Below are positions 1-64,000 of a DNA stretch of 64,000 nt, in pieces; within the stretch, counting starts at the first letter, position 1; every line of letters begins with the position of its first letter. The notes beneath the pieces were generated by a model, which saw only the letters and a program-made list of their open reading frames with translations, did not search any database and was not told the DNA's origin. Location: the NCBI GenBank assembly GCA_024305745.1, contig JAHRBS010000001.1, forward strand, positions 2,356,001 to 2,420,000, written 5' to 3'. This DNA is from Polyporus tsugae (Eukaryota; Basidiomycota; Agaricomycetes; Polyporales; Polyporaceae). The translations under genes were made by a program, and so were the position numbers.

Positions 1-845
1 AACGTTTAGGCGCTGCATGACTTCATATCCGAGGGAAATATGTGCCATAAAGCTAGGCCGGGGATGCATGCAATTGCAAGGACATAAGCCAAATTTCCAC
101 TACCGCACCCAAAACGGTATGTGAACCCTCGACTATTCTCCGCGCCCTTCCTTTCATCCCAGTAGCGGAAGAATCAATGCACGCCATCACCGGAATGCGC
201 CTCAGAATCTTGGCTGATGGTTACAGTCCGGATCCTTGAACGTCATATGCCTGGAAGCTGGCCCAACTAAGTCATCATCCAGAGCTAGCTGGGAACGACG
301 GCTGCAGACTTGGAACCAGCATTGCACACGGAGTTGCCTACCAGAACTTGAGTCTTGAGAGAGGTCCCATTTTCCGGCCCTTAGTATGGAAGTTGGGTTA
401 GTTTAACGTTTGGCAGACTTCGAACCTCCCCGCGTGACGATTCCAAAATGGACGCGTCCTCGACAAGAGCGGTCTACATCCTGAGGTACTTTCCTCTTGC
501 CCGATTCCGGATCAGCATATAAGAACATGTACAGCCCGTGCTTGTTTGCCTTTTGCACGCACTCGATTGGAAATAAGATTACTTGGCCGTGGGTGACAAC
601 GTCTCCTGGCTGGCACGGATGATATAGCTGCAACGACAGTGGGGGAGTAGTAGTAGACTAGCGACATATCGATATAGAATCATTTAGCATGAAATGAAAA
701 TGAAGGAAGTCCTTGAGCAAAAGAGAAATTGAAAGCAAGCCAAAACAGCACGACGACAGATGCGCGCAGCTACTCCGCGCTCAGCACTAACTGTACAACG
801 AGACCATACGGAACCACACGACGAGCGACGCCCAGATCGAGCCGC
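1..845. other. Gene-poor left edge
   Basis: No recognisable gene. A 76-codon minus-strand reading frame at 403-633 starts at an ATG and is not a shadow of a known gene, but it has no recognised domain and no visible intron partners. It could be a small lineage-specific protein or chance. The rest looks like 3' flank of the peptidase-like gene. Confidence 0.4.
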
Positions 846-2874
846 CTACTCCTTGTCGTGGTACGGATCCGCGTAGCGCGACTGGCCGCCCTCGGCGCCG
901 TACAGCGGCGCGTGCGTGCCGCTCGACTCGGTGTCGTGGATCGAGCGGTACGCCGACGGCTGCGCCTTCCCGCCACCACGGCCCCGCACGCACATGACGA
1001 TGCTGCCGATGGCGGCGAGCCCGAACAGGGACGCGAACACGATCATGAGGATCTCGAACAGTTCCGCCCGGTGTTTCCAGTAGTCGTCGTTCGTGCTGCT
1101 GCTGTCGCCTGTGTCGGCGAGGTTGCCTGCGATCTGGGTGGCGGGCGCACCCGAGGAGCTGGAGACGGTGCTGGTGGACGCGACGCCGGTGCTAGGGGAG
1201 AGGGTGCTGGCGCCGGTGCTGTAGGTGTTGCCTGGGGACGAGGTAGGAGTGCTGATGGGGGACAGCGTACTCGTGCCGACGTCAGTAGTGATGGAACCGC
1301 TGCTGTACCCCTTCAAATAGGCGTCAGGTTAGATCCTAGTAGTGGAGGTAGTTGGAGTAGCTCACAGATGCCGCACTGCTGTAGCCGGACTGGCCTGTGG
1401 ACGTGGTCGAAGCCGAACCGGGGAAGTCGTATGAGGTATAACCCTCCCAGGTCGGGGCCGGAAGAGAAAGGAGCTTGTAGTACGGCTCGTCTGAGGTCTG
1501 GTTCATACCGGCACGGAAGTAGAACGAGCTCACTGTCTCACGATGGAGGTCAAAAGATTGCTCTGAAATTGACGAGAGGAGAGGCACGTACGCAGCTGGA
1601 AGCCGATCTTGGCATCCCACTCAGGCACAGCGGCGACAGCCTGGCCTTTGGTGAAGATGGAACCAATGCACTGGTCGCCCCAAGGGTTCTTCGCGATGAG
1701 CGCGTCTTCGGCGACCTGGTACTTGGCCCCGTCGATAGAGAACTCGAAGGAGACCTTGGCGTCGCAAGGGATCTGGTAGTAGCCGAATGTCGAGTCGGGG
1801 AAGTACTTCGAGCCGGAGATATTGTAGAGACCATTGACGACCTCATCAGGGTAGGTCGACCACCTCGTGTTGGTGTAGATGTCGCCCACGTACTTCCCGG
1901 AGGGGGTGTTCGGAACAGTGCTGTTGACGGTGGTCTGCTGGCCATTGAGCCAGACAGTGCTGTCGAGGTTGAACGTGCCGTCAGGGTTGAGCGAGATCTC
2001 CTTTTGGGAGTTGATGCCATCGAGCTTGGGGAGACCGTACGAGTCCGCCTGCTGCTGAGTGATGTCGAGGACCTTGGTCCAGTCGACGGTTTGTCCGGAA
2101 ACGATGATACCAGCGAAGTCGATCCCGGCCTTGGACTCGTCGCTCAACCAATCGTAGAAGATGACAACGTCGTAGTACCACTTGGATTGGTCCGAAGGCC
2201 ACCTGGCATCGAAATAGGTGTAGATGGGAGACATGGGGTTGTTGATGTCAAGACCCCAGTAAGCGGACTCGATACCGTCGTACGAGAGGTGAGGAAGATG
2301 ACTTGGCCACTGAGTAACGTGGACTTGGAACGTAGCCAAGTCAGAACACGCACGGAACGTACTGGTACTAAAGTTGATACTCACAGAACTCGAGGGTGAC
2401 GTCCTCCTCAAGGATGCCGATGGTTTCGCGACCATCCTCGACTGAACACCGAGCATAAGCACACGGGGAGGGGAAAAGTCTTGTTCTTTACGCACCGTCA
2501 ATAGTGACGCCCTCAACGGTGATGTTGTGCTCGCTCGCGGTCGAGCCATTGAACTTGTCGCCATACACCAATAGACCACTCCTGCTCCACCATCAAACAC
2601 CGCCCCAACCAAGTGGCGGCCGTGTCACAAAGAGCACTCACCAGTGGTTGTCGAGGACGGCTGCGTATGTCTGGTCGTTGATTGAAATGGCCGAGTAGAT
2701 GCTCGTCTTGTTGGTGTCGAGATAGATGAGGTTATCGATGTAGTCGCCGATGTTGCGCTTGGAGAGGGCGCGGGCGGAGATGCCGGCGGGGGTCGTCGTC
2801 GGGAAAGAAAGGACCGGAGAACATACGGAAGCGAGAACCAAAAGCGCGCGGAGGGCGCGGAAGCTGGAAAACAT
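846..2874 (-). CDS. Membrane-anchored aspartic peptidase-like protein, catalytic motifs degenerate
   Basis: Six exons (2874-2642, 2581-2496, 2441-2381, 2301-1592, 1532-1366, 1310-846) join in frame to about 573 residues. The product begins with a hydrophobic signal peptide, continues with a pepsin-fold (A1) domain, then a Ser/Thr-rich stalk, one transmembrane helix near residue 480 and a short cytoplasmic tail, the layout of fungal surface aspartic proteases. The family is recognised from the C-terminal lobe (IPCDAKVSFEF and the paired Cys before GSIF). Both active-site motifs are altered: the first aspartate reads LDNHW instead of a DTG, and the place of the second DSGTS reads DIYTN. I infer a surface protein that has lost peptidase activity. 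The intron 3 donor (GTATCA) was chosen because it is the only one that keeps frame. Extracellular, probably glycosylated. Confidence 0.75.
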
Positions 2875-2937
2875 GGTCTTGAAGGTGAGTGAGTGCGGCA
2901 GACAAGCCTGAGGGATGAGTCGTGCCTGCGGGAGGAT

Positions 2938-2943
2938 TTTATA
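2938..2943 (-). promoter_or_regulatory. TATA box of the peptidase-like gene
   Basis: TATAAA on the minus strand, 64 bases upstream of the ATG at 2874, in a plausible position for a core promoter. Confidence 0.5.
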
Positions 2944-5000
2944 TCACTTCATGTGCTGTGTGAGGCCCTGCCTTGCCGACGCGGGGGGTTGCGGCGGCGT
3001 TCTGGCAGTCATATCAAACATGATCCCAACCGGTGCAGGCGCAAGGCGCTAACGGTCACCGCGCGCACCGCCGGTAAGGTGCAAAAAGTGTCGCCTTGCC
3101 TCTCCTCGGTGTCAGCTTCCAAGTTCCAACTACATATAAGACACTGTACATAACTGCGATGGAATATGGAGGGTTGTCTGAACGGGCTCGCGGGGAGATC
3201 TGCGTGGTAAGGTTCCAAAGCGCCTTCACCAGGGTCCCGACTCCCGATTCACCTCGACTTTATTACGTCAGATAACCGTTTGATGTCCGTCCGGCCTTGC
3301 GGCAGACTCCGAGCAAGAGGACTTTCTTCCTTACCACATCCTGACCATAAGTACACCACCAGCTTTGACCTTGCCCATTGGGACAGATACGTTTCATTTT
3401 TGATCACCATGTCCGCATAATCCGATTCCTCTGTATAGATCTGCCATCTCTTCTGCTGGCGCTGCCTCTTGGCGACGCTCGATGGCGCGCCGATGGCTGG
3501 GCTAGCACCCACAATTCGAACTTACAATTGTCTGGCGCACTATTGCATCGCGCCTGGACGCGCCGTACACGTAGGTACTATGCCCCCTCAGCCCGACCCT
3601 GCCAGATCTCACGACTCACCGCACATCGGCCTCTTAGACGTCCCGTAAGAATTTGTGAAGCTGAGGCGTCTCACTCGTCCGATACACTTCTCCATTTTGC
3701 CGGGGACATTTAATTATCGTCACGACTCTATTCCTACGCAAGATCGCCTGTGGTACTCAATCCGTGGATCCAATGGCCCGTCGATGTCCTCTTATTCCTC
3801 CTACATGTGCTCCCTTCTAAGTTCTGCGCGGCGTCCGCGAAACGATTCGGTAAGTCGACCATGTTTAACGTGAACACCGACCGCCTCCGGAAGATTCTTT
3901 ACTGATGCTTACTTATCAGGGCCGGTGGAAGCCAGTAATGATGGTTGGAACACCTTGGCTAAGTAGGTGCCATTGGTGGCGAAAGAAAGCGCAGGCGGCA
4001 ACACAGCCTGCTTGTTACGCATCTCAAGATGTCTCCGCAGTTGCCGCTGCAGCAGTCCCCGGGTCTCCGCCCGCCCGACCTGGCCATCCCGCCGCCCGAC
4101 ACTGCTCGCACAGTGCTTCTCAGTGCACGTTCTTGTACGCTTCTTGGGTGTCGTTTCGGCAGCAACTCAGTAGACCGCCACTCTGACCCCTTTGTCAGTC
4201 AGTGGATACAGTACCTCCTTGCCGGTGCGCGCGCGCCATCAAATATGAATATCCTAGCACGGAACCTCCGACGGCCAAGGTCGAAGTTATATCCGCCTTG
4301 TGACCGTACGGGTATGCTCGAATTTGAACCAATCGCCTCGGAGGTTGGATTTCCAAGCAGTCATCGCTGATGTCTGGAGGTTCCGTAAGAACACAGTACT
4401 CGATCCGGCTCACAGTACATATGTATGGTACGTGTGCAGGCTTGCTGGAGTCTGGCTAGCACTTCTTCTCACCGATATGCCCCAACGCGCTCCTAGGGTG
4501 AGCTTAGCCACGCCATATCTCCCTGTGCACATGAGTTGGTAGCAAATGGTCTCCCAGCCGTCCCCGACGGGAGGTCGGAAAGTCGCAGCTAATTGGATAC
4601 TGACATCGACATACGTGTCGCGTCCTCCCATCCAAACCTCGATACATCGCAGCAGAAATGGAAACGCATACAGTCCACGCAAAAAGGATAAGGATCGTGT
4701 CGACTCCCAACCGTAGACGATACAAAGTAGATACTACCATGTTGTCCGTCGTGCTGACCAGGGGCGGCGACATGTCGATTAACAGCTGCAGCTGTCGCAA
4801 TCAATGCAACGCTGAGGTCTATATCGTTGACAGGAGAGCAAGTATATTACACGGGGGATGCGCTGATAATATGCCGAGTATGGTGTATGTAGAGGATGAT
4901 GCTATGCGTAAGATGACGAGCGAGATGGGTCCAGTGACCGGAGAAAGCGAAACCGATAATGCAAGAAACGCCAGGATGAAGTTCGAGGGTCCGTGTCCCA
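2944..5000. other. Gene-free stretch of about 2 kb
   Basis: No family or consistent exon series seen on either strand. Reading frames here are short and overlap on both strands. The longest, on the plus strand from 4658, runs into the last TFIIA exons and is their shadow. It probably holds the peptidase promoter and the TFIIA 3' region. Confidence 0.5.
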
Positions 5001-6181
5001 CTACCACTCAAACTCGCTATGTGCGCATGAGAGAGGCACTAGAACAAGTGAGAGGTAGGTACGTACCCAGTGCACTTGGCGAAGAGGTAGTCCTTCCCGT
5101 TGACATGAATCATGCCGTCCTTGAGGACACACTTCCACTTGTTCTTCACACGGGCAACCTGGAAGCATCGTTAGTGGGGCCTAATCAGAGAAGAAACATG
5201 CGGCACGAGCCTTATCGTAAGTACAAAACACAATGTCCGTGTCAGCCGTGCTCCCCTCAATCCCCTCCTGCTCATTGTCCGAGTCTGAGTCGTCCAGGTC
5301 GCTGTTGATCGCCTCGGAGTCGTCGACCTTGGTGGTGGATGAATTTTGCGACGGCTGAGGCAGCGACGGGTGCGAGGCCCTAGGAGCGTAGCTGTTCTGA
5401 CTGGGAGGGGGCGAAGGCGACTCAGACGAAGAGGACGAAGGACCGTCTACCTGAGGAATCCTTGTAGTAGAGGCGGACGCCGAGGGTCCGTCGACTTGAG
5501 GTATCCTGGCAGTAGTAGCTGGCGGGGCGGCTGCGGGAGGAGGGTACCGCGCGGTGGGTGGCGGAGGAGGCTGCTGTCCTGCAGCACTAGCAGGCCGGAC
5601 GCCGTTTACTGGAGGATAGGAGGGCACTTGGTGAGCAGGCGCAACAGGCCTTCCAGGAATTTGAGGACCAGGCAGAGCTGGAATTCCGTATTGAGCCATG
5701 CTCGGAGGGTTACTCAGTACGTAGCGGCTGTCTACGGGTTCAGTCTTGACGTGCGGTTGGCCGGGCATCTGCATCGGATGCGCGTATGTTGTATGCGGCG
5801 GGTAATGCCCATGTTGCATGGTATGCATCGGGTGAGGAGGGTACGCCGCGTGGGCTGGTGGAGGGGGGGGAGGCTGCGCTGGGGGCTCAAAGTCGGCCAC
5901 ATGGGATGCGATGACCTTTGCTTCCCATTTCTATATGACAGGGGGGGAACGGCTGGGTAAACCAAGGATTAGAGACGCATGCGAATGGTATACTTACGCT
6001 CTGCAGCTCAGCCAGTACTTCCTCAGACACGCCAAAGTCATCAAACTCCGGCTTTATACTGGCGATCACGTCGTCGATGACGGAGCGGTAGATGGAGGGC
6101 TCATCGACAGATCCAATGTCATCCAAGGAACTAGTTAGAATACACCTTGGGTGAGCAGCTCACCACAATCTTATTAGACAT
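5001..6181 (-). CDS. TOA1: Transcription factor IIA large (alpha/beta) subunit
   Basis: Five exons (6181-6164, 6099-5998, 5930-5211, 5158-5067, 5016-5001) give about 315 residues. The N-terminal helix bundle (SIYRSVIDDVI, then LQSKWEAKV) and the C-terminal beta-barrel segment ending DYLFAKCTGEFEW are the two conserved ends of TFIIA alpha/beta. They are separated by a long Pro/Gln/Ser-rich linker and an acidic patch, as in all homologues. TFIIA binds TBP on the TATA box in the RNA polymerase II preinitiation complex. The start is the ATG of an 18-base first exon encoding MSNKIV, which matches the usual start of the family. Intron 3 (5210-5159) needs a GC donor, because the phase-0 join between YDK and VARVKNKWKC has no GT alternative. 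Confidence 0.93.
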
Positions 6182-6727
6182 CGAGCGATTATGCTCCCGG
6201 GACCGTCGACAACAACGAACACAGCAGCGGGGCCACGCGTGGTGGGAGGAGGGGACAAGGAAAGGGCATTTATAGAAGGTTGCGATTGAGGGAAGAGGTG
6301 AACTCCGGTTCAAACTCCGCTGCTTCATCCCTTTCCCGCGCACGGACCACCTTCCCCATATGACGTCAGCAATCCAATCGCGCACAGCACCAACCAAGGC
6401 TGCAGTCTGACCGTGACCACAGTGCAGCAGCACATGCGCATCCAGGATGGCTCCCAAACGTTGCTCCCAAGTCTCCAGGAACATCTGCTACTCCAAGGGG
6501 GTGGTGGGGCCGTTCGCGGCCACTTGACACAGAGCACTGGCTCGTCAGTATCACTTACCCCACTGACGTAGGAATGCCTCGACAGACATATAATCCGGCG
6601 TGATTTTCATCATGGATTTTCGCCAAATACCCATTCGAACAACTGCAAGCTTGAAGTCTTCACACAGGCAAGTCCTATACTTGATGCTCGTCTGGTTTAT
6701 CTCGTTGAACCTGACCATCCCGTAGAC
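6182..6727. promoter_or_regulatory. Divergent intergenic region
   Basis: 545 bases between the TFIIA start (-) and the small Ser/Arg-rich protein start (+). It must hold both promoters. No clear TATA box was picked out and no gene is seen. Confidence 0.4.
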
Positions 6728-7241
6728 ATGCCTTTCTTCCGCTCTGAAAGCACTAGGCGTGCCCCTTCCCCACCGCCAGCGACGACTTCTCCTTCTCGAG
6801 GTCCCAGTAGCTTCTTCGGTCGTCGCACTATGTCTCCCGAGAGCTATGCCAGCGGCGATAACTCCAACAGTAGCGGTTCCACTCGCTCGGGCGGTTTCTT
6901 CAGCCGCCGTCGCTCCAGCTCATCGGATTCGTCCGGTAGATTGGGCCACCCAAAGCATGACCCGTCCATCGTGGCCGCACGCCAGATGGTTACGGATGCA
7001 GGGTCAGCCGAATCCGCGGCAGACAGGGCGTTGAATGAGGCGAGGGCTGCTGTCCGAAACGCTAAGGAGCATGTTCGCAAGCTCGAGCAAGAGGCCTTGG
7101 AAGAGTAGGTTTCACTTCTTGAGGCATGTCGAAGAATTGTGCGCTCATTCACTGGTTTTTAGAGCTCGCCGGGCGAGGGCAAAGCAAGCTGAGGCCAAGA
7201 CTATCAAGAAGAGTAGTGGTCGTCTTGGTCGTCACGGTTGA
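6728..7241 (+). CDS. Small Ser/Arg-rich protein of unknown function
   Basis: Two exons (6728-7104, 7163-7241) separated by a 58-base intron give 151 residues. The N-terminal half is low-complexity Ser/Pro/Arg with repeated FF(S/G)RR motifs. The C-terminal half (about residues 75-140) is a predicted charged coiled coil, with repeated Ala/Arg/Glu and the end KKSSGRLGRHG. I do not recognise a named domain. The basic, Ser-rich head suggests a phosphorylated or nucleic-acid or membrane-associated protein, but that is inference. The splice removes an in-frame TAG directly after the donor. Confidence 0.7.
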
Positions 7242-7668
7242 ATTGTCGCTCGTCGTCGTCAATCGCTCAGGCTACCTTGACATCCCGTGTGTCTTTCTTT
7301 CGCATTAATCGTCTTCACTATACCCGTATCTTTGTACGGCCATTAGCATTGCTCTGTTGACTCCGGACTCAGTTGCTGCACTGGAGTACCAAAGACCCGT
7401 TAGCATGTAGTACTATGCTGCACCATGTACGACTACTTTTTCACGCTCGTTTGTGGAATATCCTACCCTTACTTCTATATACCTACTTGAATACCTGGTC
7501 CGTATGGACTTTTGTTGCGCTACGTACGATCCATGTTTGACAAGCTAAGGCTTGCCGAGCAAAGGCAAGCGCTTACTTGACTACTCCGCCACCGGCCCAA
7601 ATAGAACCAAAGAATGAACACGGTACTGAACGCCGAGTGCTGTTGACACCAGCAGCGACCATAACACT
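7242..7668. other. Intergenic region
   Basis: 427 bases between two plus-strand genes. Probably the 3' UTR of the upstream gene and the promoter of the downstream one. No gene seen. Confidence 0.5.
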
Positions 7669-8847
7669 ATGAAGGGGCTCTTTATCCCTCTGTTGCTCAC
7701 CGGCCTCTGTCAGGCCGTTCGAGTCTACCTTCATCCCGGTCCTCATGTCCCTCCTCGCCTTCATGCCACTACCGCCGGCGCTGCCCTCTCTAAGCACCTC
7801 AATCTCGACCGATTCGAGGACGCTGCGCCCTACTTCAGAGAACAGGAGTTATTTGTCGGCCACAGTTCTGGCACTGGACTGCTTCTGACGATCAGTCAGG
7901 ATGACGCACGAGGTACGTCTCAATCGCGACTGGTCATGGAGGATTGGGCATTGACGAAGGCGCAACAATGGTAGCGGTTATCCCTCACTCTCTCAAGGAG
8001 TCCACGTTCTCTATCTCTCCCGCTCCCACCTCCGACTCTCTTTTTGCCCTTATACCCAACTATATCAACCGCGCCCATCACGTCTACTCGTATGTCTACG
8101 AGCCGACCGTCCCCCTCGCCCACACGAGCGCCGCTGCGGCGCTCCAAGCCTTCGCCGATCTGAAGGACTTCCTCGAAGGCGACTACGCCGCCGACCGCTT
8201 CGCCGCATTTGACTTCACCGCACTCACTGCCTCGCTCGAGGACCACTTCGGCGCTGACCACGAGCAAGTGCACGAAGCCCACAAGACGCTCCGCGAGACC
8301 CTCAAGTCCCTCGCTGCGCGCAACGACGTCAAGCTCGCCGTCGTCTCTATCCCCTCCTCGCAACCACGATACAAGCACGGGCATGGGCACCACAAGCGAC
8401 AGCCGCAGCAGTCCCCGCTCCCGCTCCCGCGCCCTGCGGAGCCCATCGACTCGATCTCGACGTGCTACACCAACGCGGAGACGTGTGGGAACGCCACGAG
8501 CTCGTGCAGCGGCCACGGGCAGTGCGTCGCGGCGAGCAAGGCGGGCAAGACGTGCTTCGTGTGCGCGTGCAGCGCGACGACGGACATGAAAGGCAGGAAG
8601 GAGCACTGGGCGGGCAACGCGTGCGAGCGGCAGGACATCAGCGGGTGCGTCGTCCACTTTCCGTCCTGCGCTCGTTTCATTGTGTCGCTGATGCTGATGT
8701 GCGCGGAACAGACCGTTCGTCCTCATCGCCGGGACGACACTCACGCTGTTCCTGCTTGTCGCTGGCTCCATTGCGCTGCTTTCGGGCGTTGGCGGAGAGA
8801 CGTTACCGAGCACGTTGACGGGAGGTGTGGCTCCGCATTCAAGATGA
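7669..8847 (+). CDS. Vps3844/DUF3844-type endomembrane protein
   Basis: Three exons (7669-7912, 7960-8644, 8712-8847) give about 354 residues. A cleavable signal peptide (MKGLFIPLLLTGLCQA) starts the protein. The last 110 residues carry the signature of the DUF3844 / Vps3844 C-terminal family: a Cys-rich EGF-like module (TCYTNAETC, CSGHGQC, CFVCAC, WAGNAC) followed by a KDIS-like junction and one transmembrane helix (LIAGTTLTLFLLVAGSIALL), then a short tail. Fungal members are single-pass ER or vacuolar-pathway proteins, and the exact role is not known. The final exon is required, since without it the transmembrane helix is lost. Confidence 0.82.
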
Positions 8848-9988
8848 CCGAGTCTTTACATATCGTATTCGGGCGTGTAATGGTTGCCGTAACACGGACT
8901 GCTTTGCTGTCGAGGCCTGGACTTCTACCGCGAGGCTCAAGAAAGCCAATGAACAGAATTCTCTTTATATCTTCCTTGGTGCGTGGTCGTCGCTTCATCC
9001 CCTTCCTCTGTTTGCGTAGCTACAGTATGTGCAAGGTTTCTTGCGCCACAGCTGCTTGTAAGTGAATTACTGAACGCGCCCACGTTATCGAGCCTGTGTC
9101 TAGATACTTCTTCACCCTGACTCAAGTCGCCAAGTTCTCAGCGGTTTGAAAAGGTACTGAATGCGGAAGCCAGTATGTGGCGTCCGACTTCTCAGGCTGA
9201 AGCTGAAGACCCGAGGCCACCGCAGCATCGGTCTTTGTGCTGGAGGACGGATCCTGTATAGAGTTATCCCACTCCGGTGAGATTAATTATTTTTCTGTCT
9301 GACTTAAAACTGGTTTCACCCATGGCTATTGGCTATTGACAAAGGCATGTCACTACTTATCCTTGTTCGGTCTTGTTCTGGGATAACCTTGAAGAAAACG
9401 CCATATCGCCTTGGTCGGGGCGTTCTTCCGACTGACATACGTAAGTGTTCTGGGTATGACAAGATCACTTTACGCTGACATCAACCTTAGCTCGAATAGC
9501 CCCTCATGCTGGTTCGCCGTCATGGATACTTCTCCCAATTGCAGAAATCCGACGGGAGGTTCATCAACAGAATTTTCGTGAGTTGTATATCATCAGCTGC
9601 CCTACACAACACTCCAGCCACTGGTACAAACCACGAAGTGCCCCAATGCAGCAAGGTGTCGAGCAGTCATCTTGACTGTATTATTATCAGTGAGCAGCTT
9701 TTATGCTTCCGGTCGCTCTGTCAGAGAACAAGAATTTTTTGTGAACGCAGGCGCTGGCAGCATCGTAACCGTTTGCACGGGCCTTCCCCGGGCGCACAGG
9801 GCGCAGGGCGGCAACTGCCCGCAATTATGCGTATCCAGAACGTCCGTTACGGACCCCGCTACGCAGTCCTGTTGTTTGTCAGGCGCGAGTTTGGGCGGAT
9901 ATATAGGATTCTCCCGTGCGTGCCCCTCTCATACCTCACTATCTCCACCCGACACCGCCACGGCGCCGCCGACGTCTCTACCTTGGAG
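8848..9988. other. Intergenic region upstream of a degenerate kinase-like gene
   Basis: 1.1 kb with no recognisable gene. A plus-strand open stretch at 9506-10066 has no domain and its end overlaps the TATA box and start of the next gene, so it is not called. Confidence 0.5.
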
Positions 9989-9996
9989 TATATAAG
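9989..9996 (+). promoter_or_regulatory. TATA box
   Basis: TATATAAG, about 110 bases upstream of the ATG chosen at 10100 for the kinase-like gene. Confidence 0.45.
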
Positions 9997-10099
9997 ACAT
10001 CCTGTGGCGCACGATGCTCTTCCTGACGACCTCGCTCGACATCCGCATGGCGACGCCCGATCCTAGTGTCGACGACGCCTCCTGGACGACCTGCGAGAA

Positions 10100-11165
10100 A
10101 TGGCCGAGGGATGTATGTGGCTCGGATGCGGTCTCGCTGCTAGGCGACGCCTCGATGGTAGCTATCCCAGCCCTTCTCTGCCCCCGACAAGCCCCGCGCA
10201 AACTCAAGCTCACATGCCGCAGGAAGTGCCGGTCGCGTGCACATGCATAGATCGACGGTTCGGGCGCGGGGAGACGCTGCACCTCCACCCTCCTGCGCGG
10301 GTCTTGGCCCGATGTCTCTCCCTACCGCCGTACTCGGACGACCCTTGGAACCACTGCTGCCCGACGGCCTTCCTTCATTGCCCGACGCACGACATCCCGC
10401 GTGCTGTGACGCCGCCGCTTCGGAGGTACGACGAGTTCGCCTTCAAACGCGTCGGCGAAGCTGTCGATCTTTTCAGGCAGCTGTTCGAGGTGAGCGATCG
10501 CCCATGGCTATCCCTATAGCTTTCGTCTTTTTTGAGGTGTTGAAAACATGCCGTCTTGCAGGGGCTCGAATTCCTACACAGAAACTACGTCGCACACCGG
10601 TTCGTCCTGCCTGTCGACTTCATCCTAACCTCATCGTACTGACGCTCATTCCAATCTCATACCAGTGACTGCACGTCACGCCACATCTTCATGCATGCCG
10701 AGTGTCCATGGCCGCAATACTACTTCACCCTGTCTCCCGCCTCGCGCGTGTACGAGCCGTACGAGGAGCCGCTCGCGCTCCCGCGTGTATGCGGAGACCC
10801 GAGCGTGCCCGAGTTCCAAACCGGCCCTCTATCCCCGCACAACCCCTTCCAGACCGACGTCTACTGCCTGGGCAACCTGATCAGGAGAGACTTTCTCCAG
10901 GTGAGTACAAAAGTACATACATGGTGGCGAGGCGGCGAAGTTGTTGATCGATGACTCCCCCCTCCAGGTGTTCTCCAATCTGGACTTCGTGTGCGACCTC
11001 GTCTCCGAGATGGTGCAGACAGAACCGAGCAGACGTCCGCCGATGGACGAAGTCATCGACGCGTTCGAGCGGGCCGTCGCGGGGCTGTCGGTGAAGATGC
11101 TTAGGCGGCCTCTGAGGCGGCGACGATCGCGATTGGTCGGCTTCTTCCTTCGCGCTCGCTTCTAG
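10100..11165 (+). CDS. Degenerate member of the kinase-like family (K1)
   Basis: Four exons (10100-10489, 10562-10599, 10666-10900, 10968-11165) keep frame and use the same intron positions as the six minus-strand family members at 38-64 kb. Matching segments are DDPWNHCCPTAF, RVGEAVDLFRQLFE, GLEFLHRNYVAHRDC, VPEFQTG, FQTDVYCLGNLI and SEMVQTEPSRRPPMDEV. HRD is kept, but the DFG that follows YY(Y/F)ID in its relatives is replaced by YYFTLSPAS, and no lysine equivalent to the VVLK motif can be found. The first exon has no similarity to the family's N-terminus, so the real 5' end may differ. An ATG at 10047 in another frame is a possible alternative. I infer a pseudokinase or a decaying gene. 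Confidence 0.6.
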
Positions 11166-13235
11166 CCATGGATTCTTCATTGTGATCCCATACGTTTCAG
11201 TCGTTTAGCCTCGTCCTTGCTCTTCCCCCGGATTGTCCAGCATAAATACTGTCCCTCTGTTTGTAGCCATACATTTTGTGTACTAGTAGGTCCCGCGCTA
11301 CTCAATGTATTTGAACCTGTATTTCAGCTCGCCCCTTCTTCCGCTGCGACGAAACGGTTTCAGCTGCAGGTCCCCTCTAGATCTCCGGCAACGCCATTGA
11401 AAGTTCGATTCATTTTGCGGTCCCGAACGTGGCCCGAATATAATTCACGGCTAAATGGGGAATCCACATGTGCTATGATATCCATAACGACTTGTCTTCC
11501 TTGCAAGTTCAAGTATACATCCGGATAGCAATGCTAAAGGAGTTAGAAATCGGCCTCAATTCATGAGAATCTGCATCCAAGGTACGAGTCTGTTGGATTA
11601 AAGTTCGCAGATATCAAAGTCTCCTCAGAGAAGGTGACCCTCATACCGCGGAGTCTGGAATGTATCTAGGCGCGTGGACCGATATCGATCCAGTGGCTTG
11701 AGAAGCTCAAGACCTTATCGAGATAATTCTGGATAGCGTCTAGGAAGCCCAATAATCTCACCCGTAATGACGGGTACGTATACTAGTAGGGCATTCTGCG
11801 TGCGAGAGGTGGACGTGTGAAAAGCCGGAGAAACATGCATAGATACGCTCGCAGTGCTTCGGGGCAAGAACCGCCAGACATCCCGAAGGCGGCATAGAAA
11901 CCCACCTTCCGAGCTTGCTTCTTGGTTCGCTCCCTGTCCGCTCCAAGCACCGCGCCCCAACTCGGCTCTAGTCCCCCGCCCCCCCCGTCGGGATCCCTTC
12001 AATCAGGCTTTCATGTCAACAGTGCTAGTGATTAGTGATATGTGATGGCATGCTAGCATCCGCGGCCGGGTCTGTGAGATGAGTTCCAGTCCGACTCGTG
12101 TCGGTGACGCGCGCAGCACGGACATTCCTTGCCGCAGCCTCGCGATCGTACGAGGCTAATGCGGCGGCCATAATACGGACGCGACATGCAGCAAGCTTAG
12201 CACGCCCCACGGTGCAGAACGCATATGGCCATCCCGACCCGTCGTAACCTGGACGCAGTCGCCATAGAGCGTAAGACGGTTCGAGTTACGGGGACGGCTG
12301 AGAGCGCCACCTGCGGCACGGTCAAGATTCAGTACCCTAGTATGATAGCTCGAGCCAGATCTTGAAGGTGAACACCCACCGTACACGTACTGAATTGAGT
12401 GGGTTTATGAGGGCGTCGGAGTTGTTGCCACCGAGCTGCCACATAACTAGTACGACGGGGTGCAATACGGAATTGAAGGTGATTGCGTGGACGAATGATG
12501 GCCGGAGTGTTGGACGAGATATGCCTGGGCCATGCGATAAGTTCCTTCTTCACTTATCTGTGGCTCCCTGCGTCTCCCTGCCCGAGCTGGCGTTCCCAGT
12601 GCTTACCAGTACTCGTGGTCGTGCGAAGCGGGGAAGAGGAGCAAGTCAGAGAGGCAGAGCACCGGAACGTGTCACGATGTCAAAGTGGTAACTGCTGCGC
12701 CATTCCGGCTCCGGGGTCGCCCCGGACATGTCAACTTCTTGTGGAGCAAATAGGCATGTAAGGCGCAATAGAGACAAATAGGGCAAGCGTCGGGGGAGAG
12801 GAAAGTGAGTCGGCGTTGAGGCAGTGATATGAAATGAGATGGGGGCGGTGGCTGTGGGCGGGGAGGGCGGCGCAAGTTGCCTGTTTGGAGGGGAGCTATG
12901 ATCATAGGCGGGGGCATTGTTGGGTGGTGATTGGTAGCGGCGTGCACTGGGATGGGCCGCACTGACATTTGGTGCACAGGCGGGGTCATGGGCGTCGACG
13001 TTGTGTGTTCGAAATAGAATTCCACGGCAAGGCACGGCTGGCGCCGGAGACTAGCGGAGACTGTGCCTCGCTGTGAGTCAGGCAGGATCGCTGATTTCCT
13101 CACCATTGCTCTGGCGGCGACGCGGCAAGTTCACGACAAGCGGTGCAGCGAACAAGGAGAATGCTGTCACTGCTCGTCGCCTCCGCTGCGGATGTGCACG
13201 CGCGCTCCCCGCCATCTCAACTGCACACCCAAACT
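11166..13235. other. Gene-free stretch of about 2 kb
   Basis: No protein family, splice series or RNA gene recognised. Proline-rich minus-strand frames at 12.6-13.1 kb overlap each other in different frames and look like composition effects. Confidence 0.5.
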
Positions 13236-13242
13236 TATATAG
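13236..13242 (+). promoter_or_regulatory. TATA box of the DUF6699 gene
   Basis: TATATAG, 136 bases upstream of the ATG at 13378, followed by a C/T-rich leader typical of basidiomycete promoters. Confidence 0.5.
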
Positions 13243-13377
13243 ACCCACCGTCACCATCCCTTCACTTCCAACATTCCATACCCCCTCCCTCCCGTAGCAG
13301 CCCTGCATCCATACAAGTCTGCCCGCATCTACCCCGTCCCCTTCTTCTACTTCTACTCCCCCATACCACTCGCACCA

Positions 13378-14091
13378 ATGCCCGGCAAGCACGTCCACTT
13401 CGTCGACGCCCCCTCCACCCCCTCCTCCACCTTCTCCGACTCCACCCTCGACTCGGACGGGCCTCAGACACCTCCCGATGTCTACTATCCACTACCAACG
13501 ACCAAGGCCAACAAAGCCTATGCGTCCTCATACTACGCGCCTGGCGGCGTTTCACTAAACCCCATCATCGCACACCAACTCGCCAACGGCACACCGCTCG
13601 CATGGGACATGACCGAGACCGCAGAGTCCGCGCGCCCACTCTTGCCCTCTGCGCCGCAACGACTCACAGACACCATGGTGCGTCAGCCTGCAACGCACCC
13701 CCCGCTCGCGTCGCTCTCCGTCGTCTGCGACTACCTCCCCTGGTCCATCACCGTCGTCCCCAACCCGCGCGCCGTCTGGGCCGCGCCCTACGTGACCGTC
13801 GGCGACGTCCTCCACACGCTCTACCGCACGCTCCGCCTGGGGGTGACCGACCCCGAGCTCGACACGCTCGAGCCCGCGCTGCGTGAGCGCATCCGCAAGG
13901 CGTACATCGCGCGCTACCGCCGCGTCGCGCACCCTCGTGACCGCGAGACGGAGAAGGCAAAGTACGTGAAGCGCGTCGACTTCCTCTGCGACCGAACCTT
14001 CTTCCTCGGACTGTCCCCCGTCCCGAACGGCAACCCCGCCAAGGGCCTCGCCCCGGGGACGGTCTGGACGTTGCACGTCGCCAAGCCGTGA
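13378..14091 (+). CDS. DUF6699 domain protein
   Basis: Single-exon gene of 237 residues. After a Ser/Thr/Pro-rich N-terminus (about 1-95) comes the compact conserved block seen in the basidiomycete DUF6699 family: LPWSITVVPNP, APYVTVGDVLHTLYRTLR, RIRKAYIARYRR, KRVDFL and the terminal GLAPGTVWTLHV. The function is unknown. The start follows a CT-rich leader and a TATA box. The strong GC bias at third positions supports real coding. Confidence 0.85.
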   Translation: MPGKHVHFVDAPSTPSSTFSDSTLDSDGPQTPPDVYYPLPTTKANKAYASSYYAPGGVSLNPIIAHQLANGTPLAWDMTETAESARPLLPSAPQRLTDTMVRQPATHPPLASLSVVCDYLPWSITVVPNPRAVWAAPYVTVGDVLHTLYRTLRLGVTDPELDTLEPALRERIRKAYIARYRRVAHPRDRETEKAKYVKRVDFLCDRTFFLGLSPVPNGNPAKGLAPGTVWTLHVAKP

Positions 14092-17000
14092 GCGCGCATG
14101 GACCTGGACAACCGGCTACTATGACCGCTACACGGGGCGCGGGCCGCCCACCCATCCTGTTTTTGCTTTCGTCGCTCTCGTACTCGCATCCCCGATACAT
14201 ACCCTCGCATACAAGCTCCGCGCCGTTGCTCAGCGACTGCTGCGGGCTTCTGGCCGCCTCTGAATCTCCATGGACACTGCAGCACAACGCCCCATATGCA
14301 TATGCACCACACCCATCATCATCACCGCATAAGCAAACACAGGACTGCCTCTCTAATATTATGTACCGGATACTAGATGTACCATACCCACGGATCGATA
14401 CCCACCCCGTCACCGCCTCCATTATTCCCCCTTCGCATTTCGCATCTCGTTTCACCTCCCTCCCTTTGACGACGTGACGACCCCATAAACGACATACGCA
14501 ACATTCATATACTCTGTACTCGTATCCCTATATCACTATTCCTGGAAAGTACCAGTACATACTCGTTCTCCGTTCCCCACACCCTACCCTCGCATCATCA
14601 GCATCATCATCACGACTTCCTATTCCTCCACCATCCATTCTTCCATGATCACGCAACCGCCGCCATCGCCGCCGCCGCCACCTCCACGTCCCCCTTCGAT
14701 TTCTCGGTCCCCCCACGTCTCCCGTCGATTTGTTCCCTTATGACACTTGGTACGACTGTCGCACGATTCTCCCTGATGAATAGACACGAATGAATTGAAT
14801 GCAATTGCATATCATATATCATAATCATATGCCTTTGTTGCACTCCACGTCGCGCGCATCGTATGATGATTCCGAATTCGTGGGTCCATGGCGAAGCCCA
14901 CGACAACCGTTCTCAGACTCTCAGGGCCGCTGCACTTCCGCAGAAATGCCGCGCAGCCAATTACGGCTGTCCCAGAAAGGGAAGCTCATTGCTATACTGG
15001 GACGGATCGTCTATCACGGCACGTGCTGCGAACACTTGTCACTCGTGTGAAACTGTGGCAGCTCGTCCGCGTCATGATGCACTCCGAGTCCCCCACCACC
15101 ACACGTCGCGACGCGCGTGCCCTCAAAACACGGAGATGGGACGCGCGCCATCGACGCATTGCAATGTTCTGACAGTTGCTCTGTAAGTTCCGCCAGTCCC
15201 GAGTCGCACTCAGCACAGGCCATCCGAGTCGCGACGCGATCATGTCACCGCGACAATTGACGGATATGATGTCATCGCGCGAGCCCAGGCGACGGTCAAC
15301 AAACACGAGAAAGAAGTGACCGGGGCGGGTCCCTGCCTCGTGTTCCTCGCGTGCATCGCGCATCGTGGATATCGATGCCCCCCCCCCCCCCCCCTCCCCG
15401 GTTGTCTCAGTCGAAGCTCTCGAGACTCGCGGCAGGGCACGCGTCCGTGCGCGTTACGCGATGCATGGCGATCTGCGGAGCAAGCACTGCAGGGGCCTGT
15501 CCCAGATCTTCGAAGAGGTTGTTGTCTCCGGACCCTCGGACCCACCTCCCTCTCACGCGTACGTACCTGCGCGTACCGACTCGGACTCCCGGAAGGGACG
15601 CGCGGGATGCAACGTGTATGTATCCGATTCCTGCCAGGTGACTGGAGGGTCGCATACAACGACGTCATCGTGCAGCTGCAGATCAGCTGCAGATAGGACG
15701 TCGACGTCCTCTGCATTCCGGCCGTGAGGGACTAGGTTGAGAGCAACGTGTCGGGGTGTGGGTCCCGCCTTCCGTCCCTCTTCCTCCGATGCGCCGCATC
15801 CGAGGCTCCGACTCCGAGAGGGTACCCAGCGGGCCGCAATGGTCATGCGTTCCCGATCAACGAACCTCGATGACGTCTGTCGGTGTTGGAGTGGGGGGGG
15901 GAGGTTGCGCGGAACTCGTTCAGTAGACACCTGTAGCACTCGAAGGCGGCGAAGGGCGGCCATGCCAGGCGATATGGGAAGGTACGCCTTCAGGCACGTA
16001 CGGTATTTGGGTTCTACATACATCTCTAGCTGCAGTACTGTCTGTCGGAGACTTGGATGTTCTCAGGAATCCTCACTGGCAGCCTCAGCTGCAGCTAGCA
16101 AGTCCGATAAGTGCCGCCGCCATCGGGAACTTCATTCCGCCACCCCCCACGTCATACCGTACTAGCAAAGCTAGTAGAGGTCTGCAGGCCGCGTGTTCAG
16201 CTTTGGGGGTGCGCGAAACACGAGGTCAGCGTACGCCGAGAGAACTCTGTACCCGCGCCGTTGTTGTATTTGGCAGGCCCGCCTTCATGCCGCGAGCCTC
16301 GTGGTGCTGCGGCACGCCACAGCGACTCCAAGATAGGCTTCGAAAACTAGGGTCGGTTCTGCGTGCGCCGCTTTGGAGAGATAGTAAGTAGCCTGTGGTG
16401 CAGCGCCGAGAGGTGGCCACTCCTCCCTTGTCCTGTCATTGCCGCGGTGACATATGCATGAGACGGAGAGCGCTTCCTCGAGGTTGCGCGACGGATCCTT
16501 GCACGACGCCGCACTATTGTGCTAACAGTTGGGCGAACCTTGAAATTGAAAGCTTGATGTGCTCCCCGAACAGCTAAACTACACGGAGCGCTGCGCCCTA
16601 CCCTGCAATACGCGATACCTCAGAGCGGAAGGGATGGAGTACCCGTCTCGGTCCGCCCAATGCACCGTGCCGGGCGTATCGCGTGAAGCAATGTTACAAA
16701 ACAAATCAGCTGCCCCCGCTCCTGGATAGTTTCTGGGAATCCCGAACAATCCATCCACCACCCCAACACAGAACCGCGCCCGCAACAGCGAGGCAGTGCT
16801 GTAACTCTGCTTCGATCGACGGTGCGCAATATTGTTCGCGGCTTACAAATGCTACCGCACTATCCGCATACGCGATAGTCTGGGACAATCGCCCGCGGAC
16901 GCCAGATTGAGTTTGTGCGAGCCGCCACGTCCTCGAATCCTGGATAGCCTTTTCGAGATGACGATCACGGACGCGAGGAACAGCGGAATGACAGCTAATG

Positions 17001-17441
17001 ACAGTCGTCATGGACGCTGTTGCATCTTCGCAGCTGCAGGATCCAGGCAATACAGCACGCGACACCCTGCCGTGGACCGCGGCACGTAGCTGGAAGAGGG
17101 TCCCCAGGCGCGCGTTGTTGGGGGGAAGGTTGGATAGATTGGCATTCGAAGCTTAAGGAAGTGGTTCTGCGAGGTTCAGGCCGACAGTCAGTCGCGCCGC
17201 AGGCGCACCTTGTGGCGGAACCACGAGAAATCAGCACGTCGCGTGTTGAACTCCACGAGGCGGGTGTGACATGCATGACTTACCCCGAGACGATGGTTGA
17301 ATATTGAATGTTGAAACGTTGAAGCTTTGCTGGAGAGCCTGGATGTGGCATGCGCGCGCAGCCGCCATCTCCGCGGACAAGCAATCCAATCTAGACACAT
17401 TCCACGGACACACCGGTAGCGAGGAAACGAAGTACGCCTTA
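14092..17441. other. Gene-free stretch of 3.3 kb
   Basis: No gene recognised on either strand. Between about 15.0 and 16.2 kb the sequence is GC-rich and nearly all frames are open, but no frame carries a domain or paralogue. It contains a long C run (separate entry). Confidence 0.5.
15378..15394 (+). repeat. Homopolymer run of 17 C
   Basis: Seventeen consecutive C residues, then T and four more C. Likely polymorphic in length and error-prone in sequencing. Confidence 0.9.
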
Positions 17442-20396
17442 CTACACTGTACGCAAATCCGGACCCTTGCGGAAATAGTCCTCCCACCAACTGCGTTGCG
17501 CGGACTGGGTGGAAGGGCCCGGACTCTGGTTCTGCAGCTTCGCGTCGTACGTACGCTTCTGGTCTGGATCCGATAGGATCTCGTACGCACGGGCGATTTG
17601 TCTGAACTTCTCCGCAACGCCGCCCTATTACGGTGAACCAACAATAGCCGTCGTTTAGGAATCTCGTACTGCTCGCACAATAAAGTTTTTGACATACCTT
17701 GTCCGGATGATGCTTGAGTGACAGCGCGCGATAAGCCTTCTTGATATCGACGGCCGAACAACTCCTAGTCAGACCTGAGTGGACAGAAGTCCGACGTCTT
17801 AAGACGAGGTCGTCCGCAAAAAAGGCGGCTACACTCACCAATGGTAGCATAGTGATCCTGCTGCTTGCTCCCTTCGACCTTAGCTCGCTGTTCTGCTTCC
17901 TCGAGTTCCGCCTCGATCCCACGCTTATCCGTACCATTCGACGACGCCTTCCCATGCTCCAGCGCCGCACGGAAGTCTTCGGCCGCTGTCTCGAACAATT
18001 CGAGGCCGACCATGATGCGAGCGCGGCATAGAAACGCCTTGTAGTCCGCCGGGCAGAGTTGCAGGGACTCATTGACGTCCTTCAAGCCGTCAGCGAATTC
18101 GCGGATCTATGGACGCACGTCAGGAATAGTCATGTAGCAGCATAGTGCGAGCGGTCGTACCTTGCACAGAGCTGTAGCTCGATCCAGCAGAAGAATGGAG
18201 CGGAGGATACCTCCCCGACCTTCACTGTCTCGCTCGCCAAGGACCTATGTCTCGAAAATAGGTCACAGTGCAACGAAACCACGTATCGCCTCGACTTACC
18301 CCTAATGCGCTGGCCCAGGATGCAATCGCTGTTTGGTACTCATTCCGTTGGAACGCATCGCTTCCGCTCCCCTTCAATCGTACGACCTCCTTGACGCGGT
18401 ACCGCAACGCCTTGGCCGTCCCATTATCGGGGTCGAGTTTCAGAACCGCGGCCAGCTGCGTCAGCGCTTCAGACGGCTTCGCAATCAAGAACAACGCTAG
18501 ACCGCGCAGCGTCATCGCGTCGACGTCATTCGGCACGTCTCGCAACAGGACGCTGCGCGCATGGGAGCGAATCAGCATGCGGCCGGTTGGACGGCCAGGA
18601 ATCAGGATGAAACGATGGCGGCTCACTCGACAGACTTCATTGCGTCCTCCAATTTGCCTTCCGCGATTAGCAGCTCGACGCCCCAGCAGCTCACCTGCCC
18701 GGGCGCATCGCTGTGTTCTTGCGCGTATACGGACAGGCAGGACTCGTATGCGCTGCGCGCCATGCGCCAGTGATCCCGGGACACGGCCCCTCTGTATGCG
18801 GCCATGTGGCCTTCTAGTTCCAAGATGCGGCGTCGCAGCGACAACGCGTCCCCGTCAGCACCGTTTATAGATAGTGCATCCTTAACGGCAAGCAGGGCTG
18901 ACGACGGGGATCCAAGGAGAAGGCGGCAGCGAGCGATAGGAAGCAAGCAGTCGCTGCGCGGGGTGTAGGTCGGCTTGGTTGACGCGAGGTCGAAGTCCCG
19001 CAGGGCGGCTGCGTATTCATGGAGCTTCATGTGGGTAAATGCGCGAGTGATATAATACTCAGGTTCATGTGGTTCGAGCGCTATGCATTTTCGACTTGAG
19101 GAGTAGCATGTGAATGAACATATTGACACATACCTACCGCCTCCGCGAGCGATGTCAGCGCACGGTCGTAGTTATCCTTGGCAAGCTCATATTCGGCAGC
19201 TTTCCAAAGACCTTGTGCTTTGAGGTGTGTGTGTTTATCGACATATGGGCTTCAGGAACCAGCATTAGGATTCCAGCTCCCGATAGCAGGAAATCAATGA
19301 GATACCGTTCTCGATGCTTCGGCTTCGTAGGTTTTGGGTGGTCAGTTTTTGGATTGGCGTAACGGGGTTCTTCTCGTCTGTTGGCCGAAAAAGAGGCTTG
19401 CCGATTGGTTTCTTCTTGGAATATAGAACATGACCTGTGAATAAGTATCTGAGTCTAGGCTCCATCCCACCAAACCTCTGCCCAACCTACCGCGAGTCGT
19501 GCTGATGACTACCACACTTGTGGCATCGGGGAGCTGAGGGTGGCAGAGGGCTGGGCGCAGCCGGTGTTTCGATTGGTCCTTTGTCGGACGGCGTTGGGGT
19601 CTTTGGCACCTCCTCTGGCTTCACTCGGTCTGGGGATGGGGTCGTCCGCTTGTTGGATTTCTCGAAGCAGAAGAGAGATTCATGCCCAGATTTGCCACAG
19701 ACCTGCAATTGCTTGAGAAGACGCACGGAAGACGGAGAAGGGTAGAGACGTACGGAACACGGCATTTGGAAGCACTCCCAGCGCATATGTCCGTCCTCCC
19801 CGCACACGGTACAAGTTCGCTCCTGTTTCACTCCCTTGGTACCCTTCGTACTCGAGGGGTTCTTTGTTGCGTTTTCCGGCTTCTGTTGACAAGGTGAGAG
19901 TCCACAGGCGGCGCATACATCCACCGACACTCACCGGTTTGGGGCGATTCTCACAATTAGGTGCCGTATGCCCCAAGCTATGGCACAGCTGGCAGCGCTT
20001 ACGACGGTACCCCTTCTGCTTGGTACACTCCCAGTGTCCGTGGCCCGACTGGGCGCAGTTCTTGCATATCCAGCTCTGCGCCGCTCTTCAGGGAAAAAAA
20101 AAACCACAGAATCAACACCAAGCCACAACGTACCTCGCGGTCAGGGCAGCCTTGGCTAGTGTGACCCTTTTGCCCGCATCCTCCGCACGTCCGGTCCAGA
20201 TGACGCTGAGGACAAGCCTTCGATTCATGACCGGGCTTACAGCACTGGAAGCAGACTCGATGTTGAAAGCTACATTGAGATGTCGTGTGTTCGACTAAGT
20301 GGTGTTAGCACGCATCGGTGCAAATCAGAGAGCCTTGAGATACGTACCGCTACCACACTTGGAACAACGTGTCGCCGTCCTGTTGGGGCGGGGCAT
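17442..20396 (-). CDS. Eight CCHC zinc knuckles + TPR + C-terminal DnaJ domain (single-gene model)
   Basis: Thirteen exons (20396-20348, 20294-20134, 20075-19935, 19882-19754, 19702-19491, 19434-19306, 19249-19134, 19080-18627, 18552-18300, 18244-18161, 18106-17839, 17774-17698, 17624-17442) stay in phase to 751 residues. Residues 11-242 hold eight C-x2-C-x4-H-x4-C knuckles (from CSKCGSVEHTTSQC to CHKCGSHQHDSRSC), as in CNBP/Gis2-type nucleic-acid binders. A basic linker follows, then TPRs from LKAQGLWKAAEYELAKD, and a C-terminal J domain (IKKAYRALSLKHHPDKGG) as in DNAJC7/Tpr2, the Hsp70-Hsp90 co-chaperone. The last cysteine of knuckle 8 comes only from exon 6, and the first TPR exon has no ATG of its own. 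Two separate genes remain the alternative: a knuckle protein stopping at 19487 and a J-TPR gene with an unseen start. Confidence 0.65.
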
Positions 20397-20776
20397 TCTG
20401 TAGGACGTGCGACTGTGGTCGACCTGGAAGGTGGCAAAGAGGATGACGTTGTCTTCGTTGGACGCGCGAGCTCAAGCGCATGCGGTTCCCAGCACGCGGC
20501 CGAACAAGCACCGCGGGGAACATGGTGAGAACGTGCGGACCATTCTGGTCCCAATGCACGATGCATAAGAAGCTGTCATATGTGATAGAGAGCAGTCCTG
20601 AAAAGAAGCGCATGGGATAGGAAGCCCACGGTTGCACCTTCACTGGATCACGGCAGAGATACGTTCATGGCGTTTACCCCAACATCTTAGGCGGTCGCGG
20701 AGCCTCTCGCCCACGCAAGGTGCACGAAAGGTGCAAAGGGTATTATTGGCATTTGCGTAAATAGAAATTACCGCGC
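20397..20776. other. Intergenic region between two minus-strand genes
   Basis: 380 bases holding the 3' end of the V-ATPase transcript and the promoter of the zinc-knuckle/TPR/J gene. A minus-strand frame here starting near 20643 runs into knuckle exon 1 in the wrong frame and is not called. Confidence 0.5.
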
Positions 20777-21765
20777 TCAGTGTACAAATGGTGATGCTAT
20801 TGCCGCAGGGGCTGCCGCAGCAAACTCCCCGGTCTGCGTGATCATCAGCAGTCCAACTATGCCATAGATCAGCAGGAGATGCGTGAAGACGTGTCATGGA
20901 CCACGCACCGATGAGACCGAAGAGGCCCAAGATACTCCCGAAGACCTCTACGATGAGAATCTTGACGAACAGGTCGGGATCCGCAGCGTCTGCTAGGGCC
21001 GCGGTGGAACCGGCAACACCGACAGAGATACCGCAAAGCAGATTGCACGCGCCGACGGTCAGACCTCCCCAGAAGAGCGCGTATCCTGAGGACATGCACC
21101 AAAGATCAGTGGAAGGGGAACGCTGGATATGTGTTGGTGACACAGACCTGTGAAGTAGTTCTCGCGCGTGTACAGAAGACTGTCTTGGACAGCGGTGACG
21201 CGCGCTGAGTATACGATGCCAATAATCTATCGCAATGATTTGAGGCCACTGGGGAGGTCAAAACGAGGCATATACTCACGACACCATAGATGGCCACAAC
21301 CTCGCAGAAGATGATACTATAGCATGGTTGGCATATGCCTTGGACGTGAAATAAAGTTACACATACCTGATCAAGTTCTTCGTCCTAATGCGAGGCGCAC
21401 GTACACCTCCACCAAGGATAGAAGCACCCGTAATGAAGATACCCCTACCACGGAACACGAGGTAAGGAGGTTACAACCAGGAGTATGGTAGTAGACACGC
21501 GTACCATCCGGCGCCCAACACACTCAACCCTATGCACAATCCAATTCCTGTGGATGCCCAAGCATACGGGCTCGTCTCCTCAAGGAACTGGCCAACATTG
21601 AATGCCTCCCCAGAACCTGTGCCATCCCAAAGACCGATTAGCTTGGTCGAGGCTGAATGCGGGTTGCATCAAAGCTGACTTGCCAGTGAAAAGCAGATAG
21701 AGGGCGACGACTATAGCAAGGAATGTGGGAAGTCCATAGGTGTAGTACGACGAATACAAGCCCAT
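20777..21765 (-). CDS. VMA16: V-type ATPase proteolipid subunit c''
   Basis: Several short exons starting at the ATG at 21765 encode a hydrophobic protein that matches the c'' proteolipid: [40 protein letters not shown], the membrane glutamate in [29 protein letters not shown], and [17 protein letters not shown]. c'' sits in the Vo rotor ring and carries protons across vacuole and Golgi membranes. The end differs from yeast: after GLLM the last exon reads ITQTGEF and an Ala-rich tail to a TGA at 20777. Intron 1 (21683-21617) has a GC donor (GCAAGT), the only one that gives [15 protein letters not shown] in frame. Confidence 0.93.
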
Positions 21766-21937
21766 CGTGGAGGGCTGGTGAATGGATATGCGCTCCTTGA
21801 CGTCGATCGAAACGACCAACTCACCGCGAGCTAATGTTTGTGTGTATTTGGCCACCCGCTAACCTCGGCGTCAACGCGTCATAGAGCGCTTCACCATGAC
21901 TTCAATCGGCGAACTTGAGTCCATTTAGCTCTCTGCC
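21766..21937. promoter_or_regulatory. 172-bp bidirectional promoter, VMA16 / ARL3-type gene
   Basis: Only 172 bases separate the two divergent start codons, so the two genes probably share regulatory DNA. No obvious TATA box. Confidence 0.6.
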
Positions 21938-22906
21938 ATGTATCATCTCCTGAAAGGCTTTCACGAATATCTCACAAGGTACGACTCCGCGATCTTTGAG
22001 TGCCACTCGTTTCTCATTCTTTAGGAAGGAGGAGTTCTCGGTTATCATCATCGGGCTAGACGGCGCGGGGAAGACAGTTCGTGTTCTTCTTTATATGCTA
22101 ACGCGCTGAAGTTATATTCGCGTGCAGACATTGCTTGAGAAGATCAAGACATTATACAATGAGACCCCTGGACTATCTCCAGACAAGATTGCACCCACAG
22201 TCGGCCAGAACAGTACGTCTTCTGAATGGTTGCTCTGAGTTTCTACTGAAGTCCTCGTGTCCCGGACAGTGGGGAAGATCACTCTCCCATCCACAATCCT
22301 GAAGTTCTGGGATCTAGGAGGACAGCGCGGAATACGCTCGATATGGCACCGGTACTATGACGATTGTCATGCCGTCGTGTTCGTGATCGACGCTGAGGAC
22401 CGGGAACGATTGAGCGAGGGTTGGGAGGTATTCGGTATGCACATGGTCATGTCTACCCATCTCCTACATGCTGACGGTGGGCAAGGGACATAAGACTCTG
22501 TATTGTCGTCCCCGCAGATCCTGGGCGTTCCCCTACTCCTCCTTGCGAACAAGCAAGATAGTCCGCACAGCCTGTCCGTGGAAGAGATTCGCAACGACTA
22601 CGAAGAATGGCATCGGCGGAAAGTAGAAAGTGCGCGGAGGAGTTATGGGGAGGAGGTGGACTCGCAGCACCGTTCGGAACGCATAGCGAGCTTGGATGTT
22701 ATGGGTGTATCCGCGCTTGAAGGGTACGTTTCGTTGCAACGTGTTCTCTGCATTGTCAGACTTGAGCCGGTTCATAGGACCAACGTTCGAGGCGCCATTG
22801 ACTGGTTATTCATTCGCGTGCAGAACAGTCGACGGAGGTACGCGCTCATGCTGTTCCATGGATGGATAATGCACGAACTAACTCCCATACTAGAGAGGAA
22901 TCATGA
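21938..22906 (+). CDS. ARL3: Arf-like GTPase of the ARFRP1/Arl3 type
   Basis: A multi-exon gene with the full small-GTPase set: P-loop GLDGAGKT, switch I PTVGQN, switch II WDLGGQ, NKQD, and a SA(L)-type G5 box near the end. The insert SPDKIAPTVGQNMGKI and the relaxed N-terminus (MYHLLKGFHEYL, no Gly2 for myristoylation) fit ARFRP1/yeast Arl3, which recruits Arl1 and golgins at the trans-Golgi and is N-acetylated instead. The last intron (56 bases, good CTAAC branch site) gives the short end NSRRREES; reading through it would add an unconserved tail. It is divergent from VMA16. Confidence 0.88.
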
Positions 22907-23281
22907 TTATGGCTTGCTAAGTGGCCTCGTATTCATGTTGCAGGCAGCTGACGAGTCCATTGCCTGTTCGGGACGTTCTTCATACTTCTCAGAATCTTAG
23001 GATACTTTGAGTGCTGTACACCGTGTCTGTTTGAATCAATAGGATTTTTCCCTTGTTGGATATATGATATTGTGAATGATGCCCAGATTCCCGGCGTCCA
23101 ACGTTCAGCACGTTCAATAGAGGACATCAACGTCATGCTCGGCGCTTTCCAATTCTTCGGGACGGGACTGCTGGTTTGACGCCCCATCGCGTCCTGGCTC
23201 TAACGTGCATATACGGTATACCTACTACGTCCCTGCTCTACTCGGTGTTCTGGGGCCAATACATGCTCACGGCGCATATCC
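22907..23281. other. Intergenic region
   Basis: 375 bases between two plus-strand genes, probably 3' UTR plus promoter. No gene seen. Confidence 0.5.
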
Positions 23282-26200
23282 ATGACGCGAGACCGTCGAC
23301 AGTCGTTTCACGACATCAGGCCGCCGCACAATGGAGTTGAGGAGTTGGAACAGCTCCAGTGGGTGCATCATGTCCCCATCCCGGAAGAATTGGCTCTAAT
23401 ATCATAGACAGACGCTATGAAGACTTCACTACCATAGGTTAGCAAGCTTTGAACAACTCTAGAAAGGTTCAACTGATCGTCAACGTGTAGACTGGATACA
23501 GGATTCCATAATCGAGCGCAATAGACGACTACGAGCTGCGCGGAGACTGAATGCCCCATACCATGGACCTCGCGGAAATGTTAGCCTTGCGTGGATATGG
23601 TCGCGGCTGCAGGAGGTTGCGCATGCCGGACAGAGCTGGTTCGTTGTGAGCTTAGTTGGTGAGTATCCTCTGCCTCTTCCTCCCATCCCATCCCCACACT
23701 TCCTCAAAGCACTGCAAAACACGACCGCTTTGTCGCCAGTATTTCAAGAACCTGCATTGTTCTAATATCGCATATGCATATCTCCTAGGCATTGCCATTG
23801 GTGTCAACGCCGCGGTCATCTCAATAGTGACCGAATGGCTCTCAGACATCAAGATGGGGTACTGCTCCGACGGATGGTGGTTGAACCAGCAGTTCTGCTG
23901 TTGGGAGATCGACGATGAAGGGGATACGTGCGAGGCATGGCACCAATGGAGTACCGTCATGCCTGCACGGTGGGCAATATACGTCTTGTTTGCGGTGCGT
24001 AGCATAGTCATTGGGTACCTTGGGATACAGTGGACGGTGTTTTCATGCGCAATCGTTTCACAGGCCGCGTTCTCCTTCGTTGCAGCGCACCTAGTGCGGT
24101 CGTTGGCGAAGTATGCTGCGGGTTCTGGTATCTCCGAGATAAAGTGCATCATTGGCGGGTTTATCATGAAGGGCTTTCTGGGCTTCTGGACGTTCGTCGT
24201 TAAGAGCATAACATTAGTGCGTATTTCATCCTCCTTGTTGCGCCAAGGCCTTGACAAGACATCGCATATAGCCCCTTGTGATTGCCTCCGGTCTCTCGGT
24301 GGGCAAAGAGGGTCCCTCGGTTCACGTCGCGTGTTGTATTGGAAACCTCATTGCGAGCATGTTTAAAGGCTTTTCGAGAAGTCAAGGTATGTGGGTACAT
24401 TATTAACTTTGTGATCTGTCGTTAATATTTGTTCGTCAGTGAAGATGCGCGAAATCTTAACAGCTTCCAGTGCGGCCGGCGTCGCAGTCGCGTTCGGTTC
24501 ACCAATTGGAGGTGTGTTGTTCTCCATTGAGGTAAGTTCATGCCCCAGAGCGTCCGATCGATTGTCTGAACGGAGACTGCACAATAGGAAATGAGTAGTG
24601 TCTTCAGCATTAAGACGATGTGGCGGAGTTTCTTCTGTGCCTTGGTCGCGACCGTCACCCTCTCGGCGATGAACCCTTACCGTAGCGGGAAGCTCGTACT
24701 GTTCCAGGTGACCTACGACAGGGATTGGCACTTCTTTGAGATATTCTTCTTCATTATTCTCGGCATTTTCGGAGTGAGTGACGTTTCCGGCATCTTACGA
24801 ACTCCAGTTGAGCGGCTTGAAACAGGGTCTCTATGGTGCTTTCGTTGTGAAATTCAACCTCCAAGTGGCCGCCTTTCGTAAGCGATACCTGAAGAATCAC
24901 GCCATCGCAGAAGCGGTCACGCTCGCGACAATCACGGCTATGATCGGCTGGTTCAACCACTTCATGCGAATAGACATGACAGAGAGCTTGGAGATACTCT
25001 TCCGCGAATGCGACGGTGCGAGCGACTATGACCACCTCTGTCAGACGGCGTACCAGTGGCCGATGGTCAATTCGCTTTTCCTCGCGACGGTGCTGCGCGT
25101 GGGACTGGTCGTGGTTTCGTATGGGTGCAAGGTGCCGGCGGGTATCTTTGTGCCGTCGATGGCTATCGGCGCGACGTTTGGGAGGATGGTCGGCATCATA
25201 GTCAAGGCCATCAACCTGTACGCTCCATTCATTCCTCGTTCGTGTTGACGGTGGTTGATTTATCTCCCTCAGTGCGTACTTGCAAACAGGGATATTCGCA
25301 GTTTGTCAACCCGACGTACCTTGTATCACGCCTGGGACGTATGCGCTCCTTGGCGCAGCCGCGGCACTAAGTGGAGTGATGAGACTCACTGTCACCGTCG
25401 TTGTCATCATGTTCGAGTTGACTGGTGCCCTGACATATATCCTGCCTACGATGGTACGCTTTGTACGTCTTCGAGCCTGCAGCATTCGTAATGACTTGTT
25501 GTCACAGATTGTTCTGCTTGTCACGAAAGCCGTGGGCGACTTCCTCGGGACGACCGGTATTGCAGAGGAGATGATCCGCTTCAATGGTTACCCTTTCCTC
25601 GAGAAAGATGATCACGCATACAACGTGCCGGCCTCGAGAGTTATGAGACAGGATCTGAAAACTTTACCGGTATCGGGACTTTCTGTCAAGGGGATGGGTG
25701 CGTTCTTATTTTGATCAAATTGCGTACCAGGATCTAACGCAACTACTATCTTTTCAGAGGATGTTCTCGCCAGCACAGAGGTAAAGGGTTTCCCTGTCAT
25801 CTCAGCAGACGGCAAGAACACCCTCATGGGGTTCATAGACCGTAGCCAGCTACGATACGTTCTCGGTATGTTCTACTCGCGATCTAACGTGCTTTATCTC
25901 GTCCTAAACAACCGAAACAGAGAAAACGCGTCACTTGCAGGACGTCCGGCCAGACACGGCTGTGTCCTTCGCGCCAGACCCAGAAGACCTCGAAGACGCC
26001 GATTTCGCTGGGACCGCTGCTGGACCTGCGGTTGGTCTGGACGAGGAGATATCCATGGATATCATGGAGAATACGACGATGCAAGATGTGCTCAAGCTAT
26101 GGCCGTGGGTAAACCAGACACCGCTCACCGTGTCACCTCAGCTCCCACTCGAGATCGCGATGCAGCTTTTCAAGCGCATGGGGTGAGTGGGCATGTCATT

Positions 26201-26454
26201 GCTCCGAGATGCATTGTGCTCACGACCTCGTCCCCAGCCCACGAGTTATTCTCGTCGAGGACCACGGCGCACTCGTCGGCCTCCTCACCGTCAAGGACGT
26301 GCTGCGCTTCACGATGCTAGAGCAGCACCACGTCCAGTATTCGCCGTGGTCTGGGGAGGACTTCGACGGCCTCGTAGACGAGGCACGGACACTCACGAGC
26401 AATTTCGCGGACGACGTCCTGTCTTGGGGCAGACGGGTGTTCAGGAGATCGTGA
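23282..26454 (+). CDS. GEF1: CLC-type chloride channel/transporter
   Basis: Thirteen exons (23282-23358, 23412-23437, 23491-23658, 23789-24216, 24272-24386, 24440-24531, 24588-24773, 24826-25217, 25273-25453, 25508-25697, 25758-25865, 25921-26182, 26238-26454) give 813 residues with every phase matching. CLC signatures are present: GSGISEIKC (about residue 180), GKEGPSVH (about 244) with the gating glutamate, [13 protein letters not shown] and [11 protein letters not shown]. The C-terminal 230 residues form a CBS pair, ending with [20 protein letters not shown]. Yeast Gef1 and fungal relatives move chloride in Golgi, endosome or plasma membrane and support copper loading of oxidases. Exon 2 is only 26 bases. 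The start at MTRDRRQSF precedes [13 protein letters not shown], conserved in fungal CLCs. Confidence 0.93.
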
Positions 26455-26747
26455 GACGAGGTGTAATTTATTTTCGCTGTGCTGAGATATAGAGTCGTAC
26501 AGTCATATACAATCGTATAATACATCGTAGGCATCGTGCTCGAGCATAACGGCGTCTAGAGATACACAGATCCAGGGGTTCCGGGGTGTGAAGAGCGTCG
26601 AAGATCGTGAATGGAGAAAGCGTTTCAAATGTGGGTTTTTGTCTTGGGTTTTCGATTTGTGCCGCCCCAGCGGGGGTGTAGAATGCTGGCATTATGGTGA
26701 CTTTCAGACTCGTCTGGAGGTCGTGAAGAGACGGGGATCCCAGCGAG

Positions 26748-28144
26748 TCAGTGGTAGTACCGTCTAGGAGAGTCGGTGACGTGGGCGACTCCGTAGGGAG
26801 ATGCCCTGTTCTCGGGCGGAACCGACGAGGTCCTAAGGGATGACGGCGCCGGTGCGTAGGCAGGGCGGCCACGGCGGTCGTCCGAGCGACGGGACTGATA
26901 GCTGCCAGGGTGCTTCGCGCTGTCGAGACTGGGACGGGAGTGGCTCGAGTGCGTCGCGCCGCTGCGCGACGTCTGCATCGATGACTGGCGCGAAGGGTGC
27001 ATCCTCCCGGAAGATGCATGGCTCGAGTGCGTCTGCGCTGAGCCCTGCCGCGAGGGATTCGACCGCGGGAGGCTCGTTGCCGACTGGATCGTACCCCGCC
27101 GTTGCGGCGCGCGGCGGCTCGGACGCGGGAAGCCGTCCGACCCGAGCGAGTACGCACCGACAGAGTCGGCGGGCGAGCTGTGCAGGGACGCGGGGGACGA
27201 GAAGCCGACGAGGGACATGTCAAGGCTGAGAATGCTGCCTGCGGGCGCCGTATGGAGGATGCCGTGCTTGAAGGAGGTGCGCGGAGAGCCGCGAACGCCC
27301 ATGGCATCGAGACCGAGAATATTATTTCCGGCTACGGGGGTGCCCGGTGTCCAGGCTACAGGGCCGGCACGGGCTTGGACTGCATACGTGTCGGGATCAG
27401 TACTTCTGGGATATGGAGAGTGGGCATTGAAGACGTACACATCTGTAGGGGCTCCTCGGCGTGGGGAGGGGTCCTCGGCAGAGAAGCATGGTTGCTCCTC
27501 GCTGAGGTATGGGCGTGATCGCTGGACACTCGCTGAGTGCCGCTGCCGCTACCGCCTCCACTACCACTACCACTGCGGTGGCTGCCACTTGGGGAGTGCA
27601 TACTAGTGCTCAATCCCCTCGTGTGTAAGCTATTGGGCGCAGAGGCTGCTGTATTGCGTGCTGCCTGAATGCATGACCTGCGTGAGCAACATTGGCTGGC
27701 GAACACACGAGACGGACCACTCACTGTAGCGATCGCGTGGGCCCTGGTAGCGTTGGTCCTGTACACTCCAGCCCGGGACAGTGCGTCTTCCTCGGCCCTC
27801 TGAGAACCTCCGTAATCGGAGAACTTGTAGAGTCTATCCCGCTCGATGCGAAGTCTGGGTGGTATGTTAGACTGATAACAGGATGTAAGTAAAGGAGGGG
27901 TTGCTGACCCGTCGAGATTCATTTGGATAGCTGTGCACGTTTCGTGTCCCAACCCGCGCTGGCACGCCTGGAAGATATCGCGAGCTTCTGCCATGCGCGC
28001 ATCGCCCTCGCGGAGACGGTTGTTGTATTCAGTCTTGCGAGTGTGTCGAGGTCTGAACCGTGAGAGTATTCTAGTCGAGAGGGAAGGACCAAAGCAATTA
28101 AGAGGCGCCTGCGCCGGGGATAGGTCGAGGCCGTAAGAGCTCAT
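26748..28144 (-). CDS. Ser/Arg-rich protein of unknown function
   Basis: A three-exon model (28144-27909, 27854-27725, 27548-26748) keeps frame to about 388 residues. The first 120 residues are folded-looking and helical (ARMAEARDIFQACQRG, IERDRLYKFSDYGGSQ). The remaining two thirds are disordered, rich in Ser, Arg, His and Pro, with many SRQSS/SSHSRPS-like stretches that could be phosphorylation sites. I do not recognise the family. Intron 2 (176 bases) is longer than its neighbours and crosses a Gly/Ser-coding microsatellite, so that junction is the weakest point. It is convergent with the CLC gene, 293 bases apart. Confidence 0.55.
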
Positions 28145-28230
28145 GCTGTCGACAAGCCGAGAGGGGGAATAAGGGAACGGGAGGCGAACGTGAGGATCCT
28201 GGAGAGATGAGGTCGTTGACGTCGGTCTGC

Positions 28231-28236
28231 TTTATA
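28231..28236 (-). promoter_or_regulatory. TATA box of the Ser/Arg-rich gene
   Basis: TATAAA on the minus strand, 87 bases upstream of the ATG at 28144. Confidence 0.5.
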
Positions 28237-28267
28237 CGCCTCGTGCTACGAGTCCCCCTCGCATTTC

Positions 28268-28504
28268 TCATGCTTCTGAGAACCGATCGAGCAAGCTCGG
28301 ATCCACGGCGAAGCTGAGGGAGCCGAGTGCGTTGTTGTAGACATTGTTGTGCAATGGCGACCTTGGAAACGAGACCTGCGAGACGTTGTCTTGCGCCCGT
28401 GCGTAACAAAAGACGCCAGCGCCAGCATACAACAAGGCAGAAGGGAAGAGTGATAGAGACTCATCTACCAGAAGGGTGTCCCACGGGCACAATTGCAGTG
28501 GCAT
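28268..28504 (-). CDS. Possible small protein, 78 residues
   Basis: An ATG-started frame (MPLQLCPWDTLL) with one hydrophobic stretch (LFPSALLYAGAGVFCYA) that could be a membrane segment. It has no recognised family and no visible splicing, and it lies upstream of the TATA box of the next minus-strand gene. Chance cannot be excluded. Confidence 0.3.
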   Translation of the reverse strand: MPLQLCPWDTLLVDESLSLFPSALLYAGAGVFCYARAQDNVSQVSFPRSPLHNNVYNNALGSLSFAVDPSLLDRFSEA

Positions 28505-28939
28505 GTTCTGATGGGGAGTATAAGGACAGATAGACGAAAACGGTAAGGAAAAAGGCGTGGTTGTTGTACCTCTGTGTGCGCGTGTGGGTCCACCAACGCC
28601 ACCCGCAAGAAACAATTACTGCAAGTCTTGTTAAGGATAGCAGTAATTACTGGGAATCGCCAACGTTAGCACACCTGGGGGAGTTAGGTGTCCACGTCAT
28701 CGAAAAAAAAAAAAACAATGATACGAGGGGCCAGATGACTGCTTACGACTTCCTGGCAATTTCGATTATCAGTAGGGACTCGGTTACCCGTCGGAACTAC
28801 ATCCCGTATCATTAAATACCACTCATTTTGCTGTCGCCTCGATTCCGATTGATGAGATGTGGTGGTACTTGGTAAAGAAAGAAGAGATGAGAAGAGACGG
28901 AGGCGTCTAAACGATATCGAACCATTGTAGCTAAAAGCC

Positions 28940-28943
28940 AAAA
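28940..28943 (-). terminator. RNA polymerase III terminator of the tRNA
   Basis: Four T on the minus strand directly after the discriminator base, with a second T4 a few bases further on. Confidence 0.75.
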
Positions 28944-29035
28944 CGACACCAGCAGGATTTGAACCTGCGCTCCCAGAGGGAAACAGATAATCAAGCAATT
29001 CGAATCTGTCGCCTTAACCACTCGGCCATAGTGTC
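28944..29035 (-). tRNA. tRNA-Ser (CGA) with a 10-base intron
   Basis: The minus strand folds as a class II tRNA. The acceptor stem GACACTA pairs with TGGTGTC (one G-U), the discriminator is G, the D arm holds GGCCGAGTGGTTAAGGC, and the anticodon stem ACAGA pairs with TCTGT. There is a long serine-type variable arm, and the T arm GCAGGTTCAAATCCTGC is standard. The anticodon loop is 17 bases; removing 10 bases after position 37 restores TTCGAAA with anticodon CGA, which reads UCG. Mature length is 82 before CCA. Confidence 0.92.
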
Positions 29036-29421
29036 TTAAGGGCAATGACATCCCTAACGTACATAGCGCCCGTTCTCGACTTGACACGCCACAGTCATCT
29101 CCGAACTGTGTCCGGCAGCCTGCTGTACATTACGCACCGCGGTCGGGAGTCGGGACACCCAGCCAGGGTGACGATTCCAACAGGATTGTCACCAGCATGT
29201 CTTCTCTGCGATTATGCCGTAATCCTGCTTGTGCTCTAATAAGTATAATAATGCAACCAGACGGCGTCGCTCGGGATGCACCCCCCGCGTCAGTCTTGTT
29301 TCGGTCGGTCTCCTTCTCAACCACTGGCAACAGTCCTACGGGAAGTTTTGTCAATATAACTCCAGAAATATTGTCTTCCATCTAAAACAAAATACAAGAT
29401 AGATGCTACACCATGTCAAGA
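29036..29421. other. Intergenic region
   Basis: 386 bases upstream of the tRNA and downstream of the decarboxylase stop. Internal tRNA promoters make further elements unnecessary. Nothing else seen. Confidence 0.5.
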
Positions 29422-30735
29422 CTACTTCGGGAGGCCATCTGGGCCAAGGAGAGCCTCCTCTGAGCCCAGAGTCCTTGGACCGTCGCCGACGCGAGTGTGA
29501 ATGAGCCCCTTCACCGCGCCGATACTAAATGGTTTGGAAACGGCCTCGTTGAACCCGTCGATAACCTTGCCCTGCACGCCTGCGGTGCCGAAGAGACCAA
29601 ACGGATCCTTGAAGTTCTCCGCCTGAGGGAAGTACTTCACGACGAGCTCCACAATCTCCTTGGCGTTCTCCTTCGGCGTGTAGATGACCGCGTTCGGGCC
29701 CGCATCGTACGTGTACGCTGCCTTGAGCTTCCCGGTTTTCTCGACCGCGACGCGGTTGTACTCGACGATGAGCGCGATGATCGCGCGCGAGACGTCGTTC
29801 ATATAGAAGATCGGCGGCTCCGTGTCGAGGGCGACGGCGTGGAACTGGTTCGAGTCCTGCATCGTAATACGTGCAAACGCGTCGAAGTCGCGCGCGCGGA
29901 TCGCCTCGGAGATTGCGGTCATGCGCGCGGGCACGATGTGCTTGATGCGGTGCTGGAGCAGGGGGGAAGTCTCGACCGTGCGCTGCATGCCTGCAGTCGA
30001 GGACGTGCCCTTCTTCTCGTCGTTGACAACACAGATGAGCGCGTGGATGTCCGGCCAGTGCTCGCGCGGGGCGACCTCGACCGCGAGCGAGTCGGAGCCG
30101 TCGGGCAGCTCGCCCATCTGCCAGGCGACAAACCCGCCGAAGAGGGAGCGGCAAGCAGAACCGGACCCTTGGCGGGCGATGCGGGAGAGGTCGGATTGGG
30201 ATGTAGGGAGCTTATAGAGGACAGCGAGGGACGCGACGAGGGCGGCGAAGCCAGACGCGGAGGATGCGAGGCCGGCGGCGGTGGGGAAGTTGTTGCGGGA
30301 AGAGATGTGTACCAAGTACCCAGAGATCTAGGACAAGACGTGTCGGAAGCGGAAACGATGAGAGGTTCAGGGGGGTAAATCTTACCTTGGGAAGAGACGC
30401 ATCCTTGTCCTCGAGCTGTTTCCGGAGTGCCTTCATCTCCTTAATGCACGTCGCGAGTCGCCCGCCATCTTTGATCTCGTCCTCCGTGCCATTCAGCCAA
30501 AGTCTGTCCTTCTGGAAAGACGGGTCTGCGCGAGCTGTGGTGGTTGAACGAAGGTGGTCCTGATCAAGGGTGACAGAGAGCGATGAGTTGGTTGGGAGGA
30601 TGAGTTTGGTGTCGCGCTTGCCCCAGTACCTATGACTCTCGGTGTCAATCGAGGGTAGATCGCAGTAGATCACAGCACCCACTTTATGCAGGCGATGTTG
30701 ACGGGTGCGGAGGCGGTTGCTTGGTATACGCTCAT
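29422..30735 (-). CDS. ERG19: Diphosphomevalonate decarboxylase
   Basis: Three exons (30735-30683, 30629-30386, 30327-29422) give 400 residues, the usual family length. It converts mevalonate diphosphate to isopentenyl diphosphate with ATP, in the sterol and isoprenoid pathway in the cytosol. Motifs: the N-terminal APVNIACIKYWGKRD, the GHMP phosphate loop NFPTAAGLASSASGFAAL, the conserved GSGSACRSLFGGFVAW, the catalytic-region MNDVSRAIIALI, and YTYDAGPNAVIY near the C-terminus. A minus-strand TTAAATA-type element about 55 bases upstream (30788-30794) may be the core promoter. A long plus-strand open frame over exon 3 is a shadow. Confidence 0.95.
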
Positions 30736-31281
30736 GGTGGATAATGCAGCAGGAGGTATCTGGGAGAGAACAAGAGCGAGAGGCGGATTAAATAGCGGGG
30801 AGGACGCCTTGCACCATGTCTCGAATTCTTGAATCGTACGGCTTGTGTCCTGCACTTGCCTTTTCGGGACACCGAGGGATCGACTCCTCGATTTGAATTT
30901 CTGTCCGTTGGCCTCGAAGGGGCGCTACCTGCCGCACTCGGGACGGGGAGAACGAGGACTCGGTGCACTGCAGTGGTTCGAGAGCATCGGAGAGCATTCG
31001 AGATGGCTGTCCGAGATGGCCGTGGGTTGAATATTGTGGAGGGGACGCTGGGAATCGCCGTTCTGGGAGTGGCTTAGTCAGCGGGAGGAGAGGAGAGCTG
31101 TGCTCGTCATCGTTGGGAGCGAGACTGACAAACATTCCACGCTCGCTGTTCTTCACGACGACCACGACCATCCCAACGGCTTCTGTCTTCTCTTCCTGTT
31201 TTTATAGTCGTTCTCTCCTCTTCTTTCTGCCCCTTATCCCCCCACCCCATCTACAGAGTGGCGACTCTCTCCGCCAATGCC
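30736..31281. promoter_or_regulatory. Divergent promoter region, ERG19 / CCR4
   Basis: 546 bases between divergent starts. It carries a weak TATA-like element for each side (30788-30794 minus; TTTATAG near 31200 plus) and a CT-rich leader before CCR4. Confidence 0.5.
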
Positions 31282-33904
31282 ATGTACTATCCTCAACAAT
31301 CCCCGGGCATTGCCCACAAGCTCCCCACCCACCAACATCCAGGTCAAGTCCAGGACCAATCCGCATGGGCAAGACATCCTGCCTTTGGGCCGGCGAGCAA
31401 CTCTCATCCCCCGACGTCGCCTGCCTACCCCCTCTTCGCCCACAATGGCACAATGACCGCGATGCAACACCATCCCCACCAACACATGCCAGGTCCCCTC
31501 ACCCACCACCATCATCAGAACTCTCTATCTCATGCCCACTTTTCTTCTCCCCCTAATGGCAATGCGATGCAAGGACCCCACGGAGTGTTGGGACAGGGCG
31601 GCTCGCCAGGGACGATAACGACACAGATGATGACTCCCCATTGGCAGCAGCAATTGCTCAAGTGTGAGGTGTGTGTCTACTTCCGTGTGATCGCCACGAT
31701 ATGGTACTATTACCCTGCACTTTGCGCTGGTTTACTTGCACGGCGACTCATCCCTCGAGGTCGTTTGACCCCTCTGCCTTCCTAATTATCACTTCCGTCC
31801 CCATCCCGCCGGTCTGTCAGCTTGTTTTCGGGATCCTTATGCGCCCTTTTGCCCATTTCTCTAGATGATCCGTGCTTCGAGATCACCACACCATCGAGCA
31901 AGAGCAAGCGCTATGGCCGCGCGTACAGTTCAGAAAGCTGCCATCCCCATCACAAATCCCAATGCTATCAAGCCCCCAGAGACGAATGGAGTTGCGAAGG
32001 ACGCAGATGCTGCCTCTAACGTATCGCCCCTATCCAAGTTCCAGGCAGCTTCAGATATGTCCCCTACCACCGCGAGCGCTCTCGCCAACCATCCCTCTGC
32101 GACCGTTCCCCCTGTAGCCGAGGTTTCTCGTCCAACAGCCCCCAAACCTGGCAACACATGGCAGTCTTTAGATATGGGGGGTGTCGGCATCAAGAACATC
32201 CCTCCAACGTCCGGGCTCTTCGCGTTCACATTCCTCACCAATCTCTACCTCAATCACAACGCCCTCACCGCCGTCCCCCCTCAAATCGCGAAGCTCTGCC
32301 ATCTCGAACTTCTGGACCTCTCAGGGAACGGTCTCATGACCATTCCTGTGGAACTCGGGATGTTGACATCGCTAAAGGAGTTGTACCTGTACGACAACCA
32401 TCTCCAGACCCTCCCTCCTGAACTTGGCACGCTGCATCAACTACAGACGCTTGGGATCGAGGGGAACCCATTGGAACCGTCGCTGAAACAGATCGTGCAG
32501 AAGGACGGTACGCCCGCGCTAATTTCATACCTGCGCGACTCTTGTCCCATCCCCACACCCCCTCCCGACCGAGTGTGGAAGCATTTCGTGGGTCAGGCGG
32601 AGCGAGACGCGATGAAAACCGACCCAACGGTGGAGACGTTCTCGGTCGTGTGCTACAACATCCTCTGCGAACGGTGCGCGACGGAGAGGTTGTACGGGTA
32701 CACGCCTTCGTGGGCGCTGCAGTGGGATTACCGCAAGGAGCTCATCATGACTGAGATCCTCCAACACAACGCGGACTTCATCTGCTTGCAGGAGGTGGAC
32801 AACGCGCAGTACGAGGAGTACTTCTCGAAGCAGTTGGCGCAGCATGACTACGAGGGCGCACACTGGGCGAAATCGCGGTACAAGATGATGAGCGAGAATG
32901 AGCGGCGTATGGTTGACGGCAGTGCCATTTTCTACAAGGCGTCGAAGTGAGTATCCGCATTTCTATTCGCGACTGAACCGATGTTGACCGGCGATCGTAG
33001 ATACTCGCTTGTGGAGAAGCACCTCATCGAATTCAGCACAGTGGCGATGCAACGCCCTGACTTCAAGAAGACGGACGACATGTTCAACCGCGTGCTCGGC
33101 AAGGACCACATTGCCGTTGTGTGTCTTTTGGAGAACAAGGAGACAGGGACGCGGATCATCGTCGCGAACACCCACTTGCACTGGGACCCGGCGTTCAGCG
33201 ACGTCAAGCTCGTGCAGACCGCGTTGCTCATCGATGAGGTGGAGAAGATTGCGCAGAACTTCGCGAGGTACCCACCGCGCCTGCCCCCTACTCCCTCATC
33301 AACCGCGTCTTCGGCAACCGGTCCCTCCGCGGGTGAGAACAACGCATCCGCGCGTCCGCCGCCAGTCTACTCTGACGGCTACAAGATCCCCATTGTCGTC
33401 TGCGGCGACTTGAACTCGATCCCACAGAGCGGGGTGTACGAGTTCTTGTCCACCGGCTCCCTCCCTCCAGACCACGAGGACTTCTTGTCGCACACGTACG
33501 GTAAGTACACCACGGACGGTCTGCGCCACCGTCTCGGCCTCAAGAGCGCATACGCGGGCATAGGCGAGCTGTCGATGACGAACTACACGCCGACGTTCAA
33601 AGGCGCGCTCGACTACATCTGGTACACGACATCGAACCTGTCCGTCAACGCCGTCCTCAGCGACGTGGACCAGAGCTACCTGGACAAGGCCGTCGGTTTC
33701 CCGAACGCCCACTTCCCCTCAGAGTACGTCGTCCTGCTTGTGTTGTTGTTTACCAGGACAGTGATGCTGATGATGACGACGTCCTGTTGGAACCATAGTC
33801 ACCTGTGCATCGTCGCCGACTTCCGCATCCGTCCCCCTCGGGAAGCCCAGCCCGCTCGTCCACCACCAGTCTTCCCGGAGTCGTCCTCGCGCGCACACAA
33901 CTGA
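31282..33904 (+). CDS. CCR4: Ccr4 deadenylase, catalytic subunit of Ccr4-Not
   Basis: Four exons (31282-31668, 31865-32946, 33001-33723, 33799-33904) give 765 residues. The order is a His/Pro/Gln-rich N-terminus (about 1-200), leucine-rich repeats (about 235-330; LTNLYLNHNALTAVPPQIA, LLDLSGNGLMTIPVELG, LKELYLYDNHLQTLPPELG) that bind Caf1, and an endonuclease/exonuclease/phosphatase domain. Active-site residues are visible: glutamate in CLQEVD, NTHLHWDP, GDLNSIPQSG, DYIWY and the terminal PSDHLCI. It shortens mRNA poly(A) tails. The ATG at 31282 is the first in frame. Intron 1 is long (196 bases) for this locus. Confidence 0.95.
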
Positions 33905-34614
33905 GAGGTGCTCCGGTGCCTCCTGCGCATCCTGTACCCTGGGTTCTGCGGCCCATCCACTCTCTCCCTACCATCACTACCGCCCCTTTCCCCCCCTTTT
34001 GCGTATCCTTCAATCTTGTAAATACTTCAACCCCTGCACGCTCGTGTGGGACACGCGCGGCGACGCAGAGGGGGTCTTTTCCTCTGCACCTCACACTCCA
34101 TTCTTTTCTCTCCTGGAACGACGGCGTGGCTTTTTGTTTTCATGTCTCTCTCTTCTGCTGTCGTTTCGTCCCACTCTCGCCTTGCACATATTGTTTGTCC
34201 CGTGTGATCGTTGTTTGTTATTTTTTTATATTTTGCATGATGTCTGTCTGTCCACCTACCCAAGCCGACCTCCCAACACACCCGCCCAACTCGGACTCTC
34301 CCCCGCCCACTTCCCCCTTTCCCTCCGCCCTTGTCGTGTGTCCTCGTCGCCTCGTGTGTCTGCTTGCTTTCTCTGTTGGTACATACATATCATATCTGTC
34401 GCGTTCGACCACTCTGCAAAACTGTAGCATGTGCGTGTACGGCTGTCCTGTTCAATATAAAATTCCTTTCAAATCTCAAGATCTCAAAACTCGTGTCTCT
34501 CTCGATCTGTGTACCATTCCCCACCCAGCAAGTCGTACAGAGTAGCAAACCCGGTTGACAAAATCCATGGCTTGCGTTATGTATACCCCAAAGATGCGTT
34601 ATACGACAGTGGAC
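33905..34614. other. Convergent 3' flanks
   Basis: 710 bases, T/C-rich on the plus strand, between the CCR4 stop and the end of the aldo/keto reductase relic. Likely a long CCR4 3' UTR. No gene seen. Confidence 0.5.
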
Positions 34615-35743
34615 CTAACCGCGCATGATGTTGAGCACATCGTCGACGGCCGCTTGGACGTCGTTCAGGTCCAATTTCTCCGCTCCGAGGGCATCGTCCA
34701 CATGCTGCTCGTTGCTCGTGCCGCAGAGGGGTGTTACGCCGTTCAGCTGCGCGATCCGGAACAGTGCTTGCGCGGGTGTGCATCCCTTTGCCGAGGCGAT
34801 CGACCGAATGGCGGAGTGGCAGAGGAGGGTCGGCGAGCCAGATAGCGTCCAGAATGACCTGCCAGGATGGAGGAGAAGCCAATCCTATCAGTATCCCAAT
34901 TCTTATGGACACGGGACTTACTGATACTGGATCCCATGCTTGACGCAGTACGCCCAAACAGCATTGTCCCACTGGTTCCCCTCGAACCAGCGGTTCTGCA
35001 CAACGTCGGGGCGACGGCCGCCATCCCGCTCGAGTGCCTCGAGCACGGCGACGTCGTACGTGTTGCTGACCCCGATCTTGCGGACGACGCCCGAGTCCTG
35101 CAGGGAGATGAGAGTGCGCCACGCGACAAGCGTCTGGGGGAGGGTGCGGAGGGGCGAGTGCAGCACGAGGGAGTCGAGGTACGTCGTGCGGAGGTTCTTG
35201 AGGGAGGTTTGGACAGAGGACTGGATCTGGGTGGGGATGTCGGTCTTGGGGTCGTAGGGGAGGGGTTGTGTCTGGTCCTAACCGTCGATAGAGGTGAACC
35301 TTCGTGATGGCCCATGGGGCGCTTCAGAGCGAGGAATGGGAAGAAAGGGCAAGGGGACGCACTTTGTTTGCAGGAAGAGGTCCTCGCGCTTGATGCCGTG
35401 TTCATCATACAGGATCTGGAGTGCTGCACCTGCAAGATCTTCCCTTGCAGATGGTCGGAAAGGTGCAATTGATCGACGACAGAAACCGATGCAGGACGCT
35501 TACCGATAATGCTTGGGCTGGCATGCTGTTGTTACGGTGAGAAACTGAGCCGCTTGCGGCCACGTACAAGGCAGCGATGCGACGCACCTGTGTCGATGGC
35601 CTTGAAGCCGTGGAGGACCGCACTCACGACGAGAGTGGTTGTGCGCTCCTTCTTCCTATGTGTAGTGGTTATGTTGTCCCATACATCCTCGGGTATATAT
35701 TGTCTCACCAGGCTGTTCCATAGATCATCTTCGTAGTGGCCAT
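34615..35743 (-). pseudogene. Aldo/keto reductase with in-frame stop
   Basis: Exons from the ATG at 35743 to the TAG at 34615 spell an AKR-fold NADPH reductase of the fungal prostaglandin-F-synthase-like type. All tetrad residues are present: Asp and Tyr in FKAIDTACQPKHYRED, Lys in LFLQTKF, His in LDSLVLHSP. The cofactor-side motifs KIGVSNTYD and VVQNRWFEGNQ are also intact. In the segment that should read FTSIDGQD-x-TQPLPYDP, the codon for Q is TAG (35278-35280) with correct frame on both sides. No splice choice of realistic length avoids it. Either the gene is inactivated by a CAG to TAG change, or the base is an error. The rest of the protein is undamaged, so any inactivation is recent. 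Confidence 0.7.
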
Positions 35744-38207
35744 GGTGGGATGCTGAAGGGATGAGGACGGTCAGTGGTCAATGATAAATGATAAGACGTA
35801 GAAAGACTGACGTCATCAAAGGTTTTCAGCGCAGCGCGCTACTCTGGCGCCTACAGGCTACAGTGAGCTACTTACCCTGCCATGACCGCCATGCTCGAGG
35901 GACAATGTCTTTCGCCTGCAGCTCCTCCATCTGTTGAGGAACCACCCTACACCCACCATTTCTCTACTCTAGACTTCATTGACACAACATGAAGTGCGGC
36001 AAATTGAATTGCAAGAGACCACCCCATCTGCTCATGCAGTTCGTCAACTCCCAGGCTTCGTTCTCTGCGAGTAGGCGAGTCTCACTCCGTTAATGCGTGT
36101 TCGTCCCATCCCGACATATTTGTGATAGGTTTCTTTCTACTCAGTTTACATCTTTTCTTGCTGCATGTGACCATTCCACTCCGTTGCCAGTGCCCTTGGT
36201 ACCCAATCGCTGAACTTCTACACAGGACCTCCGCCGGATGCCGGTGGGAAGCCCTCGACCTCACGACCAAGCAGAAGGATAGCCAGGATACGTTTGGTCC
36301 GTATCGCGTGTCGTACAAGGCAAAAGTCGACGGGCGGGTGGCTGCGGGTGGCTAGTGCATCGTCACTGGGTCAATGCATGTCCTGCCTTATCAGTGTATC
36401 GCGGCTCCTTCCCCTTATAGCTTGTAGGTCCATATGTTCAGTACTACCCCTCACCACCCTCGTCTCAGCTGACGCAATCCTTTCGTCACTGTTGCAGTAG
36501 GAAATGTTGTCAAGATCGCCCAGCTTATGGCTCGTACGCCTGGACTCCCTGCCGCCTTGCCTGAGCGGATGCGATCCAGACGCGGCGGCGTTGCCATGTT
36601 GTCCAGTGGAACCTGCGTTATCTAGCTTGCGATTGCGGATTCGTGGGCGTCGTCGGCTTGGCCTACCTCTATGACTTTGGGGAGACGGGGGACGGACAAA
36701 TCTCGTCTTCTCTCGTTATGAAGAACGTTCTACCCGCTGTCTGAATAGTGCTGCGGACGGATTCTTGTCCTCGAACTTCAAGACTAACGGTGGGCGAGTC
36801 GCTTCGGCAATCCGACAGAGATGTCGTCGTCGTACGTGCCCATGATGATTAGATATGTAAGATGCTAAATACGCCGTACAGGTGGTAATGCGAACAGTCG
36901 AGGTGGTTGTGCGACATGAGGTGTAGACCTTCCCCTCTTTGCCCAACTTAGATGTCGAAAAACCCGGCCTCAGTGCCGTCTTATGGCGTACCCAACGCCC
37001 AGATCGTAACGGCTTGCCCTCCCTTTTCGGAGATGTGGTTCTCCGATGATCAAGCTGACAGACACGTGAATCGACACATTGGAGTTAGATCGTTCCTCGG
37101 AACGGATTCGGACATGCACATGGTCCAGGTCGTGCCTTTGACTGAAGTCAGAAATCCTGGAGAGTTCCAGAAGTGACGGGGTGCGCGATAGTCCTTCGCT
37201 TCGTTGTACTATTTGGTGACAGCATGTTGACCATTGTCGTATGGCAGATCATGAGAGAGGGCACTGGCTTGTCTGCCCTCAAGCACAAGGACGTTTGCGC
37301 GTAGCATATGGCCGGTCCCGGTTGTCACTGCTGGAGAGCTTCTTCTGCACAGCCCACCTGAGGAAGCAGAGGTTTCTTTTGTTTCCCGTACGGGGACGGC
37401 TGTCAGACCGCCCAGTCACTGACCGATCTGATTTAGTCCGCCCCGTCATGGATGGCGTTTCGCTCGCCGCGAAGGGTCGACGCGTGGTGCGAAAAGTCCA
37501 GAAGCGATAGCTTTCAGAGCATTGTCACGTCCTTGTTGTGCAAGACGTAAACTTCCGGTCTCCAGGGCGTGCTACCCCGGTTCCACAAGCAGCTGTATCG
37601 CGGTGGAAATGCGGACGGAACATTGCCACCCGCGCGCCTTAACACACTGCGCGGTTTCCCATACGCCCACACACCTTCGCGCCGACCAGAAGTGATCGCG
37701 AACGTCTCTGAACAACGCCGTTGCCACCACCCCCTCGACTGACAGTCTTGTCCTCGTCCGCCGTCGATTGGCTGGTCGGTGACCGGGGCACGCATTGTAC
37801 TCCCGCTGGGGATCGTGTATTGCCGTCGCTAGAATATTATCCATGCCGTATTAGCTGTCGGGCCACAGTCACTGCCATTACGCATAACGAGACCAGAATG
37901 ACATTCTTTGGCCCCGATCGACGTCGCATACGGTGACAGAGACCTCGAGGAAGCGATGGTCCCCCCTCTCAGGCTGTTGACTTTCTACCGGCAGACAATA
38001 GGGTTTTGTAAGTGGGATTCGGACATGTCATACGTTGCGAAGCAAATCATGAAGACGTCCGGCTCGAGGGGTGGACACAGGTATGGTCGACTCCGGCCGC
38101 ATGGTTCATGTTTCGGCCCTTGGTGGATTCAGGACAAAGCTATTGATATTGGCACAGAGCGACATGACGGTAATGTAGGCAAACAACAAGGCCTGCCAGC
38201 ACGTCCT
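35744..38207. other. Gene-free stretch of 2.5 kb with a repeat relic
   Basis: No gene recognised. Two plus-strand open frames (36952-37176 and 37241-37510) have no family. The middle carries one copy of the interspersed repeat described separately. Confidence 0.5.
36390..36930 (+). repeat. Interspersed degenerate repeat, copy 1
   Basis: Colinear, same-orientation similarity to 57285-57800: both contain GCTTGTAGGTCCATATGTTC near the start, a CTTGGCC/CCTGGCC-(TAC/CGT)CTCTAT block, GACGGA-C-AATCTCGTC-like text, and GTACGTGCCCATG followed by TGATTAGAT and a CTAAATACG(C/G)C-like motif. The last part also matches 49024 onward. No coding capacity or terminal repeats were found. Confidence 0.55.
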
Positions 38208-39555
38208 TCACTCCGAGGGCGGGGTGGGAAGGGCAGAAGTCTTGGTTGCGGTCCAGTAGAGAGTACGACAGAGGTGGCGACAGGCACGATAGAGCCTCGG
38301 TATCCCAGACTCGCCCTTGTACACCACGCGAGAGCGCAGAGCCCGGCGAGTAAGAGAACCCCGTAGCTGTTCGAACCGTGCAAAGGCTTCGTCGACAGAA
38401 GGCCTTTGACCCGGATCACGTTGTGTCATCTCAGACAGGAGAGGCCCCAGAAAGTCGAAGTAACGACTCTTCTGCGAAAGCCACGATACGTTAGCGAGAC
38501 TCGCGTGTGAACGAAACCTCACTCACTCCCAGAAATTGGTTATGAAGCAGATTACCGAGACAGTAGACGTCAATCTTGTACGGGTCTCGTAAGACAGCAG
38601 GCTCCTCGTACTCAGGGACAGTCTTGTCGCCTCCGAAAGATACATGAATCAATGGTGAAGCGTCTGGTGGGCGACAAAGTATTGAAAGACCGAAATCGAT
38701 GTAATAATATTTGGTAGGATGCGATGTCCGAGTGAGTTGAGTGACTCGGCGTTTGAAGTCGTAACTCCTGTGGGGACGAACGGGGTGGGGAGGTTCCGAG
38801 AAAAGAGGAGCAGGATCCATCATGAGATTGTTGATGTGAATATCACTGCACGATGTTCATGAGACGACTGCTTGGCGCGTAAAGGTGGGACTCATACCAA
38901 TGTGCAAGATTGTGACGATGCAGAAACTGAAGACCCTATTGTGACATGGCACATGAGCGCGACTTTGCAAACCGCATGGACCGGACGTACCTCAAAGAGC
39001 TGACGGATACACTCAACGCCTTCACCGACAGTGGCAAACCTAACCCCGTTGATGCGCATGAAGTACGGCATCACCAAGATAATGATATCCTTGTCCAAAG
39101 GCGACTGAAGGACATCGTAGACGGGGGCCACATGATTGTGCGGATCACTGGCCAGCGGGTCTGACATCGTGAACATGCGGTTGATCTCTTCTTCCCAGGG
39201 GCAGTTATACTTGTTAACCTGCTTGAGGACAACAATACGACCGTCGGAGGTGCGGACGGCGTCCATGACTTTGTTGCGCTAATGGGCATTATAGCGACAG
39301 ACAATCCTTAAAGCTGGCACGACTCACCAAGGCTCCCTTCCCGTCCTCACAGAAAAGAAAGTACTTATTAGATTTCAACCAGGAGGGCTCCCAATCCACT
39401 CGATAGCGTGGGCGCAGCATGTAACCCGACTCTTCAAGCCATGTTTGATGGTCTCGCCAGAAGTATTCGTCCTCGAAGAGGCCGCCAGGCATTACCATGT
39501 AGCTCAAAGGGTGTTGATGCGTGCTTGATGCTGGAACCTCGATGGATGGGAACAT
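38208..39555 (-). CDS. Atypical kinase-like protein K2 (HCD variant)
   Basis: Five exons (39555-39328, 39278-38991, 38935-38898, 38845 to the donor after LG near 38528, and the last exon to 38208) match the family layout. There is an N-terminal EYFWRDHQTWLEESGYMLRPRY box, then VVLKQVNK (beta3 lysine), a YDVLQSP hinge region, YYYIDFGLS (DFG), TVPEYEE in place of APE, DVYCLGNL and RDPGQRPSVDEAFARFE. No glycine-rich loop is visible. The catalytic HRD reads AHCDIHINN. The substrate and role are unknown; probably cytosolic. Closest relative here is the broken copy K4, with similar N-terminus and cores (DIHINNLMMDP in both). Confidence 0.75.
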
Positions 39556-40145
39556 CTTGACGGTTGAGAAGGAACGGCAGGAGGGAAAGTGAAAACATGG
39601 GAGGAGTGCAAGAGGGAAGGCTGGACCATCGGACGCACATCGCTCGGTCACTGGACGCCGTGGATAACCGCCCAAATCCCACGGCTTTCGCATGGCACCC
39701 ACAACATTGATACCGATCGCACGGTACACCTTGCCGCATTTGGCAGCACGACAAGCGCACAACGTTCAAGCGCAAGCCTGAGCGTTATCCAAGTCCTTAA
39801 GTTGCTCGACCTATCGCACTATTTTCTAATTTCATTACGACGACTTCTCGCATGTGCGGCATTCCATACCTGCGAACCATGATGTGCGTGCAGCACCGGG
39901 GTCGTAATTTGAGAGAGAATCAGCATCGCGCCGGCCTAGGATCACCGCGCAGAACGGGGGCGAGCCGGAAGTGGGCAAGGTGGGGTTAGAGGTGAAGGGG
40001 TAAGGCGTCGAAGACGACATCTTCCGCCAAAGGATACAATACTGATATAGTTAATAATACACAGCGACATAAGATGGGCTCGACGCGCAGGCAGATAAGT
40101 ACGCCCGTCAACCATGCCCACTGAGCGTCCCAGGGCGACACGTCA
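39556..40145. other. Intergenic region
   Basis: 590 bases upstream of K2. About 39660-39760 resembles 44755-44860 (shared GCCCAAATCCCACG-like start). A minus-strand open frame at 39835-40020 has no recognised family. Confidence 0.4.
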
Positions 40146-40707
40146 TCACGTTGAAGATACGTCTACAGGACAGGCGATGAGAAAGCGTGGGGACACATCG
40201 CGCCAAAGCCGACGTCTTACCTTCCACCTTCGGGGCTTCCTTATCGATAGTTTGGACCGCACCCAACTCTCCTAGGACGTTCGCCAAGTGCTCCCGCGTT
40301 AGTGCAGAGTCCTGTCGACCGTGGTCGTCAGCAAAGTACAATTTCGCGGACAAGGCTGGAGTCGTACCGCAGTTGCCGCAAGGAACTGGACGAAAGCTTC
40401 AGTCTCCTTCTCCCACTTTCGAACTTGCTCCGCCAAGGCAGCAAGTTCGCAGAGGTAACGTTTGACATCGGCCGGAAGATCGATGCTAACCCATAAATTA
40501 CTGAGGGCGTGTTGTGATGACTCGCGAGGGAGATTGTACATACGCTTCCAAGATTTGCTCGATCTCTTCGAGGGAGGGGTCTACGTCGGCCTCAGCCTCA
40601 ATCAGCTTGCGCAATTGAGCAGGTAGGACGTCCGGGTTGACCATCTCGAGCGGCGAGGAGGAAACTGGAACAGGAAGTACAACGGCGTCGGAGGTGGTTC
40701 GAGCCAT
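40146..40707 (-). CDS. Small coiled-coil protein S1
   Basis: Four exons from the ATG at 40707 (exon 1 40707-40544; exon 2 from 40486) to a TGA at 40146 encode an acidic, helical protein of about 130 residues. Pattern: LPAQLRKLIEAEADVDPSL in exon 1, then LPADVKRYLCELAALAEQVR-KWEKE in exon 2. It is a paralogue of the gene at 58552-59137, which has LPPRLRALLEQDDEVDLS and LPEETMREVSALAEEAED-AWEKK at the same places and the same intron positions. No known domain is recognised. Both copies lie beside kinase-like genes. Confidence 0.65.
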
Positions 40708-41697
40708 GGGTAAGCGGAGAACTCGAGTGGTTTGAAGGGGCTACGGGTTGCGATAGTGAACGCGCTTCACCCTTTCCGTCGCATTGCTGATATATCGGTG
40801 ACCTGACGACTGCTGGAACGAACGGTTGGGAATTGGAAATAGATGTTTGGAAGCTCGGGATCATAGGCGCACGGATGCCCTTAGCTATTGTTCCGGAGAC
40901 GGACAAAGGCATGTGCGCCAAGTGTTGTTGAGCTCGCGCTGTGCGACATTCGAAAGGGGGTTACGAACCTGGGGCTATGGTAAGACCAACAGAAGCTGCA
41001 CAACCCTACAAGCAACACGCCGTCACTTGCGTAAGTGTACGCTTTCTGCTGGAACACGGAAGACTCACCGGGTGACTAGGCCGAATCAAAGAGGACGGGA
41101 GGAAGACGTTGCTTCTCGACCAGCGCATTCCCAGGTTTTCCGATGGCGATATGGGTAGCACTGCCGATGACATGTGCTGAGATCCTACAAACTCAAAGAC
41201 AATTGAGCAACGCGAGAACCACCATCGTCAAAGCGCCAGTGATAGCTAGAACAACGTTGTCGCCTTATAGTAGGGCAACGGCGATGTTTTCAGGTCCGAG
41301 TTGTCGGACGTTTAGGTACGGCAGATTTCCCTCTAGCTGCGATTGTTACTCGGTTCAGTGATCAGTCGATAGTCGCTAGCCGAGGGATGAACTGCAAGTA
41401 CTCACCGCTCATCATTGATGATACTTGTCATCAGAGGAGCCACACGTGGACCCACATTCTATCCGGCATGCGGATGCCTTTGTTCTAAGTATACAGCGGG
41501 AATGTGTTTCCAGGTCGGACACGTTGCTAACCCCCTGGGAATGGGGACGTCTCGCGAGAGTATGACAATGGACAGGTATCGATGCAACCGCGTCACTGGT
41601 CTCGGGTGAAGGAGCGACAGTTGGTGGATTCCCGTGGGGTATACAGAGAATCGACAGCAATACGACAGACAATACAAGAGCAAAAAAATAGCAGCAG
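40708..41697. other. Intergenic region with duplicated 3' flank of K3
   Basis: No gene recognised. The part next to the K3 stop (about 41600-41697) resembles the flank of K7 near 63480-63569 (both contain GGATTC-C-(G/T)GGGGTATAC-like text), so the K3/K7 duplication included 3' flanking DNA. Confidence 0.45.
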
Positions 41698-43048
41698 TTA
41701 TGACAAGCGGGCATGAGAGGGGACGGGTACCGCGGGCTTGCGCGAAACGACATAGCGGATCGTACGAAAGATGTGACGCGTGTTGCGATACCAGCCCACT
41801 ACTGGTTCTTCGTCGATACGAACCGGACGTGACCGCAAAGTCCAAAATCGGACATGCTTCAGTAGTTCGTCGAACCGACGGACTACCTCATCTATCGCCG
41901 GCCTCCTCGAGGGGTCGGGCTGGATCATATCTCGCACGAGGGGGGCCAAAAACTCCATGCCATGGTAGCTCTGAGTGGAAGGAAGCTCAGTCAGTACATG
42001 CTAAGTGGCGAAGGTATCTGCGCACCTCCAGGATCATCTGCTTGACCATGTTTCCCACATAGTATACATCGGTTGGAAATGGGTCGAGCAGTTCCCCATG
42101 CCAGTTCTTGAACTCAGGGACAGACTTGTCTCCGCCTCGGATGGGGTGTTCGCGCGGCGGGCCATCCTCAGGATTGTACCGCCTCGATAGACCGAAATCG
42201 ATAAAGTAGTACCTCACAGGATGCGCAGTACGCGTTGAGTGCTTGGAAGAACCTTGATAGTCGAGAGATTTCTTGGGCGTTCGGGGGTGAAACATCCGGG
42301 GATACATGGGCCGAGGATCGAACAGGATGTTGGTGTCCGTGCAGTCTCTGCTCGTGTATGACTTAGTCACTGCCGGAGCTACAATGTTCATATTCTGGAC
42401 ACACCTGTGCGCTACGTGCAATTCGTGCAGATATTGCAGCCCCTGGGAATATTGGATCAGTGGAGGTAAGGAGACGGAGCGACAACGTTACCTCAAAGAT
42501 TTGCCGTATGAAAGATAAAACTTCACCGACCGTCTGCCAAGAGGGGTCGTTGCATGCCCGAAGGAGAGGTAGAACCATGATGGTGAAATTTGGCTCGTCC
42601 GAGACACTAAAAACGTCGAGTACGGGCACAGAATGGTTGCGGGGGTCGGAACGGAGCGGTTCTGAAGAGAGATACTGGGAGATCTCGACCTCGAGAGGGT
42701 TGCGCTCGCTGTCGACTAGTTTCAGCACGACGAGAGAGTTGTCAGAGATGCGGACAGCATCCAGGATATACGCCGACTGAATTGCAATGTCAGCAGCTTC
42801 ACAAACGGGGAAGCATGTTCGAAACGCACAAGTGCTGCGTGCCAATCCTCAAAGTCGGACCGAAACTTGTCAGGATGTGCTTTCCAGGATGGTTTCCAAC
42901 CGGGCCTATAACGAGGACGAAGCATGTAACCGCGTTCTGCCAACCATTCCTGATGATCGCGCCACCATGCTTCAGGCCTGGGAAGCTCAGAATCACGACG
43001 AATACTGCGAGGTGAAATAGTGTGTGGTTCTTCAGTATCCTCTTCCAT
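41698..43048 (-). CDS. Atypical kinase-like protein K3
   Basis: Five exons in the family pattern, from the ATG at 43048 to a TAA at 41698. Key parts: AWWRDHQEWLAERGYMLRPRY, LVVLKLVDS (beta3 lysine), FIRQIFE-GLQYLHELHVAHRDCTDTNI (intact HRD, Asn at the metal site), YYFIDFGLSRRY (DFG), KSVPEFKN, TDVYYVGNM and IQPDPSRRPAIDEVVRRFDELL. It has all three catalytic motifs, so activity is possible despite the absent glycine loop. The long basic C-tail (YRNTRHIFRTIRYVVSRK) is shared with K7. It is divergent from the helical gene at 43490. Confidence 0.75.
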
Positions 43049-43489
43049 AGAGAATGGAGGGAGGGGAAGGCGGGACGGAGGGGAACCTGGAGACGGGGGA
43101 AGGGTGCGGTGGGGGCAAACGGGCAGAGGCAGACTCGGAGGCCGGCGGACCCGGCGCCTCCCTGCACCGGTGACGCCCACAGAACAAGGACAATAACGTT
43201 ATGCAACGTTATGTAACGTCGGCCGCGCTCAGCAATCGTTGGCAGTACTCGTACTCTGCGACCATCTAGCCACGAGATCTAACTACCGGTCTGGCGTATT
43301 CCCAAACTACCGATTCTCTCGCGCGGCACACACTATATAAGCACTCCAGCAGCATGACGATCTGCCACACACTGGCAGAGCCTGTGCCATCCCTCAACTC
43401 GCTTCCCGAGGAGTCACCTCACGACGGCCGCTCTCCCCTCCCGCCCATCCTTGTCTTCGCTTCATTCAGTCCCCTCTTTCTCGTCCATC
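43049..43489. promoter_or_regulatory. Divergent promoter, K3 / helical gene H1
   Basis: 441 bases between two start codons. It contains a plus-strand TATATAAG at 43334-43341, about 150 bases upstream of the H1 ATG, followed by a C/T-rich leader. The K3 side has no clear TATA. Confidence 0.55.
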
Positions 43490-44438
43490 ATGGAGGCTAT
43501 TGACATCGAGATGCTTGAACGCATCGTCGGCGACATCTCTCATACGGGTCCGGCTGTCACAGGATTACTCGCGTTCATATCCAAGCACGTCGACAAGAAA
43601 AAGATGACGGAGATGTTGCAAACTGGTGAACACCAGCTTCATCTGGCCAGCATAATCCTCGAACACAAGCATGTCAAGAAACTCCTCGGGTCCAACCACG
43701 AGCAGTTGAAGGAGAATTACGCCCAGTGAGTTTTCTGCAGATCTACTTGTTGACATTATCCTGTTATTATCACTCACGCCGCACGCGTCGTCCTATCAGA
43801 CTCCACGAAACGCGAAATGACTATGAAAACAACTTGAAATCTCTACAGAACAAGAATCTCTGGAAGAAGTTTGTAGCCTCCAGGAAGGTTTCTTCATGGG
43901 TACGCGACTCCATCGCTTACAAGCACAACGTCATCGTAAGTACCATTGTGCCAAGGTCATGTATCTGGTGTGCTGACACGTACACCGCGCACTGGCAGAG
44001 ACAATCCGACTGGGCCAAGCTCGGACTTGTCTTAAGAGACGGCAAGCTCATCCCAATCAAGCAGACCCTCGGATCTCCGTCAGAGCAGACCCTCGTGGCT
44101 CCCGCTTCGCGCAAAACTGACAAGGCAGTCGATAAAGAGGATGTCGACGATGAATCCGGTTCGTTTTCATGTTCCGCTAGTCAGAAGGACGGATAGCACT
44201 CACCCAGCGTGACCAGATAGTGAATTGTGCCCCTCGCTACCGTATGTCCGCTTCGACGACATCCCGATTGACGAAGCTTATGAGATGCAGGACTTAATGT
44301 CAGGTATGTGCTGGCATCTTTTCTCCATAGTGGTATCGACTGACCTGTCGTCAAGATAGCTCAGGTCCTTCAGTACCGCCGAAGAGGGTGCGCTTTAGCA
44401 AGCTTTTGAAAGGCAAAGCACGCGCGCAGCAGCCATGA
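43490..44438 (+). CDS. Small helical protein H1, partner in a divergent pair
   Basis: Five exons (first 43490-43725; last ending at the TGA at 44438) encode about 240 residues. The first 120 are strongly helical, with an amphipathic start (EMLERIVGDISHTGPAVTGL), a run of Lys/His-rich helices and a coiled-coil segment ENNLKSLQNKNLWKKF. The C-terminal half is acidic and Ser-rich, with VRFDDIPIDEAYEMQDLMS, and ends in a basic KRVRFSKLLKGKARAQ. I recognise no named family. An N-terminal helical bundle with a disordered tail is compatible with a scaffold or a HeLo-like membrane-active domain, but that is only inference. Confidence 0.65.
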
Positions 44439-45529
44439 CTCTACCCTACAACTGTCCCAGCTATTCTACACCGCAACACTGTATTTTCTACGATCCACTG
44501 TAGCAATGTGTTGGTTTGTTACTGTAATACTCCCACCGGGGAATGTGAACGCCCACGAGCCGACCTGGTATCAGCTTACCGAGATACGTCCTCCAGACGA
44601 TGAAGTGACATGTCATAGCGGCGGGGGAGACGGGGATAATACAACAGCCACAACGCGACCAAAGAAAGTACTTAGCTCTGAATCAGACAGCCACGACCCT
44701 TTTGTCCAAGGGAGATGCTGCTGTTCTGTTGGGAAAGTGGCACGAGGTAGTATTCGATAATTGCCCAAATCCCACGATTTCCCATGCAACCATAAACATC
44801 CACACCGACCACCGCGGTGCAGCCTGAGAGGCTGAACCCATTTCGCAGGCAGTGTCCCGAAACTGTCTGATTTGACACAGTATAGTATGCGGCATCTCCG
44901 TGCGAGGGTCGGGGTCGGAAGCGACACGACGGGTCAAATACCATTCGAAGTTCGAAGTCATACGGCTAGACCGCGACCCAATATCACGGCACGTTAGCTA
45001 ATGCCTGTCCTTGACGATGCCTAGACTGACGAACGAAGTCGTGTTAGACCTCGGGCTACAAGGCCTCAAGGGCGAGAAGCCGATGGTTGTGCAACTCAAG
45101 GGACCTTGGCAGTGCATGCGCACCGACGCATGGTTTACCCTGAGACTATCAGGTCCGACCGAATCCATCCCCGCTTTCCGCCGGTCACACACGCCCACAG
45201 ACTAGTCCCTCCTGGGGGGATAAGTAAAGGTTGTCATCCGAGCCACTGGCACATGAGGATGAACGGAACAACGAGAACCGGAGGGCACATGCCAGCCAAA
45301 CGGCGGATCAGGAGCGCATGCGTCGAGTGCGGGCCATAACACCGACTTGAGCTCAGGCTGCAGGTACATTCAAAGCAAAGATCAACAGTGGCATTACGGA
45401 ATACAAACGGACAGCAGACATGGTGTATGCAATGCCAGCACGCCTCTATGCGACATCATGAGGGGTGGTGAGGGCAGGTGTTCCGGCCGCCATCCAGAAG
45501 GCGGTTCTGAGGACGTGGCGACAGCCGCG
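44439..45529. other. Intergenic region
   Basis: 1.1 kb without a recognised gene. 44755-44860 resembles part of the K2 upstream region at 39660-39760, suggesting a rearranged duplication. Confidence 0.45.
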
Positions 45530-46696
45530 TTACAGTCTGCCTAACGCCAACTCATCCCGATACACCACGCGGGAACGTAAAGTTCGCTGCGAGAGCGAGG
45601 CACGCAGCTGTTCGAACTGTTCGAAGGCCATGTCGATCGACGGTCTTTCGGCCGGATCGTGTTGAACCATTTCAGCCACTACCGGCCTGAGAAACTCGAA
45701 ACTCTGGCTCTTCTACGATGGGGTTGGAGAACGTTAGCAATGCCCATGGGTTCCACAGATATTACACTTACATTTATGAAGTGTTCTCGGAGAATATTCC
45801 CCAGACAGTACACGTCAATCTTATAAGGGTCATATAGACCATGCGGATCCTTGTACTCAGGGACGGTCTTATCGCCCCCAATGTCAACACCGATGCGAGG
45901 AGAAGGATCCTCGGGAGGTAGTCTAGCTGACAGGCCGAAGTCAATGTAATAGTACCTGGTAGGATTGGACGTGCGAGTACGTGTCCTGATGGAACGCTTG
46001 AAGTCATAGCTCTTGTAGGAATGCGTAGGGTGAGGAATGTCCGAAAAAATGGGAGTTGGATCCATCATGAGGTTGTTGATGTGAATATCACTGTATAACA
46101 TCTAAGACGTCGCATTGGCCTGTTAGGAGCAAGCAAGACACTTACAGATGCGCAATGTGGTGATGATGGAGGAATTGCAGGCCCTGTTCATAACACATAG
46201 GATATTGAGCGTAAGCAAATGCATGGAGACGAAGCCGACACGTACCTCGAAAAGCTGCCGGAAGCACTCCGCAGCTTCCCCGATGGTAGCGAACTTGAGT
46301 GTGTTTATGCGTACCAAGTACGGTTGAGCTCCTCTTCGTCGGGGTATCTCGACTTGGAGACCTGCTTCAGAGCGACAATGCGCCCGTCGGGAGTGCGAAC
46401 AGCGTCCATGATAGTAGTGCGCTGTAGGAAATTGTAGGGGTTTGATAGTCCCGGAAGCTGGTACGGCTCACCAATGGAGATTGTCCATCCTCACACGAAA
46501 GGGGGTGCTTCTTCGACTTGAGCCAGGAGGGCTCCCAGTCGAGTCGATAACGGGGGCGCAGCATGTAACCAGAATCTGCCAGCCATGGTTGATGATCTCG
46601 CCAGAAGTATTCGTCCTTGAAGAGGCCACACCGAATAACAGCATTGCTTAGAGGGTGAGGTTGGGTCGCATCCTCGGCCTTCGAGGAGGGGGCCAT
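45530..46696 (-). pseudogene. Kinase-like copy K4, broken by an internal out-of-frame deletion
   Basis: Starts at an ATG at 46696 (MAPSSKAED, alignable with MFPSIEVPA of K2), keeps YFWRDHQPWLADSGYMLRPRY and IVALKQVSK. In K2 the text runs from EEEINR through about 37 residues to MPYFMRING. In K4, EEELNR is followed immediately by YLVRINTLKFATIGEAAECFRQLFE in another frame, so roughly 110 bases are lost and the frame is shifted, leading to a stop (TAA) within four codons. Downstream exons are still open: HLD in place of HRD (AHLDIHINNLMMD), YYYIDFGLSARL, DVYCLGNIL, and a final exon ending RVVYRDELALGRL at 45530. The loss covers helix C to the hinge. Confidence 0.75.
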
Positions 46697-47128
46697 CCTC
46701 GCACGGAGGGTGTCGGCACTGGGCAGCGGCTGGTGCGCAGCGGGCAGGCCGCCGAAGCGCCCGATTGTGGCTGAGATCACGATCATGGGAACCTCCACGC
46801 CACTGTACGCGTCCACGTCCTAATCTGAGGCTTCTCCTCTGTCTACCCTCCGGCCTCTCCACGACGAAGACTACCACGTCTTCCCAGTTGAGATCAGTTC
46901 CACGGTTCTCGATGACTATAGTATTGACAAGGTCGAATTAATGCAGTTCGTTAGCCAAGCACTGCGACCTGAGTGGGATCTGGTGTTCGAACCTGGGCCG
47001 ATTGGATCAGTACGTACAGTATCTGTCACAGAGTATGGATGCTCAATCTACTGACATCCACGCTCATTGTTCTTACGCACGTTAGCACCAGGGTTCCAAT
47101 CGCTACTCTGAAGCCCCCTCCAGTACCC
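46697..47128. other. Divergent intergenic region, K4 / F-box gene
   Basis: 432 bases. A plus-strand open block at about 46820-47010 reads as plausible protein (ending WDLVFEPGPIGS before a good GTACGT donor), but no phase-compatible acceptor joins it to the F-box exon. It could be a relic exon or 5' UTR with an upstream frame. Confidence 0.4.
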
Positions 47129-48502
47129 ATGAGTAGCTCCATCGAAGGCTTACCGGTAGAGCTCCTCGTCAACATATTGCTCGAGTCTCAGATTCCCAGG
47201 ATCAGCAAGGACCATGGGCCATTCGCAACCGTTATAGAAGAATACCAACGCCCCGTAACTAACTGGGTTCCTCTCATGTTGGTCTGTCGCTGCTTCCGTG
47301 ACGTTATTCTCGCCGCCCCCACCCTATGGTCTCGGATTCATGTCACCAACGATCTCGCTGCTCTTCAACACAACCTTTCGCGGTTCGAAAATTCCCCTCT
47401 GGACCTGCTTTTCGATGCTGCATGGGAGTCCGTCCTTCCCCTCATTCAGCCACATGCCTCCCGAATCCGCGCCATCATCACCACTCCTCGATTCCATATC
47501 TACGCTCTACGCTGCCTGTTACCTCTCTTAAGCCTCGCCCTTCCTGCCCTCGAACATGTGCATATAGTTCCCGACCTGAACCTCTCCTCCGATTCTGAAG
47601 AATGGCAGAATCTCAGGGACGCCGGTTCTGTTTTGAACGAAACATCGCACCCTCGGGTGAAGATTCTTACCTCTTATCGGCTTCTACTTCCTCCTCAGGA
47701 GTCGCGGTTTTGGTGCCAGAAGCTTGTCCATCTAGATATACGATGTCAGGGCGGCCGTATCACGACAGAACACCGAAACGACCTCTTGGGGGTGCTGAGG
47801 ACGACACGACGTTTGGAATCCCTAGCGATCACTTTCCCCGACGCTCCTCCACCTGATGCCGGTGTGCGGATACTCCACGGCGCTCAGGCCCGCGAACCAA
47901 CTCCGTTGCTGCGTCTTCGCAGGCTCACGCTTAGCGGGCCCACCTGGCTCAGCGGTCCCGTGCTTCACGGGATCGACACGCCATCCCTGGAGAGGGTTTA
48001 TCTACGTATCACCGTTTCTCGGCAGCAGAACGGAGAAGATGCGATTGCGGGCATATTCCCTAGGAGATTCCTCCGTTTCCTCGTCCAGCACACCCGGCTC
48101 CACATCCACGCTTCACCAAACAGACACGGTTTTCGAATGGGAGACTGTTACTGTGAAGCCGGGCGGGTCACGTCGGATCGGTTCTCCCTTCACGTTCGCG
48201 TCGAAGGCGCGTGGTGGGAGACGACACCCCACCTTCATACCGCGTTGCGCCTGTTGTGTCGCGTGTTTGAAGATGCGCGGCTAGAGACTCTGGAAGTCAA
48301 CTACTTCTTGGGACAGCCACCGGAGGTCGATGGGGTCTGGAGGAATGTGCTGGAGACGTTCTCGGGGCTGCGGAAGCTGACGTTGTTTGGGAACGACCGG
48401 AAGTCGGGGGCTGCCATGGTAGATGCCATCGAGGCGCTGCGGCGGGAGGGTCTGAACCCGGGGATGGAGTTGGTGGCCAAGAACACCGACTGGGGGACGT
48501 AG
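47129..48502 (+). CDS. F-box-like domain protein
   Basis: Single-exon frame of about 457 residues from MSSSIEGLPVELLVNILLES, the typical opening of basidiomycete F-box-like proteins, followed by LMLVCRCFRDVILAAPTLWSRI, the second half of the box. The rest is leucine-rich with loosely repeated hydrophobic strands (LVHLDIRC, LRRLTLSGP, LRKLTLFGN), the usual substrate-side region. These proteins bind Skp1 in SCF ubiquitin ligases, though most fungal paralogues are uncharacterised. The upstream frame could extend the protein, but the ATG at 47129 fits the family best. Confidence 0.8.
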   Translation: MSSSIEGLPVELLVNILLESQIPRISKDHGPFATVIEEYQRPVTNWVPLMLVCRCFRDVILAAPTLWSRIHVTNDLAALQHNLSRFENSPLDLLFDAAWESVLPLIQPHASRIRAIITTPRFHIYALRCLLPLLSLALPALEHVHIVPDLNLSSDSEEWQNLRDAGSVLNETSHPRVKILTSYRLLLPPQESRFWCQKLVHLDIRCQGGRITTEHRNDLLGVLRTTRRLESLAITFPDAPPPDAGVRILHGAQAREPTPLLRLRRLTLSGPTWLSGPVLHGIDTPSLERVYLRITVSRQQNGEDAIAGIFPRRFLRFLVQHTRLHIHASPNRHGFRMGDCYCEAGRVTSDRFSLHVRVEGAWWETTPHLHTALRLLCRVFEDARLETLEVNYFLGQPPEVDGVWRNVLETFSGLRKLTLFGNDRKSGAAMVDAIEALRREGLNPGMELVAKNTDWGT

Positions 48503-50093
48503 TCGGAACGTATCTTGAGGTTCGATTGGGTTCTGTGGGGAACTACGCATACTTACGAAGTACTGCGTCTCGTTTCTGTGGACAAATTCGAATTCGAATT
48601 TCTCTGGCGATGTCGTTCATCAAGTTCCGGTCACCTTTAGTAGGATGCGTGGCCGGCTAGGATAAATAGTCTTGTGCTGTACCCCCTTCGAAGCACACAC
48701 TGACAGCAAGGTAACCAGGCTCTGGGACCCGCTAGCTACGTTCAGGAGTGGCAAACGTGTCCCTGTCCCGTACCTCAGCGGGAACGGCAAATGCATACAA
48801 CTTGGATAGGACGTCCAGCTCTCTCAGTGGGCGCCGCTTACGCGCTCAGCCTGGCCAGCGGCGCTGAGACCATCCGCGTCAGCCTTGTACTGCAGCTCCC
48901 GTCACGGGCGAGAGGCTCACTACACTCCTGAACAATCGAAGTCCTCACTGAGCTTCAAGACTTAGGCTTGCAGGTTGCTACGGCGACTCGGCAGGGCTTT
49001 CTCGCTGTGAGTGCCACCTTTGGCGATTAGATGTATAGCATGCTAAATACGCCATGCAGCTACTACACTGTACTGGCAGTTTGAACAGTCGAGGCAGTCA
49101 TGCGGTTTGGGGTGCGGGTGTACTGGATCCCATTCGTCTAGCGCGGATGATGAAATCGCCTTCGTCATCCAGTCTTGAAAGGTCACAGTTGTATGCTGTG
49201 TACGAGTTAGTAGTACGACCGCTATGTTATGCTAATTGTCTGCATAGTAACCCATGGCCGCGCGAACCCTAGCGCACTTCCTTTCGTTTCTAGCTCTAGA
49301 CAAGCCCTACCCTACTTGGTACCGGAGGTCTGTACTACATCCGATGTCAAAATCAAGGACAGTATGTGAGTGACTCATCCGAGTCCGAGTCGGCCCGGGG
49401 TAATGCGACGAGGGGCGACACTATAGAACAGACTCGGAGTTAGGATCTCCCACGTCGAAGTCGGGCTTGCAACGGATATTGGTGTACCTCGCAAGACGAT
49501 TTGAAACCGGCGAGAAGGGCCGACAAGCGAGGTTATATGTAAGACGCAATTGTTTAATGGATACTGCACACTGGCGATAGCGCGCTGTACGACATCGCAT
49601 GATGAGCTGCGACTCGGAGACAGGGCGTTCATGAAGTACAAGTATATGTGAACGGAACCTCGGCCTGCCGACAATTCCGGAAGGGAGATTCCTGCGCGGT
49701 ATTGTCTCCGTACAACAGCGCGCGCAAGAAGAAGGAAGAGGTCGCTTTTCATCATGCCTCGCTAAGCTGCACCGATCGACTGTCACCGCGCCAGCGGTCA
49801 AACCATCTGACTGGGTGGGGCAAGGAATCCTAGGCTGCATAATAACCATGTGCCGTGCAAAAGCCTACAAGCGACCGTTGTTGACCTCGCTTGCGTGAGA
49901 CGTAATACTTGATAAGCATCCATTGTTCAGAAGCTGTTTTGTAAAGTAGGTACACCACCTCGATCACGAGAAATCGGGTACTGAAAACCAGCGCAGTACG
50001 TACGAACAGCAAGTGCCGAGAGTAACGGAAACCAATAGCACGAACAAAGCAGCACAAAAAACATAACGACAACAAGGGTATGACGAAGTCGAC
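48503..50093. other. Gene-free stretch with a repeat relic
   Basis: 1.6 kb without a recognised gene. It carries repeat copy 2 (separate entry). Confidence 0.5.
49020..49760 (+). repeat. Interspersed degenerate repeat, copy 2 (partial)
   Basis: Two blocks match the other copies in order and orientation. TTAGATGTATAGCATGCTAA at 49025-49044 with GAACAGTCGAGG just after matches 36848 onward. A block with AGCGCGCTGTACG-CATC, GAAGTACAAGTA and GCGGTATTGT (about 49588-49710) matches 57930-58060. Strong divergence points to an old element. Confidence 0.5.
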
Positions 50094-51438
50094 TTAAGGA
50101 ATGGGAAGCGCAGCGGTGCATCGCCAGGCGTGCTTCCTTGACCCAACGTAGTGCCTCAACGACCTGAAGAAACCGACGATGGCGGATTCGTCTCCATACA
50201 CGACTCGTGACCGCAGCTTGCGCTCAGACAACGAGCCACGGAGCTCCTCGAAGCGAGAACGCGCCTGGCTGATGGTCGGTCGCTTTGATGGATCTTTCTG
50301 CACCATGTCGGTAATCAATGGCTGCATGAACTCGAGGCTGTACGCTTTCTGCAACGCGGTCAGCGGGTGGGAGGAGACAGCACAACGACAACAGGAGCAT
50401 ACCTCCAGGAATTCAGTCCGAATCAGATTTCCGAGGTAGTAGATATCGGTCCAAAACGGGTTCTGGGGCTCGTCCGTGCCCTCGAACTCGGGCACGGATT
50501 TATCCCCACCGACAATGATATCTTCCAGCGGGGAAGCGTCTTCCGGTGCGTATCGGCGAGAGATCCCGAAATCGATGTAGTAGTACTTGACCGGTCGTTC
50601 TGTCCGGGTGAATCTGCGAACACGTCGCTTGAAATCGTAGCTCCTGCCCCGGTCGATGGGATGAGGGATTTCAGAGTAGAGCGGTGCCAGATCTAACATA
50701 ACGTTGAAGACCATAACGTCGCTGAGGGAAGGTCAAGCGATTGCAGAGAAAGCCCCGAAATTCGCTCACCGGTGGGCAACATGTTGTGCATGTATGAATT
50801 CGAGGCCCTATGATGGAGCTGCGTCAGTCATCGCCCACAATCACCAATAACGCAGTGTAAGCCGTACCTCGAAAAGCTGGCGGAAACATTCAATGGCCTC
50901 GCCTACAGACCCGAAACGCACTTCATGGTGGCGCATAAGATATGGCATGACCAAGAAAACCATGGATTCTTCAAGAGGTGACTGCAGGACATCGTATATG
51001 GGCACGGAGTGATTAAGGGGGTCTGAAGCGAGCGGTTCGGTTGAGAAAAGCTTGCCGATCTCGGCCTCGTAAGGATGGTTGTGCTTGTTGACTTTCTTGA
51101 GCACAACCACGCGACCGTCGAAAATGCGTATCGCATCCATAATCCCGAGTCTCTAGTGTGCCTCGCTAGTTAGCATGACGGCGCGACGATCGAAGGCGTG
51201 CTGGACACACCCGGGGTATCTGCCCGTCCTCGAAATCATCGTGGTCCTTCTTCGTTCCGGCCCACGATGGCTTCCAGCCTGGATGGTATCGAGAGCGAAG
51301 CATGTAACCTTGTTCTTGAAGCCAGGCCTGATGGTCCCGCCAGAAGTATTCGCGGGTGAGGTAGCCCCCTTGGAAGTTCCTGAAAAACAACTTGTCATTG
51401 GCATACGGGCTAATGCGTTTCTCCGCCTCTTCGGCCAT
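50094..51438 (-). CDS. Atypical kinase-like protein K5, best-preserved member
   Basis: Five exons (51438-51211, 51152-50868, 50807-50770, 50721-50403, 50348-50094) give 374 residues with all phases consistent. Order: N-terminal YFWRDHQAWLQEQGYMLRSRY box (about 30-55), VVVLKKVNK (about 90), GLEFIHAQHVAHRDVMVFNVML (HRD intact, metal-binding Asn), YYYIDFGISRRY (DFG), KSVPEFEG, TDIYYLGNLI, VQKDPSKRPTISQARSRFEEL. No glycine-rich loop is present, so ATP binding must differ from standard kinases or be lost. The biological role is unknown; agaricomycetes often have many such kinase-like genes. It is divergent from the helical gene H2. Confidence 0.8.
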
Positions 51439-52128
51439 CCTCCAGGAACGTTATGGGGGCAGAGGGTTGGAGAAGCGTAACGGGAGAGAGGGGGTCAGGA
51501 TAACGGAGGGTTGAGGGAGTATGACGGGGGACCGCACAAGGATCAGGGAAGGACATGGCCCAAGAGCACGAACTTGAAGGGAACAGTTACCGGTGATCGG
51601 CAGGCCGGGCCAGGTGTTGCCCTTTGTTGTGGGCTGTTGACACCCAACTTCTCACGGGAACACAGGTGGCGCTCACGGCTCGCATGTGGGCCAAACGTTT
51701 AACCGGTACCAGGACGTGAGCTCGTTCTCTCCTACATATTGTCTAAGGCTTTGTACCCCGAAGCCCCGTTGATAGAACCTCTTCTCGGCGGTGATATATA
51801 GCGCCAACTTACGCCTACAATTCTACGTCCCCGGAAATCTGACTGCATAGCGAAGACGAGGCCGAGCGGACGGAACCTAGTCCCGCTACTCTTCTTCCAA
51901 GTTTGGACTCGGAGTCCATGATCTTCCTCACTGAGCGCACTTTCCCGTATTACCATCGACACACCAACCCTCCATCGCCTCTCCGGCCCCCGCTATATAT
52001 TTGGGCGAGATCTCTGCCGAAAGCCATCACGACGTTCCTTACTTCAACCCTCAGGCCTTATCTCCCCGAAATTCTCTTCAACCATCCTCATCCTACTACA
52101 ACACCATCCTCGCTCGCTCTTTTCCAAT
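51439..52128. promoter_or_regulatory. Divergent promoter, K5 / helical gene H2
   Basis: 690 bases between start codons. It contains TATATAT at 51994-52000 on the plus strand, about 130 bases before the H2 ATG. Confidence 0.5.
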
Positions 52129-53145
52129 ATGGCTGAAGTTTTATCTGTGGCGAAAGTCGGCGTTGAGGTCTGCGTCAAGTACCTGGCCCCTACTAAGAAC
52201 CTTCACAAGGGGATCGAACGACAGGCCATCATCACGGACTTGGTGTTCGAAAACGCTAAGTATCTTGATAAAGAGACCAAGGAGCGGCTGGATGACATGC
52301 AGGAGATGTAGGTCACATATTCAGCTTCTCGAGGGGTTCAGATACTTACTCCGCGTGCGACAGGCTCGATCTGAGGATGTCCAAAGTTGCTGGTGGTCAA
52401 GCCACAGTCAGTTGGTCCTATTTCTTTCATAATCCCTCCTGCATTGGGAAGGCGCGCACCTTCGCTTCCTTGTCCTCTAACAACCTTGCGGAGACTTAGG
52501 TGAGCTGAACGTTTACGCCAGAGGTTCTTCTTCCTCACGTGTCGAATAGAAGCTATCCTCTCAAGCAAAGCGACGGTACGAGCAGAGTCAGAAGACTACT
52601 GGTTGGTCTTTTATTCATCTAGAGAGATGGATCCATTATGACGCCTGAATACGCAGTCGCCTCTGAATCGGTGTCGATCAAGCTTGATAACGTGGAACTG
52701 TCGAAAGGAACCAAGTCTCTTGAGCTCCCTTTTGCCCGTATGCTCAGTTGTCGGCATAGTTACCGTTGAAGCGCTGACGGGTACATCTTCAATTGACCAG
52801 TCAACAAAGACTACATCGTCTCTGCCATGTTCCACTTGCGCCCTGCTGAAGGAGCAACCGAGACGAGTATCGCCATACCCGACGGCGCGCAGTCCATCGC
52901 TCGTACGTTGAATCATCGAATCTTGAGCGACGCTGGCTAAGCTCATACCGCTGTAGTCCACGGCACGATTGATCTCATTGAGCACGGTGAGTCGGTCTTC
53001 GCAGTGCTACAATCTGTTCTATGTAGCCACCTACTTAACTTCAACCCCCATCCTAGCGCACCCAGAGCACTCAGATGGAGAGACCGTACCCAGCCCAGAC
53101 GTCGAGGTCGCTTTTCGAGATATGACCTGCACCGTTGTCCCCTGA
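52129..53145 (+). CDS. Small helical protein H2, partner in a divergent pair
   Basis: Multi-exon gene. Exon 1 encodes MAEVLSVAKVGVEVCVKYLA, an amphipathic N-terminal helix, then further helices (LDKETKERLDDMQEM). Following exons are supported by frame: LDLRMSKVA, AERLRQRFFFLTCRIEAILS, SVSIKLDNVELSKGTKSLEL, IDLIEH joined to AHPEHSDGETVPSPDVEVAF and a stop at 53145. One middle junction (about 52730-52945) is unresolved, so the exact length is uncertain (about 180-220 residues). No family recognised. Its start resembles the MA-x-(P/V)LS-type opening of fungal HeLo-like helical bundles, which is suggestive only. Confidence 0.5.
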
Positions 53146-54633
53146 CCGTTTCTTTTCCGTGCCATGGCGAACACCGTAGTTCCGTCTTGCGTTCACCAGA
53201 CTTTGAACGTCGAACCAGATTCCCTGACACACACCTCGACGCTCCCCACTCGTGACTGTAGCGGTGTACCCTCACCGCTGTACTACGTGTGTAATTGTAA
53301 TGGCGTGCTGGTCATGCTGTATGTTTCTGCGCGCGAATCAAATTACAGCTCATACACTTGCTTTCATGATAACGATATAACTCCCCCGTGAGAATGGCTT
53401 GTTTTCCGATCAAGCACTGTCATGAACCCTGGACAAGTCGTTACAGTCCAGGATAAGGCGTACGCAAGAGACGGACAGCATTGTGACGTGGGTACGACAT
53501 GCTACACATGTAGTCGGGATACAGGAATTCGGACCAGTAGCGTTGGGAAGGGTGCTGAAGGATGCCACGATTGCTCGGGCCACCTTGCGGTCATGACGTC
53601 GGTACGCCTGCGTCAATGCACTGTTGTGCGTCGCTCACGCGATGGGCACGTGCAGTGCGGCAAGGTGAAGACGTGGTAAAATCACGAAGGCTCCTTCAGG
53701 TCCAGAAGCCAGTCAGCGTGACTCTCCTTCTTGAGTGAAGCGGAATTACATGTGATGTTCCTGAAGAGTAAGTACTTGTTCAACTGACCAGAGTTGGACG
53801 CCATGGTGCTAGGATCTTTTTGGAGGAGGCCGTCATCGCTCCGTCGGAAATCGGAGCACGAGCATCGGCGGCGCGCGACCTGAACGCCTTCCCGTGCACC
53901 CACAAACTTGACAGGATTTTCTATACGACCCGCATAACGCGTATCAGGACTTCGGGCGCTATACATACTCCGCTCTCGACTGGCTAGTCTCACCTGACGG
54001 TGAGACTGACCTTCGAGCTCTCCCGTGCGGGTTGCTGCAGACTACTGACAACAAGCATAGTTGAACGCGGTTGGTATAAATCAACAAAACGAGGTAAGGT
54101 GGATTCAATTAAGCCAGTTAGCAGCGCGGAAACATCAGAAGCACAGGACACAGGACGCAGGGTGCTGCAAGGATGACGAATACCAGGACTGTGGAGCGGG
54201 GAGGTATGGTGCATTGACTTACCGAGAGCGTTATCCAGGAACGCATGACACAGTTGACGAGACTGGTCCGTTGTCCCCCCTTGCATAGGGTTGAGACAGT
54301 GTTATGGAACATCTAGATAGCATGAGACGGTGACGCGTGGCCACGCGATGCCCAGGATTTGTTCGACTTGAACCCAGGTCATCTCGATGGGTGAGCCAGA
54401 GGGGCACGAACAGGGTCAAGTTGTCACGGACCTGCAAAAATTGGAGTGACCAGGAGGAATGGAATAAACACATCCATTCCCGACACGGAGTTGTTCAACG
54501 CCTCGTGAATGAAACGCCATTTACGACCGGGAGGGTGGCTCAAGATGATGGCGGCGCCTGTCAAGTTAAGCTGAGGAACATTCATGGTATAGCTAGCCGC
54601 GAAAGACCCTATACGCACACAACCATCAGTCCA
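53146..54633. other. Gene-free stretch
   Basis: About 1.5 kb. A minus-strand stretch at 53682-53820 (NKYLLFRNITCNSASLKKES) loosely resembles the N-terminal box of the kinase-like family (NDKLFFRNFQGGYLTRE in K5) and may be a kinase relic. Nothing else recognised. Confidence 0.4.
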
Positions 54634-55988
54634 TTACACACAACATACATCCCATGCCTGGATGCCGATCCTAGGGCTCAACCAGCTCTCGAAGTCCTTC
54701 TCCTACGTCAGGTCGCCCGTCGCCTTCAGCACACGAAGGAGAATGTGGTACGAGCCGTTGGGAATCGTCGTCCCGTTCGCGAACTGCGGCTTCGACAACG
54801 CGATCTCGTTGAAGCCCGTCCCGTCCTGTTCGCGAAGATCAGATCAGATCGGCTCTCAGCCATCTCGAGACAAGGAAGCACTACATACGCTCTCGTTCGA
54901 GTTGCGCGGCTGGTAGGTCGCCACGAAGAGCGGGCCGACCGTGTTCCCCTTCGCGAACGTGTTCGGCTTGGAGTCCTACGGGAAGGTGTCGGAGGAGGGG
55001 AAGAATTCGACGGTTGCAGCCGTGGCAGAGAGGGGGACGGGACCGGTTGCGGGTATGCCCTACGGTACAATGTGAGCGGCTCATCACCTTGGCACGCACG
55101 ATGAACCAGACCAACCTGCTGGAACGTGAGGGCAGTGCCCGCGGGGTGGTGCGTGATCTTGGAGCTCTTCGTGTCCTTGCCGTTGTTCTTCACAGTGAAT
55201 GTGTGACTGCGATGTTGTCAGTACGAAACGCATGCCGGAGGGACACAATGAGCAGGACTAACATGGCCTGGTAGTGGGCAGTGTCGTTGGCGATGAGCTC
55301 CGAGGGCGGGACGAAGACCTCAGAGTGGACGGCCGCGAACGCGTCGATCAAACCAGCGCCCTGCTGGGTCACAGCCTGGAGCGGGTCGCCGTCAGTCTTG
55401 CTCGAGGGCACGCGCTGCGCGGTGGTCTCGAAGATCGTGCGCGCATTACGATCGACCTCGGCCGCCGTGCCACGGGTCTGGAAGAGCAGCGCAGAGACAC
55501 CAGCCATGAACGGCGTCGCCATCGACGTGCCGGAAAGCACGGCGTAGCTGCCCATCGGGACAGGGTACGTCGACAAGATGTTGCCACCGGGGGCGGCGAT
55601 CGCGGGCTGGAAGTGGAAGTCGTTCGAAGGGCCGTAGGTCGTGAAGTCGGAAATGAGGCCGCCGTGCGGGTCGGGGAACTCAGTGCTCGCGCCGGACTGG
55701 GGGAAGGAGATGGAGGTCTCTTTACCAGCCACGAGTTGCTGGGCGAGCTGCGAGCGTAGTGAGTATGAGCCTGTGAGGAGAGGTGTTCTGATTCTAAGTC
55801 TCATGAGGGCACGTACGAAAGTTCCGTCTGCAGCCTGGAAGGCGGTGTAGCTCCCAAACTCAATGCCAGAAAAGCCATTATCATTGCTAAAAAGGTTTGA
55901 TTCAGCGACGAACTTCACTGGAAGAGGGCTTTGGTACGTACTCGTAGATGAGAGTTTCTCTCGTATCCTTAGCTGCGACGTTGGTTTA
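54634..55988 (-). pseudogene. 5'-truncated subtilase (vpr-like serine protease) relic
   Basis: The minus strand encodes the C-terminal part of a secreted subtilisin-family protease: STEFPDPHGGLISDFTTYGP, FQPAIAAPGGNILSTYPVP, the catalytic serine in SGTSMATPFMAGVSALL, QQGAGLIDAFAAVH, and a fibronectin-like C-terminal domain. The catalytic Asp and His regions and the propeptide are missing: an in-frame TAA (55986-55988) lies just before the first recognisable exon, and no HGTH-type motif occurs upstream. Two further in-frame TAG codons interrupt the frame (54976-54978 after SSDTFP; 54703-54705 after GDLT). Introns are still recognisable. A decayed, truncated copy. Confidence 0.8.
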
Positions 55989-58551
55989 ACTTTTGCACCT
56001 AGAAGCAGCGTTCCACATCTAGCGGAGCTCTCAAACAGTATTGATGCAAGCCCAGATAGATACGCAACTGGCAGAGTAGCAGTGACAGGACTGACTCAGA
56101 GGTGAATCAGGTTCACGCGTGCAAGGAGGGCGCCTATTACACCGTGCCGGGCCGTTCACGGACCTTCCCCGGCTCCGAGTCATCCGCCAGTGGCCGTTCC
56201 AAACCCTTTGCTCTCTTTTATACACGACGACTCTACAGCTGCTCCGGTTTTCACCCAGCTTCTTTACATCCACCAGTTTTCTTGTTGTGCGCTCCTCAGC
56301 GTGATGTCACCACGACCGGGCCGACACAAGTACTCAGTACATAGGCAAGCTCGTTCTTGGCCTCTCCGGCCCTATCTCCTGTCTGACTCATCATCGCCGT
56401 CAGCGAATTAGGTCCATAGGTTCCTGATTGCATATAAGAGGCTACCCTGCTAGACGGGACGGTCTCGGACATTGAGAGCGCATTGGCGGGCGCAACATAT
56501 TTTGGGAGCCCGCAGGTGGCGGGGGAGGACCGAAGGTCGGCGCGAGGACCCAAACAAGAATGTACGTGATTCACTCCATCGATATGCGTTCGAAAGCTCA
56601 ACCTAGCATGCTCCTCAACAGGTTTCTGGCTACTCTGTACGATCCTTTCCTGCAACAACTTCCCCATCGCGCCCGGACCATGCCGTGTCTTCGGCTCGAC
56701 TTCGCAGGCCTCGCGTCCGTTCCTAAACCTCTCCATCCAACCTATTTCGCATCGCGCGTGAATCCCTGCCGCCTTTCTCCGGGGTTCTCCTCTCCGCAGA
56801 GGCTGGTCGCTAACATTCTCTCTTCGTAGAACCTGCCACTGAGCACACGGATCCACAGTCTCCCGCTTGCGCGCGTTGCGACGACGAGAAGTTCGATACA
56901 TCCCTGGCTCCGGCAACGCAGCACCTTATCACGAAACCGCCTCTTCGTCAACCTCACGGAATCCGTCCCCAAACTTAGCAGCAGGTTCTGGTAGGATTCG
57001 GTGCCGCTCAGTGAGATGAATGCGCCGATTTTACGCGCTCCGCTCGAGATCGGATGCTAATCGTCAACTACGTAGGGCCTTCTAACAATAGGAGCATCTC
57101 CTTACCCAGCAGAAGGACTCCCGGGACATGTGTGTTCCGCATGGCGCGTGCAAGGCAAGAGCCTCGACCAGGTCGGCAGCCAGCGCTCCGCGGACAATGC
57201 ATGTGTTGGCGCTCCTTAAGTGGCGCTCCTGCCTTTTGAGTACAATGTATACACATCGATGATCGACCTTGATCGACCCAAAGACGGCCTCCTTCCGCTT
57301 CTGGCTTGTAGGTCCATATGTTCCGTACTGGCACCAGTCTACACTAACGAACCATCTGTGCCACAGTACCAGGAGGAGATCTTGTCAATATTGTCTAGCT
57401 CGTGACTCTTTGGGCTGGACCACTCGTTGCCAGGCCTTGGCGGATGTGATTTGAATGCGGACACCGAGTACCATGCCGAAAGGCCAGCTGCTACTTCGTG
57501 ACGTTGACGCCGAGTCATTACGCTTGCGTGGCCGTGAACTCGTCCACCTGGCCCGTCTCTATTATGACCCTCTATTGGTATCCACGCTGGGATGCGGCCG
57601 AGCTCTAGAGATGGAACACAGACGGATCTCGTCCTTTCCTACTCGTCGAACACTTTACCCTCTGCATGGGTGGCGCCAGTGCGTACGTAATTTCAGCCCC
57701 ACAGCCTCGACACTGACGGCTTAGGTGTCTTCGCTGTACGTGCCCATGCTGATTAGATTGTGTAATATGCTACTGAAATACGGCGTACAGCCGAAACAGA
57801 CCCTTAAGCACTCACAGGAAGTCCGTCCTTGCCACGGGTCCCTGTGTCGTCCACCGGACGTCTCGATGAAACCATCAGAACGGAAGACACGCAGGGACGT
57901 ACAAAACGGTTGCATTACGCGGAGACAGCAGCGCGCTGCACGGCATCAGAGAGGGAAGTCGCTTCCGGGTCGTGAAGTACAAGTACAAGGACGTTCGAAC
58001 GTAATTACCGAGTGCGGACAGTTTCGAAAAGGACGTTCCTATGCGGTATTGTTCGTGTACGGCAGTCTGCCCAGGAAAATGTTGTTTTTATCTTGCGTGC
58101 CATAGGTCGGCGCTCAGCGTTCGAACCATCTGACCTGTTTGTTGCAATCCATGCTATTGCGGTGGCAAGGAACCCGCCTAACCACACAGGACCGATGTAC
58201 TATGCGGACGTCTGATAGAAGGAAACGTTATCGGCGTCCTGTTCCTCGTGATGAGACGTATCGTGTAATATTTTTACGTCCGGGGGGCAGGCGTCGCGCA
58301 GAAGCGATTGCCAAACTGTTTTGTGAGATGGGACTCCCAGTACGAGGCATGCCCTAGTTCATTTCTCTCCCGTGTACCCACAAAGCCCATGCACTGGGAT
58401 CATGGACATTTCGGACAAAATAAGACCATCGCCATTCTGGACTCCCACCATTGGGCTAGCATAGTGATTTAAATCAGACAAGACAAGTACTGTGAATGAC
58501 CGGCCGGAACTCGTCGGCGTAACGGTTGAACCCGGAATCGCTTGTCCGGCC
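55989..58551. other. Gene-free stretch of 2.6 kb with a repeat relic
   Basis: No gene recognised. Minus-strand frames at 56.3-56.9 kb are open but carry no domain. Holds repeat copy 3. Confidence 0.5.
57285..58095 (+). repeat. Interspersed degenerate repeat, copy 3 (longest)
   Basis: Its first half (57285-57800) is colinear with copy 1 and its second half (57920-58090) with copy 2, so it links the two. Shared landmarks: CTTGTAGGTCCATATGTTC, GTACGTGCCCATG, AGCGCGCTGCACGGCATCA and TGCGGTATTGTTCGTGTACG. No terminal repeats or transposase frame found. Confidence 0.55.
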
Positions 58552-59137
58552 TTACTCTTGAGAAGCAGCTCCTAGACCGCCCCAGTGGCACGGTCAATCG
58601 CAAGTCGTATGCAACCGAAGTACAACATACGCACCGTTGGTAGATGGTGTGGTAGATGGTGCAGCCTCGACGGTCTGAGCGCGCGACTTCTTCACGGATT
58701 CCTGGAGGTCCGACTCTCGCCATGAGTACGGGGTACTGACAATTTTAGCGGCGACTTACTGCTAATTCCACGGCTTGCTTGAGGAGCTCCTGAGCCTTTT
58801 TCTCCCAGGCCCTAGCATCCTCTGCCTCCTCGGCAAGAGCCGACACCTCACGCATCGTCTCCTCGGGAAGATTGGTCCTACAGGAGAAGTCGTCAGCCTC
58901 GGGATGTCGGAACAACGTGGTAAGCATCGCATACTCCTTGAGGAGGTCGGCGAGCTCTCGAGGAGATAAATCGACCTCGTCGTCCTGTTCGAGCAATGCG
59001 CGCAATCGTGGAGGAAGTTGGTCGGGGTCCAGGTCCATGACGGGTCCGAGACGCTGGATAAATTCGAGCATCTCTGGGATATCGACGAGGGTGGCAGTAG
59101 TAACAGTCGTGGGGGGAGTCTTGGGGGAGTCGGCCAT
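58552..59137 (-). CDS. Small coiled-coil protein S2, paralogue of S1
   Basis: From the ATG at 59137 (MADSPKTPPTT) to a TAA at 58552 in about four exons, roughly 155 residues. A Thr-rich head is followed by acidic helices: MLEFIQRLGPVMDLDPDQLP, LSPRELADLLKEYAMLTTL, LPEETMREVSALAEEAED and WEKKAQELLKQAVELA, then a short polar tail. Intron positions and the LP-x-RLR-LLE / AWEKK motifs match the gene at 40146-40707. No domain recognised. Upstream frame without an ATG was excluded from the start. Confidence 0.65.
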
Positions 59138-60109
59138 TGGGCTGAATAGAGGGGCGTTGCCAAAGGGGGTGTCCTTCGAGTTGGGGGTCAGGTTCGTGAC
59201 ATATAGCACACTCGGAGAAGATCGTAGGGATCGTTGTATGCCACTGAAGGGGATATGAATGACCCGACTTCAGCAGTGTGGGCGCAAGGGAAATATGAGA
59301 AAGTTCACCTCGTGGCGTTCCCCTCGAAACCGTTCGACAAACACCCATAATACCGGCGGGGCGTTATCCGATGTAGACGTCTGGTGGCAGTCGTGAGGGC
59401 GATTACAGCCGCATGAAGTGCGACGAGAACGCAGCGACGTAGGTCCCAGGTGCAGATGGAACGTTGTTGTAATTGTTTGTGAGGGATGGCGACATGGCAT
59501 GCCGTGTCGTAAGATAGGCTGTGAGAGACCCCTCTAGCCTAAGGACAAGAGCGATTGAATGATACTCACGCGCATACCTGCGGCAGCCGAGCTCGTTTTA
59601 GTGTTTCTGGAAATGGAACCGTGAAACAGCTTGGGGATTTCTTCGTGATCCTGCACTCACGCCCGAGAAGCATCGGTGGCTTTGGGCAGACTGATTAGCA
59701 TGTTACTAGTACGCCGCCGGGACCCATGCAGTCCACTCACCACGCGCTGAGAAAGTAACTGCAACGTAATGGGCTTCTGAGAAGGGTACTGGAGTCAAGG
59801 CGACATTCCGTGCTGTGCGAAGTTTGGGGCTTGGTCTCTGGTACTACTTGCCTGAATACTCCGAAGTATCGCCCAGTGAGGGCCTGCGGAAACCAGAGGG
59901 CGGGAGAGATACGACGGGTCAGACAGAGCATCCAGTCGCACGGATAGAAGTCGGATGGCCGATCAATCTACAAACAACAAGTGCTAAAAGTAGTGACAGC
60001 GACAGCATATACAAAAGCAATACGAGATCAAGCATATAACGCAAACAAAACGAGATCCAGGACAATGGATCGAGCGAGAACGGCAGAAATTACTGAGTGC
60101 ATGCCTTCC
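59138..60109. other. Intergenic region
   Basis: 972 bases between S2 and the K6 stop, no gene recognised. Confidence 0.5.
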
Positions 60110-61418
60110 TCATACATTCAGAGCCGGCATGGGGGGTATACGTAGGAGAAAACGCGGGATCAGGCGAAAATAGAGGTAGTGAACGTCCTTCAGCGCATTG
60201 ACGAAGCCATCATCCTGGCATTGGACAAGACGAGCACGGAGTTGCCACTGGGACACCTTCGCGAGCACTGTCTGGAACGTCTCAACGACCTTAAGCATCG
60301 TTGGGCGGCTGGCTGGATCGGTGTTGACCATGGATTCGATAAGGGGTTCCATGAACGCAAGGTTTGAGTACTTCTATAAATTGAAACATTGAGTGAAGGC
60401 GACGCGGGCCCATGGACGATCGACACATACCAGTAAGAAGTCCTTCTTGATAGCGTTTCCAAGAAGGTAGACGTCGGTGGGAAAGGGATTCAGGGCACTA
60501 TCCTCGTCCTCCTGGAATTCGGGCACAGAGCGGTCAGCGCTGAGAATCGGTACCGCCGTGGGGTTGGGGTCGTTCTCCTCAAACTGCCGGGAAATACCGA
60601 AGTCGATCAGGTAGTACTTCACAGGACGCCTCGTCCGCGAGTAGTACTTGGCGATTCTAGAGTAATCAGGTGCCAAGAATGCATCGCGAGGATGAAATCC
60701 GTCAGGATACATGGAACGAGCATCCATCATGATATTAAGCGTCATGCAATCGCTAAAGCCGTCCATATGAGCGAATGATACTCAATATAATATAAGAGAC
60801 GAAACACAGACCGATGGGCGACGCGGTGTTCGTGCATAAACTGCAATCCCTGGATACAGCAGATATGAGAAAGGACGTGCCCAACGAACATAAACCTTAC
60901 CTCGAAAACCTGGCGGAAATATTCCATAGCCTCCCCAATAGTTTCGAAGTCTGGGTCGATGTATCTCCTGAGGAGTGGCATGACAATGATATTGGTGTTG
61001 ACGTCCGTGGGATCCTGGAGGACTTCATAGATGGGACAACAGTGGTTGCGAGGATCGGCAGAGACGTGACCGGTGGAGAAGTACTGGCCGATATTGATCT
61101 CGTACGGATGCACTGACCTGTCGACGCGTTTCATCAGGACCGTCTCTTTGTCGCTCGTACGAATGGCGTCCATGACTATTGGTCGCTGTGAATGAAGTCA
61201 GCAGCCAACTACAAGCAAATACATTATTGTGAACGTACGACTGCACTCCATGAATCCTCGCAAGAGTAAGGGGACTTTTTTGTTCCCTGCCAGGAAGGAA
61301 CCCAGTCGGGCTTGTAGCGAGGACGTAGAGTATATCCGCGCTGCCGGAGCCATTCATAATGGTCCCGCCAGTATATCTCCAGACTGTTCAGCTCAAAGTC
61401 AGGATCAAGGGAGACCAT
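60110..61418 (-). CDS. Atypical kinase-like protein K6
   Basis: Five exons from the ATG at 61418 to a TAA at 60110, about 365 residues. Family parts: IYWRDHYEWLRQRGYTLRPRY, TVLMKRVDR (beta3 lysine), SADPRNHCCPIYEVLQDP, FRQVFE-GLQFMHEHRVAHRDCMTLNIMMD (HRD intact), YYLIDFGISRQF (DFG), RSVPEFQED, TDVYLLGNAI, NTDPASRPTMLKVVE. It is the most divergent intact copy, and its C-tail (DVHYLYFRLIPRFLLRIPPMP) is notably hydrophobic and might bind membrane. It is divergent from helical gene H3. Catalytic competence is possible but unproven, with no glycine loop. Confidence 0.75.
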
Positions 61419-62032
61419 GGCGTATGGTAGGGTGCATCAAGGCGGAGGAGAGGGCAGGAGCAGAGTAACTTGCCAGTGCCAGTGGACGCAAGCATCCGCG
61501 AAGGAGAGAGCGAGACGGTGGGCGCTACCTTAGCCTAAACGAACCTACCGCATGTGCATGCCGCCCATGTGGCCAGGCTTCTCACGCACTCCAGGCGTCC
61601 ACATCCGCTCTCGTCGGCGCATCGTCACGAGTGAACCACCCCACAACAACGCCATGGTGATCCATTCATTCCCCTTCCACATTCGCAGGCTGTCGAGAGC
61701 GCAGCCCTAAACGGTTCAACCAATTACGTTCCACAGGTCGACCGACGCCCATGTCCCGTTTCCGAGTCCCAGCCCGCTGAAAGCACCGAGGTGGCAGGCT
61801 TCCGACTCCGTATGCTTTTGACCCAATCTGGCCAGAATCATACGGCAATGATCCACTGCCAGCACATCTTGTTGTTCTCTGTGCCGTCTTCCCAAAGGCG
61901 TGCGAACGCCAATTGCCGCTAGGTGCGTTTGAAATTTAAGCCCGAGACGACTCAGCGAAATCGAGTGTCATTAACCCCCCTCTAGGCCTCGAGATACTCT
62001 TCCATACCCCACCGTCTCACCTCTAGACTTCT
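61419..62032. promoter_or_regulatory. Divergent promoter, K6 / helical gene H3
   Basis: 614 bases between start codons. No strong TATA box recognised. Confidence 0.45.
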
Positions 62033-62920
62033 ATGTTGACTACGATGGCTGCCGGCGCCACACTAGCCGTCACTGCGAGTCAGCTCGTTAATGCCACAGA
62101 CTACATCCAACAGTTACAAGCCCTCTTAAAGGCTACTGAAGCTGCGCTTGAAACGGCGAACACACTCAATGCAACCGGCGGTCGCTGGTTGAAGCTGTTC
62201 AAACCCATGCTCACCGCCCGTGCTCACTACAAGGACGCCCTGGATATCTACGCTCTCGCGATTGAAACAATCAGACCCTGCATCGAGCAAATGAACCAGG
62301 AAGAAGCACTGGTATTCCTGGCGTCGGCCACCAAGTATGTCCATTCCGCACCCATGTCTTTAACGGGGAGCTGATGGGGATCCCAGATTTCTCAAGTTTA
62401 GGAAGTCTATATATGAAGGCCATTCGTACAAGAGGGAGGAGTGCATCAGGCTCCGGAAGGAGGCCATCGTCCTCAAGGAAAATGCAGATGTACGTTGGCG
62501 ATCGTATTTGGCACCGCCGTAGACAGCCGTAGACGCTGACGAGTGGTTCTCTAGAGGTCGAGGGCGATGACGAATGTGGACCAGCTCCACAACATAGTCA
62601 TGAACAGACCAATAACAACACGCGATGCCTCGCGAGCAGGAACCGCAACCCATCTCCCCGCCGTGCATAGTAAGCGTCGTTTCGATTCTTGGTCTACGTG
62701 GTCTGAGGGACTGCCATAGCCAGGGTTGTTGCCCGGCACGATGCTGTGGGACGTGAACCAGCAAACCGGAACCCTTTCATCGACCACTGCATGGCACCTC
62801 CGAGTACGTGGCGAATCACCTTCTACCTCTGTGACGGCCATCGCTGATAAGAGTGATCAAAACCTTCACTTAGCGGCCGACCCCGACGTCTCAGGTCCAT
62901 CGGTGCAGGCGTCGGCCTAA
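62033..62920 (+). CDS. Small helical protein H3, partner in a divergent pair
   Basis: Four exons (62033 to the donor near 62336; LKFRKSIYEGHSYKREE exon; RSRAMTNVDQLHNIVMNRP exon; last exon to a TAA at 62920) give about 240 residues. The N-terminal 170 residues are almost entirely helical: MAAGATLAVTASQLVNATDY, LLKATEAALETANTL, YKDALDIYALAIETIRPCIE, RLRKEAIVLKEN. The tail is Ser/Thr/Asp-rich and likely disordered. No named family is recognised. The general build (helical bundle then disordered tail) and the head-to-head place next to a kinase-like gene are the same as for H1 and H2, though sequence similarity between the three is weak. Confidence 0.65.
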
Positions 62921-63569
62921 GATGTATGCGTATATTGTACCGTTTGTCTCCAAGTCTGCCCCTCATTTCCCCTCGAAACGATACTGTTTACTGTTTGCTG
63001 GGTACAAGTCTTCGCTGTGATATGTATTGCTTTGTCAGATGCTGTCCTCCCGTACGCGTTATACTAATGAATGTACGCTACTATCAATTCACAAACTGAC
63101 ACGTCGTGGGTTGCAGCCTCCAGTGCGCCGTCTCCGTCTTCTTGACCAGGTGTGTTAGGGTCGAACCTGCTCTCCGGCGCATTCCTCGGGGCCGTCCTTG
63201 GCCATCAGAAAGACATCACCCTTGGTGCCCGCGTGAGTAATCATGGTCACGATGTCGATGTTGCGAGGCGGGGCCACCCCAGAGAGCGGCACGCCGTCTT
63301 TGATTTACCCATGGACCCACAGTTCCACGGTGCCGGAATTTCAAGACAAAAACCATTCTCCGTTGAGACGATGTTCTAGTACTAGTATTCCCGCGAGGCT
63401 CGGAAACGTGACAAACACTTCTAAAGACACACCCTCGCATCGATGCTGCCGAGTCACTTGCCTTGCGTGAAAGGGACAACGGACAGTGGATTCACATGGG
63501 TATACGCAAAGAACCGACAACAGTACAATAGCCAACATGGGCGGAAGCGAGACCAGACGTGGCGTGAGA
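62921..63569. other. Intergenic region, duplicated 3' flank of K7
   Basis: No gene recognised. The part next to the K7 stop resembles the K3 3' flank. Confidence 0.45.
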
Positions 63570-64000
63570 CTACGAAGGCACGGGCATCGCGGACTTGCGC
63601 GAGAGAACATAGCGAATCGTTCGAATCATGTGGCGGGTGTTGCGATACCAGCCCACGATGGTCTCCTCGTAGACGGGGACCGGGCGTGACCGCCGAGTCC
63701 AAAATCGGACACGTTTCAGTAGCTCGTCGAATCGACATACCACCTCACCTATCTTTGGTCTCTTCGAGGGGTCGGGCTGGATCATATCTCGCACGAAGGG
63801 TGCCAAAAACTCCATTCCGTGGTAGCTCTGGGTGGAAGAACGTAAGTCAGAGCACTGGGAAAACGGTTAAGGTCTTTGCGTACCTGCAGGACAGACTGCT
63901 GTATCACATTTCCGACATAGTATATATCAGTCGGAAACGGATCGAGCAGTTCCCCGTTCCAGTTCTTGAACTCGGGAACGGACTTGTCGCCACCTCGGAT
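63570..64000 (-). CDS. Atypical kinase-like protein K7, truncated by the window end
   Basis: Only the last two exons are in the window: the end of the GGDKSVPEF exon, with TDIYYVGNVIQQ, and the last exon MEFLAPFVRDMIQPDPSKRP to a stop at 63570. It is very similar to K3 (the C-tails WYRNTRHMIRTIRYVLSRK and WYRNTRHIFRTIRYVVSRK differ at few places). The catalytic loop lies outside the window. Confidence 0.75.

What the first reader, a model, noticed from the sequence alone, without database searches (positions are those of the whole stretch)
17442..20396. Eight zinc knuckles, TPRs and a J domain appear to form one protein
A 13-exon model keeps reading phase at all 12 junctions. The bridge between the knuckle half and the J-TPR half consists of two 56-base introns (19490-19435 and 19305-19250) with good donors and branch sites. 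Exon 6 supplies the last Cys of knuckle 8, and the first TPR exon lacks any ATG after an upstream in-frame stop. J-TPR proteins (DNAJC7/Tpr2) are Hsp70/Hsp90 co-chaperones and CCHC arrays of this type bind RNA or ssDNA. I know of no described protein with both, so it may tie chaperone recruitment to nucleic acids.
Basis: partly seen in the sequence, partly recalled or inferred. Interest (0 to 1): 0.8.

Follow-up and report, generated by a model that had tools for sequence, protein, structure and literature searches.

The report
Zinc-knuckle J-domain chaperone in polypores
A bracket-fungus gene appears to join an RNA-binding-type zinc-knuckle array to a fast-evolving Hsp70 helper (TPR plus J domain) in one protein; relatives in three other polypores support this, but no transcript has been seen.

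Summary
On the minus strand of a Ganoderma-like genome, 13 exons (20396-17442) give an open 751-aa frame with eight exact CX2CX4HX4C knuckles, TPRs and a J domain with HPD.

Knuckle and J-TPR halves are annotated separately in three other polypores, each pair on contigs of identical length, hence probably linked. In Cerioporus squamosus the J-TPR model itself carries knuckle 8 and a knuckle-7 remnant, while knuckles 2-5 are in a second, partial model: the split runs through the array. One protein: about 0.75 likely. Against: weak splice sites at intron 6, a frame change in the G. leucocontextum knuckle model, and knuckle models found in only 3 of 12 named species of the clade.

The Hsp70/Hsp90-adaptor reading is only partly right. 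The gene is a Polyporales paralogue, apart from the DNAJC7-like gene elsewhere in the genome. Its first TPR cluster lacks all five carboxylate-clamp residues. It probably engages Hsp70 through the J domain and places it by RNA and client binding; RNA binding is inferred from Gis2/CNBP resemblance.

The parts
20348..20396 (-). exon 1: start ATG, first half of knuckle 1
   Evidence: no in-frame ATG between the upstream stop and this ATG (ORF 20325-20471)
20134..20294 (-). exon 2: rest of knuckle 1, knuckles 2 and 3
   Evidence: K2 and K3 collinear in P0062, P0063, P0064, P0065
19935..20075 (-). exon 3: knuckles 4 and 5
   Evidence: collinear in P0062, P0064, P0065
19754..19882 (-). exon 4: knuckle 6, first part of knuckle 7
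19491..19702 (-). exon 5: rest of knuckle 7, linker, knuckle 8 except its last Cys
   Evidence: matched in one protein with TPR-J in Cerioporus P0003
19435..19490 (-). bridge intron 5 (56 nt); if retained, the frame stops at once (CGG TAG)
   Evidence: ORF 19487-19930 ends HDSR
19306..19434 (-). exon 6: last Cys of knuckle 8 and charged linker
   Evidence: C-x-IF-x2-ETN shared with P0003; exon-6 peptide against P0003: 6 of 2000 shuffles score as high
19250..19305 (-). bridge intron 6 (56 nt), weak acceptor and donor, CTAAT branch site
19134..19249 (-). exon 7: start of TPR cluster A
18627..19080 (-). exon 8: TPRs
   Evidence: fold from relative P0001
18300..18552 (-). exon 9: TPRs
   Evidence: fold from relative P0001
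18161..18244 (-). exon 10: TPRs
   Evidence: fold from relative P0001
17839..18106 (-). exon 11: last TPRs and start of the J domain
17698..17774 (-). exon 12: J domain with HPD
17442..17624 (-). exon 13: end of J domain, short tail, stop

Best explanation
This is one gene for a J-domain co-chaperone of Polyporales: a Gis2/CNBP-like array of eight zinc knuckles, joined by a charged linker to a nine-pair TPR superhelix and a C-terminal J domain. Steps: (1) the knuckles bind single-stranded, probably G-rich RNA (inferred from resemblance); (2) the TPR groove, which no longer carries the clamp for Hsp70/Hsp90 tails in its first cluster, holds a client or RNP partner (inferred from residue loss and from DNAJC7 binding tau by its TPRs); (3) the J domain, HPD intact, triggers Hsp70 ATP hydrolysis on that client (established J-domain chemistry; here inferred). 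The net effect would be local Hsp70 action on RNA-protein complexes, for instance stress-granule or translation mRNPs. Architecture about 0.75 likely, this mechanism about 0.35; the single confidence figure given here is for the architecture with a general RNA-linked chaperone role.
For: Open 751-aa frame across 12 junctions; eight exact knuckles far beyond chance. In 3 of 3 named species where both a knuckle model and a J-TPR model were found, the listed contig lengths are equal: G. leucocontextum 756951 (P0062/P0001), Dichomitus squalens 496625 (P0064/P0004), Cerioporus squamosus 102892 (P0065/P0003). P0003 has the knuckle-7 remnant, knuckle 8, linker, TPRs and J in one model; K7-to-exon-6 scores 131 against at most 71 in 2000 shuffles, most of it from knuckle 8 (101 alone, at most 50 in shuffles). 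Each of the four exact knuckles in P0064 and in P0065 best matches the collinear window knuckle (K2-K5), and the P0003 one matches K8. Only one, poor, alternative ATG route into the TPR exon among those tested. HPD in 14 of 15 rows of the window's clade. Clamp of cluster A complete in none of these 15 rows (5 lack letters at one or two positions but already differ at N6), against 9 of 9 canonical-clade rows with letters at all five. Model of P0001: pLDDT 91.1, nine TPR-like helix pairs plus J, nearest P58IPK. Gis2 has RNA-dependent partners and enters stress granules (PMC3528734, abstract).
Against: No transcript evidence. The gene is annotated as two models in all three species where both halves were found. 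Of the 12 named species with J-TPR models in the window's clade (P0001-P0014), only 3 gave a knuckle model (annotated proteins only, limited by length range and shared words). P0062 (G. leucocontextum) leaves the window's frame before knuckle 6, as a one-base length difference would explain (DNA not seen). P0001 starts at a Met that the window lacks. Intron 6 has the lowest acceptor score of 16. No annotated protein with knuckles 1-5 and J-TPR together was found in 413-1314 aa (only 7997 candidates scored). Exon 6's linker is not significantly similar to P0004, P0006 or P0002.
Confidence: 0.6

Rival explanations
1. Two neighbouring same-strand genes: a knuckle protein and a J-TPR protein, kept linked but translated separately; the apparent fusion is chance phase agreement across a short gap.
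For: Separate models in three species; weak intron 6; frame change in P0062; internal Met start in P0001; no knuckle model found for 9 of 12 named species of the clade.
Against: The last Cys of knuckle 8 lies beyond intron 5 in the window, and Cerioporus has knuckle 8 within the J-TPR model. P0065 is marked partial and its match ends after knuckle 5, so the split falls inside the array. No good ATG for the TPR part among the routes tested.
Confidence: 0.2
2. One locus, two products: splicing of intron 5 gives the fused chaperone, retention stops at once (CGG TAG) and gives a knuckle-only protein with a broken knuckle 8.
For: In-frame TAG immediately after the donor (ORF 19487-19930 ends HDSR).
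Against: Short fungal introns often contain early stops (general knowledge), so one such stop is weak evidence; no transcript data.
Confidence: 0.12
3. The gene is drifting: a fast, partly decaying paralogue whose reading frame is open in this genome by luck.
For: Mean pairwise identity 0.50 in the 15 rows of its clade against 0.64 in 11 DNAJC7-like rows, species not matched; clamp lost and P0009 has HPN; frame change in P0062.
Against: Open over 751 aa here; HPD kept in 14 of 15 rows; individual knuckles kept in order across genera.
Confidence: 0.08

Closest known systems
DNAJC7/Tpr2 and DNAJC3/P58IPK (J-TPR co-chaperones)
   Same: TPR array followed by a C-terminal J domain with HPD; best solved matches are P58IPK structures.
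   Different: Eight zinc knuckles ahead of the TPRs; carboxylate clamp lost in cluster A; separate clade from the DNAJC7-like gene of the same genome.
Gis2/CNBP (ZNF9) zinc-knuckle proteins
   Same: Series of CX2CX4HX4C knuckles; knuckle 2 (CFxCxxPGHESxxCP) resembles arrays of P0066, P0067 and of the own genome on C13 (43% over residues 16-69, E 1.9e-6) (calling these Gis2-like is my reading).
   Different: Fused to TPR-J; eight knuckles with a 47-residue gap before the last; the own genome has a separate Gis2-like array.
J proteins tied to ribosomes or RNA (Zuo1, Jjj1, DNAJC17; recalled)
   Same: Precedent for placing Hsp70 by RNA or ribosome binding.
   Different: None recalled to have CCHC knuckles or TPRs.
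Type I DnaJ (CXXCXGXG zinc domain; recalled)
   Same: J domain plus zinc-binding Cys.
   Different: No PF00684 match; different Cys spacing, position and order.

Membership tests
J-TPR co-chaperone (DNAJC7/DNAJC3-like) | multi-TPR array followed by a C-terminal J domain | tested here: met
   window protein; relative P0001, 94% identical
J-TPR co-chaperone (DNAJC7/DNAJC3-like) | HPD motif in the J domain | tested here: met
   (window HPD)
DNAJC7-like orthologue group of Agaricomycetes | places with the DNAJC7-like clade that holds the own-genome C3 copy | tested here: not met
   window falls in a 15-row clade (97/99) apart from the 10-row clade (80/96) with the C3 copy; some outgroup branches are long
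Carboxylate-clamp TPR co-chaperone of Hsp70/Hsp90 | K5N9-N6-K2R6 clamp in a three-motif TPR domain (PMC2939883, passages) | tested here: not met
   cluster A W-E-T-D-P; last cluster K-S-D-K-C. The last cluster has T at the final position even in the C3 copy; the middle TPRs were not tested
Gis2/CNBP | tandem CX2CX4HX4C knuckles | tested here: met
Gis2/CNBP | small stand-alone protein of knuckles (recalled) | tested here: not met
   if the fusion is right
Gis2/CNBP | binds single-stranded nucleic acid | not testable with these tools
   needs a binding assay
Type I DnaJ | CXXCXGXG zinc domain (PF00684) | tested here: not met
   no match at E up to 0.1

The most novel reading that the evidence does not exclude
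A Polyporales-specific class of RNA-guided J protein: duplication freed a DNAJC7-like gene, its TPR groove lost the Hsp70/Hsp90 tail clamp, and an ordered Gis2-like array was fused on to direct Hsp70 to particular RNAs, possibly with intron-5 retention switching between a knuckle-only and a chaperone form.
Probability: 0.25. Interest if true: 0.7.

Novelty: new variant of a known kind. Interest (0 to 1): 0.47.

Why it matters
J proteins decide where Hsp70 acts. One that carries its own multi-knuckle array of the nucleic-acid-binding type and has given up the usual tail clamp would be a natural, testable case of Hsp70 aimed by RNA. It would also show that annotation has split one fungal gene in several species.

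Tried and rejected
Type I DnaJ zinc domain: rejected, no PF00684 and the wrong Cys spacing. Gag-type or retroelement knuckles: the genome-wide zf-CCHC search lists 108 matches, many in long frames, but I did not classify them; the order-by-order conservation of knuckles beside J-TPR in other genera speaks against a fresh insertion. Splice choices (first acceptor of intron 2, first donor of intron 7 in both) broke the frame and were replaced.

One viral-contig scan with P0001 gave no relative. The genome search states that G000 has no relatives held, so DNA of other polypores could not be read. Alignment A1 misplaced the Cerioporus row and was dropped for A2. NCBIfam gave generic DnaJ/TPR hits for P0001 and P0003, of which one TPR domain in P0003 was over its cut-off, and nothing for P0064 or P0065. 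Exon-6 linker similarity to P0004, P0006 and P0002 was not above shuffles. Of the 61 hits (P0001-P0032, P0036) were aligned and 27 put in the tree. P0025, P0027-P0029, P0031 and P0032 were left out of the tree and of the clamp table; P0033-P0035 and P0037-P0061 entered only the motif scan. The unnamed knuckle proteins (P0063, P0066-P0077) could not be tested for linkage.

Literature: no paper on a knuckle-TPR-J protein seen (15 of 31 listed; 2 of 2; 15 of 19; 0; 0; 1 of 1; 0); listings only, open-licence papers only. Searches looked for background.

Full report
WHAT IS THERE. The finding lies on the minus strand of a 43.2-Mb, 18-contig genome that is close to Ganoderma leucocontextum (nearest protein 94% identical; the genus is my inference). 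I rebuilt the gene from the sequence. Thirteen exons from 20396 to 17442 give 751 codons without a stop. Two introns needed a second look: intron 2 ends at ...GCGGCGCAG and intron 7 starts at GTATGT; the first choices broke the frame. Eight exact CX2CX4HX4C motifs occur at aa 11, 31, 53, 74, 98, 141, 159 and 220. Shuffling the first 240 residues 20,000 times gave at most two motifs (7 shuffles) and shuffling the whole protein at most one (42 shuffles). Pfam's short zf-CCHC model is not listed for the whole protein at E<=0.1 and scores the knuckle half below its cut-off (17.6 against 20.8 bits), so the identification rests on the motif and on relatives. The J domain is clear (E 4.3e-19, aa 660-718), as are the TPRs.

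IS IT ONE PROTEIN? In the window itself the case is fair. Exon 6 is open, keeps phase, and supplies the eighth knuckle's last Cys. The TPR exon has an upstream in-frame stop and no in-frame ATG. Testing the ATGs between 19700 and the end of exon 7 with no intron or one GT-AG intron of 40-149 nt, only ATG 19431 with a poor donor (GTTACG) and a 114-nt intron reaches the TPR frame; the other listed item is an artefact past the exon end.

RELATIVES DECIDE MOST OF IT. A full-length search found 61 proteins among 7997 scored candidates. The closest, P0001-P0014, are models without an exact knuckle apart from P0003 of Cerioporus squamosus. P0003 carries HESMLCFE (end of knuckle 7), CRQCGSHQHVSENC (knuckle 8), a linker, TPRs and J in one model. 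The stretch from knuckle 7 to exon 6 scores 131 against P0003's N-terminus, with a maximum of 71 in 2000 shuffles; most of that is knuckle 8, which alone scores 101 against at most 50. The knuckle half alone found two proteins among 187 candidates. A profile of it found 16 at E<=10 among 2563 candidates. Three of these come from named polypores that also gave a J-TPR model: P0062 (G. leucocontextum), P0064 (Dichomitus squalens) and P0065 (C. squamosus, 'partial'). In all three the listed longest-contig length equals that of the J-TPR model: 756951, 496625 and 102892. I take that as the same contig, though I could not see distance, strand or order. In P0064 and P0065 each of the four exact knuckles best matches the collinear window knuckle K2-K5, and P0003's matches K8. 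So in Cerioporus the array itself is cut between two models, which gene prediction would do to one gene and nature would hardly do to two.

EVIDENCE AGAINST. In all three species the annotation is split. Of the 12 named species that have J-TPR models in the window's clade, nine gave no knuckle model; unannotated exons or divergence could explain that, but so could absence. The G. leucocontextum knuckle model follows the window through knuckle 5 and then reads another frame, as a one-base length difference would cause; I cannot tell a real change from an assembly error. Its J-TPR model begins at a Met that the window lacks. Similarity of the exon-6 linker is weak: 6 of 2000 shuffles reach the score with P0003, 22 of 2000 with P0005, and it is not significant with P0002, P0004 or P0006. 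No RNA data exist here. I put one protein at about 0.75.

WHERE DO THE KNUCKLES COME FROM? Beyond the named polypores the profile reaches P0066 (E 1.9e-9) and P0067 (E 8.8e-6), which I read as Gis2-like. The own genome has a separate array of that type on C13 (CYNCRQPGHESAAC, CYSCGGVGHIQAEC). The window's array is therefore probably a diverged Gis2/CNBP-like one and not the fungus's main Gis2.

MECHANISM. Shown: architecture in sequence, equal contig lengths in relatives, clamp loss in the first cluster, HPD kept. Inferred: knuckles bind RNA as Gis2/CNBP do (Gis2 has RNA-dependent partners and enters stress granules; PMC3528734, abstract); the TPR groove binds clients, as DNAJC7's TPRs bind tau (PMC8429438, passages, which also note that DNAJC7 itself deviates from HOP at tail-binding residues, so clamp loss is a matter of degree); the J domain drives Hsp70 (DNAJC7 promotes refolding by Hsp72; PMC8913300, passage). 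The likeliest job is Hsp70 action on RNA-protein complexes. An in-frame TAG straight after the intron-5 donor means that intron retention would yield a knuckle-only protein; whether it is used is unknown.

VERDICT. A real, probably single gene with a domain order for which I found no description in the searches (open-licence papers, listings only). It is a new variant of J-TPR co-chaperones, interesting but not yet shown at transcript level.

Noticed in passing
window about 20900-21100, - strand: The upstream same-strand neighbour encodes a V-ATPase/ATP-synthase c-type proteolipid (PF00137).
   Followed up: partly
window 22239-22493, + strand: Exon of an Arf-family GTPase (PF00025).
   Followed up: partly
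P0014 (Fomitopsis serialis): A J-TPR protein of the same clade has an N-terminal extension with three CxCxxC motifs (CRCMQC, CTCSIC, CACTAC), a different Cys array in the place of the knuckles.
   Followed up: no
P0009 (Taiwanofungus camphoratus): HPN in place of HPD in the J domain, expected to weaken or abolish Hsp70 stimulation.
   Followed up: no
P0062 (G. leucocontextum): Knuckle model leaves the window's frame before knuckle 6, so the fused frame may be broken there or the assembly may be wrong at that point.
   Followed up: partly
P0072: Unnamed 428-aa protein with another long knuckle array (E 0.03), probably not closely related.
   Followed up: no
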